DNA from: Methanococcus maripaludis
GTDB lineage: Archaea; AGJL01; Methanococci; Methanococcales; Methanococcaceae
Assembly: GCF_013760955.1 (NCBI RefSeq)
Contig: NZ_JACDUL010000003.1
Coordinates: 316,872-380,871, forward strand
Direction of reading: 5' to 3'
Length of the DNA stretch: 64,000 nucleotides
The position numbers and the translations under genes were made by a program. This document shows positions 1 through 64,000 of this stretch, piece by piece. Below the pieces are notes generated by a model. It searched no databases. It saw nothing but the letters and a program-made list of their open reading frames with translations, and was not told the origin of the DNA. The first letter of the stretch is position 1. Each line of letters begins with the position of its first letter.

Positions 1-168
1 AACTAAATAGGGAAGTCCGTCATATACGTCTTCTCCTTTTTTAAGTGCTAAAACTCCATCAACCAGTTTTTTATCAAGAAGGTACTTGAAAAATGCAGTA
101 ACTGCCCCACCACATTCCGCATGCTTTAAAATATCTTCGTCCGTTGACTGAACTAAATAATAGCTCAT
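1..168 (-). CDS. fdhB: Formate dehydrogenase beta subunit FdhB, N-terminal part
   Basis: Only the first 56 codons lie in the window. The protein begins MSYYLVQSTDEDILKHAECG and continues GGAVTAFFKYLL, the usual start of the FrhB/FdhB family, which binds FAD and Fe-S clusters and passes electrons from FdhA to coenzyme F420. The ATG at 168 is preceded by GAGGTGATTTAA, a strong ribosome binding site. It follows fdhA by only 23 bases, so the two are surely co-transcribed as fdhAB. Identification rests on the N-terminus and on the fdhA neighbour; the conserved iron-sulfur cysteines are outside the window. Confidence 0.88.
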   Translation of the reverse strand, partial: MSYYLVQSTDEDILKHAECGGAVTAFFKYLLDKKLVDGVLALKKGEDVYDGLPYLV

Positions 169-191
169 TTAAATCACCTCAAAAATAATTA

Positions 192-2222
192 TTAAATTTT
201 TTCAACATTAACGGCACATATTTTGAGTTCTGCGGTTTTTGATACAGGATCATATGCGGAATTTGTTAGTTTGTTTGTTGCTTCCTCTAAAAAGTGGAAT
301 GACATGTAAACTACTCCTTTTATGACGTTTTCAGTTACTCTAGCATTCGCATTTACAGTTCCTCTTCTTGAAGAAACTCTAACTTTTTCTCCTGCCTTTA
401 TCCCTAAGTTTTTGGCATCTTCGGTGTTTATCTCAATGAAATTTTCGTCAATTTCGTTTGTGATACTTTCACACCTTCTGGTCATGGTTCCAGAGTTGTA
501 GTGGAATATTATCCTTCCAGTAGTGAGTATAAGTGGGTATTCTTCATCTGTGAGCTCGTCAGCATCTTTGTGTTCAACTGGAACAAATTTACCGAGTCCG
601 TTTGGCCTTAAGAATTTTTCTTTGTGGAGGATCGGTGTTCCAGGGTCTTCTGGAGTTTTACATGGCCACTGAAGTCCATCGATACCGAGTCTTTCAAAAG
701 ACATTCCTGCATATTGCGGAATAACTTTTGCCATTTCATCGAATATTTCTGATGCACTTTCGAAATTGAGTTTTTCACCAGCGCCCATTTTTTCGGCAAG
801 TTTTCGAACGATGAGCCAGTCTGGAAGCGCTTCCCCTGGTGCGTCCACTGCTTTTCTAATTCTTTGTACTCTTCTTTCGGAATTTGTAAATGTTCCGTCT
901 TTTTCAGCCCAGCAAGCTGCAGGAAGTACAACATCGGCGAGTTTTGCAGTTTCAGTTAAGAATATATCTTGAACCACAAATAGATCCAGACTTTTTAAAG
1001 CTTTTTCAACGTGGTTTATATCTGCATCAGCAATCATTGGGTCCTCCCCAACAATGTGGAGGTATTTTATCTGTTTTCCGGCTTCGTGTAATACTTCAGG
1101 ACTTGTTAATCCAATTTCCCGGTTTAAATCTGCTGTTTCCCATAACTCTTCGAGTCTTTCATAAGTCTCCCCAACTTTCTGGTATCCAGGGAATACGTTT
1201 GGAAGTGCACCCATGTCACATGCACCTTGAACGTTATTCTGGCCTCTTAATGGATTTACACCAGTTCCAGGTCTTCCAAGGTTTCCAGTAACCATTGCAA
1301 GGTTACAGCATGATTTAACGTTGTCCACACCAAAGGTATATTCGGTAACACCCAAACAGTACATTATAGCCGCATTTTTTGCACCGCCGTACAATCTTGC
1401 TGCTTCAATTATTGTTTCTGCAGGAATTCCTGAAATTTCTGCTGTTTTTTCTGGAGTGTATTTTGAAACTACTTCTTTTAGTTCGTCGTAGCCTTCAGTT
1501 CTGTTTTTAATAAATTCTTCATCAGCCAGTCCTTCTTGGATAATGACATTCGTGATAGTATTTATTAAATCAATGTTTGATCCAGGCATAAGTTTTAAAT
1601 GCAAATCTGCCATTTTTGCAGTGTGCGTTGTTCTTGGATCAATTGCAATTATTTTTGTTCCGTTTTCTTTGGCTTTTACAATACTTCTTGCTATTAAAGG
1701 GTGAGCTTCAAAAGTATTGGAACCGTAGATAAGCAGTACATCTGCTTGTGCTAAATCAGTGATTGAATTGGTCATTGCACCTGACCCAAAACATTCTCCA
1801 AGACCTACAACCGTTGGCGCGTGTCATATCCTAGCACAGTGATCTACGTTGTTCGTTTTCAGTACTGTTCTTGCAAATTTCTGCAAAGCATAGCTTTCTT
1901 CATTAGTGCCCCTAGCACATGAAAAGAATGCTACTTCGTCAGGAGAATATTGTTTTAATTTTCCTGCAATAAGACTTAATGCTTCATCCCACGTAGCTTC
2001 AATAAACTCCCCATTCTTTTTGATGAGTGGTTTTGTTAGCCTATCTTCGCTATGAACGAATTCATAACAGTAATTACCTTTTATACAGACCTTACCCTCG
2101 TTTACAGGGTGTCTTTTGAAAGGGTGGGAATCTACTACTTTACCGTCCTTAACTACGAGGTCAATACCACAACCCGTACCGCAGTAGGGGCATATGGTAT
2201 GAACAACCTTAAATTCGGTCAT
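192..2222 (-). CDS. fdhA: Formate dehydrogenase alpha subunit FdhA, selenoprotein with in-frame UGA
   Basis: Oxidises formate to CO2 at a molybdenum or tungsten bis-pterin site. Two reading frames (132 residues from 2222 and 527 residues ending at 192) are in the same frame and separated by a single TGA at 1824-1826. Reading it as selenocysteine gives 676 residues with Sec133 in the context [17 protein letters not shown], exactly where this family carries catalytic Cys or Sec. The N-terminus has the [4Fe-4S] pattern CPYCGTGCG plus a later VCIKGNYC. Further on are GSNTFEAHP and [18 protein letters not shown], conserved molybdopterin-binding stretches, and a C-terminal dinucleotide-binding domain. 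The ATG has GGTGG seven bases upstream. It is not a pseudogene: the frame is intact on both sides of the UGA. Sec use in FdhA is known for Methanococcus; the exact strain paralogue (there are two fdhA loci in M. maripaludis) is inferred from the neighbours. Confidence 0.95.
1824..1826 (-). other. Selenocysteine (UGA) codon of fdhA
   Basis: On the minus strand TGA follows GCTAGGATA and is followed by CACGCGCCAACGGTTGTA, encoding ARI-U-HAPTVV. The residue before the conserved [19 protein letters not shown] stretch is the Mo/W ligand in the family. Conservation on both sides of the UGA supports readthrough rather than termination. Confidence 0.93.
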
Positions 2223-2390
2223 TTATCCACCTTTTGATTTGTTATAAATATTTTAACCGTAAATTTAAAATCCTGACTAAATTAAAAATTTAAAAGTCTG
2301 TGAATCATAAATTCAAAGTTAAAAATTAATTTAAAAATATTTTTTGAGAAAAATGTAAAAATTAATCTCAAAAATTTCGCTTGTTCCATT

Positions 2391-2425
2391 GTGAATATTG
2401 TGGTCTTGTGGGGCCACACCTTCAC
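2391..2425 (-). promoter_or_regulatory. Candidate archaeal SECIS element in the fdhA 5' leader
   Basis: On the minus strand a GC-rich hairpin stands out in very AT-rich DNA: GTGAA...TTCAC form the outer arms and GTGG...CCAC an inner stem. An alternative fold puts GAA on the 5' side of an internal loop opposite an A, below a GGT/ACC stem, resembling the GAA/A motif known for archaeal SECIS. Its 3' end is 168 bases before the fdhA start codon. Only 23 bases separate fdhA from fdhB, leaving no room for a 3' element, and M. jannaschii fdhA is known to carry its SECIS in the 5' leader. The fold was judged by eye. Confidence 0.6.
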
Positions 2426-2622
2426 ATATAGGTTTACTACATATAATTACTTATCGATTTTATGTAATTAGAAATTATTAATACGTAATTATTATTCGTT
2501 AAAAAATATTCCAAATCAGTTAACTTCTACATAAAACCATTAAAAACGAAAAATAGAACATAAAACTTGTTAAATAATAAAAATATAAAAAAATATTTAT
2601 TTTTGATATTTCGTAGAGTGGT

Positions 2623-2634
2623 CTTTTATATATT
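2623..2634 (-). promoter_or_regulatory. Possible fdhAB promoter TATA box
   Basis: The minus strand reads AATATATAAAAG, a good box A. Transcription starting about 25 bases downstream would give a leader of roughly 375 bases containing the candidate SECIS. A second TATA-like stretch lies at 2657-2668, and a weaker one near 2437 would start within the SECIS, so the choice is uncertain. Confidence 0.4.
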
Positions 2635-2862
2635 CATTACCTCGATCCATATAGTAACTTATATATATTACTGGAACTCCATATTGTAATGTGCGATAGT
2701 TGCACATCTTAAAAAGTGACATTCATATTCCACTTTTAAAGATCACCCAAAATATTTGTCCCAACAATAGAGAGATATCAAGAAATATCTTTTCTTTATA
2801 TCCTTTTAAAAGAGCTTTTTTCAAAAACTTTAAAAAAATTTAAAATGATATTTTTGTCATTC

Positions 2863-3912
<1,050 letters not shown>

Positions 3913-3937
3913 TTAAATAAAAATTAAATAAAAAAAT

Positions 3938-4441
3938 TTAAGCTTTTGAAATCTTTTTCTTCAAGTGTGGCATTAACCCACCATTGTTTAAGATTTCCAT
4001 CATGAAATCTGGAAGATTTTGGCCAGTTAATTCATCGCCTGTTGTAACGTTTTTAATAGTGCCTTTATCAAGGTCCACTCTTAAAACGTCGCCTTCTTTC
4101 ACGTGTTTTGAAATATCTTTACATTCCAATAATGGAAATCCAATATTGATGGAATTTCTGTAAAAGATTCTTGCAAAACTTTCTGCAATAACCATTGATA
4201 TTCCTAAACCTTTCAAACCAATTGGGGCGTGTTCTCTTGAACTTCCACAACCGAAATTCTTGCCGCCAACGATTATATCGCCAACAGTAGCTTTTTCCGG
4301 GAATTCTGGGTCGGTTCCAGTCATTGCGTATTTTGCAAGCTGTTCTTCGGTAGTGTATACAAGGTATCTTGCAGGTAATATCGCATCAGTATCGATATTA
4401 TCCCCAAAAACCCATGTTTTGCCTTCGACAGTCTTTTTCAT
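3938..4441 (-). CDS. leuD: 3-isopropylmalate dehydratase small subunit
   Basis: Small (swivelling) subunit of a [4Fe-4S] hydrolyase. It forms the active site with the large LeuC-type subunit, which is not in this window. Family signs are GDNIDTDAILPARY and the loop GGKNFGCGSSREHAP. The residues after the first motif are Y26-L27-V28-Y29. In methanogens YLVY or YLVM in this loop marks isopropylmalate isomerase, while YLRT marks homoaconitase, so leucine biosynthesis is favoured over the 2-oxosuberate pathway of coenzyme B. The ATG is preceded by GGTGGAATT. It lies 16 bases after thrC and may be co-transcribed with it. Confidence 0.9.
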   Translation of the reverse strand: MKKTVEGKTWVFGDNIDTDAILPARYLVYTTEEQLAKYAMTGTDPEFPEKATVGDIIVGGKNFGCGSSREHAPIGLKGLGISMVIAESFARIFYRNSINIGFPLLECKDISKHVKEGDVLRVDLDKGTIKNVTTGDELTGQNLPDFMMEILNNGGLMPHLKKKISKA

Positions 4442-4457
4442 AATTCCACCAATTTAA

Positions 4458-5672
4458 TTATTCTTCTATTGCTTTTCTGAGTACTTCCATGTCACATTCA
4501 ATTTCTGTAGGCATTGTACTTGCTTTGATTGCAGCATCGGGATCTTTTAATCCGTTACCTGTTGTAATACATACGATTTTTTGCTCTTTGTCAATCAATC
4601 CCATGTTTATTAACTTGATAAGACCTGCGATTGATGAAGCTGAAGCAGGTTCTACGAAAATTCCTTCTGTTTGTGCGAGAAGTTTCTGAGCTTCAATAAT
4701 TTCTTCATCGGTTACACTTTCTGCAAGCCCGCCTGAAGATTTGATTGCTTCAAGCGCTTTTGCAGCATTTACGGGGTTTCCGATTCTAATTGCAGTTGCG
4801 ATTGTTTCAGGGTGTTCATCAGGAACTATTTCTTCAAGCCCTTCTTTTATTGCTTTTACGATTGGCTGTGCCCCTTCTGCCTGAATTCCAGTCATTTTTG
4901 GTAACTTGTCAATCATTCCTGTTTCTTTGAATTCTTTAAATCCTTTCCAGATTGCGCTGATGTTTCCAGCATTTCCGACAGGTAAAATTACCATATCTGG
5001 AACTTCAAAGTCTAACTGGTCGCAGATTTCAAAACCAATTGTTTTCTGACCTTCAAGTCTGAATGGGTTTACAGAGTTTAATAAGTAGAGTTTGTTTTCT
5101 AATGCAAGGTTTTTAACCATTACAAGAGCTTCATCAAAGTTTCCGTTGATTTGAATAACTTTTGCACCGTAAAACATTGCTTGAGCAAGTTTTCCAAGAG
5201 CTACTTTTCCTCCCGGAAGGAGAACGATACATTTCTTACCTGCTCTTGCAGAGTACGCTGCAAGTGATGCAGACGTGTTTCCTGTTGAAGCACAACCCAC
5301 TGTTTCAACACCGAGTTCATTTGCTCTTGTAACTCCTACAGTCATTCCCCGATCCTTGAAACTTCCTGTTGGGTTTGCACCTTCGTTTTTAACAAATAAT
5401 TCGTTTAATCCCAATTTTTTTGCGAGATTTTCACATTTATAAAGAGGCGTTCCACCTTCGTGAAGGCTTACAATTTTTGCAGGATCTTTAACAGGTAAAT
5501 AGTCTAAATATCTCCATACACCGAGTTCTCTTTCCCTTAAGGACTCTTTTGAAACTTTTTCTTTGATGCTTTCAAAATCGTATTTAATTTCGAGTAATCC
5601 ACCGCATTCACAGTTGTAAATTATGGTGTCAACATCGTATTCTTTTCCGCATACTCTGCATTTTTGAATCAT
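4458..5672 (-). CDS. thrC: Threonine synthase
   Basis: PLP enzyme that converts O-phosphohomoserine to threonine. The 404-residue protein opens with a zinc-ribbon-like CRVCGKEY...YNCECGG, typical of archaeal ThrC. It has the PLP lysine in PTGSFKDRGM, a STGNTSASLAAYSARAG phosphate-binding stretch, and a glycine-rich LPVGNAGNISA loop. The C-terminal ITTGNGLKDP motif separates ThrC from related dehydratases. Start at the ATG with GTGAGAAT upstream. The leuD gene follows closely. Confidence 0.95.
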   Translation of the reverse strand: MIQKCRVCGKEYDVDTIIYNCECGGLLEIKYDFESIKEKVSKESLRERELGVWRYLDYLPVKDPAKIVSLHEGGTPLYKCENLAKKLGLNELFVKNEGANPTGSFKDRGMTVGVTRANELGVETVGCASTGNTSASLAAYSARAGKKCIVLLPGGKVALGKLAQAMFYGAKVIQINGNFDEALVMVKNLALENKLYLLNSVNPFRLEGQKTIGFEICDQLDFEVPDMVILPVGNAGNISAIWKGFKEFKETGMIDKLPKMTGIQAEGAQPIVKAIKEGLEEIVPDEHPETIATAIRIGNPVNAAKALEAIKSSGGLAESVTDEEIIEAQKLLAQTEGIFVEPASASSIAGLIKLINMGLIDKEQKIVCITTGNGLKDPDAAIKASTMPTEIECDMEVLRKAIEE

Positions 5673-5731
5673 ATTCTCACTTGTTATTTTGATTGAATAC
5701 CACTATCGAATTATAAAATATAAATGTATCA

Positions 5732-5929
5732 CTAAATAAGAACTTCAGAATTGATTATCGATACCTTAAAAATCTTGAAAACTTTCGATTTAGAAAAGTT
5801 AATAGCATAAATCATAAATACTAATAATCGAATAAGGAAATTGGGGAACATAATCTTGTAACTATCATGCCACCAATTGATATCAAACCATTGTAGATAT
5901 TGTGCATCTTGGATAAGTTCTATTTTCAT
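5732..5929 (-). CDS. Doubtful small ORF, 65 residues
   Basis: An open frame with a Trp-rich N-terminal part (QWFDINWWHDSYKIMFPN) and a hydrophobic, lysine-rich tail. The only Shine-Dalgarno-like sequence, GGTGG, is about 18 bases from the ATG, too far, and lies in the end of the preceding gene. Codon use in the second half looks like AT-rich intergenic DNA. It could be the remains of a longer gene or chance. No family recognised. Confidence 0.2.
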   Translation of the reverse strand: MKIELIQDAQYLQWFDINWWHDSYKIMFPNFLIRLLVFMIYAINFSKSKVFKIFKVSIINSEVLI

Positions 5930-5954
5930 TGGAAAGCTTTTTTTCTTTCCACCA

Positions 5955-6293
5955 TTACAGATATTTTTTTATTTTTAATAGTGTTTTAATTGACGAAGTT
6001 ATTTCATTAATTCTACCAATTTCTTCTTCTGAATCCAATTTTGAAAATAAATACTCGATTTTTCTATCGATTATCCTTAATTTATATTCATTTTTTGAAT
6101 TTTCAGACGTTATTTTTACTTCTTTTTTCGAATCTTCTGAATACTCTTTAATTTCGATTTTAGGAGCGTTGCAGTTTGGGCAGTACTCTACACCGTCTTT
6201 TTCAAATATTGGAAACCCACATGAACTGCAGTGTTTTCCGAGCATTTTTGCCCCCTTTGCAAGCTCTTTTGAAGCAATACCGATTTCATCCAC
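5955..6293 (-). CDS. Sjogren's syndrome/scleroderma autoantigen 1-type zinc-ribbon protein
   Basis: A 112-residue protein with an N-terminal helix (KELAKGAKMLGKHC) and a zinc ribbon CSSCGFPIFEKDG...YCPNCNAP, the layout of the archaeal autoantigen p27 family. The remainder is a Lys/Glu-rich segment and a predicted coiled coil (about residues 70-110). The biochemical role in archaea is unknown. The ATG follows GGTGGTAACGTG. It is divergent from guaB with about 60 bases between the two starts. Confidence 0.75.
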   Translation of the reverse strand: MDEIGIASKELAKGAKMLGKHCSSCGFPIFEKDGVEYCPNCNAPKIEIKEYSEDSKKEVKITSENSKNEYKLRIIDRKIEYLFSKLDSEEEIGRINEITSSIKTLLKIKKYL

Positions 6294-6354
6294 GTTACCA
6301 CCAAATTTATATATTAATTAAAATAATATACAAAAAAAGGTAATGGTGGTTATT

Positions 6355-7845
6355 TTGTTTTTAGATAAAATAGTTAGTGCTCAAAGAGCCTACACTTTTG
6401 ACGATGTATTATTGGTTCCAAACAAGTCCTATGTTGATCCAAAAACTACGGACGTTTCTATTGATATTGTAGGCTTAAAGCTCAACATCCCAATTATTTC
6501 TGCTGCAATGGACACAGTTTCTGAAAAAGATTTAGCAATTGCTCTTGCAAGAAGGGGGGGAATTGCAGTAATCCACAGAAACATGACTGTTGAAGAACAG
6601 CTGAAACACATCAGAGCTGTTAAAATGGCAGAAAATCTTGTAATTAGGGATGTTGTGACGGTTACCCCATCCAGTACTGTTTTAGAAGCTGAAAGAATAA
6701 TGTACGAATACAACGTAAGCGGTCTTCCAGTAGTTTGCGAGAACAAAACTCTTGTCGGAATTCTAACTACAAGGGATTTAAAATTCGTTCCGGATAAACA
6801 GGTAGCTGTAGAAACAGTTATGACTAAGGACGTACTCCACGTACACGAAGATACACCTTACGAAGAAATTTTAAATAGACTTTACGAAAACAAAATTGAA
6901 AGACTTCCTATTTTGGATAAAAACACGAGAGAATTGCTTGGAATGGTTACTTTAAGAGATATCTTAAAAAGGAAAAAATACCCTGATGCAGCAAGGGATA
7001 GTGATGGAAAACTCGTTGTTGCAGCAGCTTGTGGTCCAAGCGACTTTGAAAGGGCTGAAGCATTGCTTTTAGCTGGCGTTGACGCAATTGCAATTGACTG
7101 TGCACACGCACACAATATGCAGGTCGTAGAAAACGTTAAAAAATTAAAAGAAATTTTGAAAGGATCCAAAACAAAATTATTCGTTGGAAATATTGCAACA
7201 AAAGAAGCTGCAGAAGATTTAATTAACGCTGGTGCAGATGCGATTAAAGTTGGAATTGGGCCTGGTTCAATATGTACAACAAGAGTTGTCGCAGGAGTTG
7301 GAGTTCCACAGTTAACTGCAATTGCAGAAGTTGCAGAAGTTGCTAAAAAGCACGGTGTTCCAGTAATTGCAGATGGCGGTATAAAATACAGTGGTGACAT
7401 TGCAAAAGCAATTGCAGCTGGTGCAGATGCCGTAATGGTTGGAAGTCTTTTAGCAGGTACTGAAGAAGCTCCAGGATTATTAATGACCATCAACGGAAGA
7501 AAATACAAACAATACAGAGGAATGGGCTCCCTTGGTGCAATGTGCGGAAGTTCTGGAAACGTTGCAGACAGGTATTTCCAGAGCGGACACATGAAACACT
7601 CAAAACTTGTACCTGAAGGAATTGAAGGTGCAGTTCCATACAAAGGGCCTACAAGCGACATTATATTCCAGCTCGTTGGTGGTTTGAGATCATCCATGGG
7701 ATACTGCGGTGCACAGAACCTTTCTGAAATGCACGAAAGGGCAAGATTTGTTATAATCACCCAAAGTGGTCAAAAAGAAAGCCACCCTCACGATGTTTTG
7801 ATCACGAACGAAGCTCCAAACTATCCGATAAATACTGAAAGATAA
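6355..7845 (+). CDS. guaB: IMP dehydrogenase
   Basis: Oxidises IMP to XMP with NAD+, the committed step to GMP. Layout: N-terminal barrel half with YTFDDVLLVP, a CBS pair (about residues 90-205), then the barrel with the catalytic-cysteine loop GIGPGSICTTR, the flap GSLGAMCGSSGNVADRY, and EGIEGAVPYKGP. About 496 residues, normal length. I place the start at TTG 6355 because GGTGGTTATT precedes it; this makes the protein begin MFLDKIVSAQ, as in related methanogen enzymes. The upstream in-frame ATG at 6343 overlaps the binding site and would add four residues. Confidence 0.95.
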   Translation: MFLDKIVSAQRAYTFDDVLLVPNKSYVDPKTTDVSIDIVGLKLNIPIISAAMDTVSEKDLAIALARRGGIAVIHRNMTVEEQLKHIRAVKMAENLVIRDVVTVTPSSTVLEAERIMYEYNVSGLPVVCENKTLVGILTTRDLKFVPDKQVAVETVMTKDVLHVHEDTPYEEILNRLYENKIERLPILDKNTRELLGMVTLRDILKRKKYPDAARDSDGKLVVAAACGPSDFERAEALLLAGVDAIAIDCAHAHNMQVVENVKKLKEILKGSKTKLFVGNIATKEAAEDLINAGADAIKVGIGPGSICTTRVVAGVGVPQLTAIAEVAEVAKKHGVPVIADGGIKYSGDIAKAIAAGADAVMVGSLLAGTEEAPGLLMTINGRKYKQYRGMGSLGAMCGSSGNVADRYFQSGHMKHSKLVPEGIEGAVPYKGPTSDIIFQLVGGLRSSMGYCGAQNLSEMHERARFVIITQSGQKESHPHDVLITNEAPNYPINTER

Positions 7846-7917
7846 ATCTCTTTTTTATTTTTTATTTATTTAAAAAAAGTTTAAAATATTTTTAAAATAA
7901 TTTAAAAAAATTAAATA

Positions 7918-8781
7918 TTACTCGATATACTTTTTACCGATTTTTGACCTTATTTCTTTGAATCTGTCGCTTAAATCTTTTGTAACTGGGCCTAATTTTC
8001 CGTTGTTAATTATTCTTCCATCAAGTTCAACTACGTGGATTAATTCTGCTGCGGTTCCAGTGATAAATATCTCATCTGCAACGAATAAATCGTGTAATGT
8101 CATTTTTTCTTCGAAAATTGAATATCCTGCTTCTTTTGCAAGATCTACAACCGTATCTCTTGTAATTCCTTTTAAAACACTTGAAGAAAGAGGCGGTGTT
8201 TTTATTTTCCCATTTTTAATAACGAATATGTTGTCCCCAGTTCCTTCTGCAACGTATCCTTCGCTATCAAGTAAAAAAGCTTCCTGAACTCCAGCATAAT
8301 TTGCCTGGATTTTTGCTAAAATGCTGTTTAGGTAATTTAAGGATTTTACTGCAGGGTTTAAAACATCAACAGGCAACCTTCTTATCGAGGAGGTTATAAC
8401 TTTTATTCCGTCTTCTCCAAGAAGCGGTTTCATGGATTCTGCAATACAAAAAATTGTTGCTTTTGGACATTTTCTTGGATCGAGTCCTAAATCCCCGACT
8501 CCCCTTGTAACTACGAGCCTTATATAAGCATCTTTTAATTCATTTGCCTTTAACGTTTCAATAACGATTTCTTCCATTTCTACTTTTGAAACAGGTATTT
8601 TCATTGCAAGCGAATCTGCTGAGTCATATAAACGTTCGATATGTTCTTCTAATTTAAATACTACTCCATCATATGCCCTGATTCCTTCAAAAACCCCGTC
8701 ACCATAAAGCAATCCGTGGTCATATACTGATACTTTCGCATCTTCTTTTTCTACGAATTTTCCATCGAGATAAATTTTCAT
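7918..8781 (-). CDS. ilvE: Branched-chain amino acid aminotransferase
   Basis: Fold-type IV PLP enzyme for the last step of valine, isoleucine and leucine synthesis. Family signs are VYDHGLLYGDGVFEGIRAY, the PLP-lysine region NPAVKSLNYLNSILAK, GTGDNIFVIKNGKIKTPP and GITRDTVVDLA. At 287 residues it has the usual length. The ATG follows GGTGGTTTAATC. It stands alone on the minus strand, convergent with guaB and 49 bases downstream of mfnA. Confidence 0.95.
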   Translation of the reverse strand: MKIYLDGKFVEKEDAKVSVYDHGLLYGDGVFEGIRAYDGVVFKLEEHIERLYDSADSLAMKIPVSKVEMEEIVIETLKANELKDAYIRLVVTRGVGDLGLDPRKCPKATIFCIAESMKPLLGEDGIKVITSSIRRLPVDVLNPAVKSLNYLNSILAKIQANYAGVQEAFLLDSEGYVAEGTGDNIFVIKNGKIKTPPLSSSVLKGITRDTVVDLAKEAGYSIFEEKMTLHDLFVADEIFITGTAAELIHVVELDGRIINNGKLGPVTKDLSDRFKEIRSKIGKKYIE

Positions 8782-8830
8782 GATTAAACCACCATCAAAA
8801 ATACGTTTAATGCAGATTAGATTTTAATTC

Positions 8831-9985
8831 TTAATATTTTTTTGTATTTGAAAGGCTTTCCAAAAATCCATCGATATGCTCGATTTCAAGATGCGGCATT
8901 ACAACAATTCTCAATGCTTCGACACACCTACAAACTGAAACGTACCAGTTCTCTTCTCGCAATTTCATACAGGTATCGTGTTTATCTTCGTCTTTTAGTG
9001 CAACAATATTCATTACTGGATCGATTGCAGTTTCAAAACCATATTCTCTGGCTTTTTTTACCAAATGCATTGTTTTTTCCATCGATTCGTTTACAAGTTT
9101 TTTGTATCCATCAATTCCAAGTAATTTCATAATTCCCCAAGTGGACGCGACTCCAACTCCAGATCTAGTTCCAATTAATGTTGCCTGCTGTTTTTCAGTT
9201 AAATACGGGGCATCAACATCCAGATAGTTTTTAAAGGTATTGTTCTTAAATAAAATTCCTCCCGCAGAAATTGGAGCAAGTCCCATCTTGTGCGGATCTA
9301 TGGTAATTGAAGAAACTCCGTTCAGTGAAAAATCAAAATCGTAATTATAGCCTTTTAATTTGTATTTATCGTCCAAAAATGGAATTACAAAACCGCCAAA
9401 TGCAGCATCCACGTGGAGCAAAATATCGTTTTCAACCGCAATTTTGGATAATTCATAGATATTATCGATTGATCCAAGTTCAGTACATCCTGCAATCCCG
9501 ACAATCCCAGAAATTTCGTTTTTAGAGTCTTCAATATAATCTCGAATGAATTTTACATCCATTGTAAAATATTCCGTTAAAGGGGGCCTTACAACGTTTA
9601 AATCCATCATATCTCTTGCTTTATCAAAAGAAAAGTGTGCAGTTTCAGGAATTATAATATTTTGCTGTTTATCTTTTGATTTTGAGATATTTTTAAATGC
9701 CCTCATTGCCGTGAGGTTTGCTTCCGTTCCACCAGAAATAATATATCCAAAAGCGTTATTATTATGCAAAATACCGCCGAGCATTGAAACTACTTCTTTT
9801 TCTAGCTTTGAAGTACCTTTGAATAATCCTGGGTCCCCCAAATTTGTTTCAAAAAACATTTCTGAAATTTTTCGAGCCATTGGGTGTGGTTTTGTGCACA
9901 TTGAGCCTAAAATGTAGCCTTCTTCATATTTTAAATCCTGGCTCCTATATTTTCGTAATTCCTTTAAAATATCCTGTTCGTCCAT
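8831..9985 (-). CDS. mfnA: L-tyrosine decarboxylase, methanofuran biosynthesis
   Basis: PLP-dependent group II decarboxylase that makes tyramine, the aromatic base of methanofuran; related enzymes also decarboxylate aspartate for coenzyme A. The 384-residue protein has the substrate and PLP stretches [28 protein letters not shown], and the PLP lysine in [16 protein letters not shown]. The N-terminus [14 protein letters not shown] is typical of archaeal MfnA. Start at the ATG at 9985 with GGTAGA upstream. Whether tyrosine or aspartate is preferred cannot be told from sequence alone. Confidence 0.92.
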
Positions 9986-10110
9986 CAGTAATCTACCAGT
10001 AAAGATTTTCTAATTTCTGTTAATTTTAATTGTTTATAAAATTATTGTAATTTTAAAATCACATCTAATCAGTTAATTCAACTATTTAAAAAAGAGATTT
10101 TTGTAAATAT

Positions 10111-10956
10111 TTACAATTTTATTTTTCTTTTTGCTTTTCTGTCAGCCCAGCATTGAATGCAGATTCCAACAGGTAAAGATGCAGTATGACATCCATTTAC
10201 CTCAATGAACACATCTAAGGCAGTTATTTTTCCACCAAGCCCCATTGCACCGATTCCCAGCTGATTTATCTTGTCCAGTAATTCTTTTTCCAGATTTCCG
10301 ATTATTTTTTCAGGATGTCTAGTTCCAAGATCCCTTAAAAGAGCTTTTTTAGCGAGTTTTAATGAAATATCCGCAGTTCCACCTATTCCTACACCCAATA
10401 CGATTGGAGGGCATGGTTTACCGCCCGCATTTGCAATTGTTTCGAGTATAAATTTTTTTATTCCATTTAAACCTTCAGAAGGGGTCAGCATCTTTAAAGC
10501 GCTCATGTTTTCGCTTCCTGCGCCTTTTGGAAATACGGATATTTCGATTTCATTATTCAAATTTTCACTAAATTCAAAATTTATAAATGGTGCCCCCATT
10601 CCTGTATTTGTACCCAAATTTTCCCTTGTAATCGGATTTACAACGTTTGGCCTAAGTGGAACCTCGGCTGTTGCTTTTTTTACGCCGTTTTCAATTTCTT
10701 TAAGTATTTCAATTATTTTTTCACTTGAAATTCCAGTTCCAATTTTCAAAAAAATAACTGGAACCCCAGTATCCTGACAAAGCGGGATCTGTTTTTCTTC
10801 TGCAATTTTATTGTTTAATTCGATTGCTTTTAATATACCCTTACATGCACCATGCTCTATTTCTTCAGCGTGTTTTAATTTGGATTTTACATCATCTGGA
10901 AGATAAATTGAGGCTTCTTTAAATAATTCGACAACTATTTCTGAAATATTACCCAT
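10111..10956 (-). CDS. Class I fumarate hydratase, alpha subunit
   Basis: The 281-residue protein matches the N-terminal half of class I [4Fe-4S] fumarases (FumA/TtdA alpha). It has IPLCQDTGVPVIFLKIG, VNPITRENLGTNTG and the PKGAGSENMSALKMLTPSEG run, and Fe-S cysteines in PLCQDTG, GKPCPPIVLGVGIGG and NGCHTASLP. The beta subunit is not adjacent and must lie elsewhere. It would hydrate fumarate to malate in the incomplete reductive TCA path to 2-oxoglutarate. The ATG follows GGTGTTTTT; the PHP gene sits 14 bases upstream, suggesting one transcript. Tartrate dehydratase is a less likely reading. Confidence 0.88.
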   Translation of the reverse strand: MGNISEIVVELFKEASIYLPDDVKSKLKHAEEIEHGACKGILKAIELNNKIAEEKQIPLCQDTGVPVIFLKIGTGISSEKIIEILKEIENGVKKATAEVPLRPNVVNPITRENLGTNTGMGAPFINFEFSENLNNEIEISVFPKGAGSENMSALKMLTPSEGLNGIKKFILETIANAGGKPCPPIVLGVGIGGTADISLKLAKKALLRDLGTRHPEKIIGNLEKELLDKINQLGIGAMGLGGKITALDVFIEVNGCHTASLPVGICIQCWADRKAKRKIKL

Positions 10957-10970
10957 AAAAACACCAATAA

Positions 10971-11627
10971 TTATATCCTTTTTAAAATTTCTAACGGATT
11001 TGTTGTTAATGAATTTTCAAGTTCCCTAAATGACATTCCTGCACCAAGTCCCACTTTTCTTGCAAATTCATAGGTTATTAAATCGCTTGGAGCGTGCGTA
11101 TCTGTATTTATAACCATTGGAATTTTTAATTCCCTTGCAACAGACACTACGTGACCGTTTGTAAGTGAGTGGCCTTTTCTAGATGTTATTTCAAAAAATA
11201 TATTATTTTCAAGAGCATTTTGTGCAGTTTCGATGTCAATTAATCCAGGGTGTGCTAAAATATCCACATCTTCTGAAGATGATGCGTAATAATTTGTTTT
11301 TTCCGCCACAGGCTCAACTGGTGTTTCTCCGTGAACTAAAACAATTTCTGCACCCTCATCTTTACATTTTCTGGCCATTTTTGGGATTGATTTTGGTGGA
11401 ATGTGTGTTAATTCAACACCCACAACAATCTCAATATCGCCCCAGTAGTTTGAAAGTTCTTCTTTTGCTAAAGTATTTTTTTCGATTAATTCCTTGTAAT
11501 TACTTGCATCTGCGTGATCGGTTATTCCTATTGCCCTGTGTTCCAATACAATAGCCCTTCTTACCAATTCTGAAGGAATAAGTTCCCCATCACTGAATAT
11601 CGTGTGGGTGTGAAAGTCGTACCTCAA
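10971..11627 (-). CDS. PHP-family metal-dependent phosphoesterase
   Basis: Protein of 218 residues from TTG 11627, preceded by GGTGATATT. The frame extends 22 residues further upstream, but that part is a hydrophobic stretch with no binding site and is probably leader DNA. Metal-binding motifs of the PHP fold are all present: DFHTHTIFSDGE, GITDHAD, VLVHGE, DILAHPG and NTDTHAPSD. Similar archaeal proteins are annotated as histidinol-phosphatase-like or, in some archaea, as RNase P protein p30; the motifs here fit a phosphoesterase. Substrate unknown. It overlaps the fumarase transcript direction and is 78 bases from the divergent cyclase-family gene. Confidence 0.8.
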   Translation of the reverse strand: MRYDFHTHTIFSDGELIPSELVRRAIVLEHRAIGITDHADASNYKELIEKNTLAKEELSNYWGDIEIVVGVELTHIPPKSIPKMARKCKDEGAEIVLVHGETPVEPVAEKTNYYASSSEDVDILAHPGLIDIETAQNALENNIFFEITSRKGHSLTNGHVVSVARELKIPMVINTDTHAPSDLITYEFARKVGLGAGMSFRELENSLTTNPLEILKRI

Positions 11628-11704
11628 AATATCACCAAAGCCCAAATTTATAATGTATCCAATTATAACTAATATCAAATAAATAATTTCCATGTGGAGA
11701 AATT

Positions 11705-12274
11705 ATGGCAGAAGAAAAAATAATAAACTTGTCTCATGAAATTAAGAATTTTGTATATCCGAATGACCCTGAATTTAGCGTAAAAACTAAAAAAAATGGT
11801 AAATACTCGGTTTCAGAATTAAAAATGGGCGTTCATACGGGAACGCATATCGATTACCCGCTGCATATTGGGCTTACAAATGAAAAATTTGAAAATGTTT
11901 TTGGAAAGGGCTACTGTATTTCAATTGAAAATTTAGACAATTTTTTTAAAAATCCGCCCAAAAATTTAGAAATATTGTTAATAAATACGGGTTTTTCAAA
12001 ATATTGGGGAAATGAAGAGTACTTTGAAAAGGAATGCGATATTGGAAAATATGTTGAAAAGATAATTTCCCTAAATCTAAACGCTGTTGGAATAGATTGC
12101 TATTCTATCGGGAACTTCGAAGTTCATGAAAAAATTTTATCTTCAAAAATTAAAATAATTGAAAATATGAAAAATCTTGAAATTCTGGAAAATAAATCGT
12201 TCAAATTCTTTGGATTTCCACTGAATATTGAAAAAATAGATGGATCTCCAATTAATGCGGTTGCATTTCTTTAA
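11705..12274 (+). CDS. Cyclase / kynurenine formamidase-like hydrolase
   Basis: The 189-residue protein carries the metal-binding signature HTGTHIDYPLH of the cyclase family (PF04199 type). A second conserved region is VGIDCYSIG followed by an EVHEKIL histidine, and the C-terminus has FPLNIEKIDGSP, the usual LP.....DG.P motif. Members hydrolyse amides such as formylkynurenine, but a methanogen has no evident kynurenine pathway, so the substrate is unknown. The ATG lacks a strong binding site (GTGGAGAAATT upstream). It is a single gene with its own short promoter region facing the PHP gene. Confidence 0.75.
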   Translation: MAEEKIINLSHEIKNFVYPNDPEFSVKTKKNGKYSVSELKMGVHTGTHIDYPLHIGLTNEKFENVFGKGYCISIENLDNFFKNPPKNLEILLINTGFSKYWGNEEYFEKECDIGKYVEKIISLNLNAVGIDCYSIGNFEVHEKILSSKIKIIENMKNLEILENKSFKFFGFPLNIEKIDGSPINAVAFL

Positions 12275-12575
12275 AAATACTATTTTTTAAATTTACCTTT
12301 TAAAAAAGTGTTGTATTGGTATTTGATTTTTTGATAACATTGATTTTTTTATTAAGGATTATAATAGTATTTATTGACAAAAAAATAATTTTTCTGTATG
12401 TATTATATACTAATAACAAATACTTTGATATGACATATTGCAAATATTTTATTAAAATAGCTATCTTCAACTATATCTATTAGATAAGTTAATGACCAAT
12501 ATTTATATAGGTATTAACCCTTAATAGATTTTATATTACCTAGATTAATCTATAGTATATATTGAGGTGTAAGAT
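12275..12575 (+). promoter_or_regulatory. hmd promoter region
   Basis: A 301-base AT-rich region. The TATA box TTTATATA is at 12502-12509, and the ribosome binding site GAGGTG at 12564-12569. Upstream of the TATA box lies a near-palindrome AACTATATCTATTAGATAAGTT (12469-12490). In the presumed leader a perfect 12-base palindrome TAGATTAATCTA lies at 12541-12552. No coding frame is seen. Confidence 0.7.
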
Positions 12576-13640
12576 ATGAAAGTGGCAATATTAGGTGCAG
12601 GATGTTACAGAACACACGCGGCATCCGGAATTACAAACTTTTCAAGAGCAGCTCAAGTTGCAAAAGAAGCAGGAATGCCAGAAATTGCAATGACGCATTC
12701 AACAATTACAATGGGTGCAGAATTGTTACACTTAATCCCTGAAATTACAGAAGTTGTTGTTTCAGACCCTTGCTTTGGTGAAGAACCTGGTATGATAGTA
12801 CTCGACCAGTTTGACTACAAAGCAGTTATGGAAGCACACCTAGCAGGTGAAGCTGAAAAAGTAATGCCTGAAATCAGAGCAGCTGTGACAGCTAAAGCAA
12901 AGGAAACTCCAAAACCTCCTAAAGGATGTATTCACTTCGTACACCCTGAAACAATAGGTTTAAAAGTAACTGCAAGCGATGTTGAAGCTGTAAAAGATGC
13001 AGACATTGTAATTACATGGTTACCAAAAGGCGGAAGCCAGCCAGCAATCATTGAAAAATTCGCAAGCGAAATCAAAAAAGGTGCAATTGTAACACACGCA
13101 TGTACAATTCCAACACCTAAATTCGCAAAAATCTTCAAAGACTTAGGAAGAGACGATTTAAACATTATTGCATACCACCCAGGAGCAGTTCCTGAAAATA
13201 AAGGCCAGGCATTCCTTTCAGAAGGTTTAGCTGATGCAGAAAAAGTAGAAGAATTCTACTGTATTGCAAAAGCTGCTAGAGGAGAAGCATTCAAAATGCC
13301 TGCAAAATTAATCAGCCCGGTATGTGACATGGGTTCAGCAGTTACCGCACCTGTTTACGCAGGTATTTTAGCTTACAGAGATGCAGTAACCCAGATTTTA
13401 GGTGCTCCTGCAGACTTCGCTCAAATGATGGCTGACGAAGCAATTACACAGCTCTTAGATTTAATGAGAAGCGAAGGCATTAAAAACATGGAAGATAAAT
13501 TAAATCCTAAAGCATTAACCGGTACTGCGGACAGCATGTGCTTTGGTCCTTTAGCAGATATTCTTCCTGCTTCATTAAAAGTGCTCGAAAAACACGCAAA
13601 CGAAAACAAATGCGAATGTGGCAATTCAATAAAACCTTAA
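12576..13640 (+). CDS. hmd: [Fe]-hydrogenase, H2-forming methylenetetrahydromethanopterin dehydrogenase
   Basis: Reduces methenyl-H4MPT+ with H2, using the iron-guanylylpyridinol cofactor. The 354-residue protein begins MKVAILGAGCYRTHAASGIT, the Rossmann domain that holds the cofactor. The iron ligand Cys is at residue 176 in THACTIPTPKFAK, exactly as in characterised enzymes. The helical C-terminal domain contains HPGAVPENKGQ and ends CECGNSIKP. Strong ribosome binding site GAGGTG. Genes hcgA and hcgG follow on the same strand, so enzyme and cofactor assembly are neighbours. In Methanococcus Hmd expression responds to H2 supply; the palindromes upstream may be involved. Confidence 0.98.
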   Translation: MKVAILGAGCYRTHAASGITNFSRAAQVAKEAGMPEIAMTHSTITMGAELLHLIPEITEVVVSDPCFGEEPGMIVLDQFDYKAVMEAHLAGEAEKVMPEIRAAVTAKAKETPKPPKGCIHFVHPETIGLKVTASDVEAVKDADIVITWLPKGGSQPAIIEKFASEIKKGAIVTHACTIPTPKFAKIFKDLGRDDLNIIAYHPGAVPENKGQAFLSEGLADAEKVEEFYCIAKAARGEAFKMPAKLISPVCDMGSAVTAPVYAGILAYRDAVTQILGAPADFAQMMADEAITQLLDLMRSEGIKNMEDKLNPKALTGTADSMCFGPLADILPASLKVLEKHANENKCECGNSIKP

Positions 13641-13698
13641 ATACAATAAAATATATTTCTTTTTTAATTTTCAGCGTAATTTACAATCCGGTGGTTTA

Positions 13699-14724
13699 AT
13701 GATATTTTCGAAAATAAGAGGCAATTTTCAAGACCTCAAAGATGGAAAAATAAGTGTAAAACAGGGTTTAATCACAAAATCGGATGCAATTGAATTATTC
13801 AATATTAAAAACTGGAAGGATTATTTAGAACTTTTTTCAATAGCTTCTGAAGTTAGGGATTTTTTTAAAACTGAGATTGAAATCACTTCAACAGTTCACG
13901 TAACAAACGTCTGTTCTGTAAATCCAAAATGCGAATACTGCGGTTTTGCTGCAGGAACGAGCTCTGAAGGGTATGTAAAACCATTTAGATCAGATGATGA
14001 TCAGATAAAATCCTCTGCTGTTGCAATTGAAAATTCAGGTATTAAAAGAGTTAGCTGTTCCTCCGGACATGGTTACAGTGGAAAAGAAGTAATAAGGGCA
14101 CTTAAAGCAGTTAAATCAGCTTCCAATTTAGAAGTTTTGGTAAATGCTGGAGCCGACTTAACTGAAGACTGTATTTTAGAACTTAAAAAATATAATATAA
14201 ACACAATATGTTGCAATCTTGAAACCATTAATAAATCCATTTTTAATAAAGTTAAACCCGGAGAAAATCTGGATGATAGAATAACTGTTTGTAATCTAGT
14301 TAAAAAATATGGAATTGAACTATCTTCTGGTCTTTTAATTGGAATAGGGGAAACTTACGAAGATAGGGCTGAACACCTCTTCTTTTTAAAAGAACGGGAT
14401 GTTGAAGAAATTCCAATAATGGGCTTTAATCCGTACAAAGATACGCCTATGGAAAAGTGTCCGAAATGCTCTGCAATTGAGCAGGCAAAAACTATCGCGA
14501 TTGCAAGACTATTGTTCCCAGATATTCGGATTACGTCACCAACTCCAACAATGGGCCCAGAATTAGCCCAATTTGCACTTTTGGGCGGTGCAAGTAATAT
14601 TGCTACAGTAATTCCCGATAACCACCCGATGAACATTAAAGGTGTTGGAAATCCAAAAACAGGAAATCTCAACGATGTCATATGTATGATAAAAGAACTT
14701 GGACTAATTCCAAAACTAAATTAA
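13699..14724 (+). CDS. hcgA: HcgA (HmdB), radical SAM protein of [Fe]-hydrogenase cofactor synthesis
   Basis: The 341-residue protein resembles biotin synthase and HydE, but its iron-sulfur motif is C-SVNPK-C-EY-C, that is CX5CX2C instead of the usual CX3CX2C. This spacing is the hallmark of HcgA, found beside hmd in methanogens. Other radical-SAM signs are RVSCSSGHGYSGKE, NLETINKSIFNKVKPGE and GLLIGIGET. It is needed for, or associated with, building the guanylylpyridinol cofactor; the precise reaction has not been settled as far as I know. ATG with GGTGGTTTA upstream, 58 bases after hmd. Confidence 0.95.
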   Translation: MIFSKIRGNFQDLKDGKISVKQGLITKSDAIELFNIKNWKDYLELFSIASEVRDFFKTEIEITSTVHVTNVCSVNPKCEYCGFAAGTSSEGYVKPFRSDDDQIKSSAVAIENSGIKRVSCSSGHGYSGKEVIRALKAVKSASNLEVLVNAGADLTEDCILELKKYNINTICCNLETINKSIFNKVKPGENLDDRITVCNLVKKYGIELSSGLLIGIGETYEDRAEHLFFLKERDVEEIPIMGFNPYKDTPMEKCPKCSAIEQAKTIAIARLLFPDIRITSPTPTMGPELAQFALLGGASNIATVIPDNHPMNIKGVGNPKTGNLNDVICMIKELGLIPKLN

Positions 14725-14753
14725 TTATTCCCATCCGCAAATAAGGTGAAATT

Positions 14754-16286
14754 ATGAAAGAACTCATACAAAATTCATTAAATGATCTTGATTCTGCAAT
14801 GGAACTTCGTGAAATTGTTATCAACAAAATTAACAATCAAAAATTAACAGAATCGGATATTATCGAAATTGTAGATGCTGTTGATGATCTAAGTTTTGAA
14901 GATACACAAAAATTAGGAAGTATTTTTCGTAGATTCCCACTAGGTTGCGATATATTGGAAATTGGGGTTGGGCCTTGTGCTTCATCATTAACCCTGCCAC
15001 AATTTATCGAAAACTGTGTTTTAACAGATCATATGGGTTTTCCAATACACCTTTGCGGATATGCTCTTGCAGATATTGCAGAAAAAGAAGGATTAACACC
15101 AGTTGCGGTTATGAACGAAGTATATGATAACGTTGAAGTTCCACTCGATCTCGACCATTTTGGAAGATTTGGTCCAATGAGGTTTCCAAAAGAAATAACA
15201 CACTGTATGGGAGACTGCTACTATAACGGACCGCCGTACAAAGGTTGCCCAAGGGACAGGATTCATAAAAGACTCAGCATAAAAGAAAGGGAATATTCCA
15301 ACGAATTTGGAGAATGGGTAAAAAAATCGGCAACAGTCTGTGTAAATGTTGTTGAAGAACAGGGTGCTGGAGACCACGGTGCAGATATTTCTGAAATGGA
15401 AGACGTTTCAAAAGCGGCTCATAAATTTGGTAGGGGGGTTGAAGGAATATTCCATATCGGAAACGGTTACGAAGATTTAATATCCGGTTTAAAGGCCTGC
15501 AACGATTTGGAAGTTGATGCACTCGTAGTCGAAGGGGGGCCATTTAACAGGTCAGATGACAGACTCAAAGATTTTGCAAAAGCAGTTGCTGTTTCAAGAA
15601 TCCTCGTTAAAGGGGGAGTTGTTGCAACAAACGGTGCATACGAAGATGAATGTAGAGTTGGACTTAGAAGTGGATTAAACGTAATATTATCAGGATTTAG
15701 TGGTAACCACCACGGATACATGTGTGGATATAATATTAAGGAAGCTAGACGGAATAATTTTGGACTTCCAAGAGTTTTAAAAATAATGAAAGAAGAAGCT
15801 GAAAAAATTAACATTTGTATTGCAAACAGGGAACTTTTAAAAGTGCTTGCAAAAAGCAGCAGATTTTTAAACTACAAAGGAAACCATATGATATATCCTT
15901 CGATGATTGGAGATTATTTTATGGGTGACGCCCACTGGGTAGCGGTTACGAACAGCAAAATGTATAACTCGCCATACTTTGGAAAAACACTTGATTCTCT
16001 CGAAGAAGAATTAGACTGTAATAAAGTCGGGGTTCTTGGCGGAAGGTATATTTCGTGGGGTATTGCAGATGCACTGAAACCTGAAGAATTATACGTAAGC
16101 GATGTTGACCCGTGGGTTGAGCATGCAACCGTCAAAATCTTAAATGATAACGGAATAAATGCATATGCTTGCAATGGTAGTGATAAAAAGGCTCTTGAAA
16201 GTGCTGACAAATCAGTAATTACTACCATGATACCTGAAATATTAATCAGAATTAAAAATAAATTTGATGCTATATCTTTAATTTAA
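14754..16286 (+). CDS. hcgG: HcgG (HmdC), [Fe]-hydrogenase cofactor synthesis protein
   Basis: The 510-residue protein lies 29 bases after hcgA, in the place HmdC/HcgG holds in Methanococcus hmd clusters, and has the family's length. It has conserved cysteines in HCMGDCYYNGPPYKGCPRDR (about residues 143-162), a GAGDHGADISEME motif, and LVVEGGPFNRSDD. The C-terminal part VGVLGGRYISWGIADAL looks like a nucleotide or SAM binding Rossmann start, in line with the reported fibrillarin-like similarity. The detailed function is not known. ATG follows AAGGTGAAATT. A GC-rich hairpin begins right after the stop codon. Confidence 0.88.
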   Translation: MKELIQNSLNDLDSAMELREIVINKINNQKLTESDIIEIVDAVDDLSFEDTQKLGSIFRRFPLGCDILEIGVGPCASSLTLPQFIENCVLTDHMGFPIHLCGYALADIAEKEGLTPVAVMNEVYDNVEVPLDLDHFGRFGPMRFPKEITHCMGDCYYNGPPYKGCPRDRIHKRLSIKEREYSNEFGEWVKKSATVCVNVVEEQGAGDHGADISEMEDVSKAAHKFGRGVEGIFHIGNGYEDLISGLKACNDLEVDALVVEGGPFNRSDDRLKDFAKAVAVSRILVKGGVVATNGAYEDECRVGLRSGLNVILSGFSGNHHGYMCGYNIKEARRNNFGLPRVLKIMKEEAEKINICIANRELLKVLAKSSRFLNYKGNHMIYPSMIGDYFMGDAHWVAVTNSKMYNSPYFGKTLDSLEEELDCNKVGVLGGRYISWGIADALKPEELYVSDVDPWVEHATVKILNDNGINAYACNGSDKKALESADKSVITTMIPEILIRIKNKFDAISLI

Positions 16287-16287
16287 A

Positions 16288-16315
16288 CCTGCCAAGAGAG
16301 GCAGGCGCTTCTTTT
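16288..16315 (+). terminator. GC-rich hairpin after hcgG
   Basis: CCTGCC(AAGAGA)GGCAGG forms a perfect six-base-pair stem at 16288-16305, followed by CGCTTCTTTT. It starts two bases after the hcgG stop. In DNA this AT-rich a perfect GC stem is conspicuous. It may end the hmd-hcgA-hcgG message or mark an RNA processing site; the next gene's ribosome binding site GGTGG follows at once. Confidence 0.45.
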
Positions 16316-16324
16316 GGTGGTCAG

Positions 16325-16999
16325 ATGAACTGGAAAGGACATATTACTCTTGGAATAATAATGGGGCTTCCATTTATATCTGCTCCTGAACAGATTTTTT
16401 TACTGGTTGCTGGAGCACTCTATCCAGATCTAGATCACGACGTAAAATCAGAAATAGTTCAAAGGGGACTCTATATTTCAGGAGGCCTTATCTTAGTTTC
16501 TATTTTAGCATACCTATTTCGACCAGAATATTTCAACGTGGGATTTTTTATAGCTGCAATTTTGAGCAGTTTAATCTACGTTATTCCATATTATGCAGAA
16601 CATAGGGGAATTACGCACACTTTTTTTAGTTTGGGCGTTATGTCAATTATATTGGGATATTTAACGTTTAAATTATCGATAATATCCCCAATAATGGCTT
16701 CTTTGATTGCTTTGATAATGGTTACAAACAACAATTTGCTTGGAAAAAGTATTGCAATTTCTGTTTTTGCATGGGTTTTGTACAGTATGATTTCGACGTC
16801 TTTTACGACATTTCAGGGGTTAAAATTTTACATAATTCCAATCGCTATCGGTTATTTGTCACATATCGTGGGTGACTGCATAACGCCAATGGGGTGCAAG
16901 GCACTTTATCCATCAAATTATACATTTAGAAAAAAAGAAGGTTTTTTTGGAGTTGCAATATGGGCACTCTTGGTCTTTTATGTTGTAAAACTCGTTTAA
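16325..16999 (+). CDS. YdjM-like membrane-bound metal-dependent hydrolase
   Basis: A 224-residue integral membrane protein. The N-terminus MNWKGHITLGI and the motif AGALYPDLDHD, then HRGITHTFFSLG and YLSHIVGDCITPMG, are the histidine and aspartate metal-ligand pattern of the YdjM family (once annotated as LexA-binding, membrane-associated). About five to six membrane segments alternate with these motifs. Substrate unknown. ATG follows GGTGGTCAG. It lies just downstream of hcgG but is separated from it by a GC-rich hairpin, so it may be transcribed apart. Confidence 0.8.
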   Translation: MNWKGHITLGIIMGLPFISAPEQIFLLVAGALYPDLDHDVKSEIVQRGLYISGGLILVSILAYLFRPEYFNVGFFIAAILSSLIYVIPYYAEHRGITHTFFSLGVMSIILGYLTFKLSIISPIMASLIALIMVTNNNLLGKSIAISVFAWVLYSMISTSFTTFQGLKFYIIPIAIGYLSHIVGDCITPMGCKALYPSNYTFRKKEGFFGVAIWALLVFYVVKLV

Positions 17000-17030
17000 A
17001 TTAAAAATAAAAAATAAACTAAAATAAAAA

Positions 17031-18197
17031 TTATTTGATGTTTACAAGGTGCGCTGCTTTTTCTGCATTTTCCCTTGCTTTTGTAATATCATCTGACACT
17101 GCAAGGGCAACACCCATTCTTCTTCCAACTTTTGCGATAGGTTTTCCAAATAATCTTATTTTTGTGTCTTTTACTTTTGAAGCTTCGTGGATTTCATATT
17201 CTGGGGCCCATTTGAGAATTTCTGACTTTATAACGTGACTTGCACCTGGAAACAATATGTCAACGTTTACTGGGAGTCCCAATATTGCCCTTGCATGAAT
17301 TTCAAACTCGCTCATTTTTTGAGTTACCATTGTAACCATTCCTGTATCATGTGGCCTAGGTGACACTTCACTAAATATCACTTCGTCATCCAAAACGAAG
17401 AGTTCTACACCAAAAATACCGTATCCACCAAGTTCATCGGTTATTTTCTTTGCCATTTCCTGTGCTTTTGCCTTTGTTGGTGCGCACATTGGGTGAGGTT
17501 GCCAGCTTTCATGGTAATCCCCGTCAATTTGAATATGCCCTATTGGTTCGCAGAACTTGGTTCCTTCAGAAGTTCTTGCAGTTAAAAGAGTAATTTCATA
17601 ATCAAATTTGATAAATTCTTCGACGATTACCTTTGTTCCGATTCCCCTTGCAGCGCTTTTTGCGTAATCCCATGATTTCTCGATATCACGTTCAGATTTA
17701 ATCGTACTCTGTCCTTTTCCTGATGATGACATGATTGGTTTTATGACACATGGAATTCCAATTCTTTGAACTGCTTCTTTTAATTCTTCCAGTGATTCTG
17801 CAAATTCATATTTTGCTGTCCTTAACCCCAATTTTTCAAATGCAAGCCTTCTGATTCCTTCCCTGTCCATTGTAAGCTTTGTTGCATTTGCAGTTGGAAC
17901 TACGTGATATCCTTCTGTTTCCAGTTCTTTTAATGTATCCGTGTTTATGGCTTCGATTTCGGGAACAATTAAGTCAGGTTTTTCCCGTTCAATTACTGCC
18001 CTTAAAGCTCCACCGTCTTTCATATCTATTACGTGGAATCTATGTGCTACCTGCATTGCAGGTGCATTTTCGTAAGAATCAACTGCAATACATTCTACAC
18101 CAAACCTTTGAGCCTCGATAATTACTTCTTTTCCTAATTCCCCACTTCCAAGAAGCAGTATTTTCTTAGCATTTGAAAAAAGAGGAGTACCAACCAT
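17031..18197 (-). CDS. purT: Formate-dependent phosphoribosylglycinamide formyltransferase
   Basis: ATP-grasp enzyme that uses formate and ATP to formylate GAR in purine synthesis, fitting for an organism that lacks the tetrahydrofolate route. The 388-residue protein has [15 protein letters not shown] at the N-terminus, the ATP-grasp loop [13 protein letters not shown] (about residues 152-164), [24 protein letters not shown] for metal binding, and [17 protein letters not shown] near the end. ATG follows GGTGAAACA. It is alone on this strand, divergent from the OB-fold genes. Confidence 0.95.
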
Positions 18198-18380
18198 TGT
18201 TTCACCAAGCGTGTTAATTCATAACAGTATTCTAAATTTTATAGATAAAAAATATAAATAAATTTTGTTATAATATATTATAAGTTTAATCATGGCTTAT
18301 TTTAAATTTCAACATTTTTTAATTGTTTTGAAATAAAATCAAAACTTGTGATATAACTTTGAAACTAATCGGTGAACTAA

Positions 18381-19280
18381 ATGCCTCAAAAAGACTCCTG
18401 TCTTGATGATATATTAGAAACTTCTGAAAAATTGGAAAATATGTCCCAAAATAAAGATATCGAAACCATAAAATTGAGCGATATAATCGAAAAAATGATC
18501 GAAATAAACTCGATCGTTAGAATTGAAAAAATCTTTGAAGAAAAGATCGTGTCTGGAAACCCAGTTGTAAACGTCGTTGTAAATGATGGATCTGCAAGAG
18601 GGCTTTTATCTCTTTGGTCTGAACAGATTGATCTTTTGAACGGTATAAACGAAGGAGATGCAATATTGATTGAAAATGCGCATGCTCCAAAAAAATATAA
18701 AGATAGAATACATCTGGCACTCTCAAAATCTGGTAATATCTCAAAATATGAGTCAGGTCTGCCCAGCATTGATGAACTCTTGAAAAATTCCAATGCTAAA
18801 AAGAACGATTTTTCAAGGAAACTTATTTCTGAACTAAAAGAGGGAATGGGTGCTGAATTAAGGGGATTAATTGTTGCAATTCATTCAAAAGAACCCTACT
18901 TTCCAGTTTGCGATAAATGCAATAAAAAAATGGTCTTAAAAAAAGGTTATGCGATTTGTAAATGCGGAAATAAAGTTGATGAAGAAGATGAAAATTTAAA
19001 ATGGCTGTTTTTATGCACCTGCACGCTTGATGATGGATCAGAAACCATTAGAACTACATTAAATGATAATACGGAATATTTAGAATTTAAAGAACTTAAA
19101 AGAATTATTATCGATGATGAAAATATTTTGGATGTTTTAAACGAAAAAATGCTGGGGTTAGACATATTAGCATCCGGATTTACAATATACGATGAATATC
19201 TAAAAGATACGGCTTTTAGATGCAATTCATGGAATAAAATAAATGTTATGGACGAATTTAACAATAAATTAAAGGGATAA
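18381..19280 (+). CDS. OB-fold nucleic-acid binding protein with zinc ribbon (RPA-like)
   Basis: The 299-residue protein has an acidic N-terminus, an OB-fold-like stretch around residues 45-120 (IVRIEKIFEEKIVSG...VVVNDGSARGLLSLW), then a zinc ribbon CDKCNKKMVLKKGYAICKCG near residues 175-195, and a further domain. An OB fold followed by a Cys4 zinc module is the plan of the large subunit of replication protein A. It is the first of three adjacent OB-fold genes (next start 3 bases after its stop). A single-strand DNA binding role is inferred. ATG has GGTGAACTAA upstream. Confidence 0.68.
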   Translation: MPQKDSCLDDILETSEKLENMSQNKDIETIKLSDIIEKMIEINSIVRIEKIFEEKIVSGNPVVNVVVNDGSARGLLSLWSEQIDLLNGINEGDAILIENAHAPKKYKDRIHLALSKSGNISKYESGLPSIDELLKNSNAKKNDFSRKLISELKEGMGAELRGLIVAIHSKEPYFPVCDKCNKKMVLKKGYAICKCGNKVDEEDENLKWLFLCTCTLDDGSETIRTTLNDNTEYLEFKELKRIIIDDENILDVLNEKMLGLDILASGFTIYDEYLKDTAFRCNSWNKINVMDEFNNKLKG

Positions 19281-19283
19281 ATC

Positions 19284-19601
19284 ATGTATAAACTTCAAAA
19301 AATTGGAGACGTTGACCAGTCGCTGATTGATGGCAAAATCGCACTTATCGGGACCGTTATTGGAATGGAAAATGAAGATAATTACGATAAATTAGAAATT
19401 GAAGATGCTTCTGGAAAAATTCTTGTGTCTAAGGATAAATCTATTGAAATAATTCCTAGTTCACGTGTTTTGGTTTTTGGAACTGTAAAAATAACTCCAA
19501 AAGGGCTTATTATATTTTCAGAAGCTGTAGTGGATGTTAGCGAGTCGTCTCCAAAATTACTTGGGAAATTTATGGAAAAAATAGAAAATTACGATATTTA
19601 A
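19284..19601 (+). CDS. Small OB-fold protein, 105 residues
   Basis: The sequence IGTVIGMENEDNYDKLEIEDASGKILV...SSRVLVFGTVKIT is a compact single OB fold of the tRNA-anticodon/RPA type: a strand pattern of GTVIG, EIEDASG and VLVFGTV. It starts three bases after the preceding OB-fold gene, with GGGATAAATC before the ATG, so translation is probably coupled. No catalytic motif. Probably a partner of the genes on either side; no specific family member is recognised. Confidence 0.6.
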   Translation: MYKLQKIGDVDQSLIDGKIALIGTVIGMENEDNYDKLEIEDASGKILVSKDKSIEIIPSSRVLVFGTVKITPKGLIIFSEAVVDVSESSPKLLGKFMEKIENYDI

Positions 19602-19613
19602 CGGTGTATTATC

Positions 19614-20000
19614 ATGAGGATACCTGTAAAAAAAATACCGATAAAAGAAATAACTTCTGGAAAATTTGTTGAAACCGAAGGCCAGTGGGAATCAAATTAC
19701 ATTGTAACCGAAAACTCGGAAAAGGTCTCAAGGGTTGCACTATATGGTGTGATAGTTTCAAAATACTCAAATATTGCAAAGGAATTCTGTTCTGTTACTG
19801 TCGAAGATCTAACTGATGATATTCGAGTTTCAGGTTTTAAAGGAATGGCCAAAAAACTTGAAAATTTCAATAAAGGAGACGTTGTACTCGTTGTTGGAAG
19901 GCTTAGAAAAGATTTAAAAGAAAATACATACGTATTTCCTGAAATCGTTAGAAAAGTTGAAGCTGACGAATTTTTCTTAAATGTCTTTGAAAATTACTAG
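19614..20000 (+). CDS. Third OB-fold protein, 128 residues
   Basis: Contains one OB fold: RVALYGVIVSKYSN...VTVEDLTDDIRVSGF...FNKGDVVLVVGRLRKD. This strand order and the D/GD turn before VVLVVGRL match RPA32/RPA14-like small subunits. ATG follows GGTGTATTATC, 12 bases after the previous gene. The end of the gene overlaps an in-frame upstream extension of birA. A single-strand DNA binding role within a three-part complex is an inference from order and fold. Confidence 0.6.
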   Translation: MRIPVKKIPIKEITSGKFVETEGQWESNYIVTENSEKVSRVALYGVIVSKYSNIAKEFCSVTVEDLTDDIRVSGFKGMAKKLENFNKGDVVLVVGRLRKDLKENTYVFPEIVRKVEADEFFLNVFENY

Positions 20001-20010
20001 TGTGGTTAGA

Positions 20011-20706
20011 GTGGATTTTGAAATAATATCCTACAAAACGATAAATTCCACAAATCTTTACGCTTACGATTTGGGAAAATTGGGTAAACGAAATAAAATC
20101 GTAGTTTCAGAAATTCAAACTCACGGGAAAGGCCGGTTGGACAGATCGTGGTTTTCTAACAAAGGTGGACTTTATTTCTCGGTTTTAATGGATATTAAAG
20201 ACGTTGGAAAACTTGAAAAAATAAATTTCCTTGGATCTCTTTCGGTTGTAGAAACTTTAAAAGAATTTTCGGATAAAAAATTTGAGATAAAATGGCCTAA
20301 TGATGTTTTATTTGAAAATAAAAAAATATGCGGAATATTAACTGAATTAAACGTGAGTAGTGGTTATTTGGTACTTGGAATTGGACTAAATATAAACAAT
20401 ACAATTGATTCTGAAATTAAAGAGATCGGAACTTCGTTAAAAGAAATAGAAAATCTAGAATTTAACGTTGATTTAATTTTAAATAAATTTATTGAAATAT
20501 TTACTAAAAATTTAAAAATTGACGATGAATTACTTCTTGAACGTTACAAAAAATACTCAAAAACCATGTTTAAAAATGTGAATTTGATAATCCTCGAAAA
20601 AACAGTAACTGGAAAGGTTGTTGATATCTCATACAACGGAATTCATATCAACACCGGAAATTACGTTGAAGTATTTAACGCTGGAGATTGCATCCATTTA
20701 AGATAA
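20011..20706 (+). CDS. birA: Biotin-[acetyl-CoA carboxylase/pyruvate carboxylase] ligase
   Basis: Attaches biotin to the carrier protein, in methanococci probably the pyruvate carboxylase B subunit. The protein begins at the catalytic domain: TINSTNLYA, the biotinyl-AMP loop THGKGRLDRSW, GGLYFSVLM, KWPNDVLFENKKICGIL and GIGLNINN. There is no N-terminal helix-turn-helix, so it is a ligase without repressor function. I favour GTG 20011 (231 residues); the in-frame ATG at 19981 lies inside the previous gene and has no binding site. A C-terminal small domain (TGKVVDISYNGIHI) is present. Confidence 0.9.
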   Translation: MDFEIISYKTINSTNLYAYDLGKLGKRNKIVVSEIQTHGKGRLDRSWFSNKGGLYFSVLMDIKDVGKLEKINFLGSLSVVETLKEFSDKKFEIKWPNDVLFENKKICGILTELNVSSGYLVLGIGLNINNTIDSEIKEIGTSLKEIENLEFNVDLILNKFIEIFTKNLKIDDELLLERYKKYSKTMFKNVNLIILEKTVTGKVVDISYNGIHINTGNYVEVFNAGDCIHLR

Positions 20707-20718
20707 AAAGGTGATAAT

Positions 20719-21336
20719 TTGATCTACAAATTGAATGGAAGAGGTTATGACTCAAATTCGTACCTGATAGTGGATAAAAAGGTCATTTTAATAGATCCTG
20801 GAACTCCAGGAACCTTTGAACTTTTAAAAAAGGATGTTTTAAAGTATACTGACAAAATAGATTATATTATAAACACCCACTGCCATTTTGACCATGCTGG
20901 AAGCGATTATCTGTTTCAGGAAGAATTCAATGCTCCTGTTTTAATACATGAATCCGAATTACAACACCTTGCAACAGATACTGAAGTAACAGTTAGCAGG
21001 CTTTTTGGTGTTAATTTAACGCCCCCAAAAGATATTTTTACAATTGGGGAAGTTGAATCCGAATTAAACGAAATTGGAATTGAAATAATACATACTCCAG
21101 GACATACTGCTGGAGGAATAAGCATTTTGTATAAAGATTCGCTAATTACTGGAGATACGCTATTTGCGTACGGCGTTGGACGTAGTGATCTTCCAACAGG
21201 AAATCTTATAAGTTTGCGAGAATCCATAAACTTGCTCGAAAAAATAGCCTATAAAAACGGAGTTTTAAAAATATACCCTGGCCACGGAGAAGCTGGCGAT
21301 TTGAGCGCATTTTCAAATGCAATGTTATTTATATAA
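20719..21336 (+). CDS. Metallo-beta-lactamase-fold hydrolase (glyoxalase II-like)
   Basis: The 205-residue protein carries the full di-metal motif set: NTHCHFDHAGSD, HTPGHTAGG, SLITGDTLF and the final YPGHGEAGD. Such proteins hydrolyse thioesters or serve as flavodiiron-like or nuclease relatives; size and motifs fit the hydroxyacylglutathione hydrolase-like group, but methanogens lack glutathione, so the substrate is open. Start is TTG 20719 with GGTGATAAT directly upstream. It follows birA by 12 bases. Confidence 0.82.
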   Translation: MIYKLNGRGYDSNSYLIVDKKVILIDPGTPGTFELLKKDVLKYTDKIDYIINTHCHFDHAGSDYLFQEEFNAPVLIHESELQHLATDTEVTVSRLFGVNLTPPKDIFTIGEVESELNEIGIEIIHTPGHTAGGISILYKDSLITGDTLFAYGVGRSDLPTGNLISLRESINLLEKIAYKNGVLKIYPGHGEAGDLSAFSNAMLFI

Positions 21337-21379
21337 ATTAAACCCCCAAACTAATCATCGTTTTAAAATGTTGTGGTAA

Positions 21380-22051
<672 letters not shown>

Positions 22052-22072
22052 AAATATATTTTTAAAAATAAG

Positions 22073-23104
22073 TTAGGGTCTCATGCCCCCAACACTTAAA
22101 CCCATTTTTTCGTCGAATCCCATTATAATGTTCATATTTTGAATTGCCTGACCACTTGCTCCTTTTACAAGATTGTCTATTGCTGAAACTACGACAATTC
22201 TTCCGTGCTGGTCGATTTCAAATCCTCCGATGTCACAGAAGTTAGTTCCACGAACTCCAGTTAATGAAACCATCCCTTCTTCAAAAATTCTTACGAAAAA
22301 TTCGCCGTCGTAGAATTCTTCATAAATTTCAATTACATCCGCCCTGCTTACGTCTTCTTTTAAATACGAATGTGCAGTGGTTAAAATTCCCCTTGTAACT
22401 GGAAGTAAATGGGGAGTAAATGAGACTTTTAATTTTTTATTTCCAAGATATTCGAGTTCTTTTCCAATTTCAGGGCTGTGTCTGTGTTTCGTTATTTTGT
22501 ATGCCCCAAGATTTTCATTTACGTTTGGAAAATGCGTGGTCTGACTTGCTTCAACCCCTGCACCACTTACTCCAGATTTTGAATCAAAAATTATCCTTTC
22601 ATCAACTAGATCATTTGCAACCAATGGTGCCATTGAAAGAATTGCTCCTGTTGGGTAGCATCCAGGATTTGCAATTGTTTTTGACTTTTTTATTTTTTCC
22701 CGGTGAAGTTCTGGAAGGCCGTAAACCGCAGATTCTATTTTTCCAGTGTGTTTCAAACCATACCATGATTCGTACATTTCAATGTCTTCAAACCTGTAAT
22801 CTCCACTCAAATCGATTATATTGATTCCTTTTTCATGTAGTATCGGAACTATTGCCATTGATGCCCCGTGAGGCGTTGCACAAAACACAATATCTGTATC
22901 GATATCTTCTGGAGCAATATTTTGGAATTCTAAATCATTATAGTTTCTTAAATTTCTTACCTGCGGGTGAAAATCGGTTAACTTTTTTCCAGCCTCTTTT
23001 CGTGACGTCACATTCAAAACTTCGACTTTCTCGTGAGTTGAAAGGAGTCTTAAAAGTTCTGAACCTGTATAACCCGTTCCGCCTATTATCGAAACCGTTT
23101 TCAT
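22073..23104 (-). CDS. argC: N-acetyl-gamma-glutamyl-phosphate reductase
   Basis: NADPH-dependent reductase of arginine synthesis. The 343-residue protein starts with the Rossmann motif [17 protein letters not shown], has the catalytic cysteine in [11 protein letters not shown], and [11 protein letters not shown] and [11 protein letters not shown], typical of the type 1 enzyme. I use ATG 23104, preceded by GGTGGTTTTA; the frame's upstream GTG overlaps that site. It is convergent with cofC. Another gene of the pathway, argG, lies near 63 kb. Confidence 0.96.
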
Positions 23105-23226
23105 TAAAACCACCTTTTAAAATAATACGAATATTTTTGCTGTATAAAATAAACCTTGATAAAATAAAAAAGTAATGATTCTTCCACATTAGAAATCATT
23201 TTGCATATTTCAAAAATTAAAAATAA

Positions 23227-23748
23227 TTAAAAGTATCCTATCTGCCATTTTTCGTAGTGTACTCGTTCTTTATCGAATTTTTCCACAGGAACTGGCTTTT
23301 CTGCAGGATGTCCTAACGCCACAACTGAAAATGGAATCACATTTTCCGGTGCATGCAAAACTTTTCTCATTTTTTCGACTCTTTCTTCTACGGGGTAAAA
23401 TCCAAGCCAAACCCCGCCGATTCCCCGATCCTGGGCTTCGATTAATATATTTTCAGTTGCTGCGGCACAATCTTGAGCCCAGAACTGTTTACATGACCCA
23501 TTTACCCTACCCATATTTCCGCAAACTACTATTGAAACCGGTGCTTCATTTAACATTTCTGCTTGCCTGCTTATTTTAGAAATTCCTGAAAGCATATCTT
23601 TATCCCGAACAACTACAAAATCCCAAGGTCGTTGATCACAGGCACTCGGTGCAGACATTGCTGCTTTGAGCAGATCGTCGACAATTTCTTCTGAAACGTC
23701 TTCAGAAGTGTAGTGTCGGATACTTCTTCTTTCAAACACTGCATTCAT
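23227..23748 (-). CDS. Nitroreductase-family flavoprotein
   Basis: The 173-residue protein has FERRSIRHYTSEDVSEE for FMN binding, MSAPSACDQRPWDFVVV, and GIGGVWLGFYPVEERVEKM. This is the small nitroreductase fold that binds FMN as a dimer and reduces quinones, flavins or nitro compounds; the natural substrate in methanogens is unknown. The C-terminal YEKWQIGYF is common to archaeal members. It lies 122 bases upstream of argC on the same strand and is divergent from the next gene. Moderately weak binding site (GGGGTTAAAAT). Confidence 0.85.
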   Translation of the reverse strand: MNAVFERRSIRHYTSEDVSEEIVDDLLKAAMSAPSACDQRPWDFVVVRDKDMLSGISKISRQAEMLNEAPVSIVVCGNMGRVNGSCKQFWAQDCAAATENILIEAQDRGIGGVWLGFYPVEERVEKMRKVLHAPENVIPFSVVALGHPAEKPVPVEKFDKERVHYEKWQIGYF

Positions 23749-23917
23749 ATTTTAACCCCTCTTTTTCGTTTAAATGTATTTTAACCCCTAAATTTGGTTT
23801 CCACATATAAAATATCAATCCTTCAAAGACATATATTTTACCACTGAGTGCTAATTATTAGATAACCTAATGACAATTTTATATATCTTGATTGCTATAG
23901 TGACTATCGGTGCTCAT

Positions 23918-24574
23918 ATGATAGGAACGTGCATGCGATTTTCAAAACCTGAAAAAGGAGTAGATTTTACAGATTGGGGCCTTCATTTTTGCCCAAATAT
24001 TGATGAACACTTCAAAAATAAACTTAATGGGTTTCATGCGCCTATCGTAGATATAGGAACCCCGAATAAAACAGAAGGACTTGAAAAATTAAAAAATATA
24101 ATTGATAATATCCATGGAGCAGATTATTTAACAATACACCTCCACAATGGAAAAGAGCCTGAATACTATACTCTTTTAGATAATGTTTCAAAATTGAACG
24201 AATATTCAAAAAAAAGAAACATTGAACTTTGTATCGAAAATTTAAGAAAGGGATTTTCCTCAAAACCTGAAAATATAATGAATGTTGCAGAGGAAACCGG
24301 ATGCAGAATAACTTTTGATATCGGACATGTTGCCTATGAAAACAGAATGCACTGTATCGACCTTTTTTCAGATAAAATTTACAACGTACACACTTACGAA
24401 AAAGAATACGACAAAATAGGGCATGTTGCTCCAAAAGATTTAACAAATTTAAAACCTGTTTTAGATGGCCTTTTAGATGTTGGCTGTGATTTCTGGCTTA
24501 TAGAATTGATGAATGTCGAAGAAATAAAAAATACGAAAAACATGTTAAATAAATACCTTGAATACCATAAATAA
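23918..24574 (+). CDS. Xylose isomerase-like TIM-barrel protein
   Basis: About 218 residues with the pattern of sugar phosphate isomerase/epimerase or endonuclease IV-like barrels: LGTHLHNG-type strand (YLTIHLHNG), ELCIENLRKGFSSKPENI, TFDIGHVAYEN and VHTYEKEYDKIGH, each ending in a likely metal ligand (His, Glu, Asp, His). The start is ATG 23918 after CGGTGCTCAT. The frame is open 16 codons further upstream, but that part covers a TATA box (TTTTATATATC, about 23877-23887). It heads a run of four genes on this strand. Substrate unknown. Confidence 0.7.
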   Translation: MIGTCMRFSKPEKGVDFTDWGLHFCPNIDEHFKNKLNGFHAPIVDIGTPNKTEGLEKLKNIIDNIHGADYLTIHLHNGKEPEYYTLLDNVSKLNEYSKKRNIELCIENLRKGFSSKPENIMNVAEETGCRITFDIGHVAYENRMHCIDLFSDKIYNVHTYEKEYDKIGHVAPKDLTNLKPVLDGLLDVGCDFWLIELMNVEEIKNTKNMLNKYLEYHK

Positions 24575-24606
24575 ATTAAGTATTTCTAATTAATTTGGGT
24601 GTTATT

Positions 24607-25416
24607 TTGGATATCGAGTTTAAAAAATCGTTTAAAGAGTTAACTTTATCTAAAGATTGCTTAAAAATTATAGGGGAAAATAAAATTGATTTAAAAAAAA
24701 TTGCAATTGGAGAATTTTCTGGAAGGGATAGTGCGGCTGCAATTATAAAAGCTTTTGAAAATCCAGAAATTGATGCAGTTTTACCCATTTTAGCATTTAC
24801 TGGTACAGATTACGGTGAAAAGGAAATTTTTTATCGAAACTGGAATGTAATAAATAAAAAAATTAAAGAAACTTACGAAAATAAAATATTACTGCCCCTT
24901 CACTTTATTTTTGAACCGAAACTCTGGAATGCGCTTAACGGAAGATTTGTTGCATATACTGTTCAAAAATACGGTTATTACACGCCGTGTATCGGGTGTC
25001 ATGCTTATTTAAGAATGTTAAGAGTTCCTCTTGCAAAACATCTTGGAAAAAAAATTATTAGTGGGGAGAGGATACTCCACGATAATGACTTTAAAATAGA
25101 CCAGTTCAAAGAAACTCTCGAAACTTACTACAAAATATGCGAAGAATTCGATGTAGAACTTATTTTTCCAGTAAAAGACATTAAAGATGGGTCCAAAATA
25201 AAAGAAATTATTGGGGATAATTGGGAACAGGGTCAAAACCAGTATTCTTGCATGTTTAGTGGAAATTACCGAGATCTGGACGGCAAAGTAATATTTGAAA
25301 AGGAAAAAATTGTAAAAATATTAAACGAATTCATATACCCTGCATCCATTGAAATATTGAAAAAAGGATACCAAAACAATTTTAACTATCTCGAAACAGT
25401 GAAAAAGTTTCTTTAA
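24607..25416 (+). CDS. PP-loop-like ATPase of unknown function
   Basis: About 269 residues. The N-terminal GEFSGRDSAAAIIKAF resembles the PP-loop SGGxDS of ATP pyrophosphatases, with Arg replacing Gly. This is followed by a strand VLPILAFTGTDYG and, mid-protein, YTPCIGCHAYLRMLRVPLA with two cysteines and KIISGERILHD. These traits suggest adenylation of a substrate, as in tRNA thiolation or QueC-like enzymes, but I do not recognise a named family. Start at TTG 24607 with GGTGTTATT directly before it. It is 32 bases after the barrel gene and 10 before the mutase-like gene. Confidence 0.6.
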   Translation: MDIEFKKSFKELTLSKDCLKIIGENKIDLKKIAIGEFSGRDSAAAIIKAFENPEIDAVLPILAFTGTDYGEKEIFYRNWNVINKKIKETYENKILLPLHFIFEPKLWNALNGRFVAYTVQKYGYYTPCIGCHAYLRMLRVPLAKHLGKKIISGERILHDNDFKIDQFKETLETYYKICEEFDVELIFPVKDIKDGSKIKEIIGDNWEQGQNQYSCMFSGNYRDLDGKVIFEKEKIVKILNEFIYPASIEILKKGYQNNFNYLETVKKFL

Positions 25417-25426
25417 TGGATGTAAC

Positions 25427-26707
25427 ATGAGAACTTTGCTTGTATTATTAGATGGGCTTGGAGATAGGCCTTCTTGTATTTTAAACGATAAAACTCCACT
25501 CGAATATGCAAAAACTCCAAACTTAGATGCTTTTGCGAAAAAAAGCATAACTGGGTTGATGACACCATATAAAAGGGGCGTACCGCTTGGAACGGAAGTT
25601 GCCCATTTTTTACTATGGGGATACAGTTTATCAGAATTTCCTGGAAGGGGCGTTATTGAAGCTTTAGGCGAAGATATTGAACCTAAAGATAATGCCATTT
25701 ATCTAAGGGCTACTTTTGGGTACGTGGAAAGAAAAAATGGATTTTTTGTAAAAGACAGGCGCACTAAAAATGTTTCAACCAAAGAAATAAAACGCCTTAT
25801 AGAGTCCCTTCCAAAAAAAATTGAAAATTATGAATTTAAATTACATTATTCATTTGATACACACTGTATTTTAGAAATAACTTCTCCAAATTATGAAATA
25901 TCTGATAAAATATCCGATAGCGATCCATTTTATCGAGAAAGGCATGTTTTGAAAATAAAACCACTTAATAATCTACTAAAATCGTTAGAATTTGAAAATG
26001 CAAAAAAAACTGCCAACATATTGAACGAATATCTTTTAAAATGTAACGAAATTTTGGAAAACCACCCCCTAAATATTGAACGAGAAGAAAATGGACTTCA
26101 ACTTGCAAATTTCTTACTTACAAAGTGGGCAGGTCAAAAAACTGAAATTGACTCATTTAAAGATAGGTGGGGTATGAATGCTGCCATAATTGCAAAAAGT
26201 AGCGTTTTTAAGGGCCTGTCAAAATTGCTGAAAATGGATTACTATCCTGAAGGAGATTTTCAAAAAGCATTTTTAAAAGGAATTGAATTAAAAAATTACG
26301 ATTTTGTACACATCCATACCAAAGAACCCGATGAAGCAGCACATACTAAAAATCCAGCTAATAAAGTTGAAGTTATTGAAAAAATAGATAAATGTCTTGA
26401 AAAGATAAATAAATTAAACGAAGAGTTAATAATTGTTACGTCTGACCATTCTACGCCCTCTGTTGGAACATTAATCCATTCTGGAGAAGAAGTTCCGATT
26501 GCAGTATTTAAAAATGGAATTATAACTGATTCAAATAAATATTTTAACGAAAAAGAATGCTCAAAAGGATATATAAAGATCGAATCAAAAGATTTGATGA
26601 ATTTAATACTGCTTTACACAAACAAAGCGGCATTATATGATACAAGAATTGGAAATAAATTTTTAAGATATATTCCAGACGATGATTCGATTGAACATTT
26701 GAGATAG
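25427..26707 (+). CDS. Archaeal-type 2,3-bisphosphoglycerate-independent phosphoglycerate mutase-like protein
   Basis: The 426-residue protein belongs to the alkaline phosphatase superfamily, aPGAM/ApgM branch. It has LVLLDGLGDRPS with the metal aspartate, TPNLDAFAKKSITGLM, GTEVAHFLLWGY with the catalytic position, and the C-terminal metal sites HIHTKEPDEAAH and IVTSDHSTPSVG. Methanococci have more than one such gene, so the glycolytic enzyme may be elsewhere. The middle insert (DRRTKNVSTKEIKR) is typical of the archaeal branch. It sits in a four-gene operon of unknown role, so its substrate may differ from phosphoglycerate. Confidence 0.82.
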   Translation: MRTLLVLLDGLGDRPSCILNDKTPLEYAKTPNLDAFAKKSITGLMTPYKRGVPLGTEVAHFLLWGYSLSEFPGRGVIEALGEDIEPKDNAIYLRATFGYVERKNGFFVKDRRTKNVSTKEIKRLIESLPKKIENYEFKLHYSFDTHCILEITSPNYEISDKISDSDPFYRERHVLKIKPLNNLLKSLEFENAKKTANILNEYLLKCNEILENHPLNIEREENGLQLANFLLTKWAGQKTEIDSFKDRWGMNAAIIAKSSVFKGLSKLLKMDYYPEGDFQKAFLKGIELKNYDFVHIHTKEPDEAAHTKNPANKVEVIEKIDKCLEKINKLNEELIIVTSDHSTPSVGTLIHSGEEVPIAVFKNGIITDSNKYFNEKECSKGYIKIESKDLMNLILLYTNKAALYDTRIGNKFLRYIPDDDSIEHLR

Positions 26708-26716
26708 GTAATAATT

Positions 26717-27250
26717 ATGCCAAATTTATACTCCCATCTTGTTTTATCAAAAATATTTCTTGAGAAGGAATTTGCTGAAAATAGTTTTGATTTAAATAAT
26801 TTCTACTTGGGGGCCTGTGTACCCGATATTGGGTATTTTTCAGATGTTGAACGAAAAATTACCCATTTTTACGATTCTGCTCCGGAAAAATTTTTTGAAA
26901 ATAATACGGGTTCTGAAAAATCGTTTTTAAAAGGGTATAAACTTCATTTGTATTTAGATAATATCTGGAAATATGAAATAAGGCTTAAAAATAATATTTC
27001 GATTGAAGAAAATGCCTTAATCTACAATTATTTTGATGCGTTTTTGAAAAATAAGTTCAACATTGAATTAGAATCTTTTAAAAACTTTGTTTTAAACGGA
27101 AACTGCGATTTTCTAAAAAAATTAAATATTGATAGGAGTACGTGTAAAAACTGGAAAAAAAATTCATTTTATAATATTTCTGAGTTTGAATTTAATGGAA
27201 AATATCAAAAAATAGTTGATGAATACTTAAAAATTTTAAAAATTTGTTAA
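26717..27250 (+). CDS. Uncharacterised protein, possibly zinc-dependent phospholipase C-like
   Basis: The 177-residue protein starts MPNLYSHLVLSKIFL and contains LGACVPDIGYFSD, ITHFYDSAP and FLKGYKLHLYLDNIW. The spacing of His and Asp residues recalls the Zn-dependent phospholipase C / S1-P1 nuclease-like group, but the match is weak and by eye. Last gene of the run beginning at 23918 and only 9 bases after the mutase-like gene; ATG follows AGGTAATAATT. It is convergent with the ABC transporter. Confidence 0.5.
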   Translation: MPNLYSHLVLSKIFLEKEFAENSFDLNNFYLGACVPDIGYFSDVERKITHFYDSAPEKFFENNTGSEKSFLKGYKLHLYLDNIWKYEIRLKNNISIEENALIYNYFDAFLKNKFNIELESFKNFVLNGNCDFLKKLNIDRSTCKNWKKNSFYNISEFEFNGKYQKIVDEYLKILKIC

Positions 27251-27256
27251 AAATAA

Positions 27257-28228
27257 TTAAATTAAAATTATGCTGTTTTTATCAATATCAAACGAAATTT
27301 CGTCCCCTATTTTAAAATCTGTTGGAGTATTAGTTTGAACCGTGAATAAAAAATCACTGTGTTTTATAACATATCGTGTAATACTGCCTAAGAATTCACG
27401 ATCTAAAATTTTTCCCTGAAATTTTCCATTACCAAGATCCAGTGATTCTGGCCTCACAAAATACTTTTTATCAGCGTGATTTTCAATATTTAATTCCTCG
27501 ATAACTGAAAGAGGGAGTTCATTGACGACCCCAATAAATTTAGCGACAAATTCTGTTTTAGGGCTTGAATAAACCGAATAAGGTTCTCCAAACTGTTCGA
27601 TTTCCCCTTTATTCATTACTGCGACTTTATCCGATAATGCAAGTGCTTCTTCTTGGTCATGTGTCACATAAATCGTTGGAATTCCCAAATTCCTTTGTAA
27701 TTCTTTAAGCTCTTTTCTCATTTTTATCCTAAGTTTTGCATCTAAATTGCTTAAGGGTTCGTCTAAAAGCATTGCTTTTGGTTCAATTACCATTGCTCTT
27801 GCAATCGCAACTCGTTGCTGCATTCCCCCACTCAATTCTTCAATGGAATATTTTTCATACCCGCCTAAATTTATGATATCTATTGAATTTTTCACTTTTT
27901 CAGAAATTTCACATTTACCAAGATTTTTTAGCTTTAAACCATATGCGATATTTTCAAAAACAGTTAAATGGGGAAACAATGCATAGTTTTGAAATACCAT
28001 GCCAATATTCCGTTTATTTGGTGGAATATTTGTTATATCCTCGCCATTCAAAAAAAGCCTGCCTTGATCAGGTTTTTCGAACCCCGCTATAACCCTTAAA
28101 CACGTCGTTTTTCCGCACCCGCTGGAACCAACAAGAGAAACCAGTTCTTCAGCGCACTCAAAATTAATATCTTTTAAAACTGTGTTTTTTTCGAAGTTTT
28201 TTGAAACATTTTCAAGTTTTAAAACCAT
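27257..28228 (-). CDS. ABC transporter ATP-binding protein, Fbp/Pot type
   Basis: The 323-residue ATPase has Walker A GSSGCGKTT, the Q-loop NIGMVFQNYALFPHL, signature ELSGGMQQRVAIARAM, Walker B AMLLDEPLSNLDAKLR and the H-loop VTHDQEEALALSD. A C-terminal regulatory TOBE-like domain (about residues 240-323, with YFVRPES) follows, as in Fbp (iron), Pot (polyamine) and Thi (thiamine) importers. It overlaps the end of the permease gene by 10 bases, so the two are translationally coupled. Substrate not predictable from this subunit. Confidence 0.9.
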   Translation of the reverse strand: MVLKLENVSKNFEKNTVLKDINFECAEELVSLVGSSGCGKTTCLRVIAGFEKPDQGRLFLNGEDITNIPPNKRNIGMVFQNYALFPHLTVFENIAYGLKLKNLGKCEISEKVKNSIDIINLGGYEKYSIEELSGGMQQRVAIARAMVIEPKAMLLDEPLSNLDAKLRIKMRKELKELQRNLGIPTIYVTHDQEEALALSDKVAVMNKGEIEQFGEPYSVYSSPKTEFVAKFIGVVNELPLSVIEELNIENHADKKYFVRPESLDLGNGKFQGKILDREFLGSITRYVIKHSDFLFTVQTNTPTDFKIGDEISFDIDKNSIILI

Positions 28229-29856
28229 TGTTTATCCCCTTTCAATCTCAATATCCCTAGAATTCCAATTATCGAGAGTATGGCCATAAACAGTGAATAA
28301 CATGCCCCAACACCAAGTTGCCGATTTATCGTGGATTCAAACACCATTGCAGATAAAACTTTTGTATTTGCAGTCATTAAGAAAATTATGGATCCTAACG
28401 ACTTTATTGTTGCAATAAATGTATATATCATGCTAAATATTATTGCAGGCTTTAATAAGGGGAGTACTACTTTGTAAAATGTCTTTAACCTATTTGCACC
28501 CAAATTAAGGGATGCTTCTTCAACAGATTCCTCTATCTGGGAAAGTACCGAATTTCCAGTTTTAAATGAGAATGGGAGCTTTCTAACCATGCAATTTAAA
28601 ATTATAATTGAAGACGTTCCTGTAAGTAACAACGGATAATTATTAAATGCTAAAAGATATCCCAAACCCATAAATGTTCCAGGTATTGCAAATGGAAGTG
28701 TTATTATCAAATCCATCAGTTTTCGACCAAAAAACTTCCCCCGATATACGACATAAGCATAAGCAACCCCTAAAAATGCCACCAATATGCTTGACGATAG
28801 TGAATATAAAAGCGTATTTTTTATCGCCAACTCTCCTGCGCTGATTGCTTCGAAAAAATAATCTAACGTCAAAGTATAATTATGGCCAAAACTCTTCGTA
28901 AATGAAGCCACAAACACTGCGAAAAACAAAAGATATGCAATTATTGAGAAAAATACCGCTGGAAGTCCCAGAATTACTTTTTGCATATTACTTAGTGAAT
29001 ATTTTGTTAATCTAGAGTTTTTAAGTCCGTAACCCTTGTGATATTTTGAATATAAATAAAAAAGGGCCAATGAAGGAAAAAGAAGTATCACACTGAGTGT
29101 TGATGCCATTTGGGTATTATACCTCCCGATTATCTCAAAATACGATGCTGTTGCAAGGGTGTTAAAATTTCCGCCGACGATTATTGGGGTTCCAAAATCA
29201 GCCATTGACTGCATAAATATCAAAAGCCCCGCGCTCAAGATTCCGGGAATTAATAGGGGTAACGTTACTTTTTTGAAAACCTGAAATTCGTTTGAACCGA
29301 GATTTCTTGCAGCATCCTCAAATTCTCCAGAAATTCCAAGAAGTACCGCAGAAATTATAAAAAATGCGGTTGTCGTGTAGTCGATAGACTGCATTATTAC
29401 AACACTTTTCCAGCCGTAAATACTTGGTTCAAGTCCCAGTAATCCATAGGTGATGGCCCCGTGCCGTCCAAAAAGAAAAACATATGCGAGTGATGAAATA
29501 AAGCCCGGAGTAATTATGGGTAGAAAAACTGCAATTTTAAAAAAATTTTTAAACTTAAAATCTGTTTTAAAAATTATTATTGAAAAAATAAAACCCAATG
29601 CGAGAGAAATTACTGTTGAAAAACATGCTACAACGACACTGTTTTTTAAAATGCCAAAATAGTACGAATCTGAAATAAATTTAGAATAAAATTCGAGTGT
29701 AAAACCGTTTGAACCGTAAACTGACTGCATAAATACAATAAGTACTGGGTACATTATGAATAACAATAAAAAAGCATTTGCAAGTATATAAAAACCATTT
29801 TCAAGGATTTTTGGGTAAATTTTTTGTAGCATTTCTTTTTTAAAAAGTTCTTTCAT
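28219..29856 (-). CDS. ABC transporter permease, fused two-domain type
   Basis: The 545-residue membrane protein is two binding-protein-dependent permease domains in one chain. Each half has an EAA loop that docks on the ATPase: DAARNLGSNEFQVFKKVTLP in the first half and EASLNLGANRLKTFYKVVLP in the second. About twelve membrane segments. The fused form is typical of FbpB/SfuB (iron) and ThiP (thiamine). ATG follows GGTGCAGTAA. It lies between the binding-protein gene and the ATPase gene on one transcript. Confidence 0.9.
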   Translation of the reverse strand: MKELFKKEMLQKIYPKILENGFYILANAFLLLFIMYPVLIVFMQSVYGSNGFTLEFYSKFISDSYYFGILKNSVVVACFSTVISLALGFIFSIIIFKTDFKFKNFFKIAVFLPIITPGFISSLAYVFLFGRHGAITYGLLGLEPSIYGWKSVVIMQSIDYTTTAFFIISAVLLGISGEFEDAARNLGSNEFQVFKKVTLPLLIPGILSAGLLIFMQSMADFGTPIIVGGNFNTLATASYFEIIGRYNTQMASTLSVILLFPSLALFYLYSKYHKGYGLKNSRLTKYSLSNMQKVILGLPAVFFSIIAYLLFFAVFVASFTKSFGHNYTLTLDYFFEAISAGELAIKNTLLYSLSSSILVAFLGVAYAYVVYRGKFFGRKLMDLIITLPFAIPGTFMGLGYLLAFNNYPLLLTGTSSIIILNCMVRKLPFSFKTGNSVLSQIEESVEEASLNLGANRLKTFYKVVLPLLKPAIIFSMIYTFIATIKSLGSIIFLMTANTKVLSAMVFESTINRQLGVGACYSLFMAILSIIGILGILRLKGDKQWF

Positions 29857-29887
29857 TTACTGCACCTGCAAAAAAATAGATAAAAAA

Positions 29888-30919
29888 TTATTCAGTAGTT
29901 GAAATTTCCCGGTATCTGGATTCCCATTCGTCCAAAATTCTGTCTCGGTTTTCTCCCCAGTACACGAAATCCATGTCGATGAAGTCGAGCTCTTCAGGGT
30001 TTGGAACTCCTTCAATAACTTCAATATCTCCCCTCACCGGTACACGAGGGCTTGCCTGCATCAACACTTCCTGACCTTCTTTTGAAAGACACCAATCAAC
30101 AAATATTCTTGCGTTTTCAGGGTGTTTTGCACCACTTACTATTGAAACTGGTGAAGGCCACCAGATAACGTTATCTAAAAATACAGATTTTACAGGTAAT
30201 TCTGAATCTGCGATTAATGTCGTGTGTGGATCAGGTGCTACACCATAAGCGTATTCACCAGCAGTTACTAAATTTCCTGGTCCACTTCCCCTTTTTGTAA
30301 GGAACGGGGTGTTTTGGTAGAATTTATCAAGGTAGTTCCAACCTTCTTCTTCACCATACATTTGAAGAATTCCACATATTGTAAAGTATGCCGTGCCCGA
30401 CACAGTCGGGTTTGATGCGATTAATTCGCCACTGTATTCTTCAGTTATTAAATCATCCCAAGTTTCTGGCTCAGGTAATCCTTTTTCCGACATTAAATCA
30501 GTATTTTCCAAAATTCCTATTGTAACGAGGGAAACTCCTGTCCAATAACCATTTTCTTCAACAAATAATGGATCAATCTCTTTTGCGTTTGGAGATTTGT
30601 ATGCTTCGAGCAATCCATCGTTTTGTGCACTTATAAATGCATCTATTCCCCCTCCAAGCCATACATCTGCTGAAGGATTACTTTGTTCAGCCTTTAGTCT
30701 GGAAAGTGCCTCACCAGAGGATAATGATACGTATTCCATTTTTATTCCAGTATCTTTTTCAAATTCTTCTGCAATTAGATCAAGTCCGCCGTATGCAACA
30801 TATACGGTAACAATCTTTTCTTCTTCAGAAACTGCTGAAGCTTGTTGTTCAGTACATCCTGCAAATACGAGAACTGCCATAATGCATAAAATAGCGAGTA
30901 TGCCATTTAATTTTTTCAA
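29888..30919 (-). CDS. Extracellular solute-binding lipoprotein of the Fbp-type ABC transporter
   Basis: The 343-residue protein starts at TTG 30919, behind a very strong GGAGGTGTAATC. It has a signal peptide with a lipobox (VLVFAGC), then EEEKIVTVYVAYGGLDLIAEEFEKDTG, the typical start of FbpA-like binding proteins. ADVWLGGGIDAFI, GIL..TDLM and RIFVDWCLSKEGQEVL are further family stretches. The group binds Fe(III), polyamines, thiamine or phosphonates, and I cannot tell which from sequence. First gene of the operon with permease and ATPase. Confidence 0.88.
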   Translation of the reverse strand: MKKLNGILAILCIMAVLVFAGCTEQQASAVSEEEKIVTVYVAYGGLDLIAEEFEKDTGIKMEYVSLSSGEALSRLKAEQSNPSADVWLGGGIDAFISAQNDGLLEAYKSPNAKEIDPLFVEENGYWTGVSLVTIGILENTDLMSEKGLPEPETWDDLITEEYSGELIASNPTVSGTAYFTICGILQMYGEEEGWNYLDKFYQNTPFLTKRGSGPGNLVTAGEYAYGVAPDPHTTLIADSELPVKSVFLDNVIWWPSPVSIVSGAKHPENARIFVDWCLSKEGQEVLMQASPRVPVRGDIEVIEGVPNPEELDFIDMDFVYWGENRDRILDEWESRYREISTTE

Positions 30920-30957
30920 GATTACACCTCCGAAATACATTACTTAGTGTTTATTAT

Positions 30958-30977
30958 AGTATTTAATAATGTCATTA
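30958..30977 (-). promoter_or_regulatory. Promoter element of the ABC operon, shared with the ECF operon
   Basis: The plus strand reads AGTATTTAATAATGTCATTA. The same 20 bases occur with one change at 32164-32183, about 43-47 bases upstream of that start codon. On the minus strand TATTAAATACT would act as TATA box and TAATGACA lies just upstream of it. Two transport operons with nearly identical promoters suggest common control. Confidence 0.45.
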
Positions 30978-31027
30978 GATTAAAAAATATAGAATATGCC
31001 AATTATAAAAATTAATATGAATAAACA

Positions 31028-31552
31028 TTAATCGTAGCATTTTGACAGAAGGGATCTTGACCTGTTAAGTGCAGAAATATAGAGTTTTACAATTAAAGGA
31101 GATATTATTGAGTAGTAAGATCGATATTTATTAATTAAACCTTTTTTATTTAGGCCCCTTGAAAGTTGGGCATTTTTTGTAGTTTCAAACTCCCTTTTGG
31201 CAACTTCGATCGTTGAAAATGTCATCCAAGGCCCAATTCCAAGGTCTCGATTGTAATTTGAAATAAATTTAATTAATGCTTCAATTGAAACTGAATTGAT
31301 AAACCACTGTATTGTAAAAACATAAGCAAGCAATCTGTAAGCGTTAATTAACCCATTTTGGCCCATTACAAAGTAATAAAACAGCACCAAATATATTGAA
31401 AAGAAAATCCATTTTTTTGATATTACTTCAAATCTTTTAGTTATTACAACAACTGTAATTGATACTAAAAAACCATAAAATGGATTGAAAATTATTAAAA
31501 TGAGTAATAAAAGGGTAAAAATTATGTATATCTTTATTTTACCGTTTTCCAT
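31028..31552 (-). CDS. EcfT-like transmembrane protein of an ECF transporter
   Basis: The 174-residue protein has about four N-terminal membrane segments (residues 8-85), then a cytoplasmic region with NAQLSRGLNKKG and YISALNRSRSLLSK. These resemble the two short Arg-containing coupling helices of EcfT/CbiQ proteins, which bind the ATPases. It is shorter than usual (200-260 residues). It directly follows an S-component gene on the same transcript, with 8 bases between the two. No EcfA ATPase gene is near, so the ATPase must come from elsewhere, or this unit works differently. Confidence 0.6.
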   Translation of the reverse strand: MENGKIKIYIIFTLLLLILIIFNPFYGFLVSITVVVITKRFEVISKKWIFFSIYLVLFYYFVMGQNGLINAYRLLAYVFTIQWFINSVSIEALIKFISNYNRDLGIGPWMTFSTIEVAKREFETTKNAQLSRGLNKKGLINKYRSYYSIISPLIVKLYISALNRSRSLLSKCYD

Positions 31553-31560
31553 ATTTTAAC

Positions 31561-32121
31561 CTAGTTTATTTTTACCCCTAATTCTGAAAGTATGTCTTTT
31601 GGGAATGGTTTTATTATGTAGTAAACAAGCACGCACGACAGGAGTTTATCCACCAAATTCGCTGGAACTCTGGCTAAAAATGCTGATGAAAAAATATCCT
31701 GGCCAGAATGTAAAAATACCGCAGTTAATAGGTCAACACCTCCGCCAACAAGTCCGCCGTATAGGTAAACTGCGATTGGTGTTCCAACCATTGGTGCAAG
31801 TATTGCAAGTACAAGACCCACAATTATTGAATTTTTAAGGGTTATTCCCCCTTTCATTGCAGCAAACCCTGAAACAATTCCAATTACAATATTTACTAGC
31901 GAAAACGGAATGTATGATGGGTCGAGTATAAATCCAAGTAAAATATTTGTAAAAAGACCCACCAAAGCTCCACCAACAGGGCCTAACAAAAAACCGCTCA
32001 ATACTGTTCCAATGCTATCCAAAAAGATAGGCAAATTTAAAAAAGTTGCAATTTGGCCACCGATCGCATTGATTGCGATTCCAACGGGAATTGTTGTCAT
32101 GTAAAGTACTTTTTTGTTCAT
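31561..32121 (-). CDS. ECF transporter S component, first paralogue
   Basis: 186 residues from ATG 32121, preceded by GGTGCTATA; the longer open frame upstream is unlikely to be translated. Five or six membrane segments with the small-residue-rich, glycine-rich helices of S components: LPIFLDSIGTVLSGFLLGPVGG, LVGLFTNILLGF, and GTPIAVYLYGGLVGGGVD. It is clearly related to the next protein (32223-32783): both share FLDSIGT, LGP..GALVGL.TN and YFGG/YLYGG motifs and have 186 residues. Vitamin or cofactor-precursor uptake is likely; substrate unknown. Confidence 0.7.
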   Translation of the reverse strand: MNKKVLYMTTIPVGIAINAIGGQIATFLNLPIFLDSIGTVLSGFLLGPVGGALVGLFTNILLGFILDPSYIPFSLVNIVIGIVSGFAAMKGGITLKNSIIVGLVLAILAPMVGTPIAVYLYGGLVGGGVDLLTAVFLHSGQDIFSSAFLARVPANLVDKLLSCVLVYYIIKPFPKDILSELGVKIN

Positions 32122-32163
32122 TATAGCACCATTAAAGTTTAATGGCAATATTCTGGATTATAA

Positions 32164-32183
32164 AGTATTTAATACTGTCATTA
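32164..32183 (-). promoter_or_regulatory. Promoter element of the ECF pair, shared with the ABC operon
   Basis: AGTATTTAATACTGTCATTA on the plus strand, 19 of 20 bases equal to 30958-30977. It is about 43 bases upstream of the start at 32121, a distance right for a TATA box (minus-strand TATTAAATACT) with an upstream TAATGACA motif. Confidence 0.45.
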
Positions 32184-32222
32184 AAATTATTAATGGATAT
32201 GGGTGCAATTTAAAAGTAAAAG

Positions 32223-32783
32223 TTAATCTCCAAATTTTAAATCATAAACAGAAAGTTTGTCCTGTAATAAGTATATTATAAAAAATGCAACCATGAAAGA
32301 GAGAATTTTGTCTGCGAAATTTGTATAAAGTCCTGCGGCAAATGCAGCAGTTGGAATCCCCTGTCCAAGCGCAATTATCGTTTGAGTAATATGTCCCACT
32401 CCACCGTCAGTTATTCCGCCAAAGAAATATATCGAAACCATATTTCCCATGATTGAAGAAATTATTGATACAACTATTGCGGCTAAAAATATTGTTTTAA
32501 AATTAATATTTTTTGTGTGAAGCATTATTCCAGCAGTAAGCCCGATTAAAACATTTACGACTGCAAAAAGAAAGTTTTCCTTAGATATTAAAATACCAGT
32601 TATCAAATTTGTGGCAAGCCCTACAAGCGCCCCAATATGTGGGCCCAGTACCATTGCACTGAATATCGTTCCGATACTGTCAAGATAAAGTGGAAAAAGA
32701 TAAACACTTTCAACATATGAACCAAAAATATTTAGTCCCATACTAAGCAATAAAATTCCAGAAAATAAAACTCCGTATCTCAA
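32223..32783 (-). CDS. ECF transporter S component, second paralogue
   Basis: A 186-residue membrane protein related to the gene just downstream: FPLYLDSIGTIFSAMVLGPHIGALVGLATNLITG aligns with that protein's first half, and SIMGNMVSIYFFGGITDGGVG with its second. Start is TTG 32783 after GAGGGGATGTT. About six membrane segments. Two S components beside one EcfT suggest two substrates, or two forms of one, handled by the same module. A dyad GTG(7)CAC lies just upstream. Confidence 0.68.
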   Translation of the reverse strand: MRYGVLFSGILLLSMGLNIFGSYVESVYLFPLYLDSIGTIFSAMVLGPHIGALVGLATNLITGILISKENFLFAVVNVLIGLTAGIMLHTKNINFKTIFLAAIVVSIISSIMGNMVSIYFFGGITDGGVGHITQTIIALGQGIPTAAFAAGLYTNFADKILSFMVAFFIIYLLQDKLSVYDLKFGD

Positions 32784-32862
32784 AACATCCCCTCAAATGT
32801 GATATTAACACTATCCAAAAAAGTAATATATAAAGGTTAAGTTTTGAAAGGATTTAGAGATT

Positions 32863-33483
32863 TTATTTTCTAACAGGACATACTTCTTCGCAGTCCTTAC
32901 AAAAAATGCATGAATTTAAATCCACTTTGATAATTTTAGATTTTAATGCATCTTCTGGAGATAATAATGCATTTAGAGGGCAGAATTCAACGCATTTTAA
33001 GCATAAATTGCACTTTTCAGGATTTATCAATATTTTACCATTCTCAAAAGAAATTGCCTTTTTAGGGCATTTTTGAATACAGAGTTTGCAGTTATTGCAT
33101 TCCTTTGTAACTTCTGGAACTTTCGAAACTGGCATTTCATTTTTTAAAATAGGAATTGTACAAACTATTGAGCAGTACCCGCATTTTATACATTTTTCAG
33201 GATCTACTGAAAACCTATTTTTTTCAATTGCTTCAACAGGACATGCATTCAAACATGCTCCACAGTGTTCACAAATTGTATCCCTAAATTTAAAAACAGA
33301 TATTGCATTAGTTGGGCATACATCAACACACAATCCACAACAGATGCATTCTTCAAGTTCCGGGCTTTTAGTTTCTCCGAGAAATTCTGGATTTTTATGT
33401 GGTTTAAATAAATTAAAAATAATATTTTTCAAAAATTTTCCTTTTGTAAAAATTTTGTTAAACTCTTCGTCGTCGTAAGACAT
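32863..33483 (-). CDS. Polyferredoxin with six [4Fe-4S] motifs
   Basis: The 206-residue soluble protein contains six successive CxxCxxCxxxC motifs: CICCGLCVDVCP, CEHCGACLNACP, CIKCGYCSIVC, CNNCKLCIQKCP, CNLCLKCVEFCP and CIFCKDCEEVCP. Only the third lacks the following proline. Such proteins carry electrons between hydrogenases, dehydrogenases and heterodisulfide reductase. No partner oxidoreductase is adjacent: the ECF genes are downstream and the 5S/tRNA operon is 52 bases upstream. It might serve a redox step linked with the transported compound, but that is speculative. Confidence 0.88.
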   Translation of the reverse strand: MSYDDEEFNKIFTKGKFLKNIIFNLFKPHKNPEFLGETKSPELEECICCGLCVDVCPTNAISVFKFRDTICEHCGACLNACPVEAIEKNRFSVDPEKCIKCGYCSIVCTIPILKNEMPVSKVPEVTKECNNCKLCIQKCPKKAISFENGKILINPEKCNLCLKCVEFCPLNALLSPEDALKSKIIKVDLNSCIFCKDCEEVCPVRK

Positions 33484-33528
33484 GTTTTCACAATAAATCC
33501 AAATGTATCAATTAGTTTGAATATTATC

Positions 33529-33534
33529 AAAAAA
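33529..33534 (-). terminator. T-tract terminator of the 5S/tRNA operon
   Basis: On the minus strand the last tRNA-Asp is followed at once by GC then TTTTTT, a typical archaeal termination signal for stable RNA operons. Confidence 0.55.
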
Positions 33535-33535
33535 G

Positions 33536-33610
33536 CGCCCTGGCCGGGATTTGAACCCGAGTCACAGGAGTGACAGTCCTGTATGATAGGCCGAGCTACA
33601 CCACCAGGGC
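33536..33610 (-). tRNA. tRNA-Asp (GTC), copy 2
   Basis: Acceptor arms GCCCTGG and CCAGGGC pair fully. The anticodon loop CTGTCAC sits between ACAGGA and TCCTGT, giving anticodon GTC. The T-arm reads GGGTTCAAATCCC. No CCA is encoded. Sequence equals the copy at 33737-33811, including about ten bases of flank. Last gene of the operon. Confidence 0.95.
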
Positions 33611-33632
33611 ATGTGAAATAAATAATTTTGAG

Positions 33633-33706
33633 CGGGCCCGAAGGGATTCGAACCCTCGACCGCCTGATTAAAAGTCAGGCGCTCTACCAGACTAAGCTAC
33701 GGGCCC
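33633..33706 (-). tRNA. tRNA-Lys (TTT), copy 2
   Basis: Acceptor arms GGGCCCG and CGGGCCC; anticodon loop CTTTTAA between CCTGA and TCAGG gives TTT. T-arm GAGGGTTCGAATCCCTT. Identical to the copy at 33988-34061, with a shared TTTTGAGC flank. Confidence 0.95.
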
Positions 33707-33736
33707 AGATTGCTTGTTTTGAAAATAGAAGTAAGG

Positions 33737-33811
33737 CGCCCTGGCCGGGATTTGAACCCGAGTCACAGGAGTGACAGTCCTGTATGATAGGCCGAGCTAC
33801 ACCACCAGGGC
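33737..33811 (-). tRNA. tRNA-Asp (GTC), copy 1
   Basis: Same sequence as the gene at 33536-33610: acceptor GCCCTGG/CCAGGGC, anticodon loop CTGTCAC. It follows the 5S rRNA gene by about 20 bases. The Lys-Asp order is repeated on both sides, pointing to a duplicated unit. Confidence 0.95.
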
Positions 33812-33828
33812 ATGTGAAATAAGAAGTG

Positions 33829-33941
33829 ACCGGCAGCGTCACATTGTTCCCACCAGATGGCAGTACTTAATGAATCGCTGGGAGGCTTAATTTCCGAGAT
33901 CGGGATGGGATCGGATGGACACCCCCGCTTTGACCGCCGTA
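33829..33941 (-). rRNA. 5S ribosomal RNA
   Basis: The minus strand begins near ACGGCGGTCAAAGCGGGGG, continues CCATCCGATCCCATCCCGAT, CTCGGAAATTAAG and TAAGTACTGCCATCTGGTGG, and ends GACGCTGCCGGT. These are conserved archaeal 5S segments, and CGGCGG pairs with CTGCCG to form the terminal helix. Ends are approximate within a few bases. This 5S gene lies within a tRNA operon rather than behind a 23S gene, as described for the separate 5S/tRNA operon of M. vannielii. Confidence 0.92.
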
Positions 33942-33987
33942 TCAAAACAGCTAGGAGTTAATAACTCCAATGTACGTGTTTTTTGAG

Positions 33988-34061
33988 CGGGCCCGAAGGG
34001 ATTCGAACCCTCGACCGCCTGATTAAAAGTCAGGCGCTCTACCAGACTAAGCTACGGGCCC
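33988..34061 (-). tRNA. tRNA-Lys (TTT), copy 1
   Basis: Acceptor arms GGGCCCG and CGGGCCC, anticodon loop CTTTTAA. It precedes the 5S gene; the spacer between them carries the dyad GGAGTTAATAACTCC (about 33954-33968). Confidence 0.95.
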
Positions 34062-34077
34062 CGAAAGAATATGTGAG

Positions 34078-34151
34078 TCCCGCGAGCCGGATTTGAACCA
34101 GCGACATGCGGATCTACAGTCCGCCGTTCTACCAGTCTGAACTATCGCGGG
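34078..34151 (-). tRNA. tRNA-Tyr (GTA)
   Basis: Anticodon loop CTGTAGA between GCGGA and TCCGC gives GTA. Acceptor arms CCCGCGA and TCGCGGG place C1-G72 with discriminator A73, the archaeal tyrosine identity pattern. T-arm CTGGTTCAAATCCGG. Confidence 0.94.
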
Positions 34152-34162
34152 AATATAAGTGG

Positions 34163-34236
34163 TGGGCCTGCCCAGATTCGAACTGGGGTTTCAGGATCCC
34201 AAATCCCAAAGGATGACCAGGCTACCCCACAGGCCC
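34163..34236 (-). tRNA. tRNA-Pro (TGG)
   Basis: Acceptor arms GGGCCTG and CAGGCCC; anticodon loop TTTGGGA between TGGGA and TCCTG (two wobble pairs) gives TGG. T-arm CCAGTTCGAATCTGG. The gene is followed by A-CCA on the minus strand, so the CCA end may be encoded here (to 34160), unlike in its neighbours. Confidence 0.92.
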
Positions 34237-34282
34237 ATAAGACGACTTATATTTGAACTTACCTATTTATAAAGGTAACTCA

Positions 34283-34356
34283 AGCCCCGGGGGGGATTCG
34301 AACCCCCGACCACCTGATTACAAGTCAGGCGCTCTACCAGGCTGAGCCACCGAGGC
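34283..34356 (-). tRNA. tRNA-Thr (TGT)
   Basis: Acceptor arms GCCTCGG and CCGGGGC with one G-T pair; anticodon loop CTTGTAA between CCTGA and TCAGG gives TGT. T-arm GGGGGTTCGAATCCCCC. First gene of the operon, about 35 bases from the TATA box. Confidence 0.95.
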
Positions 34357-34364
34357 AATTTGTT

Positions 34365-34397
34365 CGCATACTCAATAATAGTATCATTATATATAAA
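34365..34397 (-). promoter_or_regulatory. Promoter of the Thr-Pro-Tyr-Lys-5S-Asp-Lys-Asp operon
   Basis: Minus strand CTTTATATATAATG contains TTTATATA (34390-34397), the strong box A of Methanococcus stable RNA genes. About 25 bases downstream is GTATGCG (34365-34370), matching the box B consensus at the start of transcription. All eight RNA genes follow without another clear promoter. Confidence 0.8.
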
Positions 34398-34514
34398 GCT
34401 TTCGGTAGTTCAATATTCTTGTTAAATTATTTTTTCAAATAATTATCGTGTTTTAGATTTAAAAAGATATTATAAAATCATTTTAAAATAAAGATTGAAG
34501 AAATAAATGTAGAG

Positions 34515-35414
34515 TTAGATTCCTCTTTTTGCGAGGAGCTTTTCTTCTGGAATTTCATCGATGTTTATTCCAACCATTGCTTCCCCTAAGTTTTTGCTTA
34601 CTTCTCCGATTACATCTGGCTTATCAAAGTTGTAGGTTGCTTCAACAATTGCTTTTGCCCTTGTTGCAGGGTTTCCGGATTTGAAAATTCCTGATCCAAC
34701 AAATACCCCATCACAGCCCATCTGCATCATTAAAGCAGCATCAGCAGGTGTTGCAATTCCACCCGCAGCAAAGTTTACAACTGGAAGTCTTTTAAGTTCT
34801 GCAACTTCTGAAATAAGTTCCATTGGAACTTTTAATTCGTTTCTTGCCATTTGGATTAATTCTGCTTCGAGGCCCATTTCTTTGTATCCCACAACCCTTG
34901 CAATTCCTTCGTTAACTGCCCTCATGTGTTTTACAGCTTCAACAACGTTTCCAGTTCCAGCTTCCCCTTTAGTTCTGATCATTGCTGCCCCTTCATCAAT
35001 TCTTCTTAAAGCTTCGCCCAAGTTTCTTGCACCGCAAACAAATGGTGCTGTGAATGCTCTTTTGTCGATGTGATTTACTTCATCAGCAGGGGTTAAAACT
35101 TCGCTCTCGTCAACCATGTCAACACCGATTGATTCCAACACCTGAGCTTCTACAAAGTGTCCAATTCTTGCTTTTGCCATTACTGGAATTGATACTGCGT
35201 CTTTAATTTCTAAAATCATTTCTGGGTCAGACATTCTTGCAACGCCGCCCTGTACTCTGATATCGGCAGGAACTCTTTCCAAAGCCATTACCGCAGCAGC
35301 TCCCGCGTCTTCTGCAATCTGTGCCTGTTCCACGTTTGTAACATCCATTACAACCCCGTGTTTTACCATTTTAGCAAATCCTCGTTTTAAAAGGTCTGTT
35401 CCTAATTTTTTCAT
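34515..35414 (-). CDS. pdxS: Pyridoxal 5'-phosphate synthase subunit PdxS
   Basis: The 299-residue barrel makes PLP from ribose 5-phosphate, glyceraldehyde 3-phosphate and ammonia, the last supplied by PdxT, which is not adjacent. Conserved stretches: [72 protein letters not shown] and [19 protein letters not shown]. Start at ATG with GGGGAGATAGA upstream. Normal length. Isolated on this strand. Confidence 0.97.
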
Positions 35415-35535
35415 TCTATCTCCCCATGTATGGTGTGCCCTAATTTAATAAGCGTTTCAAAATTAATTTTGTTTTCAAATATAAAAAAGTATGTCGATTT
35501 TTTTAATATATTTAATTTAGAAAAAATAAGTGATC

Positions 35536-36174
35536 TTAAAAGCCATTTTCACCAATTAATGGAACAAATGCAACTTCTAAAAGTTTTTCTTCAAATATTT
35601 TACCATGTATTTTCTTGTATCTCATTAAAGTCTGAAAATGGCTTCCAACAGGTGCGAGTATAATTCCACCATCGTTTAACTGTTCAAAAAGAGCTTTTGG
35701 AACATCTGGACCCGATGCAGTGACATATATCCGATCATATGGTGAATTTTCCAGATATCCTTTTGTACCATCCCCTAAAACCACTTCAACGTTTTCGTAT
35801 CCAAGTTCTAAAAGTACTTGTTTTGATTTTTCGAAAAGTTCAGGTATTCTTTCTATTGTTGTAACGTTTCCAGATTCTCCAACTATTTCAGAAACTACTG
35901 CTGCATGGTATCCAGAACCAGTTCCAACTTCAAGTACATTCTGACCAACATCCAAATCGAGTTCTTCGCACATTATCCCGACCATATGTATTGCAGAAAT
36001 GGTCTGGCCGTATCCGATCCCCAGAGGACTGTCGATGTATGCATACTCTTCCATGCTTTTTGGAATAAATTTGTGCCTTGGAACGGTCATTAATGCATCT
36101 ATTACGCTTTGTTTTTTGATGTAGCCGTTTGAAATTAAGTTTCCAATAACCCCGACAATTTCGTTTAAAGGCAT
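35536..36174 (-). CDS. pcm: Protein-L-isoaspartate O-methyltransferase
   Basis: SAM-dependent repair enzyme for isoaspartyl residues. The 212-residue protein has VPRHKFIPKSMEEYAYIDSP, the substrate loop GYGQTISAIHMVGIM, the SAM motif VLEVGTGSGYHAAV, and ILAPVGSHFQTL. It is near the family's usual length. The ATG is preceded by a run of nine C on the plus strand (minus GGGGGGGGG), which serves as a crude binding site one base away; a homopolymer of this length may slip in replication. Confidence 0.93.
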   Translation of the reverse strand: MPLNEIVGVIGNLISNGYIKKQSVIDALMTVPRHKFIPKSMEEYAYIDSPLGIGYGQTISAIHMVGIMCEELDLDVGQNVLEVGTGSGYHAAVVSEIVGESGNVTTIERIPELFEKSKQVLLELGYENVEVVLGDGTKGYLENSPYDRIYVTASGPDVPKALFEQLNDGGIILAPVGSHFQTLMRYKKIHGKIFEEKLLEVAFVPLIGENGF

Positions 36175-36254
36175 GCCCCCCCCCTAAAAAATTGATTAAT
36201 ATTTATATCTTCAAAAAGATATATAAATCGGCTTTAAACTCTTAGGTGGACTAT

Positions 36255-36737
36255 ATGGAAAATCTTGAAAATGCACTTGGGAAGTATCATGAGATTAAAT
36301 TAAAACATGTAATACCTCCAATAAACACGATGCCGGTTGTTTGCTGTAATGACCCAATTATTAAAGTTATGGAAATATTAAGATCAAGACATCACGTTTG
36401 GGTTATAAATTGCGAAGAAGAAGGCAGTTTACTTGGAGTAATCAAATATTTAAGCGTCATAGACTTTTTATTACCTCCGGATAAGCATAATTTATACATC
36501 GGAAGTACTCGTTCTGCACTAAAATCCGTAATCGGTGGTGCAAAAACTGCAAAAGAAGTTATGGAAAAAAATGCACTTGCAATTAATCACAACGCAACAG
36601 TACTCGAAGCCCTGATAAAGATGAAACGATATGGAATTCAGATTTTAGCGGTGCTCGATGATGATGAAAGATTAATTGGTGAAATAAGTTTAAAAATACT
36701 AATTAACAAATTTTTGAGTCTTTGCTTAGCTCAATAA
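36255..36737 (+). CDS. CBS-domain pair protein
   Basis: About 160 residues comprising two CBS repeats: MPVVCCNDPIIKVMEILRSRHHVWVIN and LAINHNATVLEALIKMKRYGIQILAV, each followed by a LIG-type strand. CBS pairs bind adenosine nucleotides and regulate linked proteins. ATG 36255 follows GGTGGACTAT; the GTG at 36246 belongs to that site. It is 18 bases upstream of the antiporter gene, which suggests that it senses nucleotide or ionic state to control the transporter. Confidence 0.85.
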   Translation: MENLENALGKYHEIKLKHVIPPINTMPVVCCNDPIIKVMEILRSRHHVWVINCEEEGSLLGVIKYLSVIDFLLPPDKHNLYIGSTRSALKSVIGGAKTAKEVMEKNALAINHNATVLEALIKMKRYGIQILAVLDDDERLIGEISLKILINKFLSLCLAQ

Positions 36738-36755
36738 CATATAGAGGGGTTTTTA

Positions 36756-37934
36756 ATGGAAGCTAGCTGGGTGTTGTTTACCATAGGAATTGCGCTAATT
36801 TTTGGTAAACTTGGTGACCACCTGATGAATAGATTGGGATTTCCGGGCGTTCTCGGCGAAATGATTATGGGAATGCTAATTGGAAATCTAGTATTTTTTG
36901 GAGTAGTAAGTCCTGAGCATCTCACAATTCATAACAATGAGGTTTTCGATTTTTTATCTAGGTTAGGAATTATATTCTTGTTATTTTTAGGGGGGCTTGA
37001 CACAGATTTATCGGTTTTAAAGAAAACTGGCAAAATTGCGACTGTTTCAACAGTTTTTGGTGTTTTAGTTCCGCTAGTGATGGGTTATTTTGCAATGCAA
37101 CATATGGGATACAACAATGTTGAATCGTTTGCAGGCGGTGTGGTTTTAACTGCGACGAGTATTGGAATTACTGTAAGAGTAATGATGGATTTAGGCGTGC
37201 TAAAAAGTGAAGTTGGTGCAGCATCGCTTAGTGCAAGTATTATGGATGATTTTTTAGGCATTATGTTGATTATATTTGCAGTGGGTAGTGGCAGTATTCT
37301 TGGACTTTTAGGAAAATTTGCAATTTTCTTTATAATTACAGGTTTCCTCGCCATGAAATTTGTACATAAATTCATTTCATTTTCAGAAAAACTCCAAGTA
37401 GAAAAAGGAATACTGTCCCTTGCAATTGCAGTTATGTTTTTATTCTCGTTTTTAGCAGAGAACTGGTTTGAAGCTGCTATTGAAGGATCTTTCATGGCAG
37501 GGCTAGTCCTTTCAAGAACTCCCGAAGGTAAAAACTTAATTGAAGATGTAAAAACAATAGGTTACAGTATTTTAATTCCATTATTCTTCGTGTATACTGG
37601 GGCATCATTAAATTTAACAATTTTTGGAGATTTTGACGCACTTTACCTTGCTTTGGTACTGACAGCAATTGCAATTGTAAGTAAGGTTGTTGGAAGGGGC
37701 TTTGGTGCGAGAATCATGGGATGGAATCTTAAAAAATCGCTTCAAATGGGAATTGGTTCAATTCCAAGAGCTGAAATTGCGTTAATCAACCTTATGGTTG
37801 CAATACATGCAGGAGTAATTTCCGAGGCCAATGTCGGAAAATTCATTGCTGCAACGATGATATTCATCACAATATCAATTATTTCAACGCCCCCGCTATT
37901 AAAATGGGCTTTTGCAGAAGAAGTGGAAAATTAA
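36756..37934 (+). CDS. Na+/H+ antiporter, CPA2 (NapA/KefB) type
   Basis: The 392-residue membrane protein has about twelve segments. Family signs: RLGFPGVLGEMIMGMLIGN in the first helices, LGIIFLLFLGGLDTDL, and the ion-binding pair in ASIMDDFLGIMLI (the DD of NapA). Late motifs include SIPRAEIALINLMVA. It exchanges Na+ or K+ for protons, important for a methanogen that couples methyl transfer to a sodium gradient. It is co-oriented with a CBS protein. The stop is two bases from the stop of the convergent MFS gene. Confidence 0.9.
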   Translation: MEASWVLFTIGIALIFGKLGDHLMNRLGFPGVLGEMIMGMLIGNLVFFGVVSPEHLTIHNNEVFDFLSRLGIIFLLFLGGLDTDLSVLKKTGKIATVSTVFGVLVPLVMGYFAMQHMGYNNVESFAGGVVLTATSIGITVRVMMDLGVLKSEVGAASLSASIMDDFLGIMLIIFAVGSGSILGLLGKFAIFFIITGFLAMKFVHKFISFSEKLQVEKGILSLAIAVMFLFSFLAENWFEAAIEGSFMAGLVLSRTPEGKNLIEDVKTIGYSILIPLFFVYTGASLNLTIFGDFDALYLALVLTAIAIVSKVVGRGFGARIMGWNLKKSLQMGIGSIPRAEIALINLMVAIHAGVISEANVGKFIAATMIFITISIISTPPLLKWAFAEEVEN

Positions 37935-37936
37935 AT

Positions 37937-39094
37937 CTATTTTTTATTTTTTATTAAAACATACGCAATATAACTTATTAAAAATGAAAATACTGCCCCT
38001 ATTTTAAACATGTTTGAAATTCCAACAATATCTGAAATATATCCTAGCAGTACTGCACCAACGAATATTCCAACATTTATGCTTGCAGTGTAAAGCCCCA
38101 TTGCTTCACCTTTTCTTTCATGCGGAATATCTCGAATTGCAATTGAATTTATCCCTGGAGTACTCATTGAAGCCCCAATTGATGCGATAATTAATGAAAA
38201 AAACATTGAAGTAAACGATGTGGACATTGCAAGAATATACATCCCTAAATTTCCAATAATTATTCCATTTAATATTATTCTGTTTCCATTTTTATCGAAA
38301 ATTTTTCCAAATTTTTTCTGCGTCACTGCTAGAACCATATTCATTGCTGCAAGCATTATTCCAATTTTAAAAGCAGAAACTCCGTAATCATACGCGTAAA
38401 TTGCTAAATATGCGAGAAGTGCACCCCTTGAAATTGTTATCGCGATATTTATTATAAAAGCTGCGCTAAAATTTCTCATTTTTAAAAATTCAAGCGAAAA
38501 TAATTTTTTACCAGATAATTTTTGTTTTTCTTGTGATTTGGAAATATCTTCCAGTTTGTAATAAGCAATTATTGATGCGATAATTCCTAAAATACCACAT
38601 ACGTAAAATGGAACCATAATTCCATACATATCCGCAAGTAATCCTCCAAGTAATGGTCCAACGCCAAATCCTAAAGATACTGCGGAGTTAAATACTCCCA
38701 TATATTCCCCAAGTTTTGATTTCGGAGAGACTTGTGCAATATACGAACCTGCAACAGGATTTACAAATGCCGAAAATACGCCTGTGAAAGTCCTGACTAT
38801 GAGCATGCTTGCAAATCCGGATACCAATCCATAAAATAGAGTGGTTACCCCGTAAAGAAGTGTTCCTGCAACCAAAAATATTTTTTTTCCGTAAGTATCT
38901 GATAGTGTTCCTGCAGGAAGTTGAAAGATTGTCCTAACTAGTGCAAAAGAACCAAAAATCAGCCCGATCTGAAAATTTGATAAACCATACGATTTTGCAA
39001 ATATTGCTAAAAGTGGCGCAATTAGACCAATACCGAGCATCGTCACAAAAATTGTGATCCATAGAACGTAAATACCGTTCATTTTTTCCTGCAT
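37937..39094 (-). CDS. Major facilitator superfamily transporter
   Basis: The 385-residue protein has about twelve membrane segments. After the second helix it carries FQLPAGTLSDTYGKKIFLVAG, the typical G-x-L-D-x-G/S-x-K loop motif, and repeats at FGKIFDKNGNRI in the second half. Resembles multidrug or sugar efflux permeases; no substrate motif is visible. ATG follows GTGAAAAGTC. Confidence 0.87.
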   Translation of the reverse strand: MQEKMNGIYVLWITIFVTMLGIGLIAPLLAIFAKSYGLSNFQIGLIFGSFALVRTIFQLPAGTLSDTYGKKIFLVAGTLLYGVTTLFYGLVSGFASMLIVRTFTGVFSAFVNPVAGSYIAQVSPKSKLGEYMGVFNSAVSLGFGVGPLLGGLLADMYGIMVPFYVCGILGIIASIIAYYKLEDISKSQEKQKLSGKKLFSLEFLKMRNFSAAFIINIAITISRGALLAYLAIYAYDYGVSAFKIGIMLAAMNMVLAVTQKKFGKIFDKNGNRIILNGIIIGNLGMYILAMSTSFTSMFFSLIIASIGASMSTPGINSIAIRDIPHERKGEAMGLYTASINVGIFVGAVLLGYISDIVGISNMFKIGAVFSFLISYIAYVLIKNKK

Positions 39095-39236
39095 GACTTT
39101 TCACATTTTATTTTTATAATACACTCGCATTTGATAGATAAATACTATGTGGCAATCAGTAAAGTTTACAAACCTATAAAAATATGTAATGCTTATTGGA
39201 AATAAACTAGAAAAAAATACCAATTGAGGTGTAATT

Positions 39237-39413
39237 ATGGCATATAAAGTAAACGAAGATGAATGTATCGCATGCGGAGCTTGTGTTCCTTCATGCCCTG
39301 AAAACGCTATCTCAGAAAAAGCTGACGGTAAAGCAGTTATCGATCCTGCTAAATGTACTGGCTGTGGCGATTGTGCTGACATCTGCCCTGTAGCATGCAT
39401 TAAAGAAGAATAA
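39237..39413 (+). CDS. Ferredoxin, 2[4Fe-4S]
   Basis: A 58-residue protein, MAYKVNEDECIACGACVPSC..., with two clostridial-type motifs CIACGACVPSCP and CTGCGDCADICP. ATG 39237 is preceded by GAGGTGTAATT, a strong binding site, and a TATA-like CCTATAAAAATATG lies some 60 bases upstream. An electron carrier for ferredoxin-linked oxidoreductases. It is easily overlooked because of its size, and an antisense frame of 99 codons covers the same DNA. Confidence 0.95.
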   Translation: MAYKVNEDECIACGACVPSCPENAISEKADGKAVIDPAKCTGCGDCADICPVACIKEE

Positions 39414-39457
39414 ATTTGAAATTCTATAATACATTCCCAATTTAATCTATTTTTAAA

Positions 39458-40006
39458 TTACTCATAATGAAGGATAAGATTTAATTTTGTAATTTTTGAA
39501 CCCCTATTTTCATATACGTGGGATTTTTCTGCGTTAAACCTAATTGTATCATTTTTTTTAAGGAAATAATCAACTTCACCGATTTTGAGTGCAAGTTCAC
39601 CCTCAAAAACAGTTATGATCTCTTCAGTTCCTTTTACGTGTCCTTCGGAATAGTATTTATGTCCGGGTTTTATCTCAACAATATATGTTTCAAATCGTTT
39701 ATCATCTTCAAATGGAATTACAGGATATAATTTATGGCCTTCACCCTCAAAAACTGGATTTAAATCTTCAAATGGAATTAAATCAACTTCGGGTTTTTCA
39801 TTCTTTAAAAGTGATGTAAATGAAACTTTTAATCCATTGGAAATCTTTAAAATTGTTGAAATTGTAGGATTTACTTCTCCTCGCTCTATTTGGCCGAGCA
39901 TGCTTTTACTTACTCCGGTTATGTTAGATAAAGCATCCAAACTTAAATCTTTTCTTTTTCGGATGATTTTTAAATTTTTAGAAATTACGTCGTTTAAGTC
40001 CTTCAT
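39458..40006 (-). CDS. XRE-type helix-turn-helix regulator with cupin domain
   Basis: The 182-residue protein has an N-terminal HTH (LKIIRKRKDLSLDALSNITG then SKSMLGQIERGEVNPTISTI, about residues 12-55) and a C-terminal cupin barrel (residues 80-182, with YSEGHVKGTEEIITVFEG and FNAEKSHVYEN). HTH-cupin proteins bind a small ligand and act as repressors or activators of adjacent genes. It is divergent from an aminotransferase, with a perfect palindrome between the two. ATG follows AGGAAAAATC. Confidence 0.92.
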   Translation of the reverse strand: MKDLNDVISKNLKIIRKRKDLSLDALSNITGVSKSMLGQIERGEVNPTISTILKISNGLKVSFTSLLKNEKPEVDLIPFEDLNPVFEGEGHKLYPVIPFEDDKRFETYIVEIKPGHKYYSEGHVKGTEEIITVFEGELALKIGEVDYFLKKNDTIRFNAEKSHVYENRGSKITKLNLILHYE

Positions 40007-40060
40007 GATTTTTCCTGTGCACTATAATGTATATATAGATTAAGATATACTACCATATTC

Positions 40061-40074
40061 AATATACGTATATT
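40061..40074. promoter_or_regulatory. Perfect palindrome between regulator and aminotransferase
   Basis: AATATACGTATATT is a perfect 14-base palindrome in the 121-base intergenic region. TATA-like stretches occur on both sides. A palindromic site between a helix-turn-helix regulator and a divergent enzyme gene is a natural operator candidate, though AT-rich DNA yields palindromes by chance. Confidence 0.4.
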
Positions 40075-40127
40075 TGTATGTTATGAACTTCCATGATTAA
40101 ATCTTTATCGAAATTTAGGGGACGAAT

Positions 40128-41315
40128 ATGGCATTGAGCTACTCAAAACGAATGGAAAAAATTAAATCGTCTGAAATAAGGGAAATATTAAAGATTACCC
40201 AGAGCCCTGAAATTATATCCTTTGCAGGAGGTCTTCCCGCACCCGAACTCTTCCCGGTAAAAGAAATAAAAGAAATTTCTGGAATAGTTCTTGATGAAAT
40301 GGGCCCAGAATCCCTCCAATATGATGTAACGGAAGGATACCCCCCACTTAGACAGAAAATCTCAGAAAGAATGAATAAAGTACTGGAAACAGATGTTACA
40401 GAAAATAATATTTTAATCGTCTGTGGATCCCAGCAAGGATTAGATTTCTCTGGAAAAGTATTCTTGGATGAAAATGATGTGGTGTTATGTGAAAGTCCAA
40501 CTTATCTTGGAGCAATCAACGCATTCAAATCATACGAACCCCAGTTTAAGGAAGTTCCGACTGACGACTTTGGAATGATTCCAGAAGAACTTGAAAAAAT
40601 TTTAAAAACAACAGATAATGTAAAACTCATTTATACAATTCCTGATTTCCAAAATCCAACTGGAAAAACGTGGACTCTTGAAAGAAGGGAAAAATTCATG
40701 GAAATAATTGAAAAATATGGAATTCCAGTAATTGAAGATAACCCCTACGGAGAATTAAGATTTGACGGGGAAATGTTGCCTTCATTAAAATCAATGGATT
40801 CAAAAGGTCTTGTAATTCATTTGGGAACGTTTTCAAAGACTTTTTGTCCGGGTTTAAGGGTAGGATGGATTGCTGCATCAGAAAATATCCTCGAAAAATA
40901 TATTCTTGTAAAACAGAGTGCGGATTTACATACTTCGTCATTTTCCCAGAGAATTATCTCAAAAATGCTTGAAAATTATGATTTTGATGAACGAGTGTTA
41001 AAATTAAAAGAATTATACAAAGGCAGACGAGATTTGATGATAAACACGATAAAAGAAGAATTTCCAGAAGGAATTAAATATACAAATCCTGAAGGGGGAC
41101 TTTTTACATGGGTTGAACTTCCTGAAAAATACAGTGCACGTGAATTTTTGGATGAATGTCTGAAAAATAATGTTGCAATTGTCCCAGGAGGGTCATTCTT
41201 CCCAAACGGAGGCCATGAAAATACATTTAGACTTAACTACTCAAATATGCCCGATGAAAAAATAATTGAAGGAATTAAAAGACTTTCAAAAGTTTTAAAA
41301 GAATATTTAAATTAA
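40128..41315 (+). CDS. PLP-dependent aminotransferase, class I (LysN/MocR-like)
   Basis: The 395-residue enzyme has the PLP lysine in HLGTFSKTFCPGLRVGWIA, the SAGGLPAPELFP-type N-terminus (IISFAGGLPAPELFP) and YTIPDFQNPTGKTW. These mark the subgroup with 2-aminoadipate, aromatic or valine-pyruvate transaminases. The substrate cannot be fixed; control by the divergent HTH-cupin protein suggests an inducible or starvation-linked role. ATG follows AGGGGACGAAT. Confidence 0.88.
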   Translation: MALSYSKRMEKIKSSEIREILKITQSPEIISFAGGLPAPELFPVKEIKEISGIVLDEMGPESLQYDVTEGYPPLRQKISERMNKVLETDVTENNILIVCGSQQGLDFSGKVFLDENDVVLCESPTYLGAINAFKSYEPQFKEVPTDDFGMIPEELEKILKTTDNVKLIYTIPDFQNPTGKTWTLERREKFMEIIEKYGIPVIEDNPYGELRFDGEMLPSLKSMDSKGLVIHLGTFSKTFCPGLRVGWIAASENILEKYILVKQSADLHTSSFSQRIISKMLENYDFDERVLKLKELYKGRRDLMINTIKEEFPEGIKYTNPEGGLFTWVELPEKYSAREFLDECLKNNVAIVPGGSFFPNGGHENTFRLNYSNMPDEKIIEGIKRLSKVLKEYLN

Positions 41316-41333
41316 CTTTTAATTTTTACTTTT

Positions 41334-42518
41334 TTATTTTTTTACCCATGAATCAAGGGTTAATTTTGGTTTGTACCACTTAACGGTTACCGGAACTTTT
41401 GAGATATGGCCGTATTCCCCGCCGCCACCAGGGTAAATATATATTTTATTTGTTCTGAAAAGCTCGATTATTTTTCCAACGTGCTCATTTATCTTTTTAA
41501 CTTCATTGATATCTTCGTTAATCAAAACATCGATTTCATTTCCGTATTTTTTAATATACTGCTCCCAGATGGTATCTACTGATTTTGTTCCGATATTCTT
41601 CCCGATTGCAAGTGAAATTATTTCTGCTAAGGGAATTATTTTGTGATATTTCGGCCTGAAATCAGGGTGGATTACTTTTTTATCCTTTGATAGTTCCAAA
41701 GTTTTATCATGAACTCCTTTTTTAATCGTTCCCTTGCATTCAGGACATTTAAAGTTATTTTCTTCTGCATCTTCCAATTTAAACCTGGTAAAACATCTAG
41801 TGCATGCGGTTAAATGGTATTTTCCAAGATTTGGATCGAGTCCATAATTTGCAGTTATTTTATTGTGTTTTAAAACCTTTTTTATCTCTTCAAAGTTTGT
41901 TTCAAGCCCTTCAAGTTCATCTACGTCCATTTGGTTGAATTCTCTTCCAAGCCTGTGGGAATAGAATGAGTGCGCATCAGAATTACTTAAAAAAGGTAGA
42001 TCTCGAAGTTCTTCGACCATATCTGCCATATCCGTGTCTGCTGAAAGTCCGAGCTCGATAAAATCAGGTTTTTTTCCATAACAATTATAAATTGAAGTAA
42101 ATGATTTGTACATGCTTGTCCATGGCGTAAATGCATGAGCTGGCCCGATAAGTCCCCCTACATCTTGCACTGCATCCATAATTTCCAGTCCATTTAATGA
42201 AACTCTCGGCCTTCCATCAGCATCGATATTTTTTGAATATTTTGAGAATTTATCTCTTAAATCGTGAGCCTGAGAAGTTTGTGGCAGATATATCAAATGA
42301 TGAACCCGATTTCTATCCTCGACCTCTGTTGAAAGAAGAAGTGGTTTATCCGCGTATTTTTCGATTTCTTCGAGCCATTTTGCGTGTAAACAGTCCCCTG
42401 TCGCAATTAAATCGAGACCTTTTACTGGCCCATATTTTAATATATGCTCGATATCCATATACTTAGAAGTTCCCATAGAATATTTTGAGTGAATATGTAG
42501 ATCCGCATTAATTATCAT
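41334..42518 (-). CDS. Endonuclease Q-like PHP protein (TIGR00375 type)
   Basis: The 394-residue protein has a PHP metal centre: DLHIHSKYS, IATGDCLH, STEVEDRNRVHHL, GPAHAFTPW and SNSDAHS. It continues with a zinc ribbon CTRCFTRF...CPECKG around residues 240-262. This is the arrangement of archaeal endonuclease Q, which nicks DNA 5' to deaminated bases such as uracil and hypoxanthine; the family was long annotated only as TIGR00375. ATG follows GGTGATTTC. It is divergent from pus10 with just 21 bases between start codons. Confidence 0.8.
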   Translation of the reverse strand: MIINADLHIHSKYSMGTSKYMDIEHILKYGPVKGLDLIATGDCLHAKWLEEIEKYADKPLLLSTEVEDRNRVHHLIYLPQTSQAHDLRDKFSKYSKNIDADGRPRVSLNGLEIMDAVQDVGGLIGPAHAFTPWTSMYKSFTSIYNCYGKKPDFIELGLSADTDMADMVEELRDLPFLSNSDAHSFYSHRLGREFNQMDVDELEGLETNFEEIKKVLKHNKITANYGLDPNLGKYHLTACTRCFTRFKLEDAEENNFKCPECKGTIKKGVHDKTLELSKDKKVIHPDFRPKYHKIIPLAEIISLAIGKNIGTKSVDTIWEQYIKKYGNEIDVLINEDINEVKKINEHVGKIIELFRTNKIYIYPGGGGEYGHISKVPVTVKWYKPKLTLDSWVKK

Positions 42519-42539
42519 GAAATCACCTGGTGAGATTAT
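42519..42539. promoter_or_regulatory. Back-to-back ribosome binding sites of endoQ and pus10
   Basis: The 21-base gap between the two divergent start codons contains TCACC-T-GGTGA (42523-42533), one Shine-Dalgarno for each strand, forming a palindrome. No room is left for a promoter, so both promoters must lie inside the opposite gene. Confidence 0.75.
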
Positions 42540-43949
42540 ATGAATATAGATTATTCTGTTTTAAAAAAATACCCCTTGTGCGACAGATGTTTTGGAAGAC
42601 TTTACGGAAAACTTATTAGATCCAGTAATTTTGAGAGAGGACATGCTTTAAAACTTGCTAAAGCAATCGAACTTGAAGAAGATTTAAGAAATGCCCTTGA
42701 AAAAATGAATGAATCTTCTGAAAATTCTGATAATCAAATTAATCCTGAAAAATTGGAAGAAATTAAAGAACTGATGTATTCCCTCTACAAATCAGGAATT
42801 TCAGGAATAAAACTTGATTTAATTGAAGATATTGAAAAATACGAAACAAAATTTAAAAATGAAGCTGAATATGAAAAAACCGAAGAGTGTGAAGAACTCT
42901 GCCCATGGTGTAAAGGAATTTTTGAAATTGAAAATATTGAAAAAGTTGCTGAAAATGTAGTTGATGCACTTTCTGAATACGAATTTGACAGCTTTTTAAT
43001 CGGTACAAAACTTCCAAAAAGATTTAAAGAACTTGAAAATGAGATTGAAACTCCATTTATGGAAAGTATAAGGCAGGAATTTGGAAGAGAACTTGGAAAA
43101 GTAGTAGTACCATTAGTTAAAAGACGAGTTGACAAGGAAAATCCTGATATCGTAGTCATGGTAAATCCATACAATCAAAAAGTTACACTTCAAGTAAACC
43201 CCGTATTTATCAAAGGAAGATATAAAAAGCTAGTTAGAGGAATTCCGCAAAGCCACTGGCATTGCAGGTCTTGCAAAGGAAAAGGCTGTGAAAAATGTAA
43301 CTTCACTGGAAAACAGTACATGACTTCAGTTGAAGAAATCATTGCAGAACCGTTTATGGATGTTATGAAAGGAAGTTCAGAAGCACTTCACGGTGCAGGG
43401 CGAGAAGACATTGATGTTAGAATGCTTGGAAATGGAAGGCCTTTTGTAATTGAAATAAAAGAGCCAAAGGTAAGAAAAGTTAATTTAGAAGAACTTGCTT
43501 CAAAAGTTAATGCATCTGAGACTGTTGAAATACTAAATGTCGAATACGGCCTTAAAAAAGACGTTCACTTCTTCAAAAATGAGCCCCATAAAAAAACATA
43601 TCTTGCTCAAGTTGAGTGCGACGAAAAAGTGTCGAGTGAAGAAGTGGCTGAATTAGTAAATAAACTCGAAGATTTAGTAATTGACCAAAGGACGCCCGAT
43701 AGGGTCTCACATCGAAGGGCTGACCTCGTGCGTGTACGTAAGGTATATAAAGCTTGGCCGCATATGATTGATGATTATAACTTTGAACTTAAGATATTCT
43801 GCGATGGCGGATTATACATCAAAGAACTCATTAGCAGCGATGAAGGGAGAACTACCCCTTCCGTTTCGGAATTGCTAAACAATAAATGCATCTGTAAATT
43901 TTTAGATGTTTTGGATGTTCACGACTATGATGATGTAGAAAATATCTAA
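42540..43949 (+). CDS. pus10: tRNA pseudouridine synthase Pus10
   Basis: Archaeal Pus10 makes pseudouridine 54 and 55 in the tRNA T-loop. The 469-residue protein has an N-terminal module with CDRCFGRLYGK and CPWCKG cysteines, a THUMP-like region, CRSCKGKGCEKCNFTGKQY (zinc), then the synthase core. That core includes EALHGAGREDIDVRMLGNGRPFV with the catalytic Asp and DQRTPDRVSHRRADLVR. ATG follows GGTGAGATTAT. It heads the run toward rpl21e-rpoF. Confidence 0.95.
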   Translation: MNIDYSVLKKYPLCDRCFGRLYGKLIRSSNFERGHALKLAKAIELEEDLRNALEKMNESSENSDNQINPEKLEEIKELMYSLYKSGISGIKLDLIEDIEKYETKFKNEAEYEKTEECEELCPWCKGIFEIENIEKVAENVVDALSEYEFDSFLIGTKLPKRFKELENEIETPFMESIRQEFGRELGKVVVPLVKRRVDKENPDIVVMVNPYNQKVTLQVNPVFIKGRYKKLVRGIPQSHWHCRSCKGKGCEKCNFTGKQYMTSVEEIIAEPFMDVMKGSSEALHGAGREDIDVRMLGNGRPFVIEIKEPKVRKVNLEELASKVNASETVEILNVEYGLKKDVHFFKNEPHKKTYLAQVECDEKVSSEEVAELVNKLEDLVIDQRTPDRVSHRRADLVRVRKVYKAWPHMIDDYNFELKIFCDGGLYIKELISSDEGRTTPSVSELLNNKCICKFLDVLDVHDYDDVENI

Positions 43950-44034
43950 AATAGAAATGGTTATATATTGGTAGTGAAAAAAAGGATAGACACTATGCCA
44001 ATTATGTTCATGAAACACATTAGGAGGAATAACT

Positions 44035-44328
44035 ATGCAAAAAAGTGAAGGATTTAGAAGCAAAACAAGATATAAACTTCAGAAACACCCAAGACAGAAA
44101 GGAATGGCTCCGTTAACAAGAGCTTTAAAATGCTACACCGAAGGAGACAGAGTTCACGTAGTACTCGACCCTTCAGTACAGAAAGGAATGCCGCACCCAA
44201 AATTCCACGGTAAAACTGGAGTTGTTGTTGCTCAAAGAGGAAGATCATTCTTAGTTAGAGTAAAAGATGGCGGAAAATACAAAGACATTATTGCTAGACC
44301 GCAACACTTAAGAGAATCTAAATTATAA
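44035..44328 (+). CDS. rpl21e: Ribosomal protein L21e
   Basis: 97 residues; begins MQKSEGFRSKTRYKLQKHPRQ and has RVHVVLDPSVQKGMPHPKFHGKTG, both diagnostic of eL21. ATG follows TTAGGAGGAATAACT, a near-perfect ribosome binding site. A TATA-like TGGTTATATATTGG lies about 70 bases upstream. Followed by rpoF and a DUF655 gene, an order conserved among euryarchaea. Confidence 0.97.
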   Translation: MQKSEGFRSKTRYKLQKHPRQKGMAPLTRALKCYTEGDRVHVVLDPSVQKGMPHPKFHGKTGVVVAQRGRSFLVRVKDGGKYKDIIARPQHLRESKL

Positions 44329-44376
44329 TTATTTTTAGATATCTTTTTTTTAGACTAATCTGTTTTGAGGGAGATT

Positions 44377-44700
44377 ATGATTGGAAAAGAAATTATTTCC
44401 GAAAAGTACACAACAATTGCTCATGCAACCGAAATTATGGATGAAAGAGCAGGTTTTGACGAATTATCGTACGAACACGGTTGTTCACTCGACTATTTAA
44501 GAAAATTTTCAACAATAAGTAAAGAAGATGCTGACACCATGTTTGAACAGCTCACAAATTTAGGGCTAACTGAAAAAATGGCAGTTAAAATTATAGACTT
44601 ACTTCCAGAAACAGAAGAAGACCTGAAAATCATATTTTACAGAGTCGATGTTCCTGAAAACAAGGACGACATTTTAGAAGTAGTTAGTAAATTCAAATAA
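44377..44700 (+). CDS. rpoF: RNA polymerase subunit F (Rpb4 homologue)
   Basis: The 107-residue protein matches archaeal RpoF: MIGKEIISEKYTTIAHATEIM, LSYEHGCSLDYLRKFSTIS and LLPETEEDLKIIFYR (helicase/RNase D C-terminal-like fold). With RpoE it forms the stalk of RNA polymerase. I use ATG 44377 after GAGGGAGATT; the TTG at 44365 lies upstream of this site. Between rpl21e and the DUF655 gene. Confidence 0.94.
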   Translation: MIGKEIISEKYTTIAHATEIMDERAGFDELSYEHGCSLDYLRKFSTISKEDADTMFEQLTNLGLTEKMAVKIIDLLPETEEDLKIIFYRVDVPENKDDILEVVSKFK

Positions 44701-44801
44701 CGCTTTTCTACCATTTTATTATTGAAACAATTAGTTTTTTATTGAATTAACTCGATATTAAGTAATGTTATTTTAATTTCCAACATTTGATAGGTGTAAG
44801 T

Positions 44802-45386
44802 ATGAGAGAGGGGCATGAACAAAATAAACGAGAGTTTGAAGAATACGCATACGTTTTGGACTTCTTAGAATATGGGTACCCTGACGATACTAGGCCACTT
44901 CACCAAAAAAAACCGATTGCACAAGCTTTTGGTGAAAAACAGTTTGTAATGATGGAATTAACATTTAAGGATAATCAGGTTGCAGATCTTGCAGAAAAAC
45001 TCTATATCGGCAAGGGAAAAAGGGAAAAAGTAGAGTTCGTATCAAAAATGTTAAAATACGACCAACTAACCCCTACTGCAAAAACTGAACTTCTTCACGT
45101 AATAAAAGAAGCAGTTAAAGCCCAGGAAGAAAGATTCGTTGAATTTTTAAATAATTGTGGGCCACTTACAAACAGAATGCACACATTACAGTTACTTCCA
45201 GGAATTGGTAAAACATCAATGTGGAAAGTAATCGAAGAAAGGGAAATAAAAAAATTTGAAAGCTTTAAGGATTTTGAAGATAGAGTTAGGAAAAATATAG
45301 TTGATCCACTCGCAAAAAGAATTGAAGAGGAATTAAAAGAACCTCAAAAACATTATATCTTTGTAAAGTGGAAAATTAGCCACTAA
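44802..45386 (+). CDS. DUF655 helix-hairpin-helix protein
   Basis: 194 residues from ATG 44802 (GGTGTAAGT upstream). The N-terminal part YAYVLDFLEYGYPDDTRP and FVMMELTF form an OB-like module. The C-terminal part LLPGIGKTSMWKVIEERE is a helix-hairpin-helix nucleic acid binding motif. The family is widespread in archaea beside rpl21e, rpoF and usually ksgA, and is presumed to act on RNA; its role is unknown. Here ksgA is absent and a glycosyltransferase follows. Confidence 0.88.
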   Translation: MREGHEQNKREFEEYAYVLDFLEYGYPDDTRPLHQKKPIAQAFGEKQFVMMELTFKDNQVADLAEKLYIGKGKREKVEFVSKMLKYDQLTPTAKTELLHVIKEAVKAQEERFVEFLNNCGPLTNRMHTLQLLPGIGKTSMWKVIEEREIKKFESFKDFEDRVRKNIVDPLAKRIEEELKEPQKHYIFVKWKISH

Positions 45387-45405
45387 TCTCTTTTTTGGTG
45401 TTATT

Positions 45406-46473
45406 TTGAAAATATTACTTCCTTCAATATACTATCCATTTATTGGTGGAATTTCAATCCACGTTGAAAATTTAATAAAAAATTTAAACAAAATTGACTC
45501 TTTTGAATTTCATATTTTAAACTACAATTTTGATGTCACCATTGAAAATTCTTTTGAAAATGTTACAGTCCATAAAATTCCGTACTTTTCAAAATTAAGG
45601 GGCCCAAGCTACATTTTAAATGGATATAAACTCGGAAAAAAAATAATTAAGAATGAAAAAATAGATTTAATCCACAGCCACTATGCAGCACCACAGGGTT
45701 TTTTAGGGGCAGTTTTAGGAAAAAAATGCAATATTCCAACAGTTTTGACACTTCATGGAAGCGATGTATTGAATCTCTCAAAAAACACTTTTGGAAAATA
45801 TTTTTTTGAATATGCACTTAACAATTCCGAAAAAATAATATGTGTTAGCGAATTTTTAAAAACTAATTTAAAAACAAATTTTAATATTGATTCGAACGTT
45901 ATATACAACGGATTTGATGAAGAATTATTTAATCCTTCGAATAATGATTGCGATTACGGATTATTTGTCGGATCCCTTGTTGAACAGAAGGGAATCTTTT
46001 ATTTTTTAGAAAGTATCAAAAATATCGATTTTACGTTTAAAATTATTGGTAATGGTCCATTATATAATAAAATATTGGATTTTATAAAATTAAACGAAAT
46101 TAAAAACGTTGAATTACTTGGACCAAAAACACAAGCCGAAGTTTCAGAGTATTTAAAAAATTGCAGCTTTTTAATACTTCCCTCAGTTTCAGAAGGACTT
46201 GGAATGAGCATTATCGAAGCCATGGCCTGTAAAAAGGCAGTTATTGGAACTGATGTTGGAGGGATTCCTGAACTAATAAAAGATGGAATAAATGGATACA
46301 TTGTTTATCCAAAAGATACAAAAGTGCTTGAAGACAGAATAAACATGCTTGTTTATAATAAAAATTTAAGAAAATCTCTCGGAGAAGAAGGTTTGAACTA
46401 TTCAAAAAACTTTTCTTGGAGATATTCTGCAAAAAAAACCTATGAAATATATAATTCATTATTAACGGAATAA
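45406..46473 (+). CDS. Glycosyltransferase family 4
   Basis: The 355-residue GT-B enzyme starts at TTG 45406, behind GGTGTTATT. N-terminal PSIYYPFIGGISIHVENL and the C-terminal nucleotide-sugar region LLPSVSEGLGMSIIEAMACKKAVIGTDVGGIPELI are typical of retaining GT4 enzymes, with the E-x7-E pattern. Likely transfers a sugar to a lipid, glycan or surface component; acceptor unknown. It follows the DUF655 gene by 19 bases. Confidence 0.9.
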   Translation: MKILLPSIYYPFIGGISIHVENLIKNLNKIDSFEFHILNYNFDVTIENSFENVTVHKIPYFSKLRGPSYILNGYKLGKKIIKNEKIDLIHSHYAAPQGFLGAVLGKKCNIPTVLTLHGSDVLNLSKNTFGKYFFEYALNNSEKIICVSEFLKTNLKTNFNIDSNVIYNGFDEELFNPSNNDCDYGLFVGSLVEQKGIFYFLESIKNIDFTFKIIGNGPLYNKILDFIKLNEIKNVELLGPKTQAEVSEYLKNCSFLILPSVSEGLGMSIIEAMACKKAVIGTDVGGIPELIKDGINGYIVYPKDTKVLEDRINMLVYNKNLRKSLGEEGLNYSKNFSWRYSAKKTYEIYNSLLTE

Positions 46474-46487
46474 TTGCTTGTGAAAAT

Positions 46488-47093
46488 ATGATTCCTGTTT
46501 TTTTAGAGTTGAAAGGATTTAATGTTTTAATTTTTGGATTTGGGAATGTTGGAAAAAGAAGATTTGAAAAATTCTTGGATAGTTGTGCAAAAATTACCGT
46601 TTATTCCAAAAGCATTGCGAAAAAGGATATCTCAAAATACGAAAATGCGAGATTTTTTGAATGCGATGTAAGTAATTTAAGTGATGAAGAACTATATTCA
46701 ATAATAAAAAATCACGATATTATAATAACCGCGATCGACGAAAAAAACAATAAAAGGATTGTTTCAATTGCAAAAAGCATAAATAAATTCATAAACTCTT
46801 CAACTTTTGAAAAGGAATCAAATTTAATAGTTCCTGCATATTGCAGTGTTGATGGTGTTTCATTTGCAGTATACACTGGTGGAAAAAGCCCGATAGTTGC
46901 AAGAGAAATTCGCAAAAATGTTGAAGAATATTTAAAAAATTCTGAATTTGAAATCAGTTTTCAAAACAAACTCCGTGATTTTTTGAAAAATGAGATTGAA
47001 GATCAGAATGAAAGAAAAAAGGTTCTTGAAAACGTTTTTAGCGATGAAAAATTTAAAAAAGAACTTTTAGAACTTATTGAAAAACATAGGTGA
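46488..47093 (+). CDS. Precorrin-2 dehydrogenase (siroheme synthase N-terminal domain)
   Basis: The 201-residue protein begins [23 protein letters not shown], a NAD-binding Rossmann fold, and has [29 protein letters not shown], the CysG/Met8p signature. It oxidises precorrin-2 to sirohydrochlorin, used for siroheme, F430 and cobalamin. No methyltransferase domain is fused. It is followed by hemA, whose ribosome binding site overlaps its stop codon. Confidence 0.92.
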
Positions 47094-47097
47094 ATCT

Positions 47098-48246
47098 ATG
47101 TTGGTTGTTAAAGCAGATTACAAAAAATATCCGATACCAGTTCTTGAAAAGATGCGAATTGACGAGGATGAATTTTATAAAAAATACGAGGCTTGCGTTG
47201 TAGTCCAAACCTGCAACAGGATTGAAGCGTATTTTGATACGGAAGTAAACTCAAACGTTGATGACATTTTAAAAGATTTTCAAGGGTTTGACATTTTAAA
47301 AGGAAAAAATGCAACATTTCATTTTTTAAAAGTGTCCTGTGGAATGGACTCGATGATACTTGGAGAAAACCAGATTTTAGGCCAAATAAAAACAAGTTTT
47401 CAAAAAGCACGTGAATTTAAAAAAACGAGCCGATATTTAGACAGTCTCTTCTTAAAAGCAATCCACGTCGGACAGCGTGCACGAACAGAAACTAAAATTA
47501 ACGAAGGCGGAGTTTCAATTGGAAGTGCGGCAGTCGAACTTGCGGAAAAAAACTTCGGACTTACAAACAGGAATGTTTTACTAATCGGTGCGGGAGAAAT
47601 TGGAACATTGGTTGCAAAAGCACTTGTAGAAAAGCATATTAAAGCCGTTATCGTTGCAAACCGAACTTACGAAAGAGCTGAAACGCTTGCAAAAGAATTA
47701 AAAGGAATGGCTGTTCATTTTGATAAATTAAGGGAAGCAGTTAATTTCAGTGATGTTATAATATGTGCTACATCATCACCCCATTACATATTGGAAAAAG
47801 AAGATTTAATTGACGTGGGAAATAAAATAATAATCGATATAGCAAATCCAAGAGACGTTGACGATTCGGTGCGGGAACTTGAAAATATTGAACTGTATAC
47901 TATTGACGATTTAAGAAATATATCTGATAAAAATCTGCAAAGAAGAATTGAAGAGATACCGACTGTTGAAAAAATTATTGAAGAAGAATACGATGTTCTT
48001 ATGAAACAGATTGAAAAAATCAATGTTGAAGAAGTTTTAAAGGAGTTTAATACATACATTGAAGAAATTAGGGTAAAAGAGCTTGAAAAAGCGATTAAAC
48101 TTTCCAAAAGTAAAGATCCTGAAGAAATCATGGAAAATTTCTCAAAAGCTTTTGCAAAACGAATAACTCATGATTTTGTATCCTACTCATTGAATACTTC
48201 AAAAGAAGACCTTATGAACTCGGCATGGTGGAAAAATGGAAAATAA
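47098..48246 (+). CDS. hemA: Glutamyl-tRNA reductase
   Basis: First enzyme of the C5 route to tetrapyrroles. 382 residues from ATG 47098 (GGTGAATCT upstream). Catalytic cysteine region [13 protein letters not shown], the substrate motif [18 protein letters not shown], the NADPH loop [17 protein letters not shown] and [15 protein letters not shown]. The C-terminal dimerisation helices are present. Normal length. It overlaps the next gene by 11 bases. Confidence 0.96.
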
Positions 48247-49462
48247 CGTGAATATTGAAGAAATCGTTGAAAAACTGATTAAAAAAGAAATAAAAGTTTA
48301 CCAGCTTGATTCAGAATTTGGAGAACGAAATGCAGTTACTGCAAGACGAAAATACCTTGAAAAGCTATCAAACGTTGAAACAAGACATATTCAGGAATAC
48401 ACTCTTGATGAAAAACTTGCGATGCAGAAAAACATTGAAAACATGATTGGTGCAATTCAAATTCCACTCGGATTTGCGGGACCAATTTCAATTAATGGAA
48501 AGTATGCACAAGGTGAGTTTAACGTGCCTTTCGCGACTACGGAAGGTGCTCTCGTTGCGTCTATTAACAGAGGTTGCAGTATTATCACAAAATGTGGTGG
48601 TGCAACTGTACGCGTGATTGACGACAAGATGACCCGTGCACCAATAATTAAAACGAACTCTATAGTCGATGCTTTGAAATTAAAAGAGTGGATATTAGAC
48701 AACTTCACGAAGATAAAAGAAGTCGCTGAATCTACAACAAGACATGGAAAACTAATTCAAATATCCCCAATTTTAATAGTTGGAAGAAATGTATATCCAA
48801 GATTTACATTTAAAACAGGAGATGCGATGGGGATGAACATGGTTACTATTGCAACTGAAAAAGCCTGTTCATTTATCGAATCGGAACTTAAAAAAGAAGG
48901 AATAATTGTGGATACTGTTGCATTGAGCGGTAATGTGTGTACTGATAAAAAACCGGCTGCAATAAATTTGATTGAAGGAAGGGGAAAAAGTGTTGTTGCA
49001 GAAGTATTTTTAAAAGAAGAATACGTTGAAAAATATTTAAAAACTACCTCAAAAGCGATTGAACAGGTGAATACTTACAAAAATTTGATTGGTTCAGCAA
49101 TAAGTTCCTCTTTAGGCTTTAACGCGCAGTATGCAAATATTGTTGGAGCCCTATTTTTAGCGACAGGACAGGACGAAGCACACATCGTTGAAGGCAGTAT
49201 GGGAATCACAACTGCAGAATGTACTGGCGACGGACTTTATTTCTCAGTTACGCTTCCAGATTTACCTGTAGCCACGATTGGTGGCGGAACAAGAGTTGAA
49301 ACCCAGCGAGAATGTCTCGAAATAATTGGATGCGCGGGTGCTGAAAAGGCAGTTAAATTTGCAGAAATTGCAGGAGCTGTTGTTTTAGCAGGTGAATTAT
49401 CACTTATTGGCGCCCTTGCTGCAGGACATCTTGCAAAAGCGCATTCTGAACTTGGAAGATAA
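48236..49462 (+). CDS. hmgA: 3-hydroxy-3-methylglutaryl-CoA reductase
   Basis: Makes mevalonate for archaeal isoprenoid lipids. The 408-residue class I enzyme has the catalytic Glu in [16 protein letters not shown], Lys in [20 protein letters not shown], Asp in [12 protein letters not shown] and His in [22 protein letters not shown] binds NADPH. Start ATG with GGTGGAAAA. It is the third gene of an overlapped run with the siroheme gene and hemA. Confidence 0.97.
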
Positions 49463-49595
49463 TTTTTCACTTTTAAAAACTTTTTTTGAATTTTTAAAGA
49501 ACAGACCTTTTCACGAATTAAAAAACATTTAAATCATTTATTTTATATACCAATTTTAAGATAATATATGATAATTAATTATGAAAAGTGGAACT

Positions 49596-50018
49596 ATGGA
49601 ATCGTTTTTGACAGAAATTCAAATAAATGTGCTAAACCTCAGAAAACGAGGGCACACACAAGATGAGATTGCCAACATTATGGGGACAAGTAGGGCGAAC
49701 ATCAGTATGATCGAAAAAAGAGCTCGTGAAAATATTGAAAAGGCGCGAAATACATTGAGTATTTACAACGATATAATCGCACCTTCTAAAATTAAGATAG
49801 ATAAGGGTACAGACGTATTTAATATTCCAAAGATTATTTTTTCTAAGTCAGATCAGGACGAAATACACGTAAACTACTCCTCACTTCAAATCATGGAGTT
49901 TGTAAACCAGAATGCTCAAAGGTACATTAAAAACAGAATGGTAGTGGAGCCATTTATTGTAACCATACTTCAAAACGGAGATATATTCGTTCACGATTAT
50001 GAAGAAAGTGAGCAATAA
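49596..50018 (+). CDS. tfx: Tfx-family transcriptional regulator
   Basis: About 140 residues. N-terminal [49 protein letters not shown], followed by a basic/acidic C-terminal domain ([18 protein letters not shown]) typical of Tfx. The founder protein binds the promoter of a molybdenum formylmethanofuran dehydrogenase operon in Methanothermobacter. I prefer ATG 49596, which has AGTGGAACT upstream, to ATG 49581. TATA-like ATTTTATATACC lies near 49540. Followed at 17 bases by pelota. Confidence 0.85.
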
Positions 50019-50035
50019 GTAAAAAAAGAGATATA

Positions 50036-51082
50036 ATGAAGATCATTCAAGAGATACCTGAAAAAAATATAATAAAACTAATTCCAGAAAATTTAGATGA
50101 TTTATGGCATTTATCAAACATAATACAGCCATATAATGCAATTTATGCAGTTACTGAACGTAGAACTGAGGATAAAGGGGACAAACTACGTGCAGATAGA
50201 GGAACTAAGAGAAAGGTTTTTTTAGGAATAAAAGCTGAAAAAATTAATTTCCATGAAGATTTCAATAGACTTCGGGTAAGCGGAAAAATTATTCATGCTC
50301 CAGAGGACATCCCGATTGGTTCATACCACACAATCGATATTGAACCTCTTTTACAGGTTTCAGTTCAAAAGAACTGGAAAAAATGGGATCTTGCAAGATT
50401 AAAAGATGCAGAAGACTCTTCCAAAAAGCCAAAAGTAGTAGTCGTTATTATGGATGATAGCGAAGCGGATATATTTTTAGTTCGTGAATTTGGAATTAAA
50501 GAACTTGCAAGTATTAAATCGGGCGTTTCTAAAAAATTAGATTATAAACAGAACGAACAGGCCAAATTTAGCTACTATTCTGATATTATCAATTCAATTT
50601 CAGAATTTGAAGGAAAAATACTCTTTGCAGGCCCAGGATTTGGAAAAAACAATATTCAAAACTACATTTCTGAAAAGCATAAAGATCTGGCTCCAAACGT
50701 GGTCGTGGAATCCGCAAACCATACTGGAAAATCAGGGCTTTCTGAAATATTGAAATCAGGAATTATCGATAAAATTTACGGAGAAGCAAGAATCAGCAAG
50801 GAAACACAAATTATAGAAAAATTACTCGAAGAAATTTCTAAAAAAGGTCTTGCAGCTTACGGAATTGAAAGTGTAAACAATGCAATGAATTACTCTGCAA
50901 TCGACACCCTTTTACTAACTGATGAATATTTGAGAAGAAATAGGCGAACTATCGAAGAATTAATGAACAGTGTTGAAAATATCAATGGAAGCATACTTAT
51001 CATTTCAACAGAACACGATGCAGGAAAACAGTTGAAAGCGCTCGGTGGAATTTCGGCACTGTTGCGGTTTCCAATAGAATAG
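50036..51082 (+). CDS. pelA: Pelota (Dom34), ribosome rescue factor
   Basis: The 348-residue archaeal Pelota acts with ABCE1 and aEF1A to split stalled ribosomes. N-terminal Sm-like domain: IPENLDDLWHLSNIIQPYNAIYAVTERRT and VFLGIKAEKINFHEDFNRLRVSG. The central domain FAGPGFGKNNIQNYI and C-terminal domain with LLLTDEYLRRNR and ISTEHDAGKQLKALGGISALLRF match eRF1-like folds; the GGQ motif of eRF1 is absent, as expected. Short spacing from tfx suggests one transcript. Confidence 0.95.
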   Translation: MKIIQEIPEKNIIKLIPENLDDLWHLSNIIQPYNAIYAVTERRTEDKGDKLRADRGTKRKVFLGIKAEKINFHEDFNRLRVSGKIIHAPEDIPIGSYHTIDIEPLLQVSVQKNWKKWDLARLKDAEDSSKKPKVVVVIMDDSEADIFLVREFGIKELASIKSGVSKKLDYKQNEQAKFSYYSDIINSISEFEGKILFAGPGFGKNNIQNYISEKHKDLAPNVVVESANHTGKSGLSEILKSGIIDKIYGEARISKETQIIEKLLEEISKKGLAAYGIESVNNAMNYSAIDTLLLTDEYLRRNRRTIEELMNSVENINGSILIISTEHDAGKQLKALGGISALLRFPIE

Positions 51083-51090
51083 GTGATATT

Positions 51091-51831
51091 TTGAGTGATA
51101 CTAAATGGGAAATAGGAATTGCAGTAACTTTGGTTGCACTATCTACTGTTCTTTACTACATTCATTTTTTAATATTCCACGATATCCACCATATCTCGAT
51201 ATATCTTTTGGGCGATATCGCATTTACCCCAATAGAAGTCCTTCTTGTAACTTTGATTCTTCACAGGTTGCTCGAACACAGGGATAAAAAACAGACTCTT
51301 GAAAAATTAAATATGGTTATAGGTTCGTTCTTTTCGAGCGTTGGAGAAGAATTATTGACATATTTTTCGGATAATGACCCGAATTTAGAAGAAATTCGAA
51401 AAAATTTACTGGTAACTAACAACTGGGACGAGAAAAAATTCAAAAACGCCCATAAAACTTTAAAAACTTATAAATACAGTATAAAAATAACACCTGATAA
51501 TATCAAGGAATTAAAAGAGTTTTTAAACAGTGAATCCCAATTTATACTCCGATTAATGGAAAATCCTGCACTTTTAGAACATGAAAAATTTACAGGACTT
51601 TTGAGGGCAATTTCACACATTTCTGAAGAACTCATGAAAAGAAAAGATATTGATAATTTACCGCAATCAGACATCGAACACATTTCCGGAGACATTGTAA
51701 GGGCATACGAGAGACTCGTGTCAGAATGGTTAGATTACATGATGTACTTAAAAAACAACTATCCATATTTATTTTCTCTTGCAATGCGGTCAAATCCATT
51801 CGATTTAACGTCAGAAATAATTGTAAAATAA
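51091..51831 (+). CDS. Uncharacterised membrane protein, 246 residues
   Basis: Two N-terminal membrane segments (about residues 8-28 and 37-60, the second ending HRLLEHRDKKQ) precede a cytoplasmic helical domain of about 180 residues. Short motifs such as SFFSSVGEELLTYFS and LSEWLDYMMYLKNNYPYLFSLAMR occur, but I recognise no family. Start is TTG 51091 behind GGTGATATT. Eight bases after pelota, so presumably in that transcript. Confidence 0.75.
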   Translation: MSDTKWEIGIAVTLVALSTVLYYIHFLIFHDIHHISIYLLGDIAFTPIEVLLVTLILHRLLEHRDKKQTLEKLNMVIGSFFSSVGEELLTYFSDNDPNLEEIRKNLLVTNNWDEKKFKNAHKTLKTYKYSIKITPDNIKELKEFLNSESQFILRLMENPALLEHEKFTGLLRAISHISEELMKRKDIDNLPQSDIEHISGDIVRAYERLVSEWLDYMMYLKNNYPYLFSLAMRSNPFDLTSEIIVK

Positions 51832-52213
51832 AATTATCTTGGAAAAGTACATGGGTGGTGTCCATGTACTTAAAAGCGCCTATCTGATAGATTTGTAGGT
51901 AAAATATTTAATAGAGTGTCTTGGTGCCAATACGAAGTACGGCATAGTTGAGAGCATATTTCGAACACTGTTAACAAAAAATGTAACAGTATTTAGCTTA
52001 CCCTTACGATAAGCAACAAAAATACCTTTTTTTAGTATATATGGTTTTTGCTAGGACTTTTTGTTTACATCAATACCCATATAATGAGAATATTACATTT
52101 AAACTCATTTTTTATATTTTTTTATTACTACCTACATAAGCACATACATAAAAATATTATATATTCTCCCCGATTAAAAAACACTATTCCCACAATATCC
52201 AATAGGTGCTAAA
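51832..52213 (+). promoter_or_regulatory. 382-base gene-free leader upstream of the chemotaxis receptor
   Basis: No coding frame. Features: hairpin AAGTACATGG(7)CCATGTACTT at 51845-51871, a ten-base-pair stem. A second structure at 51915-51969 (AGTGT...ACACT enclosing GTGCC...GGCAT). A third hairpin ACTGTTA(10)TAACAGT at 51967-51990 shares bases with the second, so they exclude each other. T7 tract and a TATA-like TAGTATATATGG near 52025-52040, and a TATA box TATTATATATTC near 52155, which probably drives the receptor gene. Possibly an RNA regulator. Confidence 0.5.
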
Positions 52214-54406
52214 ATGAAATTGAGTACTAAAAAATTAAGTACTAAGCTACTTTTTTACTCGATATTAACTGTATTGATTCCCATACTAATTTTGGGCGTT
52301 ATATCAACAAATACTGTAAAAGACAGCATGGAAGTACAGGGCCAAGATGCGATAGAAAAAGATCTTGGAATCTCTGAAGCAATGTTTGAAGAACATATTG
52401 AAAAATTAGAACTTTTTACTGAATATAACTCAAAAGATAGTGAAATTATTGATGATATTGAAGAAAAAAATTCTTATGAACTATCTAGAATTGCAAATAT
52501 TGTTGATGAATCTGCAGGAGCAGATTTTGTCGGATTTACAGATTCCGATGGAACTATTATTGGATCTAACATTAATTCAGATGTTTCCGTTAGTTCTCTT
52601 GTTAAAAAAATTTCCGGATCTGGAAATACATATTCTATTGAAAAAATATCTACCGAAATGACAGAAAAAATTTCAAGTGGCAAGATATCTAGCGTTGAAG
52701 GTGCTCTTGCAATTGTTGTTTCTTCACCAGTTTACGATGGAAATAACGTTGTAGGATACATCGTGTCAATTGATGTACTAAATAATGATTACACTATAGT
52801 TGATAGCATTAAAAAAGCTACAGGAGATGTTGCAACGATTTCCCTTGGAAAATACAGAATATCCACAAACCTAGAAAATAATGGTCAAAGGGTTGTTGGA
52901 ACTGCAATTTCTGACGAAATATATAATGAAGTAGTTAATCAAAAACAGGACTACTATGCTAGAACTGATGTTTTAGGAACGCCTTACCTTTGTGGATATG
53001 CTCCACTTTACGACTGCCAGGGTAATGCCGTTGGTATGGTATTTACCGGAACTCCTGCAGCTCCTTTTGATGACGTAGTATCCAAAATACTTTCAACGAT
53101 CATTTTGATTGGTTTAGTAGGTCTAATAATTGCAATAATTATCACATTATTCAGCAATAAAAAAATTACAACACCGGTTGATGAACTTAAAAAAGGTGCA
53201 GAAATTTTCGGTAAAGGAAATTACGATCACGTCGTAAGTGTTAAAACTGGCGATGAATTAGAAGAATTGGCTAATTCATTTAATAACATGGCTAAAAGTA
53301 TTAAAGAAGTCAATGAACTGATGGATCAAGACAAAAAAGAACTGGCGGTTACCATTAAGGACGTAGCTGACACGATGACTGCTGTTGCAGCTGGGGACTT
53401 CACCGCAAGAGCTGATGAAAATAGGAAAAAAAATAGATTACAAAAGGCGATTAACACTGCAGTTTCAAATGTTGCAGGCTTAATCAAAGAATTACGTGAA
53501 GAAGTTGATTTGTTAAATATCCAAGTTCAAAAAGTTGAAGATGAACTTAAAAGTGCAGAGGAAACTGCGACACAAGTAACAGAAGCTGCGACACAAGTTG
53601 CAGAAGCTTCAAGTGACCAGTCTGCAAAATTACAGGAAGCTTCAGACCAGCTTGAAACCACATATGAAGTTGCAAAAGAAGTATATGGTGCAGCAGAGGA
53701 AACTGTTAAGGCTGCAGAAGAAATCGGAGAAAACTCCGAAATGGGAGTTAAAAAGGTTGAAAATGCAATTTCAAGAATGCAAGGAATTACAAATGTAATT
53801 GATAATTTAGGAAAATCAATCCAAGAACTCGGTGAAGACGGTAAAAAAATTAACGAAGTTACCGATTTAATTAAAGACATTGCTGAACAGACCGGACTAT
53901 TGGCATTGAACGCTTCAATTGAGGCTGCTCGTGCAGGAGATGCTGGAAAAGGGTTCGCAGTTGTTGCAAGCGAAATTAAAGCTCTTGCAGAAGAAATTAA
54001 AAAATCTGTTGAAAATATTAACCACACGATTAGTGGAGTCCACAAGCGAATCGGAGAAACGATGGACCTCGGATTAAAAGGAAAAGACGAAGTCGATAAA
54101 GGAGTAATTGCAATTGATGAAGTAAATGATGCTCTTTTAAGAATTAAAGAAAGTGTGGATGCCGCAGGCGCAAAAATAAATGGAATTAAAAAAGGTGCAC
54201 AGAGTGCTGCAGACAATACCGAAGGCGCTTTGAAAAATGCGCAAGACATTGCATCAATTTCAGAAGAGTTTACTGCAACAGCAGAAGAAGTTACTGCGTC
54301 AACCGAGGAATTAAACTCAATTATTGAGGAAATCAGAGGGGTTGCAGAAGAAGTAACTCAGGTAGCTGAAAGAGTAACTAAAAAATCAAGTCAGTTTAAA
54401 ATTTAA
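52214..54406 (+). CDS. Methyl-accepting chemotaxis protein
   Basis: The 730-residue receptor has a first membrane segment at about 12-32, an extracellular Cache-type sensor (about 40-285, with YIVSIDVLNNDY and GTPYLCGYAPLYDCQGNAVGMVF), a second segment around 292-313, HAMP at about 315-370, a second HAMP-like stretch, and the long coiled-coil signalling domain. The hairpin tip IAEQTGLLALNASIEAARAG and methylation-type Gln/Glu clusters are visible. It controls the archaellum through CheA, which is not in this window. Ligand unknown. Confidence 0.95.
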   Translation: MKLSTKKLSTKLLFYSILTVLIPILILGVISTNTVKDSMEVQGQDAIEKDLGISEAMFEEHIEKLELFTEYNSKDSEIIDDIEEKNSYELSRIANIVDESAGADFVGFTDSDGTIIGSNINSDVSVSSLVKKISGSGNTYSIEKISTEMTEKISSGKISSVEGALAIVVSSPVYDGNNVVGYIVSIDVLNNDYTIVDSIKKATGDVATISLGKYRISTNLENNGQRVVGTAISDEIYNEVVNQKQDYYARTDVLGTPYLCGYAPLYDCQGNAVGMVFTGTPAAPFDDVVSKILSTIILIGLVGLIIAIIITLFSNKKITTPVDELKKGAEIFGKGNYDHVVSVKTGDELEELANSFNNMAKSIKEVNELMDQDKKELAVTIKDVADTMTAVAAGDFTARADENRKKNRLQKAINTAVSNVAGLIKELREEVDLLNIQVQKVEDELKSAEETATQVTEAATQVAEASSDQSAKLQEASDQLETTYEVAKEVYGAAEETVKAAEEIGENSEMGVKKVENAISRMQGITNVIDNLGKSIQELGEDGKKINEVTDLIKDIAEQTGLLALNASIEAARAGDAGKGFAVVASEIKALAEEIKKSVENINHTISGVHKRIGETMDLGLKGKDEVDKGVIAIDEVNDALLRIKESVDAAGAKINGIKKGAQSAADNTEGALKNAQDIASISEEFTATAEEVTASTEELNSIIEEIRGVAEEVTQVAERVTKKSSQFKI

Positions 54407-54504
54407 TTTTCTTTTTTCTTTTTTGATTGTTTTAAAACAGATTTAAAAATATATGAAATAGTTATAAATTTCTAAAAAAAGTAATTTATTAAAAAAATAA
54501 AAAA

Positions 54505-55584
54505 TTAGAATTCAACGTCTTTTCTTTCCATTTTCTTTTTTGAAAGTGAAATTACAGAATCTAACGAAGCTTCACCTTCGACTGAAACGTATCCATTAAT
54601 TACAGTTCTGTCGAAGAATCCTTTGCCCCATTTGTTTCTTATTAAAACTGTGGAATATCCTTCAGGAGTTCCCACATTTCCAACTGAAATATCTGATGAA
54701 ATTCCAGTAAAGTCCCTACAAACTTTACATCCTTTTCTTACCATTCCATCGAGCTCGTCGATTTTGATGCTGAATACGTTACCGTGTATAGTTGAAACTA
54801 TAAGTTTTCCCTTGTCAATTTCCATTTTTTTGATGTCCCAAGGATTTACATCAAGTTCTTTTATTTTTTTGAGCATTTTGTCATAATCAAAGGTTTCAAA
54901 ACAGAATAATGCTACTTTTAACCTTATTGCTTCTTTGAATGGTTCGACTAAATCATTGCTTGTTGCCATCATGTGATATACTGCATTGATAACACAAGGA
55001 GTTCCAACAATTGCGAGTTTATTTAACTTCTTTACCATCACTGCTTCTTTTAAAACTTCGAGTATTGGTACATTCCAGTTATACCTGCTTCCTGCAGTTT
55101 TTAATACGTCTTCTTTTGATGTTGCAAGGTACGATTTTGGATCCATGGTCCATTTGTCTTCCAACATTACAATTGCGCCATCTATTAACCCTTCGTCGAA
55201 AGCATTTGCTAAAATTGCAGTTACAACACCACCACTTTGAATATTTTTGGTTTCGAGTGTTGATTTTGCCTTATAGTTTTCGATAACTCTTCCAGGAACC
55301 TTTTCTAAGTTAAAAATATGTCTTTCTTTTGTTCTTGGGCATACACTATAGCATGCGCCACAATTTACATCGTAGAGAGTTACTTTACAGAATTCCGCTG
55401 AAATTGGAGATTCTCCGTCTTCAGTAGGTACAATTATACATGCGCATTCGTCACAGTCGAATTGCACAGGGCTTTGCTGTTTAAAATATATGTTTTCAGT
55501 AGGGCATACAGAAACACACGCACCGCAACCAGAGCATGTTTCCTTATCCCATACTTCTTCTTTTAAGTTCAAGTACGACTTCAT
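54505..55584 (-). CDS. FrhB-like F420-binding iron-sulfur subunit linked to glutamate synthase
   Basis: 359 residues from ATG 55584 (GGTGGAAATT upstream). The N-terminus carries a ferredoxin motif CSGCGACVSVCP, a CDECAC pair and CGACYSVCP, followed by the FrhB/FdhB_C domain: SGGVVTAILANAFDEGLIDGAIV, LAIVGTPCVINAVYHMMAT and CRDFTGISSDISVGNVG. These are the FAD/F420 and Fe-S features of F420-reducing hydrogenase beta subunits. It follows the three glutamate synthase genes by 32 bases, hence likely delivers electrons to them from F420H2 or ferredoxin. This link is inference. Confidence 0.85.
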   Translation of the reverse strand: MKSYLNLKEEVWDKETCSGCGACVSVCPTENIYFKQQSPVQFDCDECACIIVPTEDGESPISAEFCKVTLYDVNCGACYSVCPRTKERHIFNLEKVPGRVIENYKAKSTLETKNIQSGGVVTAILANAFDEGLIDGAIVMLEDKWTMDPKSYLATSKEDVLKTAGSRYNWNVPILEVLKEAVMVKKLNKLAIVGTPCVINAVYHMMATSNDLVEPFKEAIRLKVALFCFETFDYDKMLKKIKELDVNPWDIKKMEIDKGKLIVSTIHGNVFSIKIDELDGMVRKGCKVCRDFTGISSDISVGNVGTPEGYSTVLIRNKWGKGFFDRTVINGYVSVEGEASLDSVISLSKKKMERKDVEF

Positions 55585-55616
55585 AATTTCCACCTAAATC
55601 TCTTAAAGTATTTTAT

Positions 55617-56387
55617 TTATCTCAAATCAGGTGTGTACAACTTCTGGAATGGCCTGCTTGAAATTGGAGCGATTTTTGTATATTTTGAATTGATAAGTTT
55701 TTCTTTAACTTCATTAGAATATCCAAATTCTGCACAGAATTCTTCAATGTATGGTTTAATTTTTTCAATGTCTTCTTCGGTAAATTCTTTAATGTCTGCC
55801 GCAATTCCGAGTTGGGAACTTTCAACGATTCCTCTGATGTAAATTACACCGCCGTGAATTCCTGTTGCAATCATTCTTCCTTCGATTTTTTCGGTATCTT
55901 CTTGGTCCATGTTGAGGTTTAAAATAATTCCTCCAGCCATGTATTCCCCAAGGAAGTCTTTTGCAGCCCCACCGATAACTAAAACAGGGAATTTGTATTT
56001 GTATTCTTTCATGTGGATTCCACTTCTGTATCCAACATTCCCTTGAACGTAAACTTTTCCGCCCCTCATTGAGTGGCCAGTTACATCCCCACTACTTCCG
56101 TGAATTACAACAAATCCTTCATCCATTGTGTTTCCAGGAGCATGGTCAGCATTTCCGTTTACAACTACTTTAGGGCCTTTCATGAACATTCCGAGATCTC
56201 CGCCAGGAACTCCATTTACGATCATTGTTAAATCTTTTCTTGAAATTCCGTTTCCAATAAATCTCTGTCCTAAAACATTTTCAAGTACTAATTTTTCCAA
56301 GTCTTTGTTTTCGTCCAAAACTTCGTGGATTTTCTCGTTTAATTCCCTGTAGTCCATGTCATTGGCGTCAATTTTAAGTTCTTTCAT
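55617..56387 (-). CDS. Glutamate synthase GXGXG (alpha-subunit C-terminal) domain protein
   Basis: About 256 residues. The repeated glycine pattern (GVPGGDLGMFM, GSSGDVTGHSMRGGKVYVQGNVG, GGAAKDFLGEYMAGG, GIHGGVIYIRG) is the right-handed beta-helix that ends glutamate synthase large subunits and also occurs in formylmethanofuran dehydrogenase C. I use ATG 56387 preceded by GGTGAAAGA; the longer frame starts at the stop of the preceding gene. In the split archaeal synthase it sits between amidotransferase and synthase parts. Confidence 0.9.
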   Translation of the reverse strand: MKELKIDANDMDYRELNEKIHEVLDENKDLEKLVLENVLGQRFIGNGISRKDLTMIVNGVPGGDLGMFMKGPKVVVNGNADHAPGNTMDEGFVVIHGSSGDVTGHSMRGGKVYVQGNVGYRSGIHMKEYKYKFPVLVIGGAAKDFLGEYMAGGIILNLNMDQEDTEKIEGRMIATGIHGGVIYIRGIVESSQLGIAADIKEFTEEDIEKIKPYIEEFCAEFGYSNEVKEKLINSKYTKIAPISSRPFQKLYTPDLR

Positions 56388-56407
56388 TCTTTCACCTAGA
56401 CTGGCCA

Positions 56408-57940
56408 TTACATTCCTGCCTGTTTTATTCCTAATGTATTTAATTCAATCTCGCTAAGACCTACGCCCCTTAACCTGTCTCTGTTTCCTCTGAGACTTTC
56501 TATGGAGTTAATTCCTGCAGCTCCAAGTAATTCTTGGATTTCGTGAGTCCATGCGTGTATTAAATTAGCAACTCTTCTTGCAGCATCGTCTACTTCCAAT
56601 CTTTTTACAAGTTCAGGCTTCTGGGTTGCAATACCCCATGCACACTGTCCTGTGTAGCATCTTCCACATACGGTACAGCCCATTGCAACCATTGCAGCAG
56701 TTCCAATGTAAACTGCATCAGCACCGAGTGCAATTGACTTGAATACATCTGCGGAGTTTCTAATACCTCCACTTGCAATGATGCTTATTTTATGTCTGTT
56801 TCCTTGTTCTCTTAACCTGTCGTCTACTGCTGCGATTGCAACTTCGATTGGAATACCGACATTGTCCCTAAATACTTTAGGTGCAGCACCAGTTCCACCT
56901 TTGAATCCATCGATAACAACTGCATCTGCATCAGATGTTGCAATACCGTTTGCAATTGCTGCTACGTTGTGTACTGCAGAAATTTTAACAAATACTGGCA
57001 TTTTCCATCTTGTAGCTTCTTTTAAACTTCTGATGAGCTGTGCAAGATCTTCAATTGAGTATATATCGTGGTGAGGTGCTGGCGAAATTGCATCTGAACC
57101 TTGTGGGATCATTCTTGTCATAGAAACTTCTGCTGACACTTTTTCTCCAGGCAAGTGTCCACCAATTCCAGGTTTTGCACCCTGACCGATTTTAATTTCA
57201 ATTGCTGCTCCTTTGTTTAGGTATTCGCTGTTTACACCAAATCTACCACTTGCAACCTGTGTGATGATGCTGTCTGAATATCCGTACAAATCCCTGTGAA
57301 GTCCACCTTCACCGGTTCCCATGAACGTTCCGCATTCTTTTACAGCTTTTGCCATTGCTTTGTGGGCATTTAATGAAAGTGCACCGTATGACATGTGTCC
57401 TATCATTATTGGGGTATTCAATTTAATATTTGGAGCAATTTTTGTTTCTAATTTTGCTTTTTTGACCTTTTTACCGTCGATTTCTTCTTCAACGTACTCA
57501 AATTCTAATTTTTCTGGTTTTTTACCAACGTAGGTTCTAAGTTCCATAGGTTCTCTTAATGGATCTATTGAAGGATTCGTTACCTGACATGCATCAAGAA
57601 CAATCTTATCGAAGTATATCGGGTACTCTTTTGCATTACCCATACCGCTTAATAGAATACATCCTGATTTTGCCTGTGTTACAACATCCTGTTTTACTTC
57701 TGGTGTCCATACTGGATGTTCCCTACCGCATGATTGATTTAATGTAACAGTGATAGCATCCCTAGGACAGTTTGAAACACATCTTAAACATGCCCCACAT
57801 CTGTTAGGGTAAGTTAAAATTTTATTTCCCTGTCTTCTGTAAACGCCCCATGAACACTCAGTAGTACATCGTTCACAAAGCATACATCTTTCCGGATCCA
57901 CAAAAACTTTGTATTTTGGCGGAACTGTTGAAGGTATCAT
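56408..57940 (-). CDS. Glutamate synthase, FMN and Fe-S central domain
   Basis: The 510-residue protein begins with two ferredoxin motifs (CMLCERCTTECSW, CGACLRCVSNCP), then the glutamate synthase barrel: IGHMSYGALSLNAHKAMAKA, GEGGLHRDLYGYSDS, VIDGFKGGTGAAP and IIASGGIRNSADVFKSIALGADAV for FMN. CTVCGRCYTGQC near residue 430 supplies the [3Fe-4S] cysteines. It forms two glutamates from 2-oxoglutarate and ammonia released by the amidotransferase. It is the archaeal short form with fused ferredoxin and no pyridine-nucleotide subunit. Confidence 0.95.
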   Translation of the reverse strand: MIPSTVPPKYKVFVDPERCMLCERCTTECSWGVYRRQGNKILTYPNRCGACLRCVSNCPRDAITVTLNQSCGREHPVWTPEVKQDVVTQAKSGCILLSGMGNAKEYPIYFDKIVLDACQVTNPSIDPLREPMELRTYVGKKPEKLEFEYVEEEIDGKKVKKAKLETKIAPNIKLNTPIMIGHMSYGALSLNAHKAMAKAVKECGTFMGTGEGGLHRDLYGYSDSIITQVASGRFGVNSEYLNKGAAIEIKIGQGAKPGIGGHLPGEKVSAEVSMTRMIPQGSDAISPAPHHDIYSIEDLAQLIRSLKEATRWKMPVFVKISAVHNVAAIANGIATSDADAVVIDGFKGGTGAAPKVFRDNVGIPIEVAIAAVDDRLREQGNRHKISIIASGGIRNSADVFKSIALGADAVYIGTAAMVAMGCTVCGRCYTGQCAWGIATQKPELVKRLEVDDAARRVANLIHAWTHEIQELLGAAGINSIESLRGNRDRLRGVGLSEIELNTLGIKQAGM

Positions 57941-57967
57941 CTTTTCTCACCTAATTATTAACTTAAA

Positions 57968-59059
57968 TTAAATTTTTTTCTCTAATTTTGCAATAACCAT
58001 TCTTCCTGCGTCTGGCATCCATACTCGATCCAATTCAGGGCATATTTTCCTAATTGCTGATTCTTCACTTGATACAAATAACAAGTCGTCTTTTTCTGCC
58101 GCGACTAATGGTCTTAATTTAATTCTATCTGTCAATCCAACCATGGTGTTTCCTTCTTCGACTTCGCCGTTCATGAAAACCATTCCTTCCTGCGTTCCAA
58201 CAACAATTCCAAAAGGACCGTTCATTGTTGCACCGCCGTAGGTCATACGGATTGCTTCGTGTATTTTTTTGTCTTCTTCTGACATGCTCTCGATTTCGTC
58301 CCAGAATCTTGGAGCTAATGCACTCATTGCATATTCTACAGGGAGTTTGTGTTTTCGAATAAGTAAATCGAAGAGATATGCAACAACTTCTGTGTCGGTT
58401 AAAAGTTTACATTTGTATCCAAAACTTTCAACGTATCTTTTATTTGCACCGTAGCTCGTAATTTCTCCGTTGTGAACTACTGACCATCCAAGCAGGTTAA
58501 ATGGGTGCGCGCCTCCCCACCATCCTTTCGTGTTTGTAGGGTATCTTGCATGTGAAAGCCACTGGAATCCTTTGTACTGGTCAATTTTAAAGTATTCTGC
58601 AACTTCCAAAGGCCATGCGGCTGCTTTGAATACCCCCATGTTTTTACCGCTTGAAAATACAAATGCTCCGTCAATTCTATCGTTGATATCCATTACGATA
58701 TTTACCATCATGTCTTCTTCGACTGCAATGTATTTTTCATCAAATCGGTAGAAAAATCTCCATGAAACCTGTTCTTGTTTAATAATTCCTTCTTCGGTAG
58801 GAATTTCTTCGTCTTTTAAGATATATCCATATTTTACAAGAACTTCTTCGACTTCGTGTCTAATTCTATCGTAATCTTTAGTCGCATCTAAAAAAACGTG
58901 TATTGCATAATCATCCTTATAGTCAGGGTAAATTCCATATCCTACGTATCCGGAACCTTCACCATTTCCCCTTTCCTTTAAACAATTCAAAGCTGTAGCA
59001 ATCCTGTCTCCACTAATAAGTCTTCCAGTTCTACTCATAAATCCGATAATTCCGCACAT
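57968..59059 (-). CDS. Glutamate synthase amidotransferase domain (class II)
   Basis: The 363-residue protein opens with [12 protein letters not shown], where Cys2 is the nucleophile of class II glutamine amidotransferases. [23 protein letters not shown] and [16 protein letters not shown] bind the substrate. It hydrolyses glutamine and passes ammonia to the FMN protein encoded next. ATG follows GGAGGCTTATC. Upstream a TATA-like TGTATATAAATG (about 59097-59110, minus) should drive the four-gene operon. No clear NrpR operator (GGAAN6TTCC) was seen there. Confidence 0.92.
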
Positions 59060-59205
59060 GATAAGCCTCCAACTTTAGGTTATCCTATTATGAAAAAAGT
59101 CATTTATATACATTGTTGAATATAACGGAGTCGAAATACCCGAAAAAATTATTTTTTATAGATTAATCCGACCAATTTTTCAATTATTTTAAAAAATATA
59201 GAAAA

Positions 59206-59823
59206 TTATTTTTTAATATCTACAACACCGGTTCTAAACAAGTGTTCTATCCTAACACCATCAATTTCATCGATTCCACTTTTATCCATGACTACAAATA
59301 CTTTTTTAGGATTAGCTATGCCTTTTAGATATTTTATTGTTTCTTTTACGGAATTTCCAGAGGTCATTACGTCGTCAACAATAATTACATCCTTTCCAAC
59401 AATGCTAGACATGTTCTGGCCGATAAATCCTGTTGTTTTCTCTTTTTCGGTGTGTACGTGTTTTTTAGGAACGTATATTGAGAAATTTTTGTCGAGTTCA
59501 TCTGAAATCAATGTTGCAAGGGGAACTCCTCCCGAAGAAATTCCGACAACGCCATCGAATTCAACATCTGAGAGCATATCACAGATTATTTTTGAAATAT
59601 TCCTAAGCCTTCTTGATGAAGCCCTAACATTATCCCATTCTAAAAATATATCCAACTTTTCAGAATCTTCTTTTGGAGTTTCTCCGGCCTTTAAAAGTTC
59701 TTCACCATTTAGTGTAAGATATAATGCCGTTTTAACTGAGATATTTAGCTCTTCTGCAATATCTCCGCTTGGAAAACCCATATCTCTCAATTTTAAAGCC
59801 TTAAGTATGAGTTCTTTTTTCAT
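59206..59823 (-). CDS. GfcR-like phosphoribosyltransferase-domain regulator
   Basis: The 205-residue protein has an N-terminal helix-turn-helix ([23 protein letters not shown], residues 7-29) and a type I phosphoribosyltransferase domain with the PRPP motif [18 protein letters not shown]. Archaeal relatives are annotated as orotate phosphoribosyltransferase-like or GfcR; in haloarchaea GfcR is a transcription regulator. The HTH suggests DNA binding, with PRPP or a nucleotide as signal. No known target. ATG follows GGTGATATC. Confidence 0.85.
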
Positions 59824-59965
59824 GATATCACCATATTACCAAATAATATATTTTTATATTATTAGTATATTTCGATTAAATTAATAAAAAATAACAGTGT
59901 GTTCAGTTTTAGGTGAAAAACTATTAAAAAAGGCGTATTAAATAAAAAAGTAGTAAAAATGTGAA

Positions 59966-60694
59966 TTAGAGCATTCCCATCCATTTGTGGATTTGCGGCG
60001 TGCACATTACATCCACGTACCTTCCGCAAATTGCCATTAATTCAAATATCTTTTTCTTTGAAGTGGTTGCTTTTATCCGGTCAGTTGGAGAAACCGGCTG
60101 AATGCAGAGCGTTATATTTCCTATTTTTGATAAATCTCTTGCAATTCTTTCGATTAGTTCTTCGGAAGTTTCTTCAAATACTACAATTTTTGCGTAAACA
60201 TCAGTTCCTGCTAAATATAATCTTTCGATTGTTTCGAGTTCTTTTGAATATAAATTATACCAGAAGTCGTCATCTTTATTTTCAAAGTGTTCTGGTAGCT
60301 TTATATCAATTGAAGCGTAATCATAACTATCCAATCTTTCAGGAAACATCCCATTGCTCTCTAAAAATGTTTTATAGCCCTTATGCTTTAAAATTTCAGA
60401 ATACTGCTTTATTTTATTTGGATATAATAGGGGTTCTCCACCGGTAAACGAAACTGCAAAAAGATCAGGCGTTCTCAATTTTTCAATAATTTCGATAAGT
60501 TCATTTTCAAGTTCCAAATATTCAGTAAAGTCGCCTGATCCGGAAACTTCTTCGACTCTTGCAGTTCCACCAGGGGTATTTGGCTCGTCACAATATATGC
60601 AATCAAGAGGGCATTCCTTAAATCTCACAAAGATGAATCTTTTGCCGATAAACTTCCCTTCACCCATAATTGAGGAAAATACTTCTCTAATCAT
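59966..60694 (-). CDS. queE: 7-carboxy-7-deazaguanine synthase
   Basis: Radical SAM enzyme that contracts 6-carboxytetrahydropterin, on the path to archaeosine in tRNA. The 242-residue protein begins MIREVFSSIMGEGKFIGKRF, with the Fe-S cysteines at 28, 32 and 35 (ECPLDCIYCD), then SFTGGEPLLYP. Length and motifs fit QueE. Typical start and GGTGGTTAA site. Confidence 0.93.
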   Translation of the reverse strand: MIREVFSSIMGEGKFIGKRFIFVRFKECPLDCIYCDEPNTPGGTARVEEVSGSGDFTEYLELENELIEIIEKLRTPDLFAVSFTGGEPLLYPNKIKQYSEILKHKGYKTFLESNGMFPERLDSYDYASIDIKLPEHFENKDDDFWYNLYSKELETIERLYLAGTDVYAKIVVFEETSEELIERIARDLSKIGNITLCIQPVSPTDRIKATTSKKKIFELMAICGRYVDVMCTPQIHKWMGML

Positions 60695-60768
60695 TTAACC
60701 ACCGATAAACCGTTTTTAAAATTCAAAACGTAGCTAGTGTTAAGTTCTCAAATAATGAACTCAGATAC

Positions 60769-60777
60769 TTATATATA
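60769..60777 (+). promoter_or_regulatory. TATA box of the TRAM gene
   Basis: TTATATATA lies about 70 bases before the TRAM start codon and is the only strong box A in this gap. The ribosome binding site GGTGA follows at 60829-60835, just before the ATG. Confidence 0.55.
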
Positions 60778-60838
60778 CTATCAAAAGCAGTGTAATATTG
60801 CATCAATAAGAGATGTATATAATACTAGGTGAATAAAT

Positions 60839-61048
60839 ATGGCTTTCGGTAAACCCGCAATGAAAAATGTTCCTGTAGAAGCAGGAAAAGAATACGAAGT
60901 ATCAATTGAAGACATGGGTAAAGGTGGAGACGGAATCGCTAGAATCGATGGATTCGTTGTTTTCGTACCTAACGCAGAAAAAGGTAGCGTTATCAAAGTT
61001 AAAGTTACCGCTGTAAAAGAAAAATTCGCTTTTGCAGAAAGAGTATAA
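60839..61048 (+). CDS. TRAM-domain RNA chaperone
   Basis: A 69-residue single-domain protein: VPVEAGKEYEVSIEDMGKGGDGIARIDGFVV with VPNAEKGSVIKVKV, the complete TRAM fold of RNA-binding proteins. In M. maripaludis such a protein (TRAM0076, from recall) is an abundant cold-shock-like RNA chaperone that unwinds mRNA structure; this gene appears to be it. Independent gene with own promoter; ATG follows GGTGAATAAAT. Confidence 0.94.
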   Translation: MAFGKPAMKNVPVEAGKEYEVSIEDMGKGGDGIARIDGFVVFVPNAEKGSVIKVKVTAVKEKFAFAERV

Positions 61049-61072
61049 GTGTTTCTCGTCTTCCCTTAATAC

Positions 61073-61098
61073 CTGTGGGCCTTTATCGGAAACCCCAG
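61073..61098 (+). terminator. Possible hairpin after the TRAM gene
   Basis: CTGTGGG and CCCCAG can pair around a loop between the TRAM gene and the protease gene, with a GC content above its surroundings. There is no long T tract after it, so a terminator role is uncertain. Confidence 0.3.
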
Positions 61099-61117
61099 TA
61101 ATTAAGCAGTGATAAAG

Positions 61118-62086
61118 ATGATCGAATCACTAATTCGATTCTTTTATTTTTTTATAAGTCTAGTAATATACTGGATCAATTTAATTCGAGCATTTAATTT
61201 GGAACTTATTGAAAAACGTACACTTGACATTATTTTCGTTTTCAACTTATCAGTACTTTTCTTTTCGATATATTTTATGTCGGATGTAAATTATGTTTTT
61301 GGACTTTCTGTCTACACAGCTTCTTTTTTAAGCGTTTTACTGATTAGAAATCAGCGTTTTTTTGAAAAATTTACAAAACTCCTAAAAATGGATCTTTCCT
61401 TTGATAATCCGATCCATAAAATTACTCTTTCGCTTTCTACATACATTTTGTTAAATCCAGTGATCGCTTTTGCATCAGGATCTGGTCTTATAATCGCCCT
61501 TACAGATTTTTTGGAAGTACTCGATCTTGCTGCATTTCAACTCATAATTTTAATCTATGCATTTGTTGGAATAGGCTTTGGAACGAGAAAAAACCTAAAA
61601 CAATCCATTGAAAGATTAGATATAAAAATTCCATCCATAAAATACGCGATTTTTGGAGTAATACTTCTATTCATGGTTGATAAATTTATATGGAATCTTT
61701 TTGACTTTTTTACATATATTTTCCAGTCAATGGATCCCGTAATTTCAGAACAGATTGCAGAACAGGCAGTTGTTGAAACTTCAAATGTTAATGAAGTTGT
61801 AAATACAATAAAAATTTCCGCGTCCACGCCGTTAAAAATAGTATTTTTATCGATAATAGTTGGAATAAGTGAAGAATTGATGTTTAGAGGAGCACTGCAA
61901 CCGCGATTTGGAAATATATATACAAGTTTCCTTTTTGCAGCACTTCATGCCCAGTATCTGTCATCAATGGTACTTTTGGATGTATTTATAATAAGTTACA
62001 TTCTTGGAATGATAAAAGAGAGGAAATCAACATCCACTACGATTCTAATCCATATTTTATACGATATTATATCGTTAATCTTTTGA
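61118..62086 (+). CDS. CPBP-family intramembrane metalloprotease
   Basis: About 322 residues with about eight membrane segments. The motif EELMFRGALQPRFG (Glu-Glu-x3-Arg), SFLFAALHAQYL (His) and ILIHILYD (His) are the catalytic signature of the CAAX protease/bacteriocin-processing family. Substrate unknown. ATG 61118 follows GTGATAAAG. Its end overlaps the convergent YkgJ-like gene by 12 bases. Confidence 0.88.
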   Translation: MIESLIRFFYFFISLVIYWINLIRAFNLELIEKRTLDIIFVFNLSVLFFSIYFMSDVNYVFGLSVYTASFLSVLLIRNQRFFEKFTKLLKMDLSFDNPIHKITLSLSTYILLNPVIAFASGSGLIIALTDFLEVLDLAAFQLIILIYAFVGIGFGTRKNLKQSIERLDIKIPSIKYAIFGVILLFMVDKFIWNLFDFFTYIFQSMDPVISEQIAEQAVVETSNVNEVVNTIKISASTPLKIVFLSIIVGISEELMFRGALQPRFGNIYTSFLFAALHAQYLSSMVLLDVFIISYILGMIKERKSTSTTILIHILYDIISLIF

Positions 62087-62431
62087 TTTTGACCTTAAAC
62101 AGTTGTAAAACCACGGTTCTTCGTAAGATTCGTAATTTTTTACATATGGGCAGTCTTTTGGCAGTGCCGATACCATTATGGCTTCGAGCATTGAAAGACA
62201 TTCTTTTTCTTTTTTGAATCGGGTTTTGTAAATGCTGCATCGTTTTGTTTCAGTGTCGAGGTGTTTGCAGTACACAACTTCAGGTTCACTGCACTCGGTT
62301 GAATTAAAAACGTGGATTATACAGCACCTTCCGCACTGCTCGCATAGATCGTCTGGAAACATTTCTGCGCTTAATTTAATTATTTTTTCTTTATCATACT
62401 TTATCGTGCCTTTTGAGCCAAAAATATTCAT
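62075..62431 (-). CDS. YkgJ-type cysteine-cluster protein
   Basis: The 118-residue protein has DDLCEQCGRCCIIHVF, YCKHLDTETKRCSIYKTR and KECLSMLEAIMVSALPKDCPYV, the eight-cysteine pattern of the YkgJ/UPF0153 zinc- or iron-chelating domain. Function unproven; proposed Fe-S or zinc binding. ATG follows GTGATATT. It lies 70 bases upstream of the argG end, on the same strand. Confidence 0.88.
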   Translation of the reverse strand: MNIFGSKGTIKYDKEKIIKLSAEMFPDDLCEQCGRCCIIHVFNSTECSEPEVVYCKHLDTETKRCSIYKTRFKKEKECLSMLEAIMVSALPKDCPYVKNYESYEEPWFYNCLRSKSKD

Positions 62432-62500
62432 AATATCACGTGAAAATTTAAAAGTTAGTTTAAAACGAATAAAAATCGAAAAAAATAAGTATAAACTTAA

Positions 62501-63694
62501 TTATTTTCTTTTAAGGCCTTCATAAATTGCTGCTTGAAGACCGTGGAATTTAACCATTCCTACAATTTCTCTCTGGTCCATTTCTTTGTTTTCAAATGAA
62601 ACCATGTCTTCGTTGTAGATTGCATCTTTGCTTTCTCTTCCAACGATTCTCATTGAACCTTTGTAGAGTTTTGCAATTAATTTTCCGTTCATTCTTGTTT
62701 GTGTTTTGTCAACAAACGCATCTAAATCGTGTCTTAATGGTTCGTGCCAGAGTCCCTTGTAGATTAAATCTGCGTATTTTGAATCAACCGTTTCTTTGAA
62801 TACGATTTCTTCTCTTGTTAACACGAGCTGTTCGAGAGCTTTGTGTGCAGTTATTAAAAGCATTGCACCAGGACATTCGTAGTTTTCTCTTGATTTCAAG
62901 CCTAAAACTCTATCTTCAACAATGTCTACTCTTCCAACACCATTTCTTCCGGCAATTTCGTTTGCTTTTCTTATTAATGAAACTGGCGCTAATGAATCAC
63001 CATTGATTGCTACAGGAACACCTTCTTTGAATTCAATTTCTACGTATTCTTCCTTGTCCTGTGCGTCTGTTGGATCAACAGTCCATGCAAAACATTCTTT
63101 TGGAGTTTCAGTCATTGGATTTTCTAAGATTCCGCCTTCAATACTTCTTCCCCATAAGTTTTCGTCAATACTGAATGGTTTTTCTAAGTTCACTGGAACT
63201 GGAATTCCTTTTTCTTTTGCATATTCTATTTCTTCAGTTCTTGTAAGGTTTAAATCCCTGATTGGTGCTACAATTTCAATTTCTGGTGTTTTTGCTCTCA
63301 TTACTGATTCAAATCTGAACTGGTCGTTTCCTTTTCCAGTACATCCGTGTGAAATTGCGCTTGCTCCAACTTCTTCTGCAAGTTCTGCAATTTTTATAGC
63401 AATTAAAGGTCTTGCAAGAGCTGTTGATAATGGGTATCCTTCATAGAGAGCGTTTGCTTTAATGGCTCTGAAGATATACTCTGTTGCAAATTCTTCTTTT
63501 GCATCAATCGTGTAGTGTTTTAATACACCGAATTTCTTTGCTTTTTCTTCCGGTTCTATTAAATCTTCTTCAGGCTGACCTACATCGACTGCTACTGAAA
63601 TTACTTTGTAGTCGTATTTGTCTTCGAGTAATTTTAAACAGCAGCTCGTGTCAAGCCCTCCAGAATATGCCAAAACTGCAATTTTTTCTTGCAT
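62501..63694 (-). CDS. argG: Argininosuccinate synthase
   Basis: Joins citrulline and aspartate with ATP in arginine synthesis. The 397-residue protein starts at ATG 63694 (GGTGATACCA upstream) as [20 protein letters not shown] with the PP-loop SGGLDTS, then [26 protein letters not shown] and TEVWHEP-like [14 protein letters not shown]. Normal length. The in-frame upstream GTG lies within the binding site. A second gene of the pathway, argC, is at 22 kb. Confidence 0.97.
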
Positions 63695-63825
63695 TGGTAT
63701 CACCTGTGTTTTATTTTTCCGTGTTCATTTTAACTGTAAAAAAATGGTAATCTAAAATTTATTCAATATATCTACTAAATAGTTATAAACTTTATTGTAA
63801 AACTTAATGTAAAAATAAATAGGAG

Positions 63826-64000
63826 TTATTGGAGTTCACTTTTAAGAAGTTCTGCAACTGCAAAACTCGGAGTTGCAAGAGATACGTCTTTTCCATATTT
63901 TTCTGCAACAGAAATTACTTCAAAATCCGCCAATGCATCTTTTAAAACCTTCTCCCCAAGTCCAGTTATTACGACCTTTTTAAGACCGTGCTTTTCTGCG
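63826..64000 (-). CDS. C-terminal part of an unidentified protein
   Basis: The last 58 codons of a gene that begins outside the window: AEKHGLKKVVITGLGEKVLKDAL, DFEVISVAEKYGKDVSL, ending ELLKSELQ. The strand-helix order (VVITGLG then VISV) suggests a Rossmann-like or reductase C-terminus. No family recognised from so short a piece; the frame is well used by codons typical of the neighbours. Confidence 0.65.
   Translation of the reverse strand, partial: AEKHGLKKVVITGLGEKVLKDALADFEVISVAEKYGKDVSLATPSFAVAELLKSELQ

Follow-up and report, generated by a model that had tools for sequence, protein, structure and literature searches.

We asked which pathway is served by a four-gene operon of Methanococcus maripaludis that lies in a 64,000-nucleotide stretch of DNA, which we refer to as the window. 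An earlier note, made from the sequence alone, had described four genes on one strand with gaps of 32, 10 and 9 bases. All four open reading frames, which we call APE, PPL, MUT and SML, were found again with the same coordinates, strand and gaps (Table 1).

Table 1. Genes of the operon and a transporter gene in the same window, with the basis of each assignment.
Feature	Positions	Strand	Basis
APE, 218-aa xylose-isomerase-like TIM barrel	23918..24574	+	PF01261, 31.9 bits (cut-off 31.1)
PPL, 269-aa PP-loop protein of a family without a name, TTG start	24607..25416	+	alignment and fold model
MUT, alkaline-phosphatase-superfamily phosphotransferase, operon-specific apgM branch	25427..26707	+	TIGR00306, 344 bits (cut-off 320); motif table; tree
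SML, 177-aa zinc-phospholipase-C-like protein	26717..27250	+	PF00882, 30.1 bits (cut-off 26.8)
ECF transporter S component, CD3073 family	31564..32148	-	NF045596, 185.6 bits (cut-off 180)

The earlier note had taken the cluster for a real operon whose pathway has no name and had proposed looking for the set in other methanogens. Of the 36 genomes of the host phylum, 25 encode all of PPL, APE and operon-type MUT, and the remaining 11 have neither PPL nor operon-type MUT. Since both families of the order to which M. maripaludis belongs share the gene order APE-PPL-MUT, and since MUT lies downstream of PPL in 25/30 bacterial loci and has a 4-base overlap with it in 17 of 21 unbroken bacterial loci where the two are direct neighbors, the arrangement is more than chance, in agreement with that view. 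The reach of the set into bacteria of several phyla, like the tie to selenium described below, was absent from the note: the PPL-MUT pair is present in Clostridia, and all three genes in Desulfobacterota and one actinomycetote.

The conserved core is APE, PPL and MUT. SML, which the note had counted in the set, was found in only 10/36 genomes of the phylum, so we dropped it as a core member and regard it as a lineage-specific companion. The earlier reading thus stood for the operon, the PP-loop protein and, as discussed below, a mutase outside glycolysis, and fell for SML. An essential central pathway was likewise rejected, given the 11 phylum genomes without PPL and a decayed PPL copy in genome G024. 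Three of those 11 genomes are of limited completeness (G020, 64%; G021, 54%; G019, 81%). The CD3073-family ECF transporter gene of the window is 4.3 kb from the operon, with a three-gene ABC transporter in between; its product is 52% identical to that of the ECF-S gene adjoining PPL in the bacterial locus L065, and the gene is possibly associated with APE-PPL-MUT.

PPL belongs to a PP-loop family that has no counterpart in Pfam or NCBIfam, searches of which gave no relevant match; a PDB search with the single sequence returned one weak unrelated match, and a profile search three. Its predicted structure (pLDDT 87.9) fits the PP-loop fold that the note had proposed, matching YcfA, ThiI, MnmA, QueC and LarE with Z scores of 9 to 20. 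The best match is YcfA (PDB 9kq6, 9kq7; Z 20.1, rmsd 2.6, 210 residues aligned; next entry 13.5), the PP-loop enzyme of 6-thioguanine synthesis, which acts on a small molecule. While the match covers the whole domain, YcfA has no detectable sequence similarity to PPL (12% identity in the structural alignment) and different operon partners.

Both motifs singled out by the note, SGRDS and CIGC (the latter as PCIGC), are present in the window's PPL. Across the 29-row alignment, the loop reads SG[RK]DS, with Gly39, Asp41 and Ser42 invariant and the second glycine of SGGxDS replaced by arginine or lysine. Cys128 and Cys131, in a PCxGCH motif, and Cys215, in an S/CxxS-N-Y motif near the C-terminus, are invariant in 29/29 rows, and the alignment contains no further invariant cysteine. 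Their spacing, CxxC plus 84, is close to that of the [4Fe-4S] tRNA thiolases NcsA and TtuA, PP-loop proteins that also have three conserved cysteines (CxxC plus 88 in NcsA; PMC10067955). PPL thus has the cysteine triad for a [4Fe-4S] cluster that marks the NcsA/TtuA/TtcA subfamily. By this analogy, we infer that PPL carries a three-cysteine [4Fe-4S] site, although the loop with Cys215 has a pLDDT below 50 in the model. NcsA and TtuA additionally have cysteine sites for zinc at either terminus (PMC10067955); no such sites were found in PPL with its three invariant cysteines.

The gene content of the genomes that encode PPL ties the operon to selenium. SelD scored above cut-off in all 25 PPL genomes of the host phylum and in 29/30 bacterial PPL genomes, and all 29 of these bacterial SelD genes contain an in-frame TGA; among sampled Clostridia, SelD was found in 66/291 genomes, 41 of the 66 with TGA. 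In one order outside the host phylum, SelD was present in 24/24 genomes with PPL compared to 188/273 without it (Fisher test, p = 2e-4, uncorrected for kinship, as are all tests here). The class-level test (2/2, p = 0.05) is weak taken alone. Within the host phylum SelD failed as a discriminator, being present in 33/36 genomes, 8 of them without PPL. A 1.4-Mb MAG, G102, has PPL but no SelD above cut-off.

Gene neighborhoods point in the same direction: in three lineages the core lies beside SepSecS, DUF3343 or SelD/YedE/YedF. In both g4 genomes MUT is directly followed by SepSecS, and the Se_S_carrier protein (DUF3343) is next to the core in 7/12 loci of the Methanocaldococcus family, although DUF3343 is also known to occur without SelD (PMC5322559). 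In locus L074 the core is surrounded by YedE, DUF3343, SelD and YedF, while YedF and a TudS-related desulfidase are near it in L065; the other clostridial and desulfobacterial loci gave no match to SelD, YedE, YedF or DUF3343. Double-cubane genes were seen in one further genome. Taken together, the involvement of APE-PPL-MUT in selenium metabolism is well supported, and the set has so far been found in selenium-using organisms.

These associations could, however, reflect an ecology common to strict anaerobes, together with kinship, with the module making a sulfur-containing nucleotide or thio-cofactor. The PPL fold neighbors of known action all transfer sulfur or activate amides, some loci have sulfur enzymes related to TudS and LarE nearby, and many genomes with SelD lack PPL (188/212 in the order sample). 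We nonetheless consider this alternative rather unlikely, because selenium genes are direct neighbors of the core in separate lineages and because SelD is far from universal among Clostridia, in contrast with the bacterial genomes that encode PPL.

It is less probable still, and in our view doubtful, that PPL modifies tRNA, producing a thio- or seleno-nucleoside, with MUT and APE serving indirectly. The nearest fold is that of YcfA, a small-molecule enzyme; the PP-loop part stands alone, with neither THUMP nor any other RNA-binding domain detected in the Pfam search; and tRNA modification does not account for an operon that also encodes a mutase and a sugar barrel. These points outweigh the presence of ThiI and MnmA among the fold neighbors and the precedent of three-cysteine PP-loop enzymes that thiolate tRNA (PMC10067955).

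MUT shares its fold family and metal-site motifs with apgM. The window member exceeds the TIGR00306 cut-off, with the Peptoclostridium (310) and Desulfobacterota (272) members below it; the window member falls below the PRK04024 equivalog cut-off (307.5 against 489). Operon-type MUT keeps the catalytic motifs of apgM, with threonine as the nucleophile in 17/23 operon rows and in the window, whereas the substrate motifs are replaced in 23/23 rows. DRRAGRI and the Arg-Gly of ANxILPRG are found in 15/17 canonical-type rows and 0/23 operon rows, and MUT is one residue shorter after GY. Because operon-type MUT also forms a separate clade (support 100/99) and a second, canonical-type apgM is encoded in 25/25 operon genomes of the phylum, MUT is probably a non-glycolytic enzyme, as the note had thought. 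These same differences, together with the PPL-MUT pairing across both domains, make it very improbable that MUT serves glycolysis as a redundant phosphoglycerate mutase whose neighbors are incidental, even though it passes the TIGR00306 cut-off and mutase activity has reportedly been found for its Methanocaldococcus jannaschii relatives.

For APE, an alignment of 14 relatives revealed seven invariant residues that likely form its metal site (His74, Glu107, Asp134, His137, His158, His169 and Glu196), and the best PDB match of its model (pLDDT 94.0) was a tagatose 3-epimerase-like protein (Z 22.2, rmsd 2.8, 218 aligned). We rejected an identity with the cobamide phosphodiesterase CbiR on score (NF041277; 29.5 bits for the window protein and 31.8 for that of L087, cut-off 105). 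The predicted folds fit a nucleotide or sugar-phosphate substrate and are compatible with the sugar-containing or nucleotide molecule that the note had envisaged.

On balance, we lean towards APE-PPL-MUT being a hitherto undescribed gene module of selenium metabolism that would work as follows. PPL would adenylate a carbonyl group on a small, nucleotide-like substrate and exchange the carbonyl oxygen for selenide (or sulfide) bound at the open iron of the putative [4Fe-4S] cluster in PPL. MUT, working through a Ser/Thr phospho-enzyme, would move or transfer a phosphate of the sugar moiety, and APE would isomerize, epimerize or hydrolyze the sugar-phosphate. The order of these reactions and the preference for selenium over sulfur are what we infer, as is a selenium-bearing small molecule as the product, which could serve as a selenium reserve, carrier or cofactor. 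Some lineages may import this molecule through ECF-S and strip it again with the TudS-related desulfidase.

YedE, YedF and DUF3343 were likewise predicted from genome context and co-occurrence with SelD; the selenium candidates named in the accessible part of that study (PMC5322559) do not include PPL, MUT or APE. A phosphoglycerate mutase has been noted as a neighbor of secS in Methanococcales (PMC11227280), which is very likely MUT of this operon or its dead paralogue; the accessible part of that source mentions for it neither a selenium function nor PPL or APE. A literature search on archaeal phosphoglycerate mutase found no paper, nor did one by M. maripaludis locus tags, while M. jannaschii locus tags led to one unrelated paper. 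Among the matches listed for literature on the set, no title or abstract describes APE-PPL-MUT, and the operon terms are absent from the main text of a M. maripaludis selenium study (PMC11097638), as far as accessible, in which markerless deletion was used in this species.

More tentatively, PPL, MUT and APE could constitute a further SelD-linked trait, in addition to selenocysteine, selenouridine, the Se-cofactor and selenoneine, by making a seleno-nucleotide or selenosugar-phosphate that serves as reserve, carrier or cofactor in selenocysteine-using archaea and bacteria; as part of this suggestion, gene transfer might have carried the module across the domain boundary. The finding bears on how selenium-using prokaryotes store and carry selenide and keep it apart from sulfide, for which a SelD-tied set found in both domains and centered on a PP-loop family without a name is a concrete, testable candidate.

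The ORF coordinates bear out the gaps of 32, 10 and 9 bases by which the earlier note had bound four genes together, and the motifs that it had read in the PP-loop protein (PPL), SGRDS and CIGC, are present as GEFSGRDS and PCIGCH. The gene for the xylose-isomerase-like barrel (APE) has a further in-frame ATG at 23870, and in the alignment most relatives start at the residue equivalent to 23918. In Pfam, APE matched PF01261 (31.9 bits, cut-off 31.1), the mutase-like protein (MUT) PF01676 and PF10143, and the small fourth protein (SML) PF00882 (30.1 bits, cut-off 26.8), with no relevant match for PPL; in NCBIfam, MUT exceeded the TIGR00306 (apgM) cut-off, APE gave sub-threshold matches only, and PPL and SML gave none. 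Since neither collection returned a relevant match, the PPL family is without a name in both, and a Pfam scan of all 29 members of the PPL alignment gave a single stray match, in one member. Relatives of the window's two ECF transporter S component genes also lie near the operon in genomes G001, G003 and G004.

Features in the window (plain coordinates) and at other loci (locus handle before the colon)
Feature	Coordinates	Strand	Remark
APE	23918-24574	+	ORF
PPL	24607-25416	+	ORF
MUT	25427-26707	+	ORF
SML	26717-27250	+	ORF
ECF transporter S component	31564-32148	-	above CD3073 cut-off (185.6 vs 180)
ECF transporter S component	32226-32783	-	below CD3073 cut-off (114.7)
Lone PPL relative	L185:9542-10285		archaeon outside the phylum (G837)
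Second MUT paralogue	L051:10317-11600	-	
Second MUT paralogue	L052:9772-11073	+	

PPL matched in 25 of the 36 genomes of the window's phylum, and the same 25 had strong APE matches (E < 1e-20) and operon-type MUT (pieces of at least 47% identity), the presence of both being judged by reading individual match rows. Among the 11 genomes lacking PPL, identity to MUT never rose above 39%, and one (G032) matched part of APE (56% over 72 residues). SML was found in 10 of the 36. Conservation of the proposed four-gene set thus stood for APE, PPL and MUT and failed for SML, and we therefore take the core to be three genes. The operon is broken, with stops, in one of the 25 (G024); in G002, G005 and G006, PPL adjoins MUT and APE is kept at a separate place, 18 kb away or on a different contig. 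The loci of these three genomes (L036, L034 and L039, respectively) have long insertions in both PPL (ORFs of 384-417 aa vs 269) and MUT (512-524 vs 426), with asparagine-rich runs in MUT. Outside the phylum, PPL matched in 2 of 278 sampled archaeal genomes, clearly in G837 (E 8e-55), with no MUT or APE match within the surrounding 20 kb, and weakly in G086 (E 6e-8). The latter match (locus L026; E 2e-5 in another search) is a distant PP-loop relative with an SGGPDS loop and cysteines at comparable places, present in one of three genomes of its genus.

A scan of the GTDB species collection with two peptide patterns, whose reach was limited to close relatives, found 35 loci. The 30 bacterial ones belong to Clostridia and their relatives, Desulfobacterota and one Actinomycetota MAG; the first group includes Peptoclostridium litorale, Natronincola, Tindallia, Acidaminobacter and Tissierellia. 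Of these 30 loci, 25 have MUT downstream of PPL; in the other five, the locus stops right past PPL (L090, L092), PPL is truncated (L093) or MUT is absent downstream (L070, L071). APE is within the cluster in 4/30, in the order APE-PPL-MUT (L074) or PPL-APE-MUT (L087, L088, L089). A PHP-domain gene, which may stand in for APE, is beside the PPL-MUT pair in 12/30, and in other bacterial groups FAD-oxidoreductase, LarE or RNR genes adjoin the pair. A LarE-type sulfur insertase gene directly follows MUT in four clostridial genomes (L075, typed by TIGR00268 at 331 bits; L079, L138 and L139, typed by tblastn), and in three clostridial genomes (L083, L084, L086) the gene after PPL-MUT-PHP codes for a ribonucleotide reductase.

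SelD (TIGR00476) was above cut-off in 29 of the 30 bacterial PPL genomes, all 29 with an in-frame TGA; the sole exception is a 1.4 Mb MAG (G102). Among 291 sampled Clostridia, 66 had SelD (41 with TGA, by our count) and two had PPL, both SelD-positive (p = 0.05; kinship is uncorrected in this and every SelD-PPL test). In a sample of 297 genomes from one order, with SelD in 212, all 24 PPL genomes had SelD (Fisher p = 2e-4, likewise uncorrected); 17 of these 24 overlap with the 30 above. SelD is present in 33 of the 36 genomes of the window's phylum, eight of them without PPL, and its distribution there is therefore consistent with the link, yet no proof of it.

Selenium-related genes also lie beside the module. 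SepSecS directly follows MUT in both genomes of an archaeal pair that we take to be probably Methanotorris (TIGR03531, 576 and 583 bits), and lies 3 kb upstream in G025. In 7 of 12 Methanocaldococcus-family loci, for example that of Methanocaldococcus sp. SG1 (L060), the next gene is a Se_S_carrier gene (PF11823, DUF3343; typed by Pfam for one and by tblastn for the rest), which in one case follows a decayed operon. Ahead of APE, 7/12 have a gene for a double-cubane reductase (NF040772, typed in one), and a TudS-related gene is nearby in 5/12, some of the 12 loci being too short for further neighbours. The bacterial locus L074 reads YedE, DUF3343, a Carb_kinase protein, an opposite-strand ORF, SelD, APE, PPL, MUT and YedF; upstream of PPL, L065 carries genes for a CD3073 ECF-S component and a TudS-related protein, and YedF follows MUT at a distance of ~3 kb. 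The remaining bacterial loci gave no SelD, YedE, YedF or DUF3343 match; one further bacterial genome (L068/L151) has double-cubane genes near PPL. The part of PMC5322559 consulted puts forward YedE, YedF and DUF3343 as selenium genes and records that DUF3343 occurs also without SelD. Taken together, we consider it probable that the module is involved with selenium. The section of PMC11227280 consulted records a phosphoglycerate mutase as a secS neighbour in Methanococcales, with a possible transfer between them and Asgard archaea in either direction, and gives it no selenium role. We found no description of the APE-PPL-MUT set in the open-licence literature, searched mostly by title and abstract and taking in PMC13188914 (by term search) and part of PMC11097638.

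MUT was compared with canonical-type apgM in a motif table of 23 operon and 17 canonical-type rows (our count). All 23 operon rows retain the metal-site motifs and lack one residue after the GY motif; 17 of them have Thr and 6 have Ser as the nucleophile, against Ser in 17/17 canonical rows. DRRAGRI and the RG of ANxILPRG, found in 15/17 canonical rows, occur in 0/23 operon rows, and a 44-row tree split operon from canonical-type rows at 100/99. Four Methanococcus-genus genomes (L051, L052, L165, L166) have a second MUT paralogue, which nests within the operon clade and no longer has the later metal-binding Asp/His motifs; judged by its sequence, it is likely a dead enzyme. In the two loci inspected, SepSecS is 2.5 kb away from it.

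The PPL model (pLDDT 87.9, below 50 at residues 213-218 around Cys215) best matched YcfA (Z 20.1, rmsd 2.6, 210 aligned), which we take to thiolate a guanine nucleotide, followed by ThiI (Z 13.5), two more ThiI-type entries near 13, and remaining neighbours at Z of about 9 to 11.5. Invariant residues in the 29-row alignment include Glu36, Gly39, Asp41, Ser42, Cys128, Cys131, His132, Arg155, His158, Lys163, Gln166, Cys215 and Asn220. In the M. maripaludis tRNA thiolase NcsA, as described in the portion of PMC10067955 consulted, Cys142, Cys145 and Cys233 hold a [4Fe-4S] cluster with one iron left free for sulfide; the cysteine spacing is 3 and 88 in NcsA vs 3 and 84 in PPL. The APE model (pLDDT 94.0) had its top matches (Z up to 22.2) among ketose 3-epimerases and sugar isomerases; the same fold occurs in dehydratases and in a UV-damage endonuclease, so it does not fix the APE reaction.

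In the chemistry that we propose, PPL would adenylate a substrate, selenide or sulfide on its putative cluster would attack the adenylated substrate, MUT would move a phosphate around and APE would rearrange a sugar; we put forward these particular reactions tentatively, as rather doubtful in their detail. TudS enzymes take sulfur off 4-thio-UMP by a [4Fe-4S] cluster, according to the part of PMC10611767 consulted, so chalcogen recovery would suit the TudS-related genes found close to the module. As to the explanation as a whole, a selenium-linked APE-PPL-MUT module with the proposed chemistry, we lean slightly in its favor.
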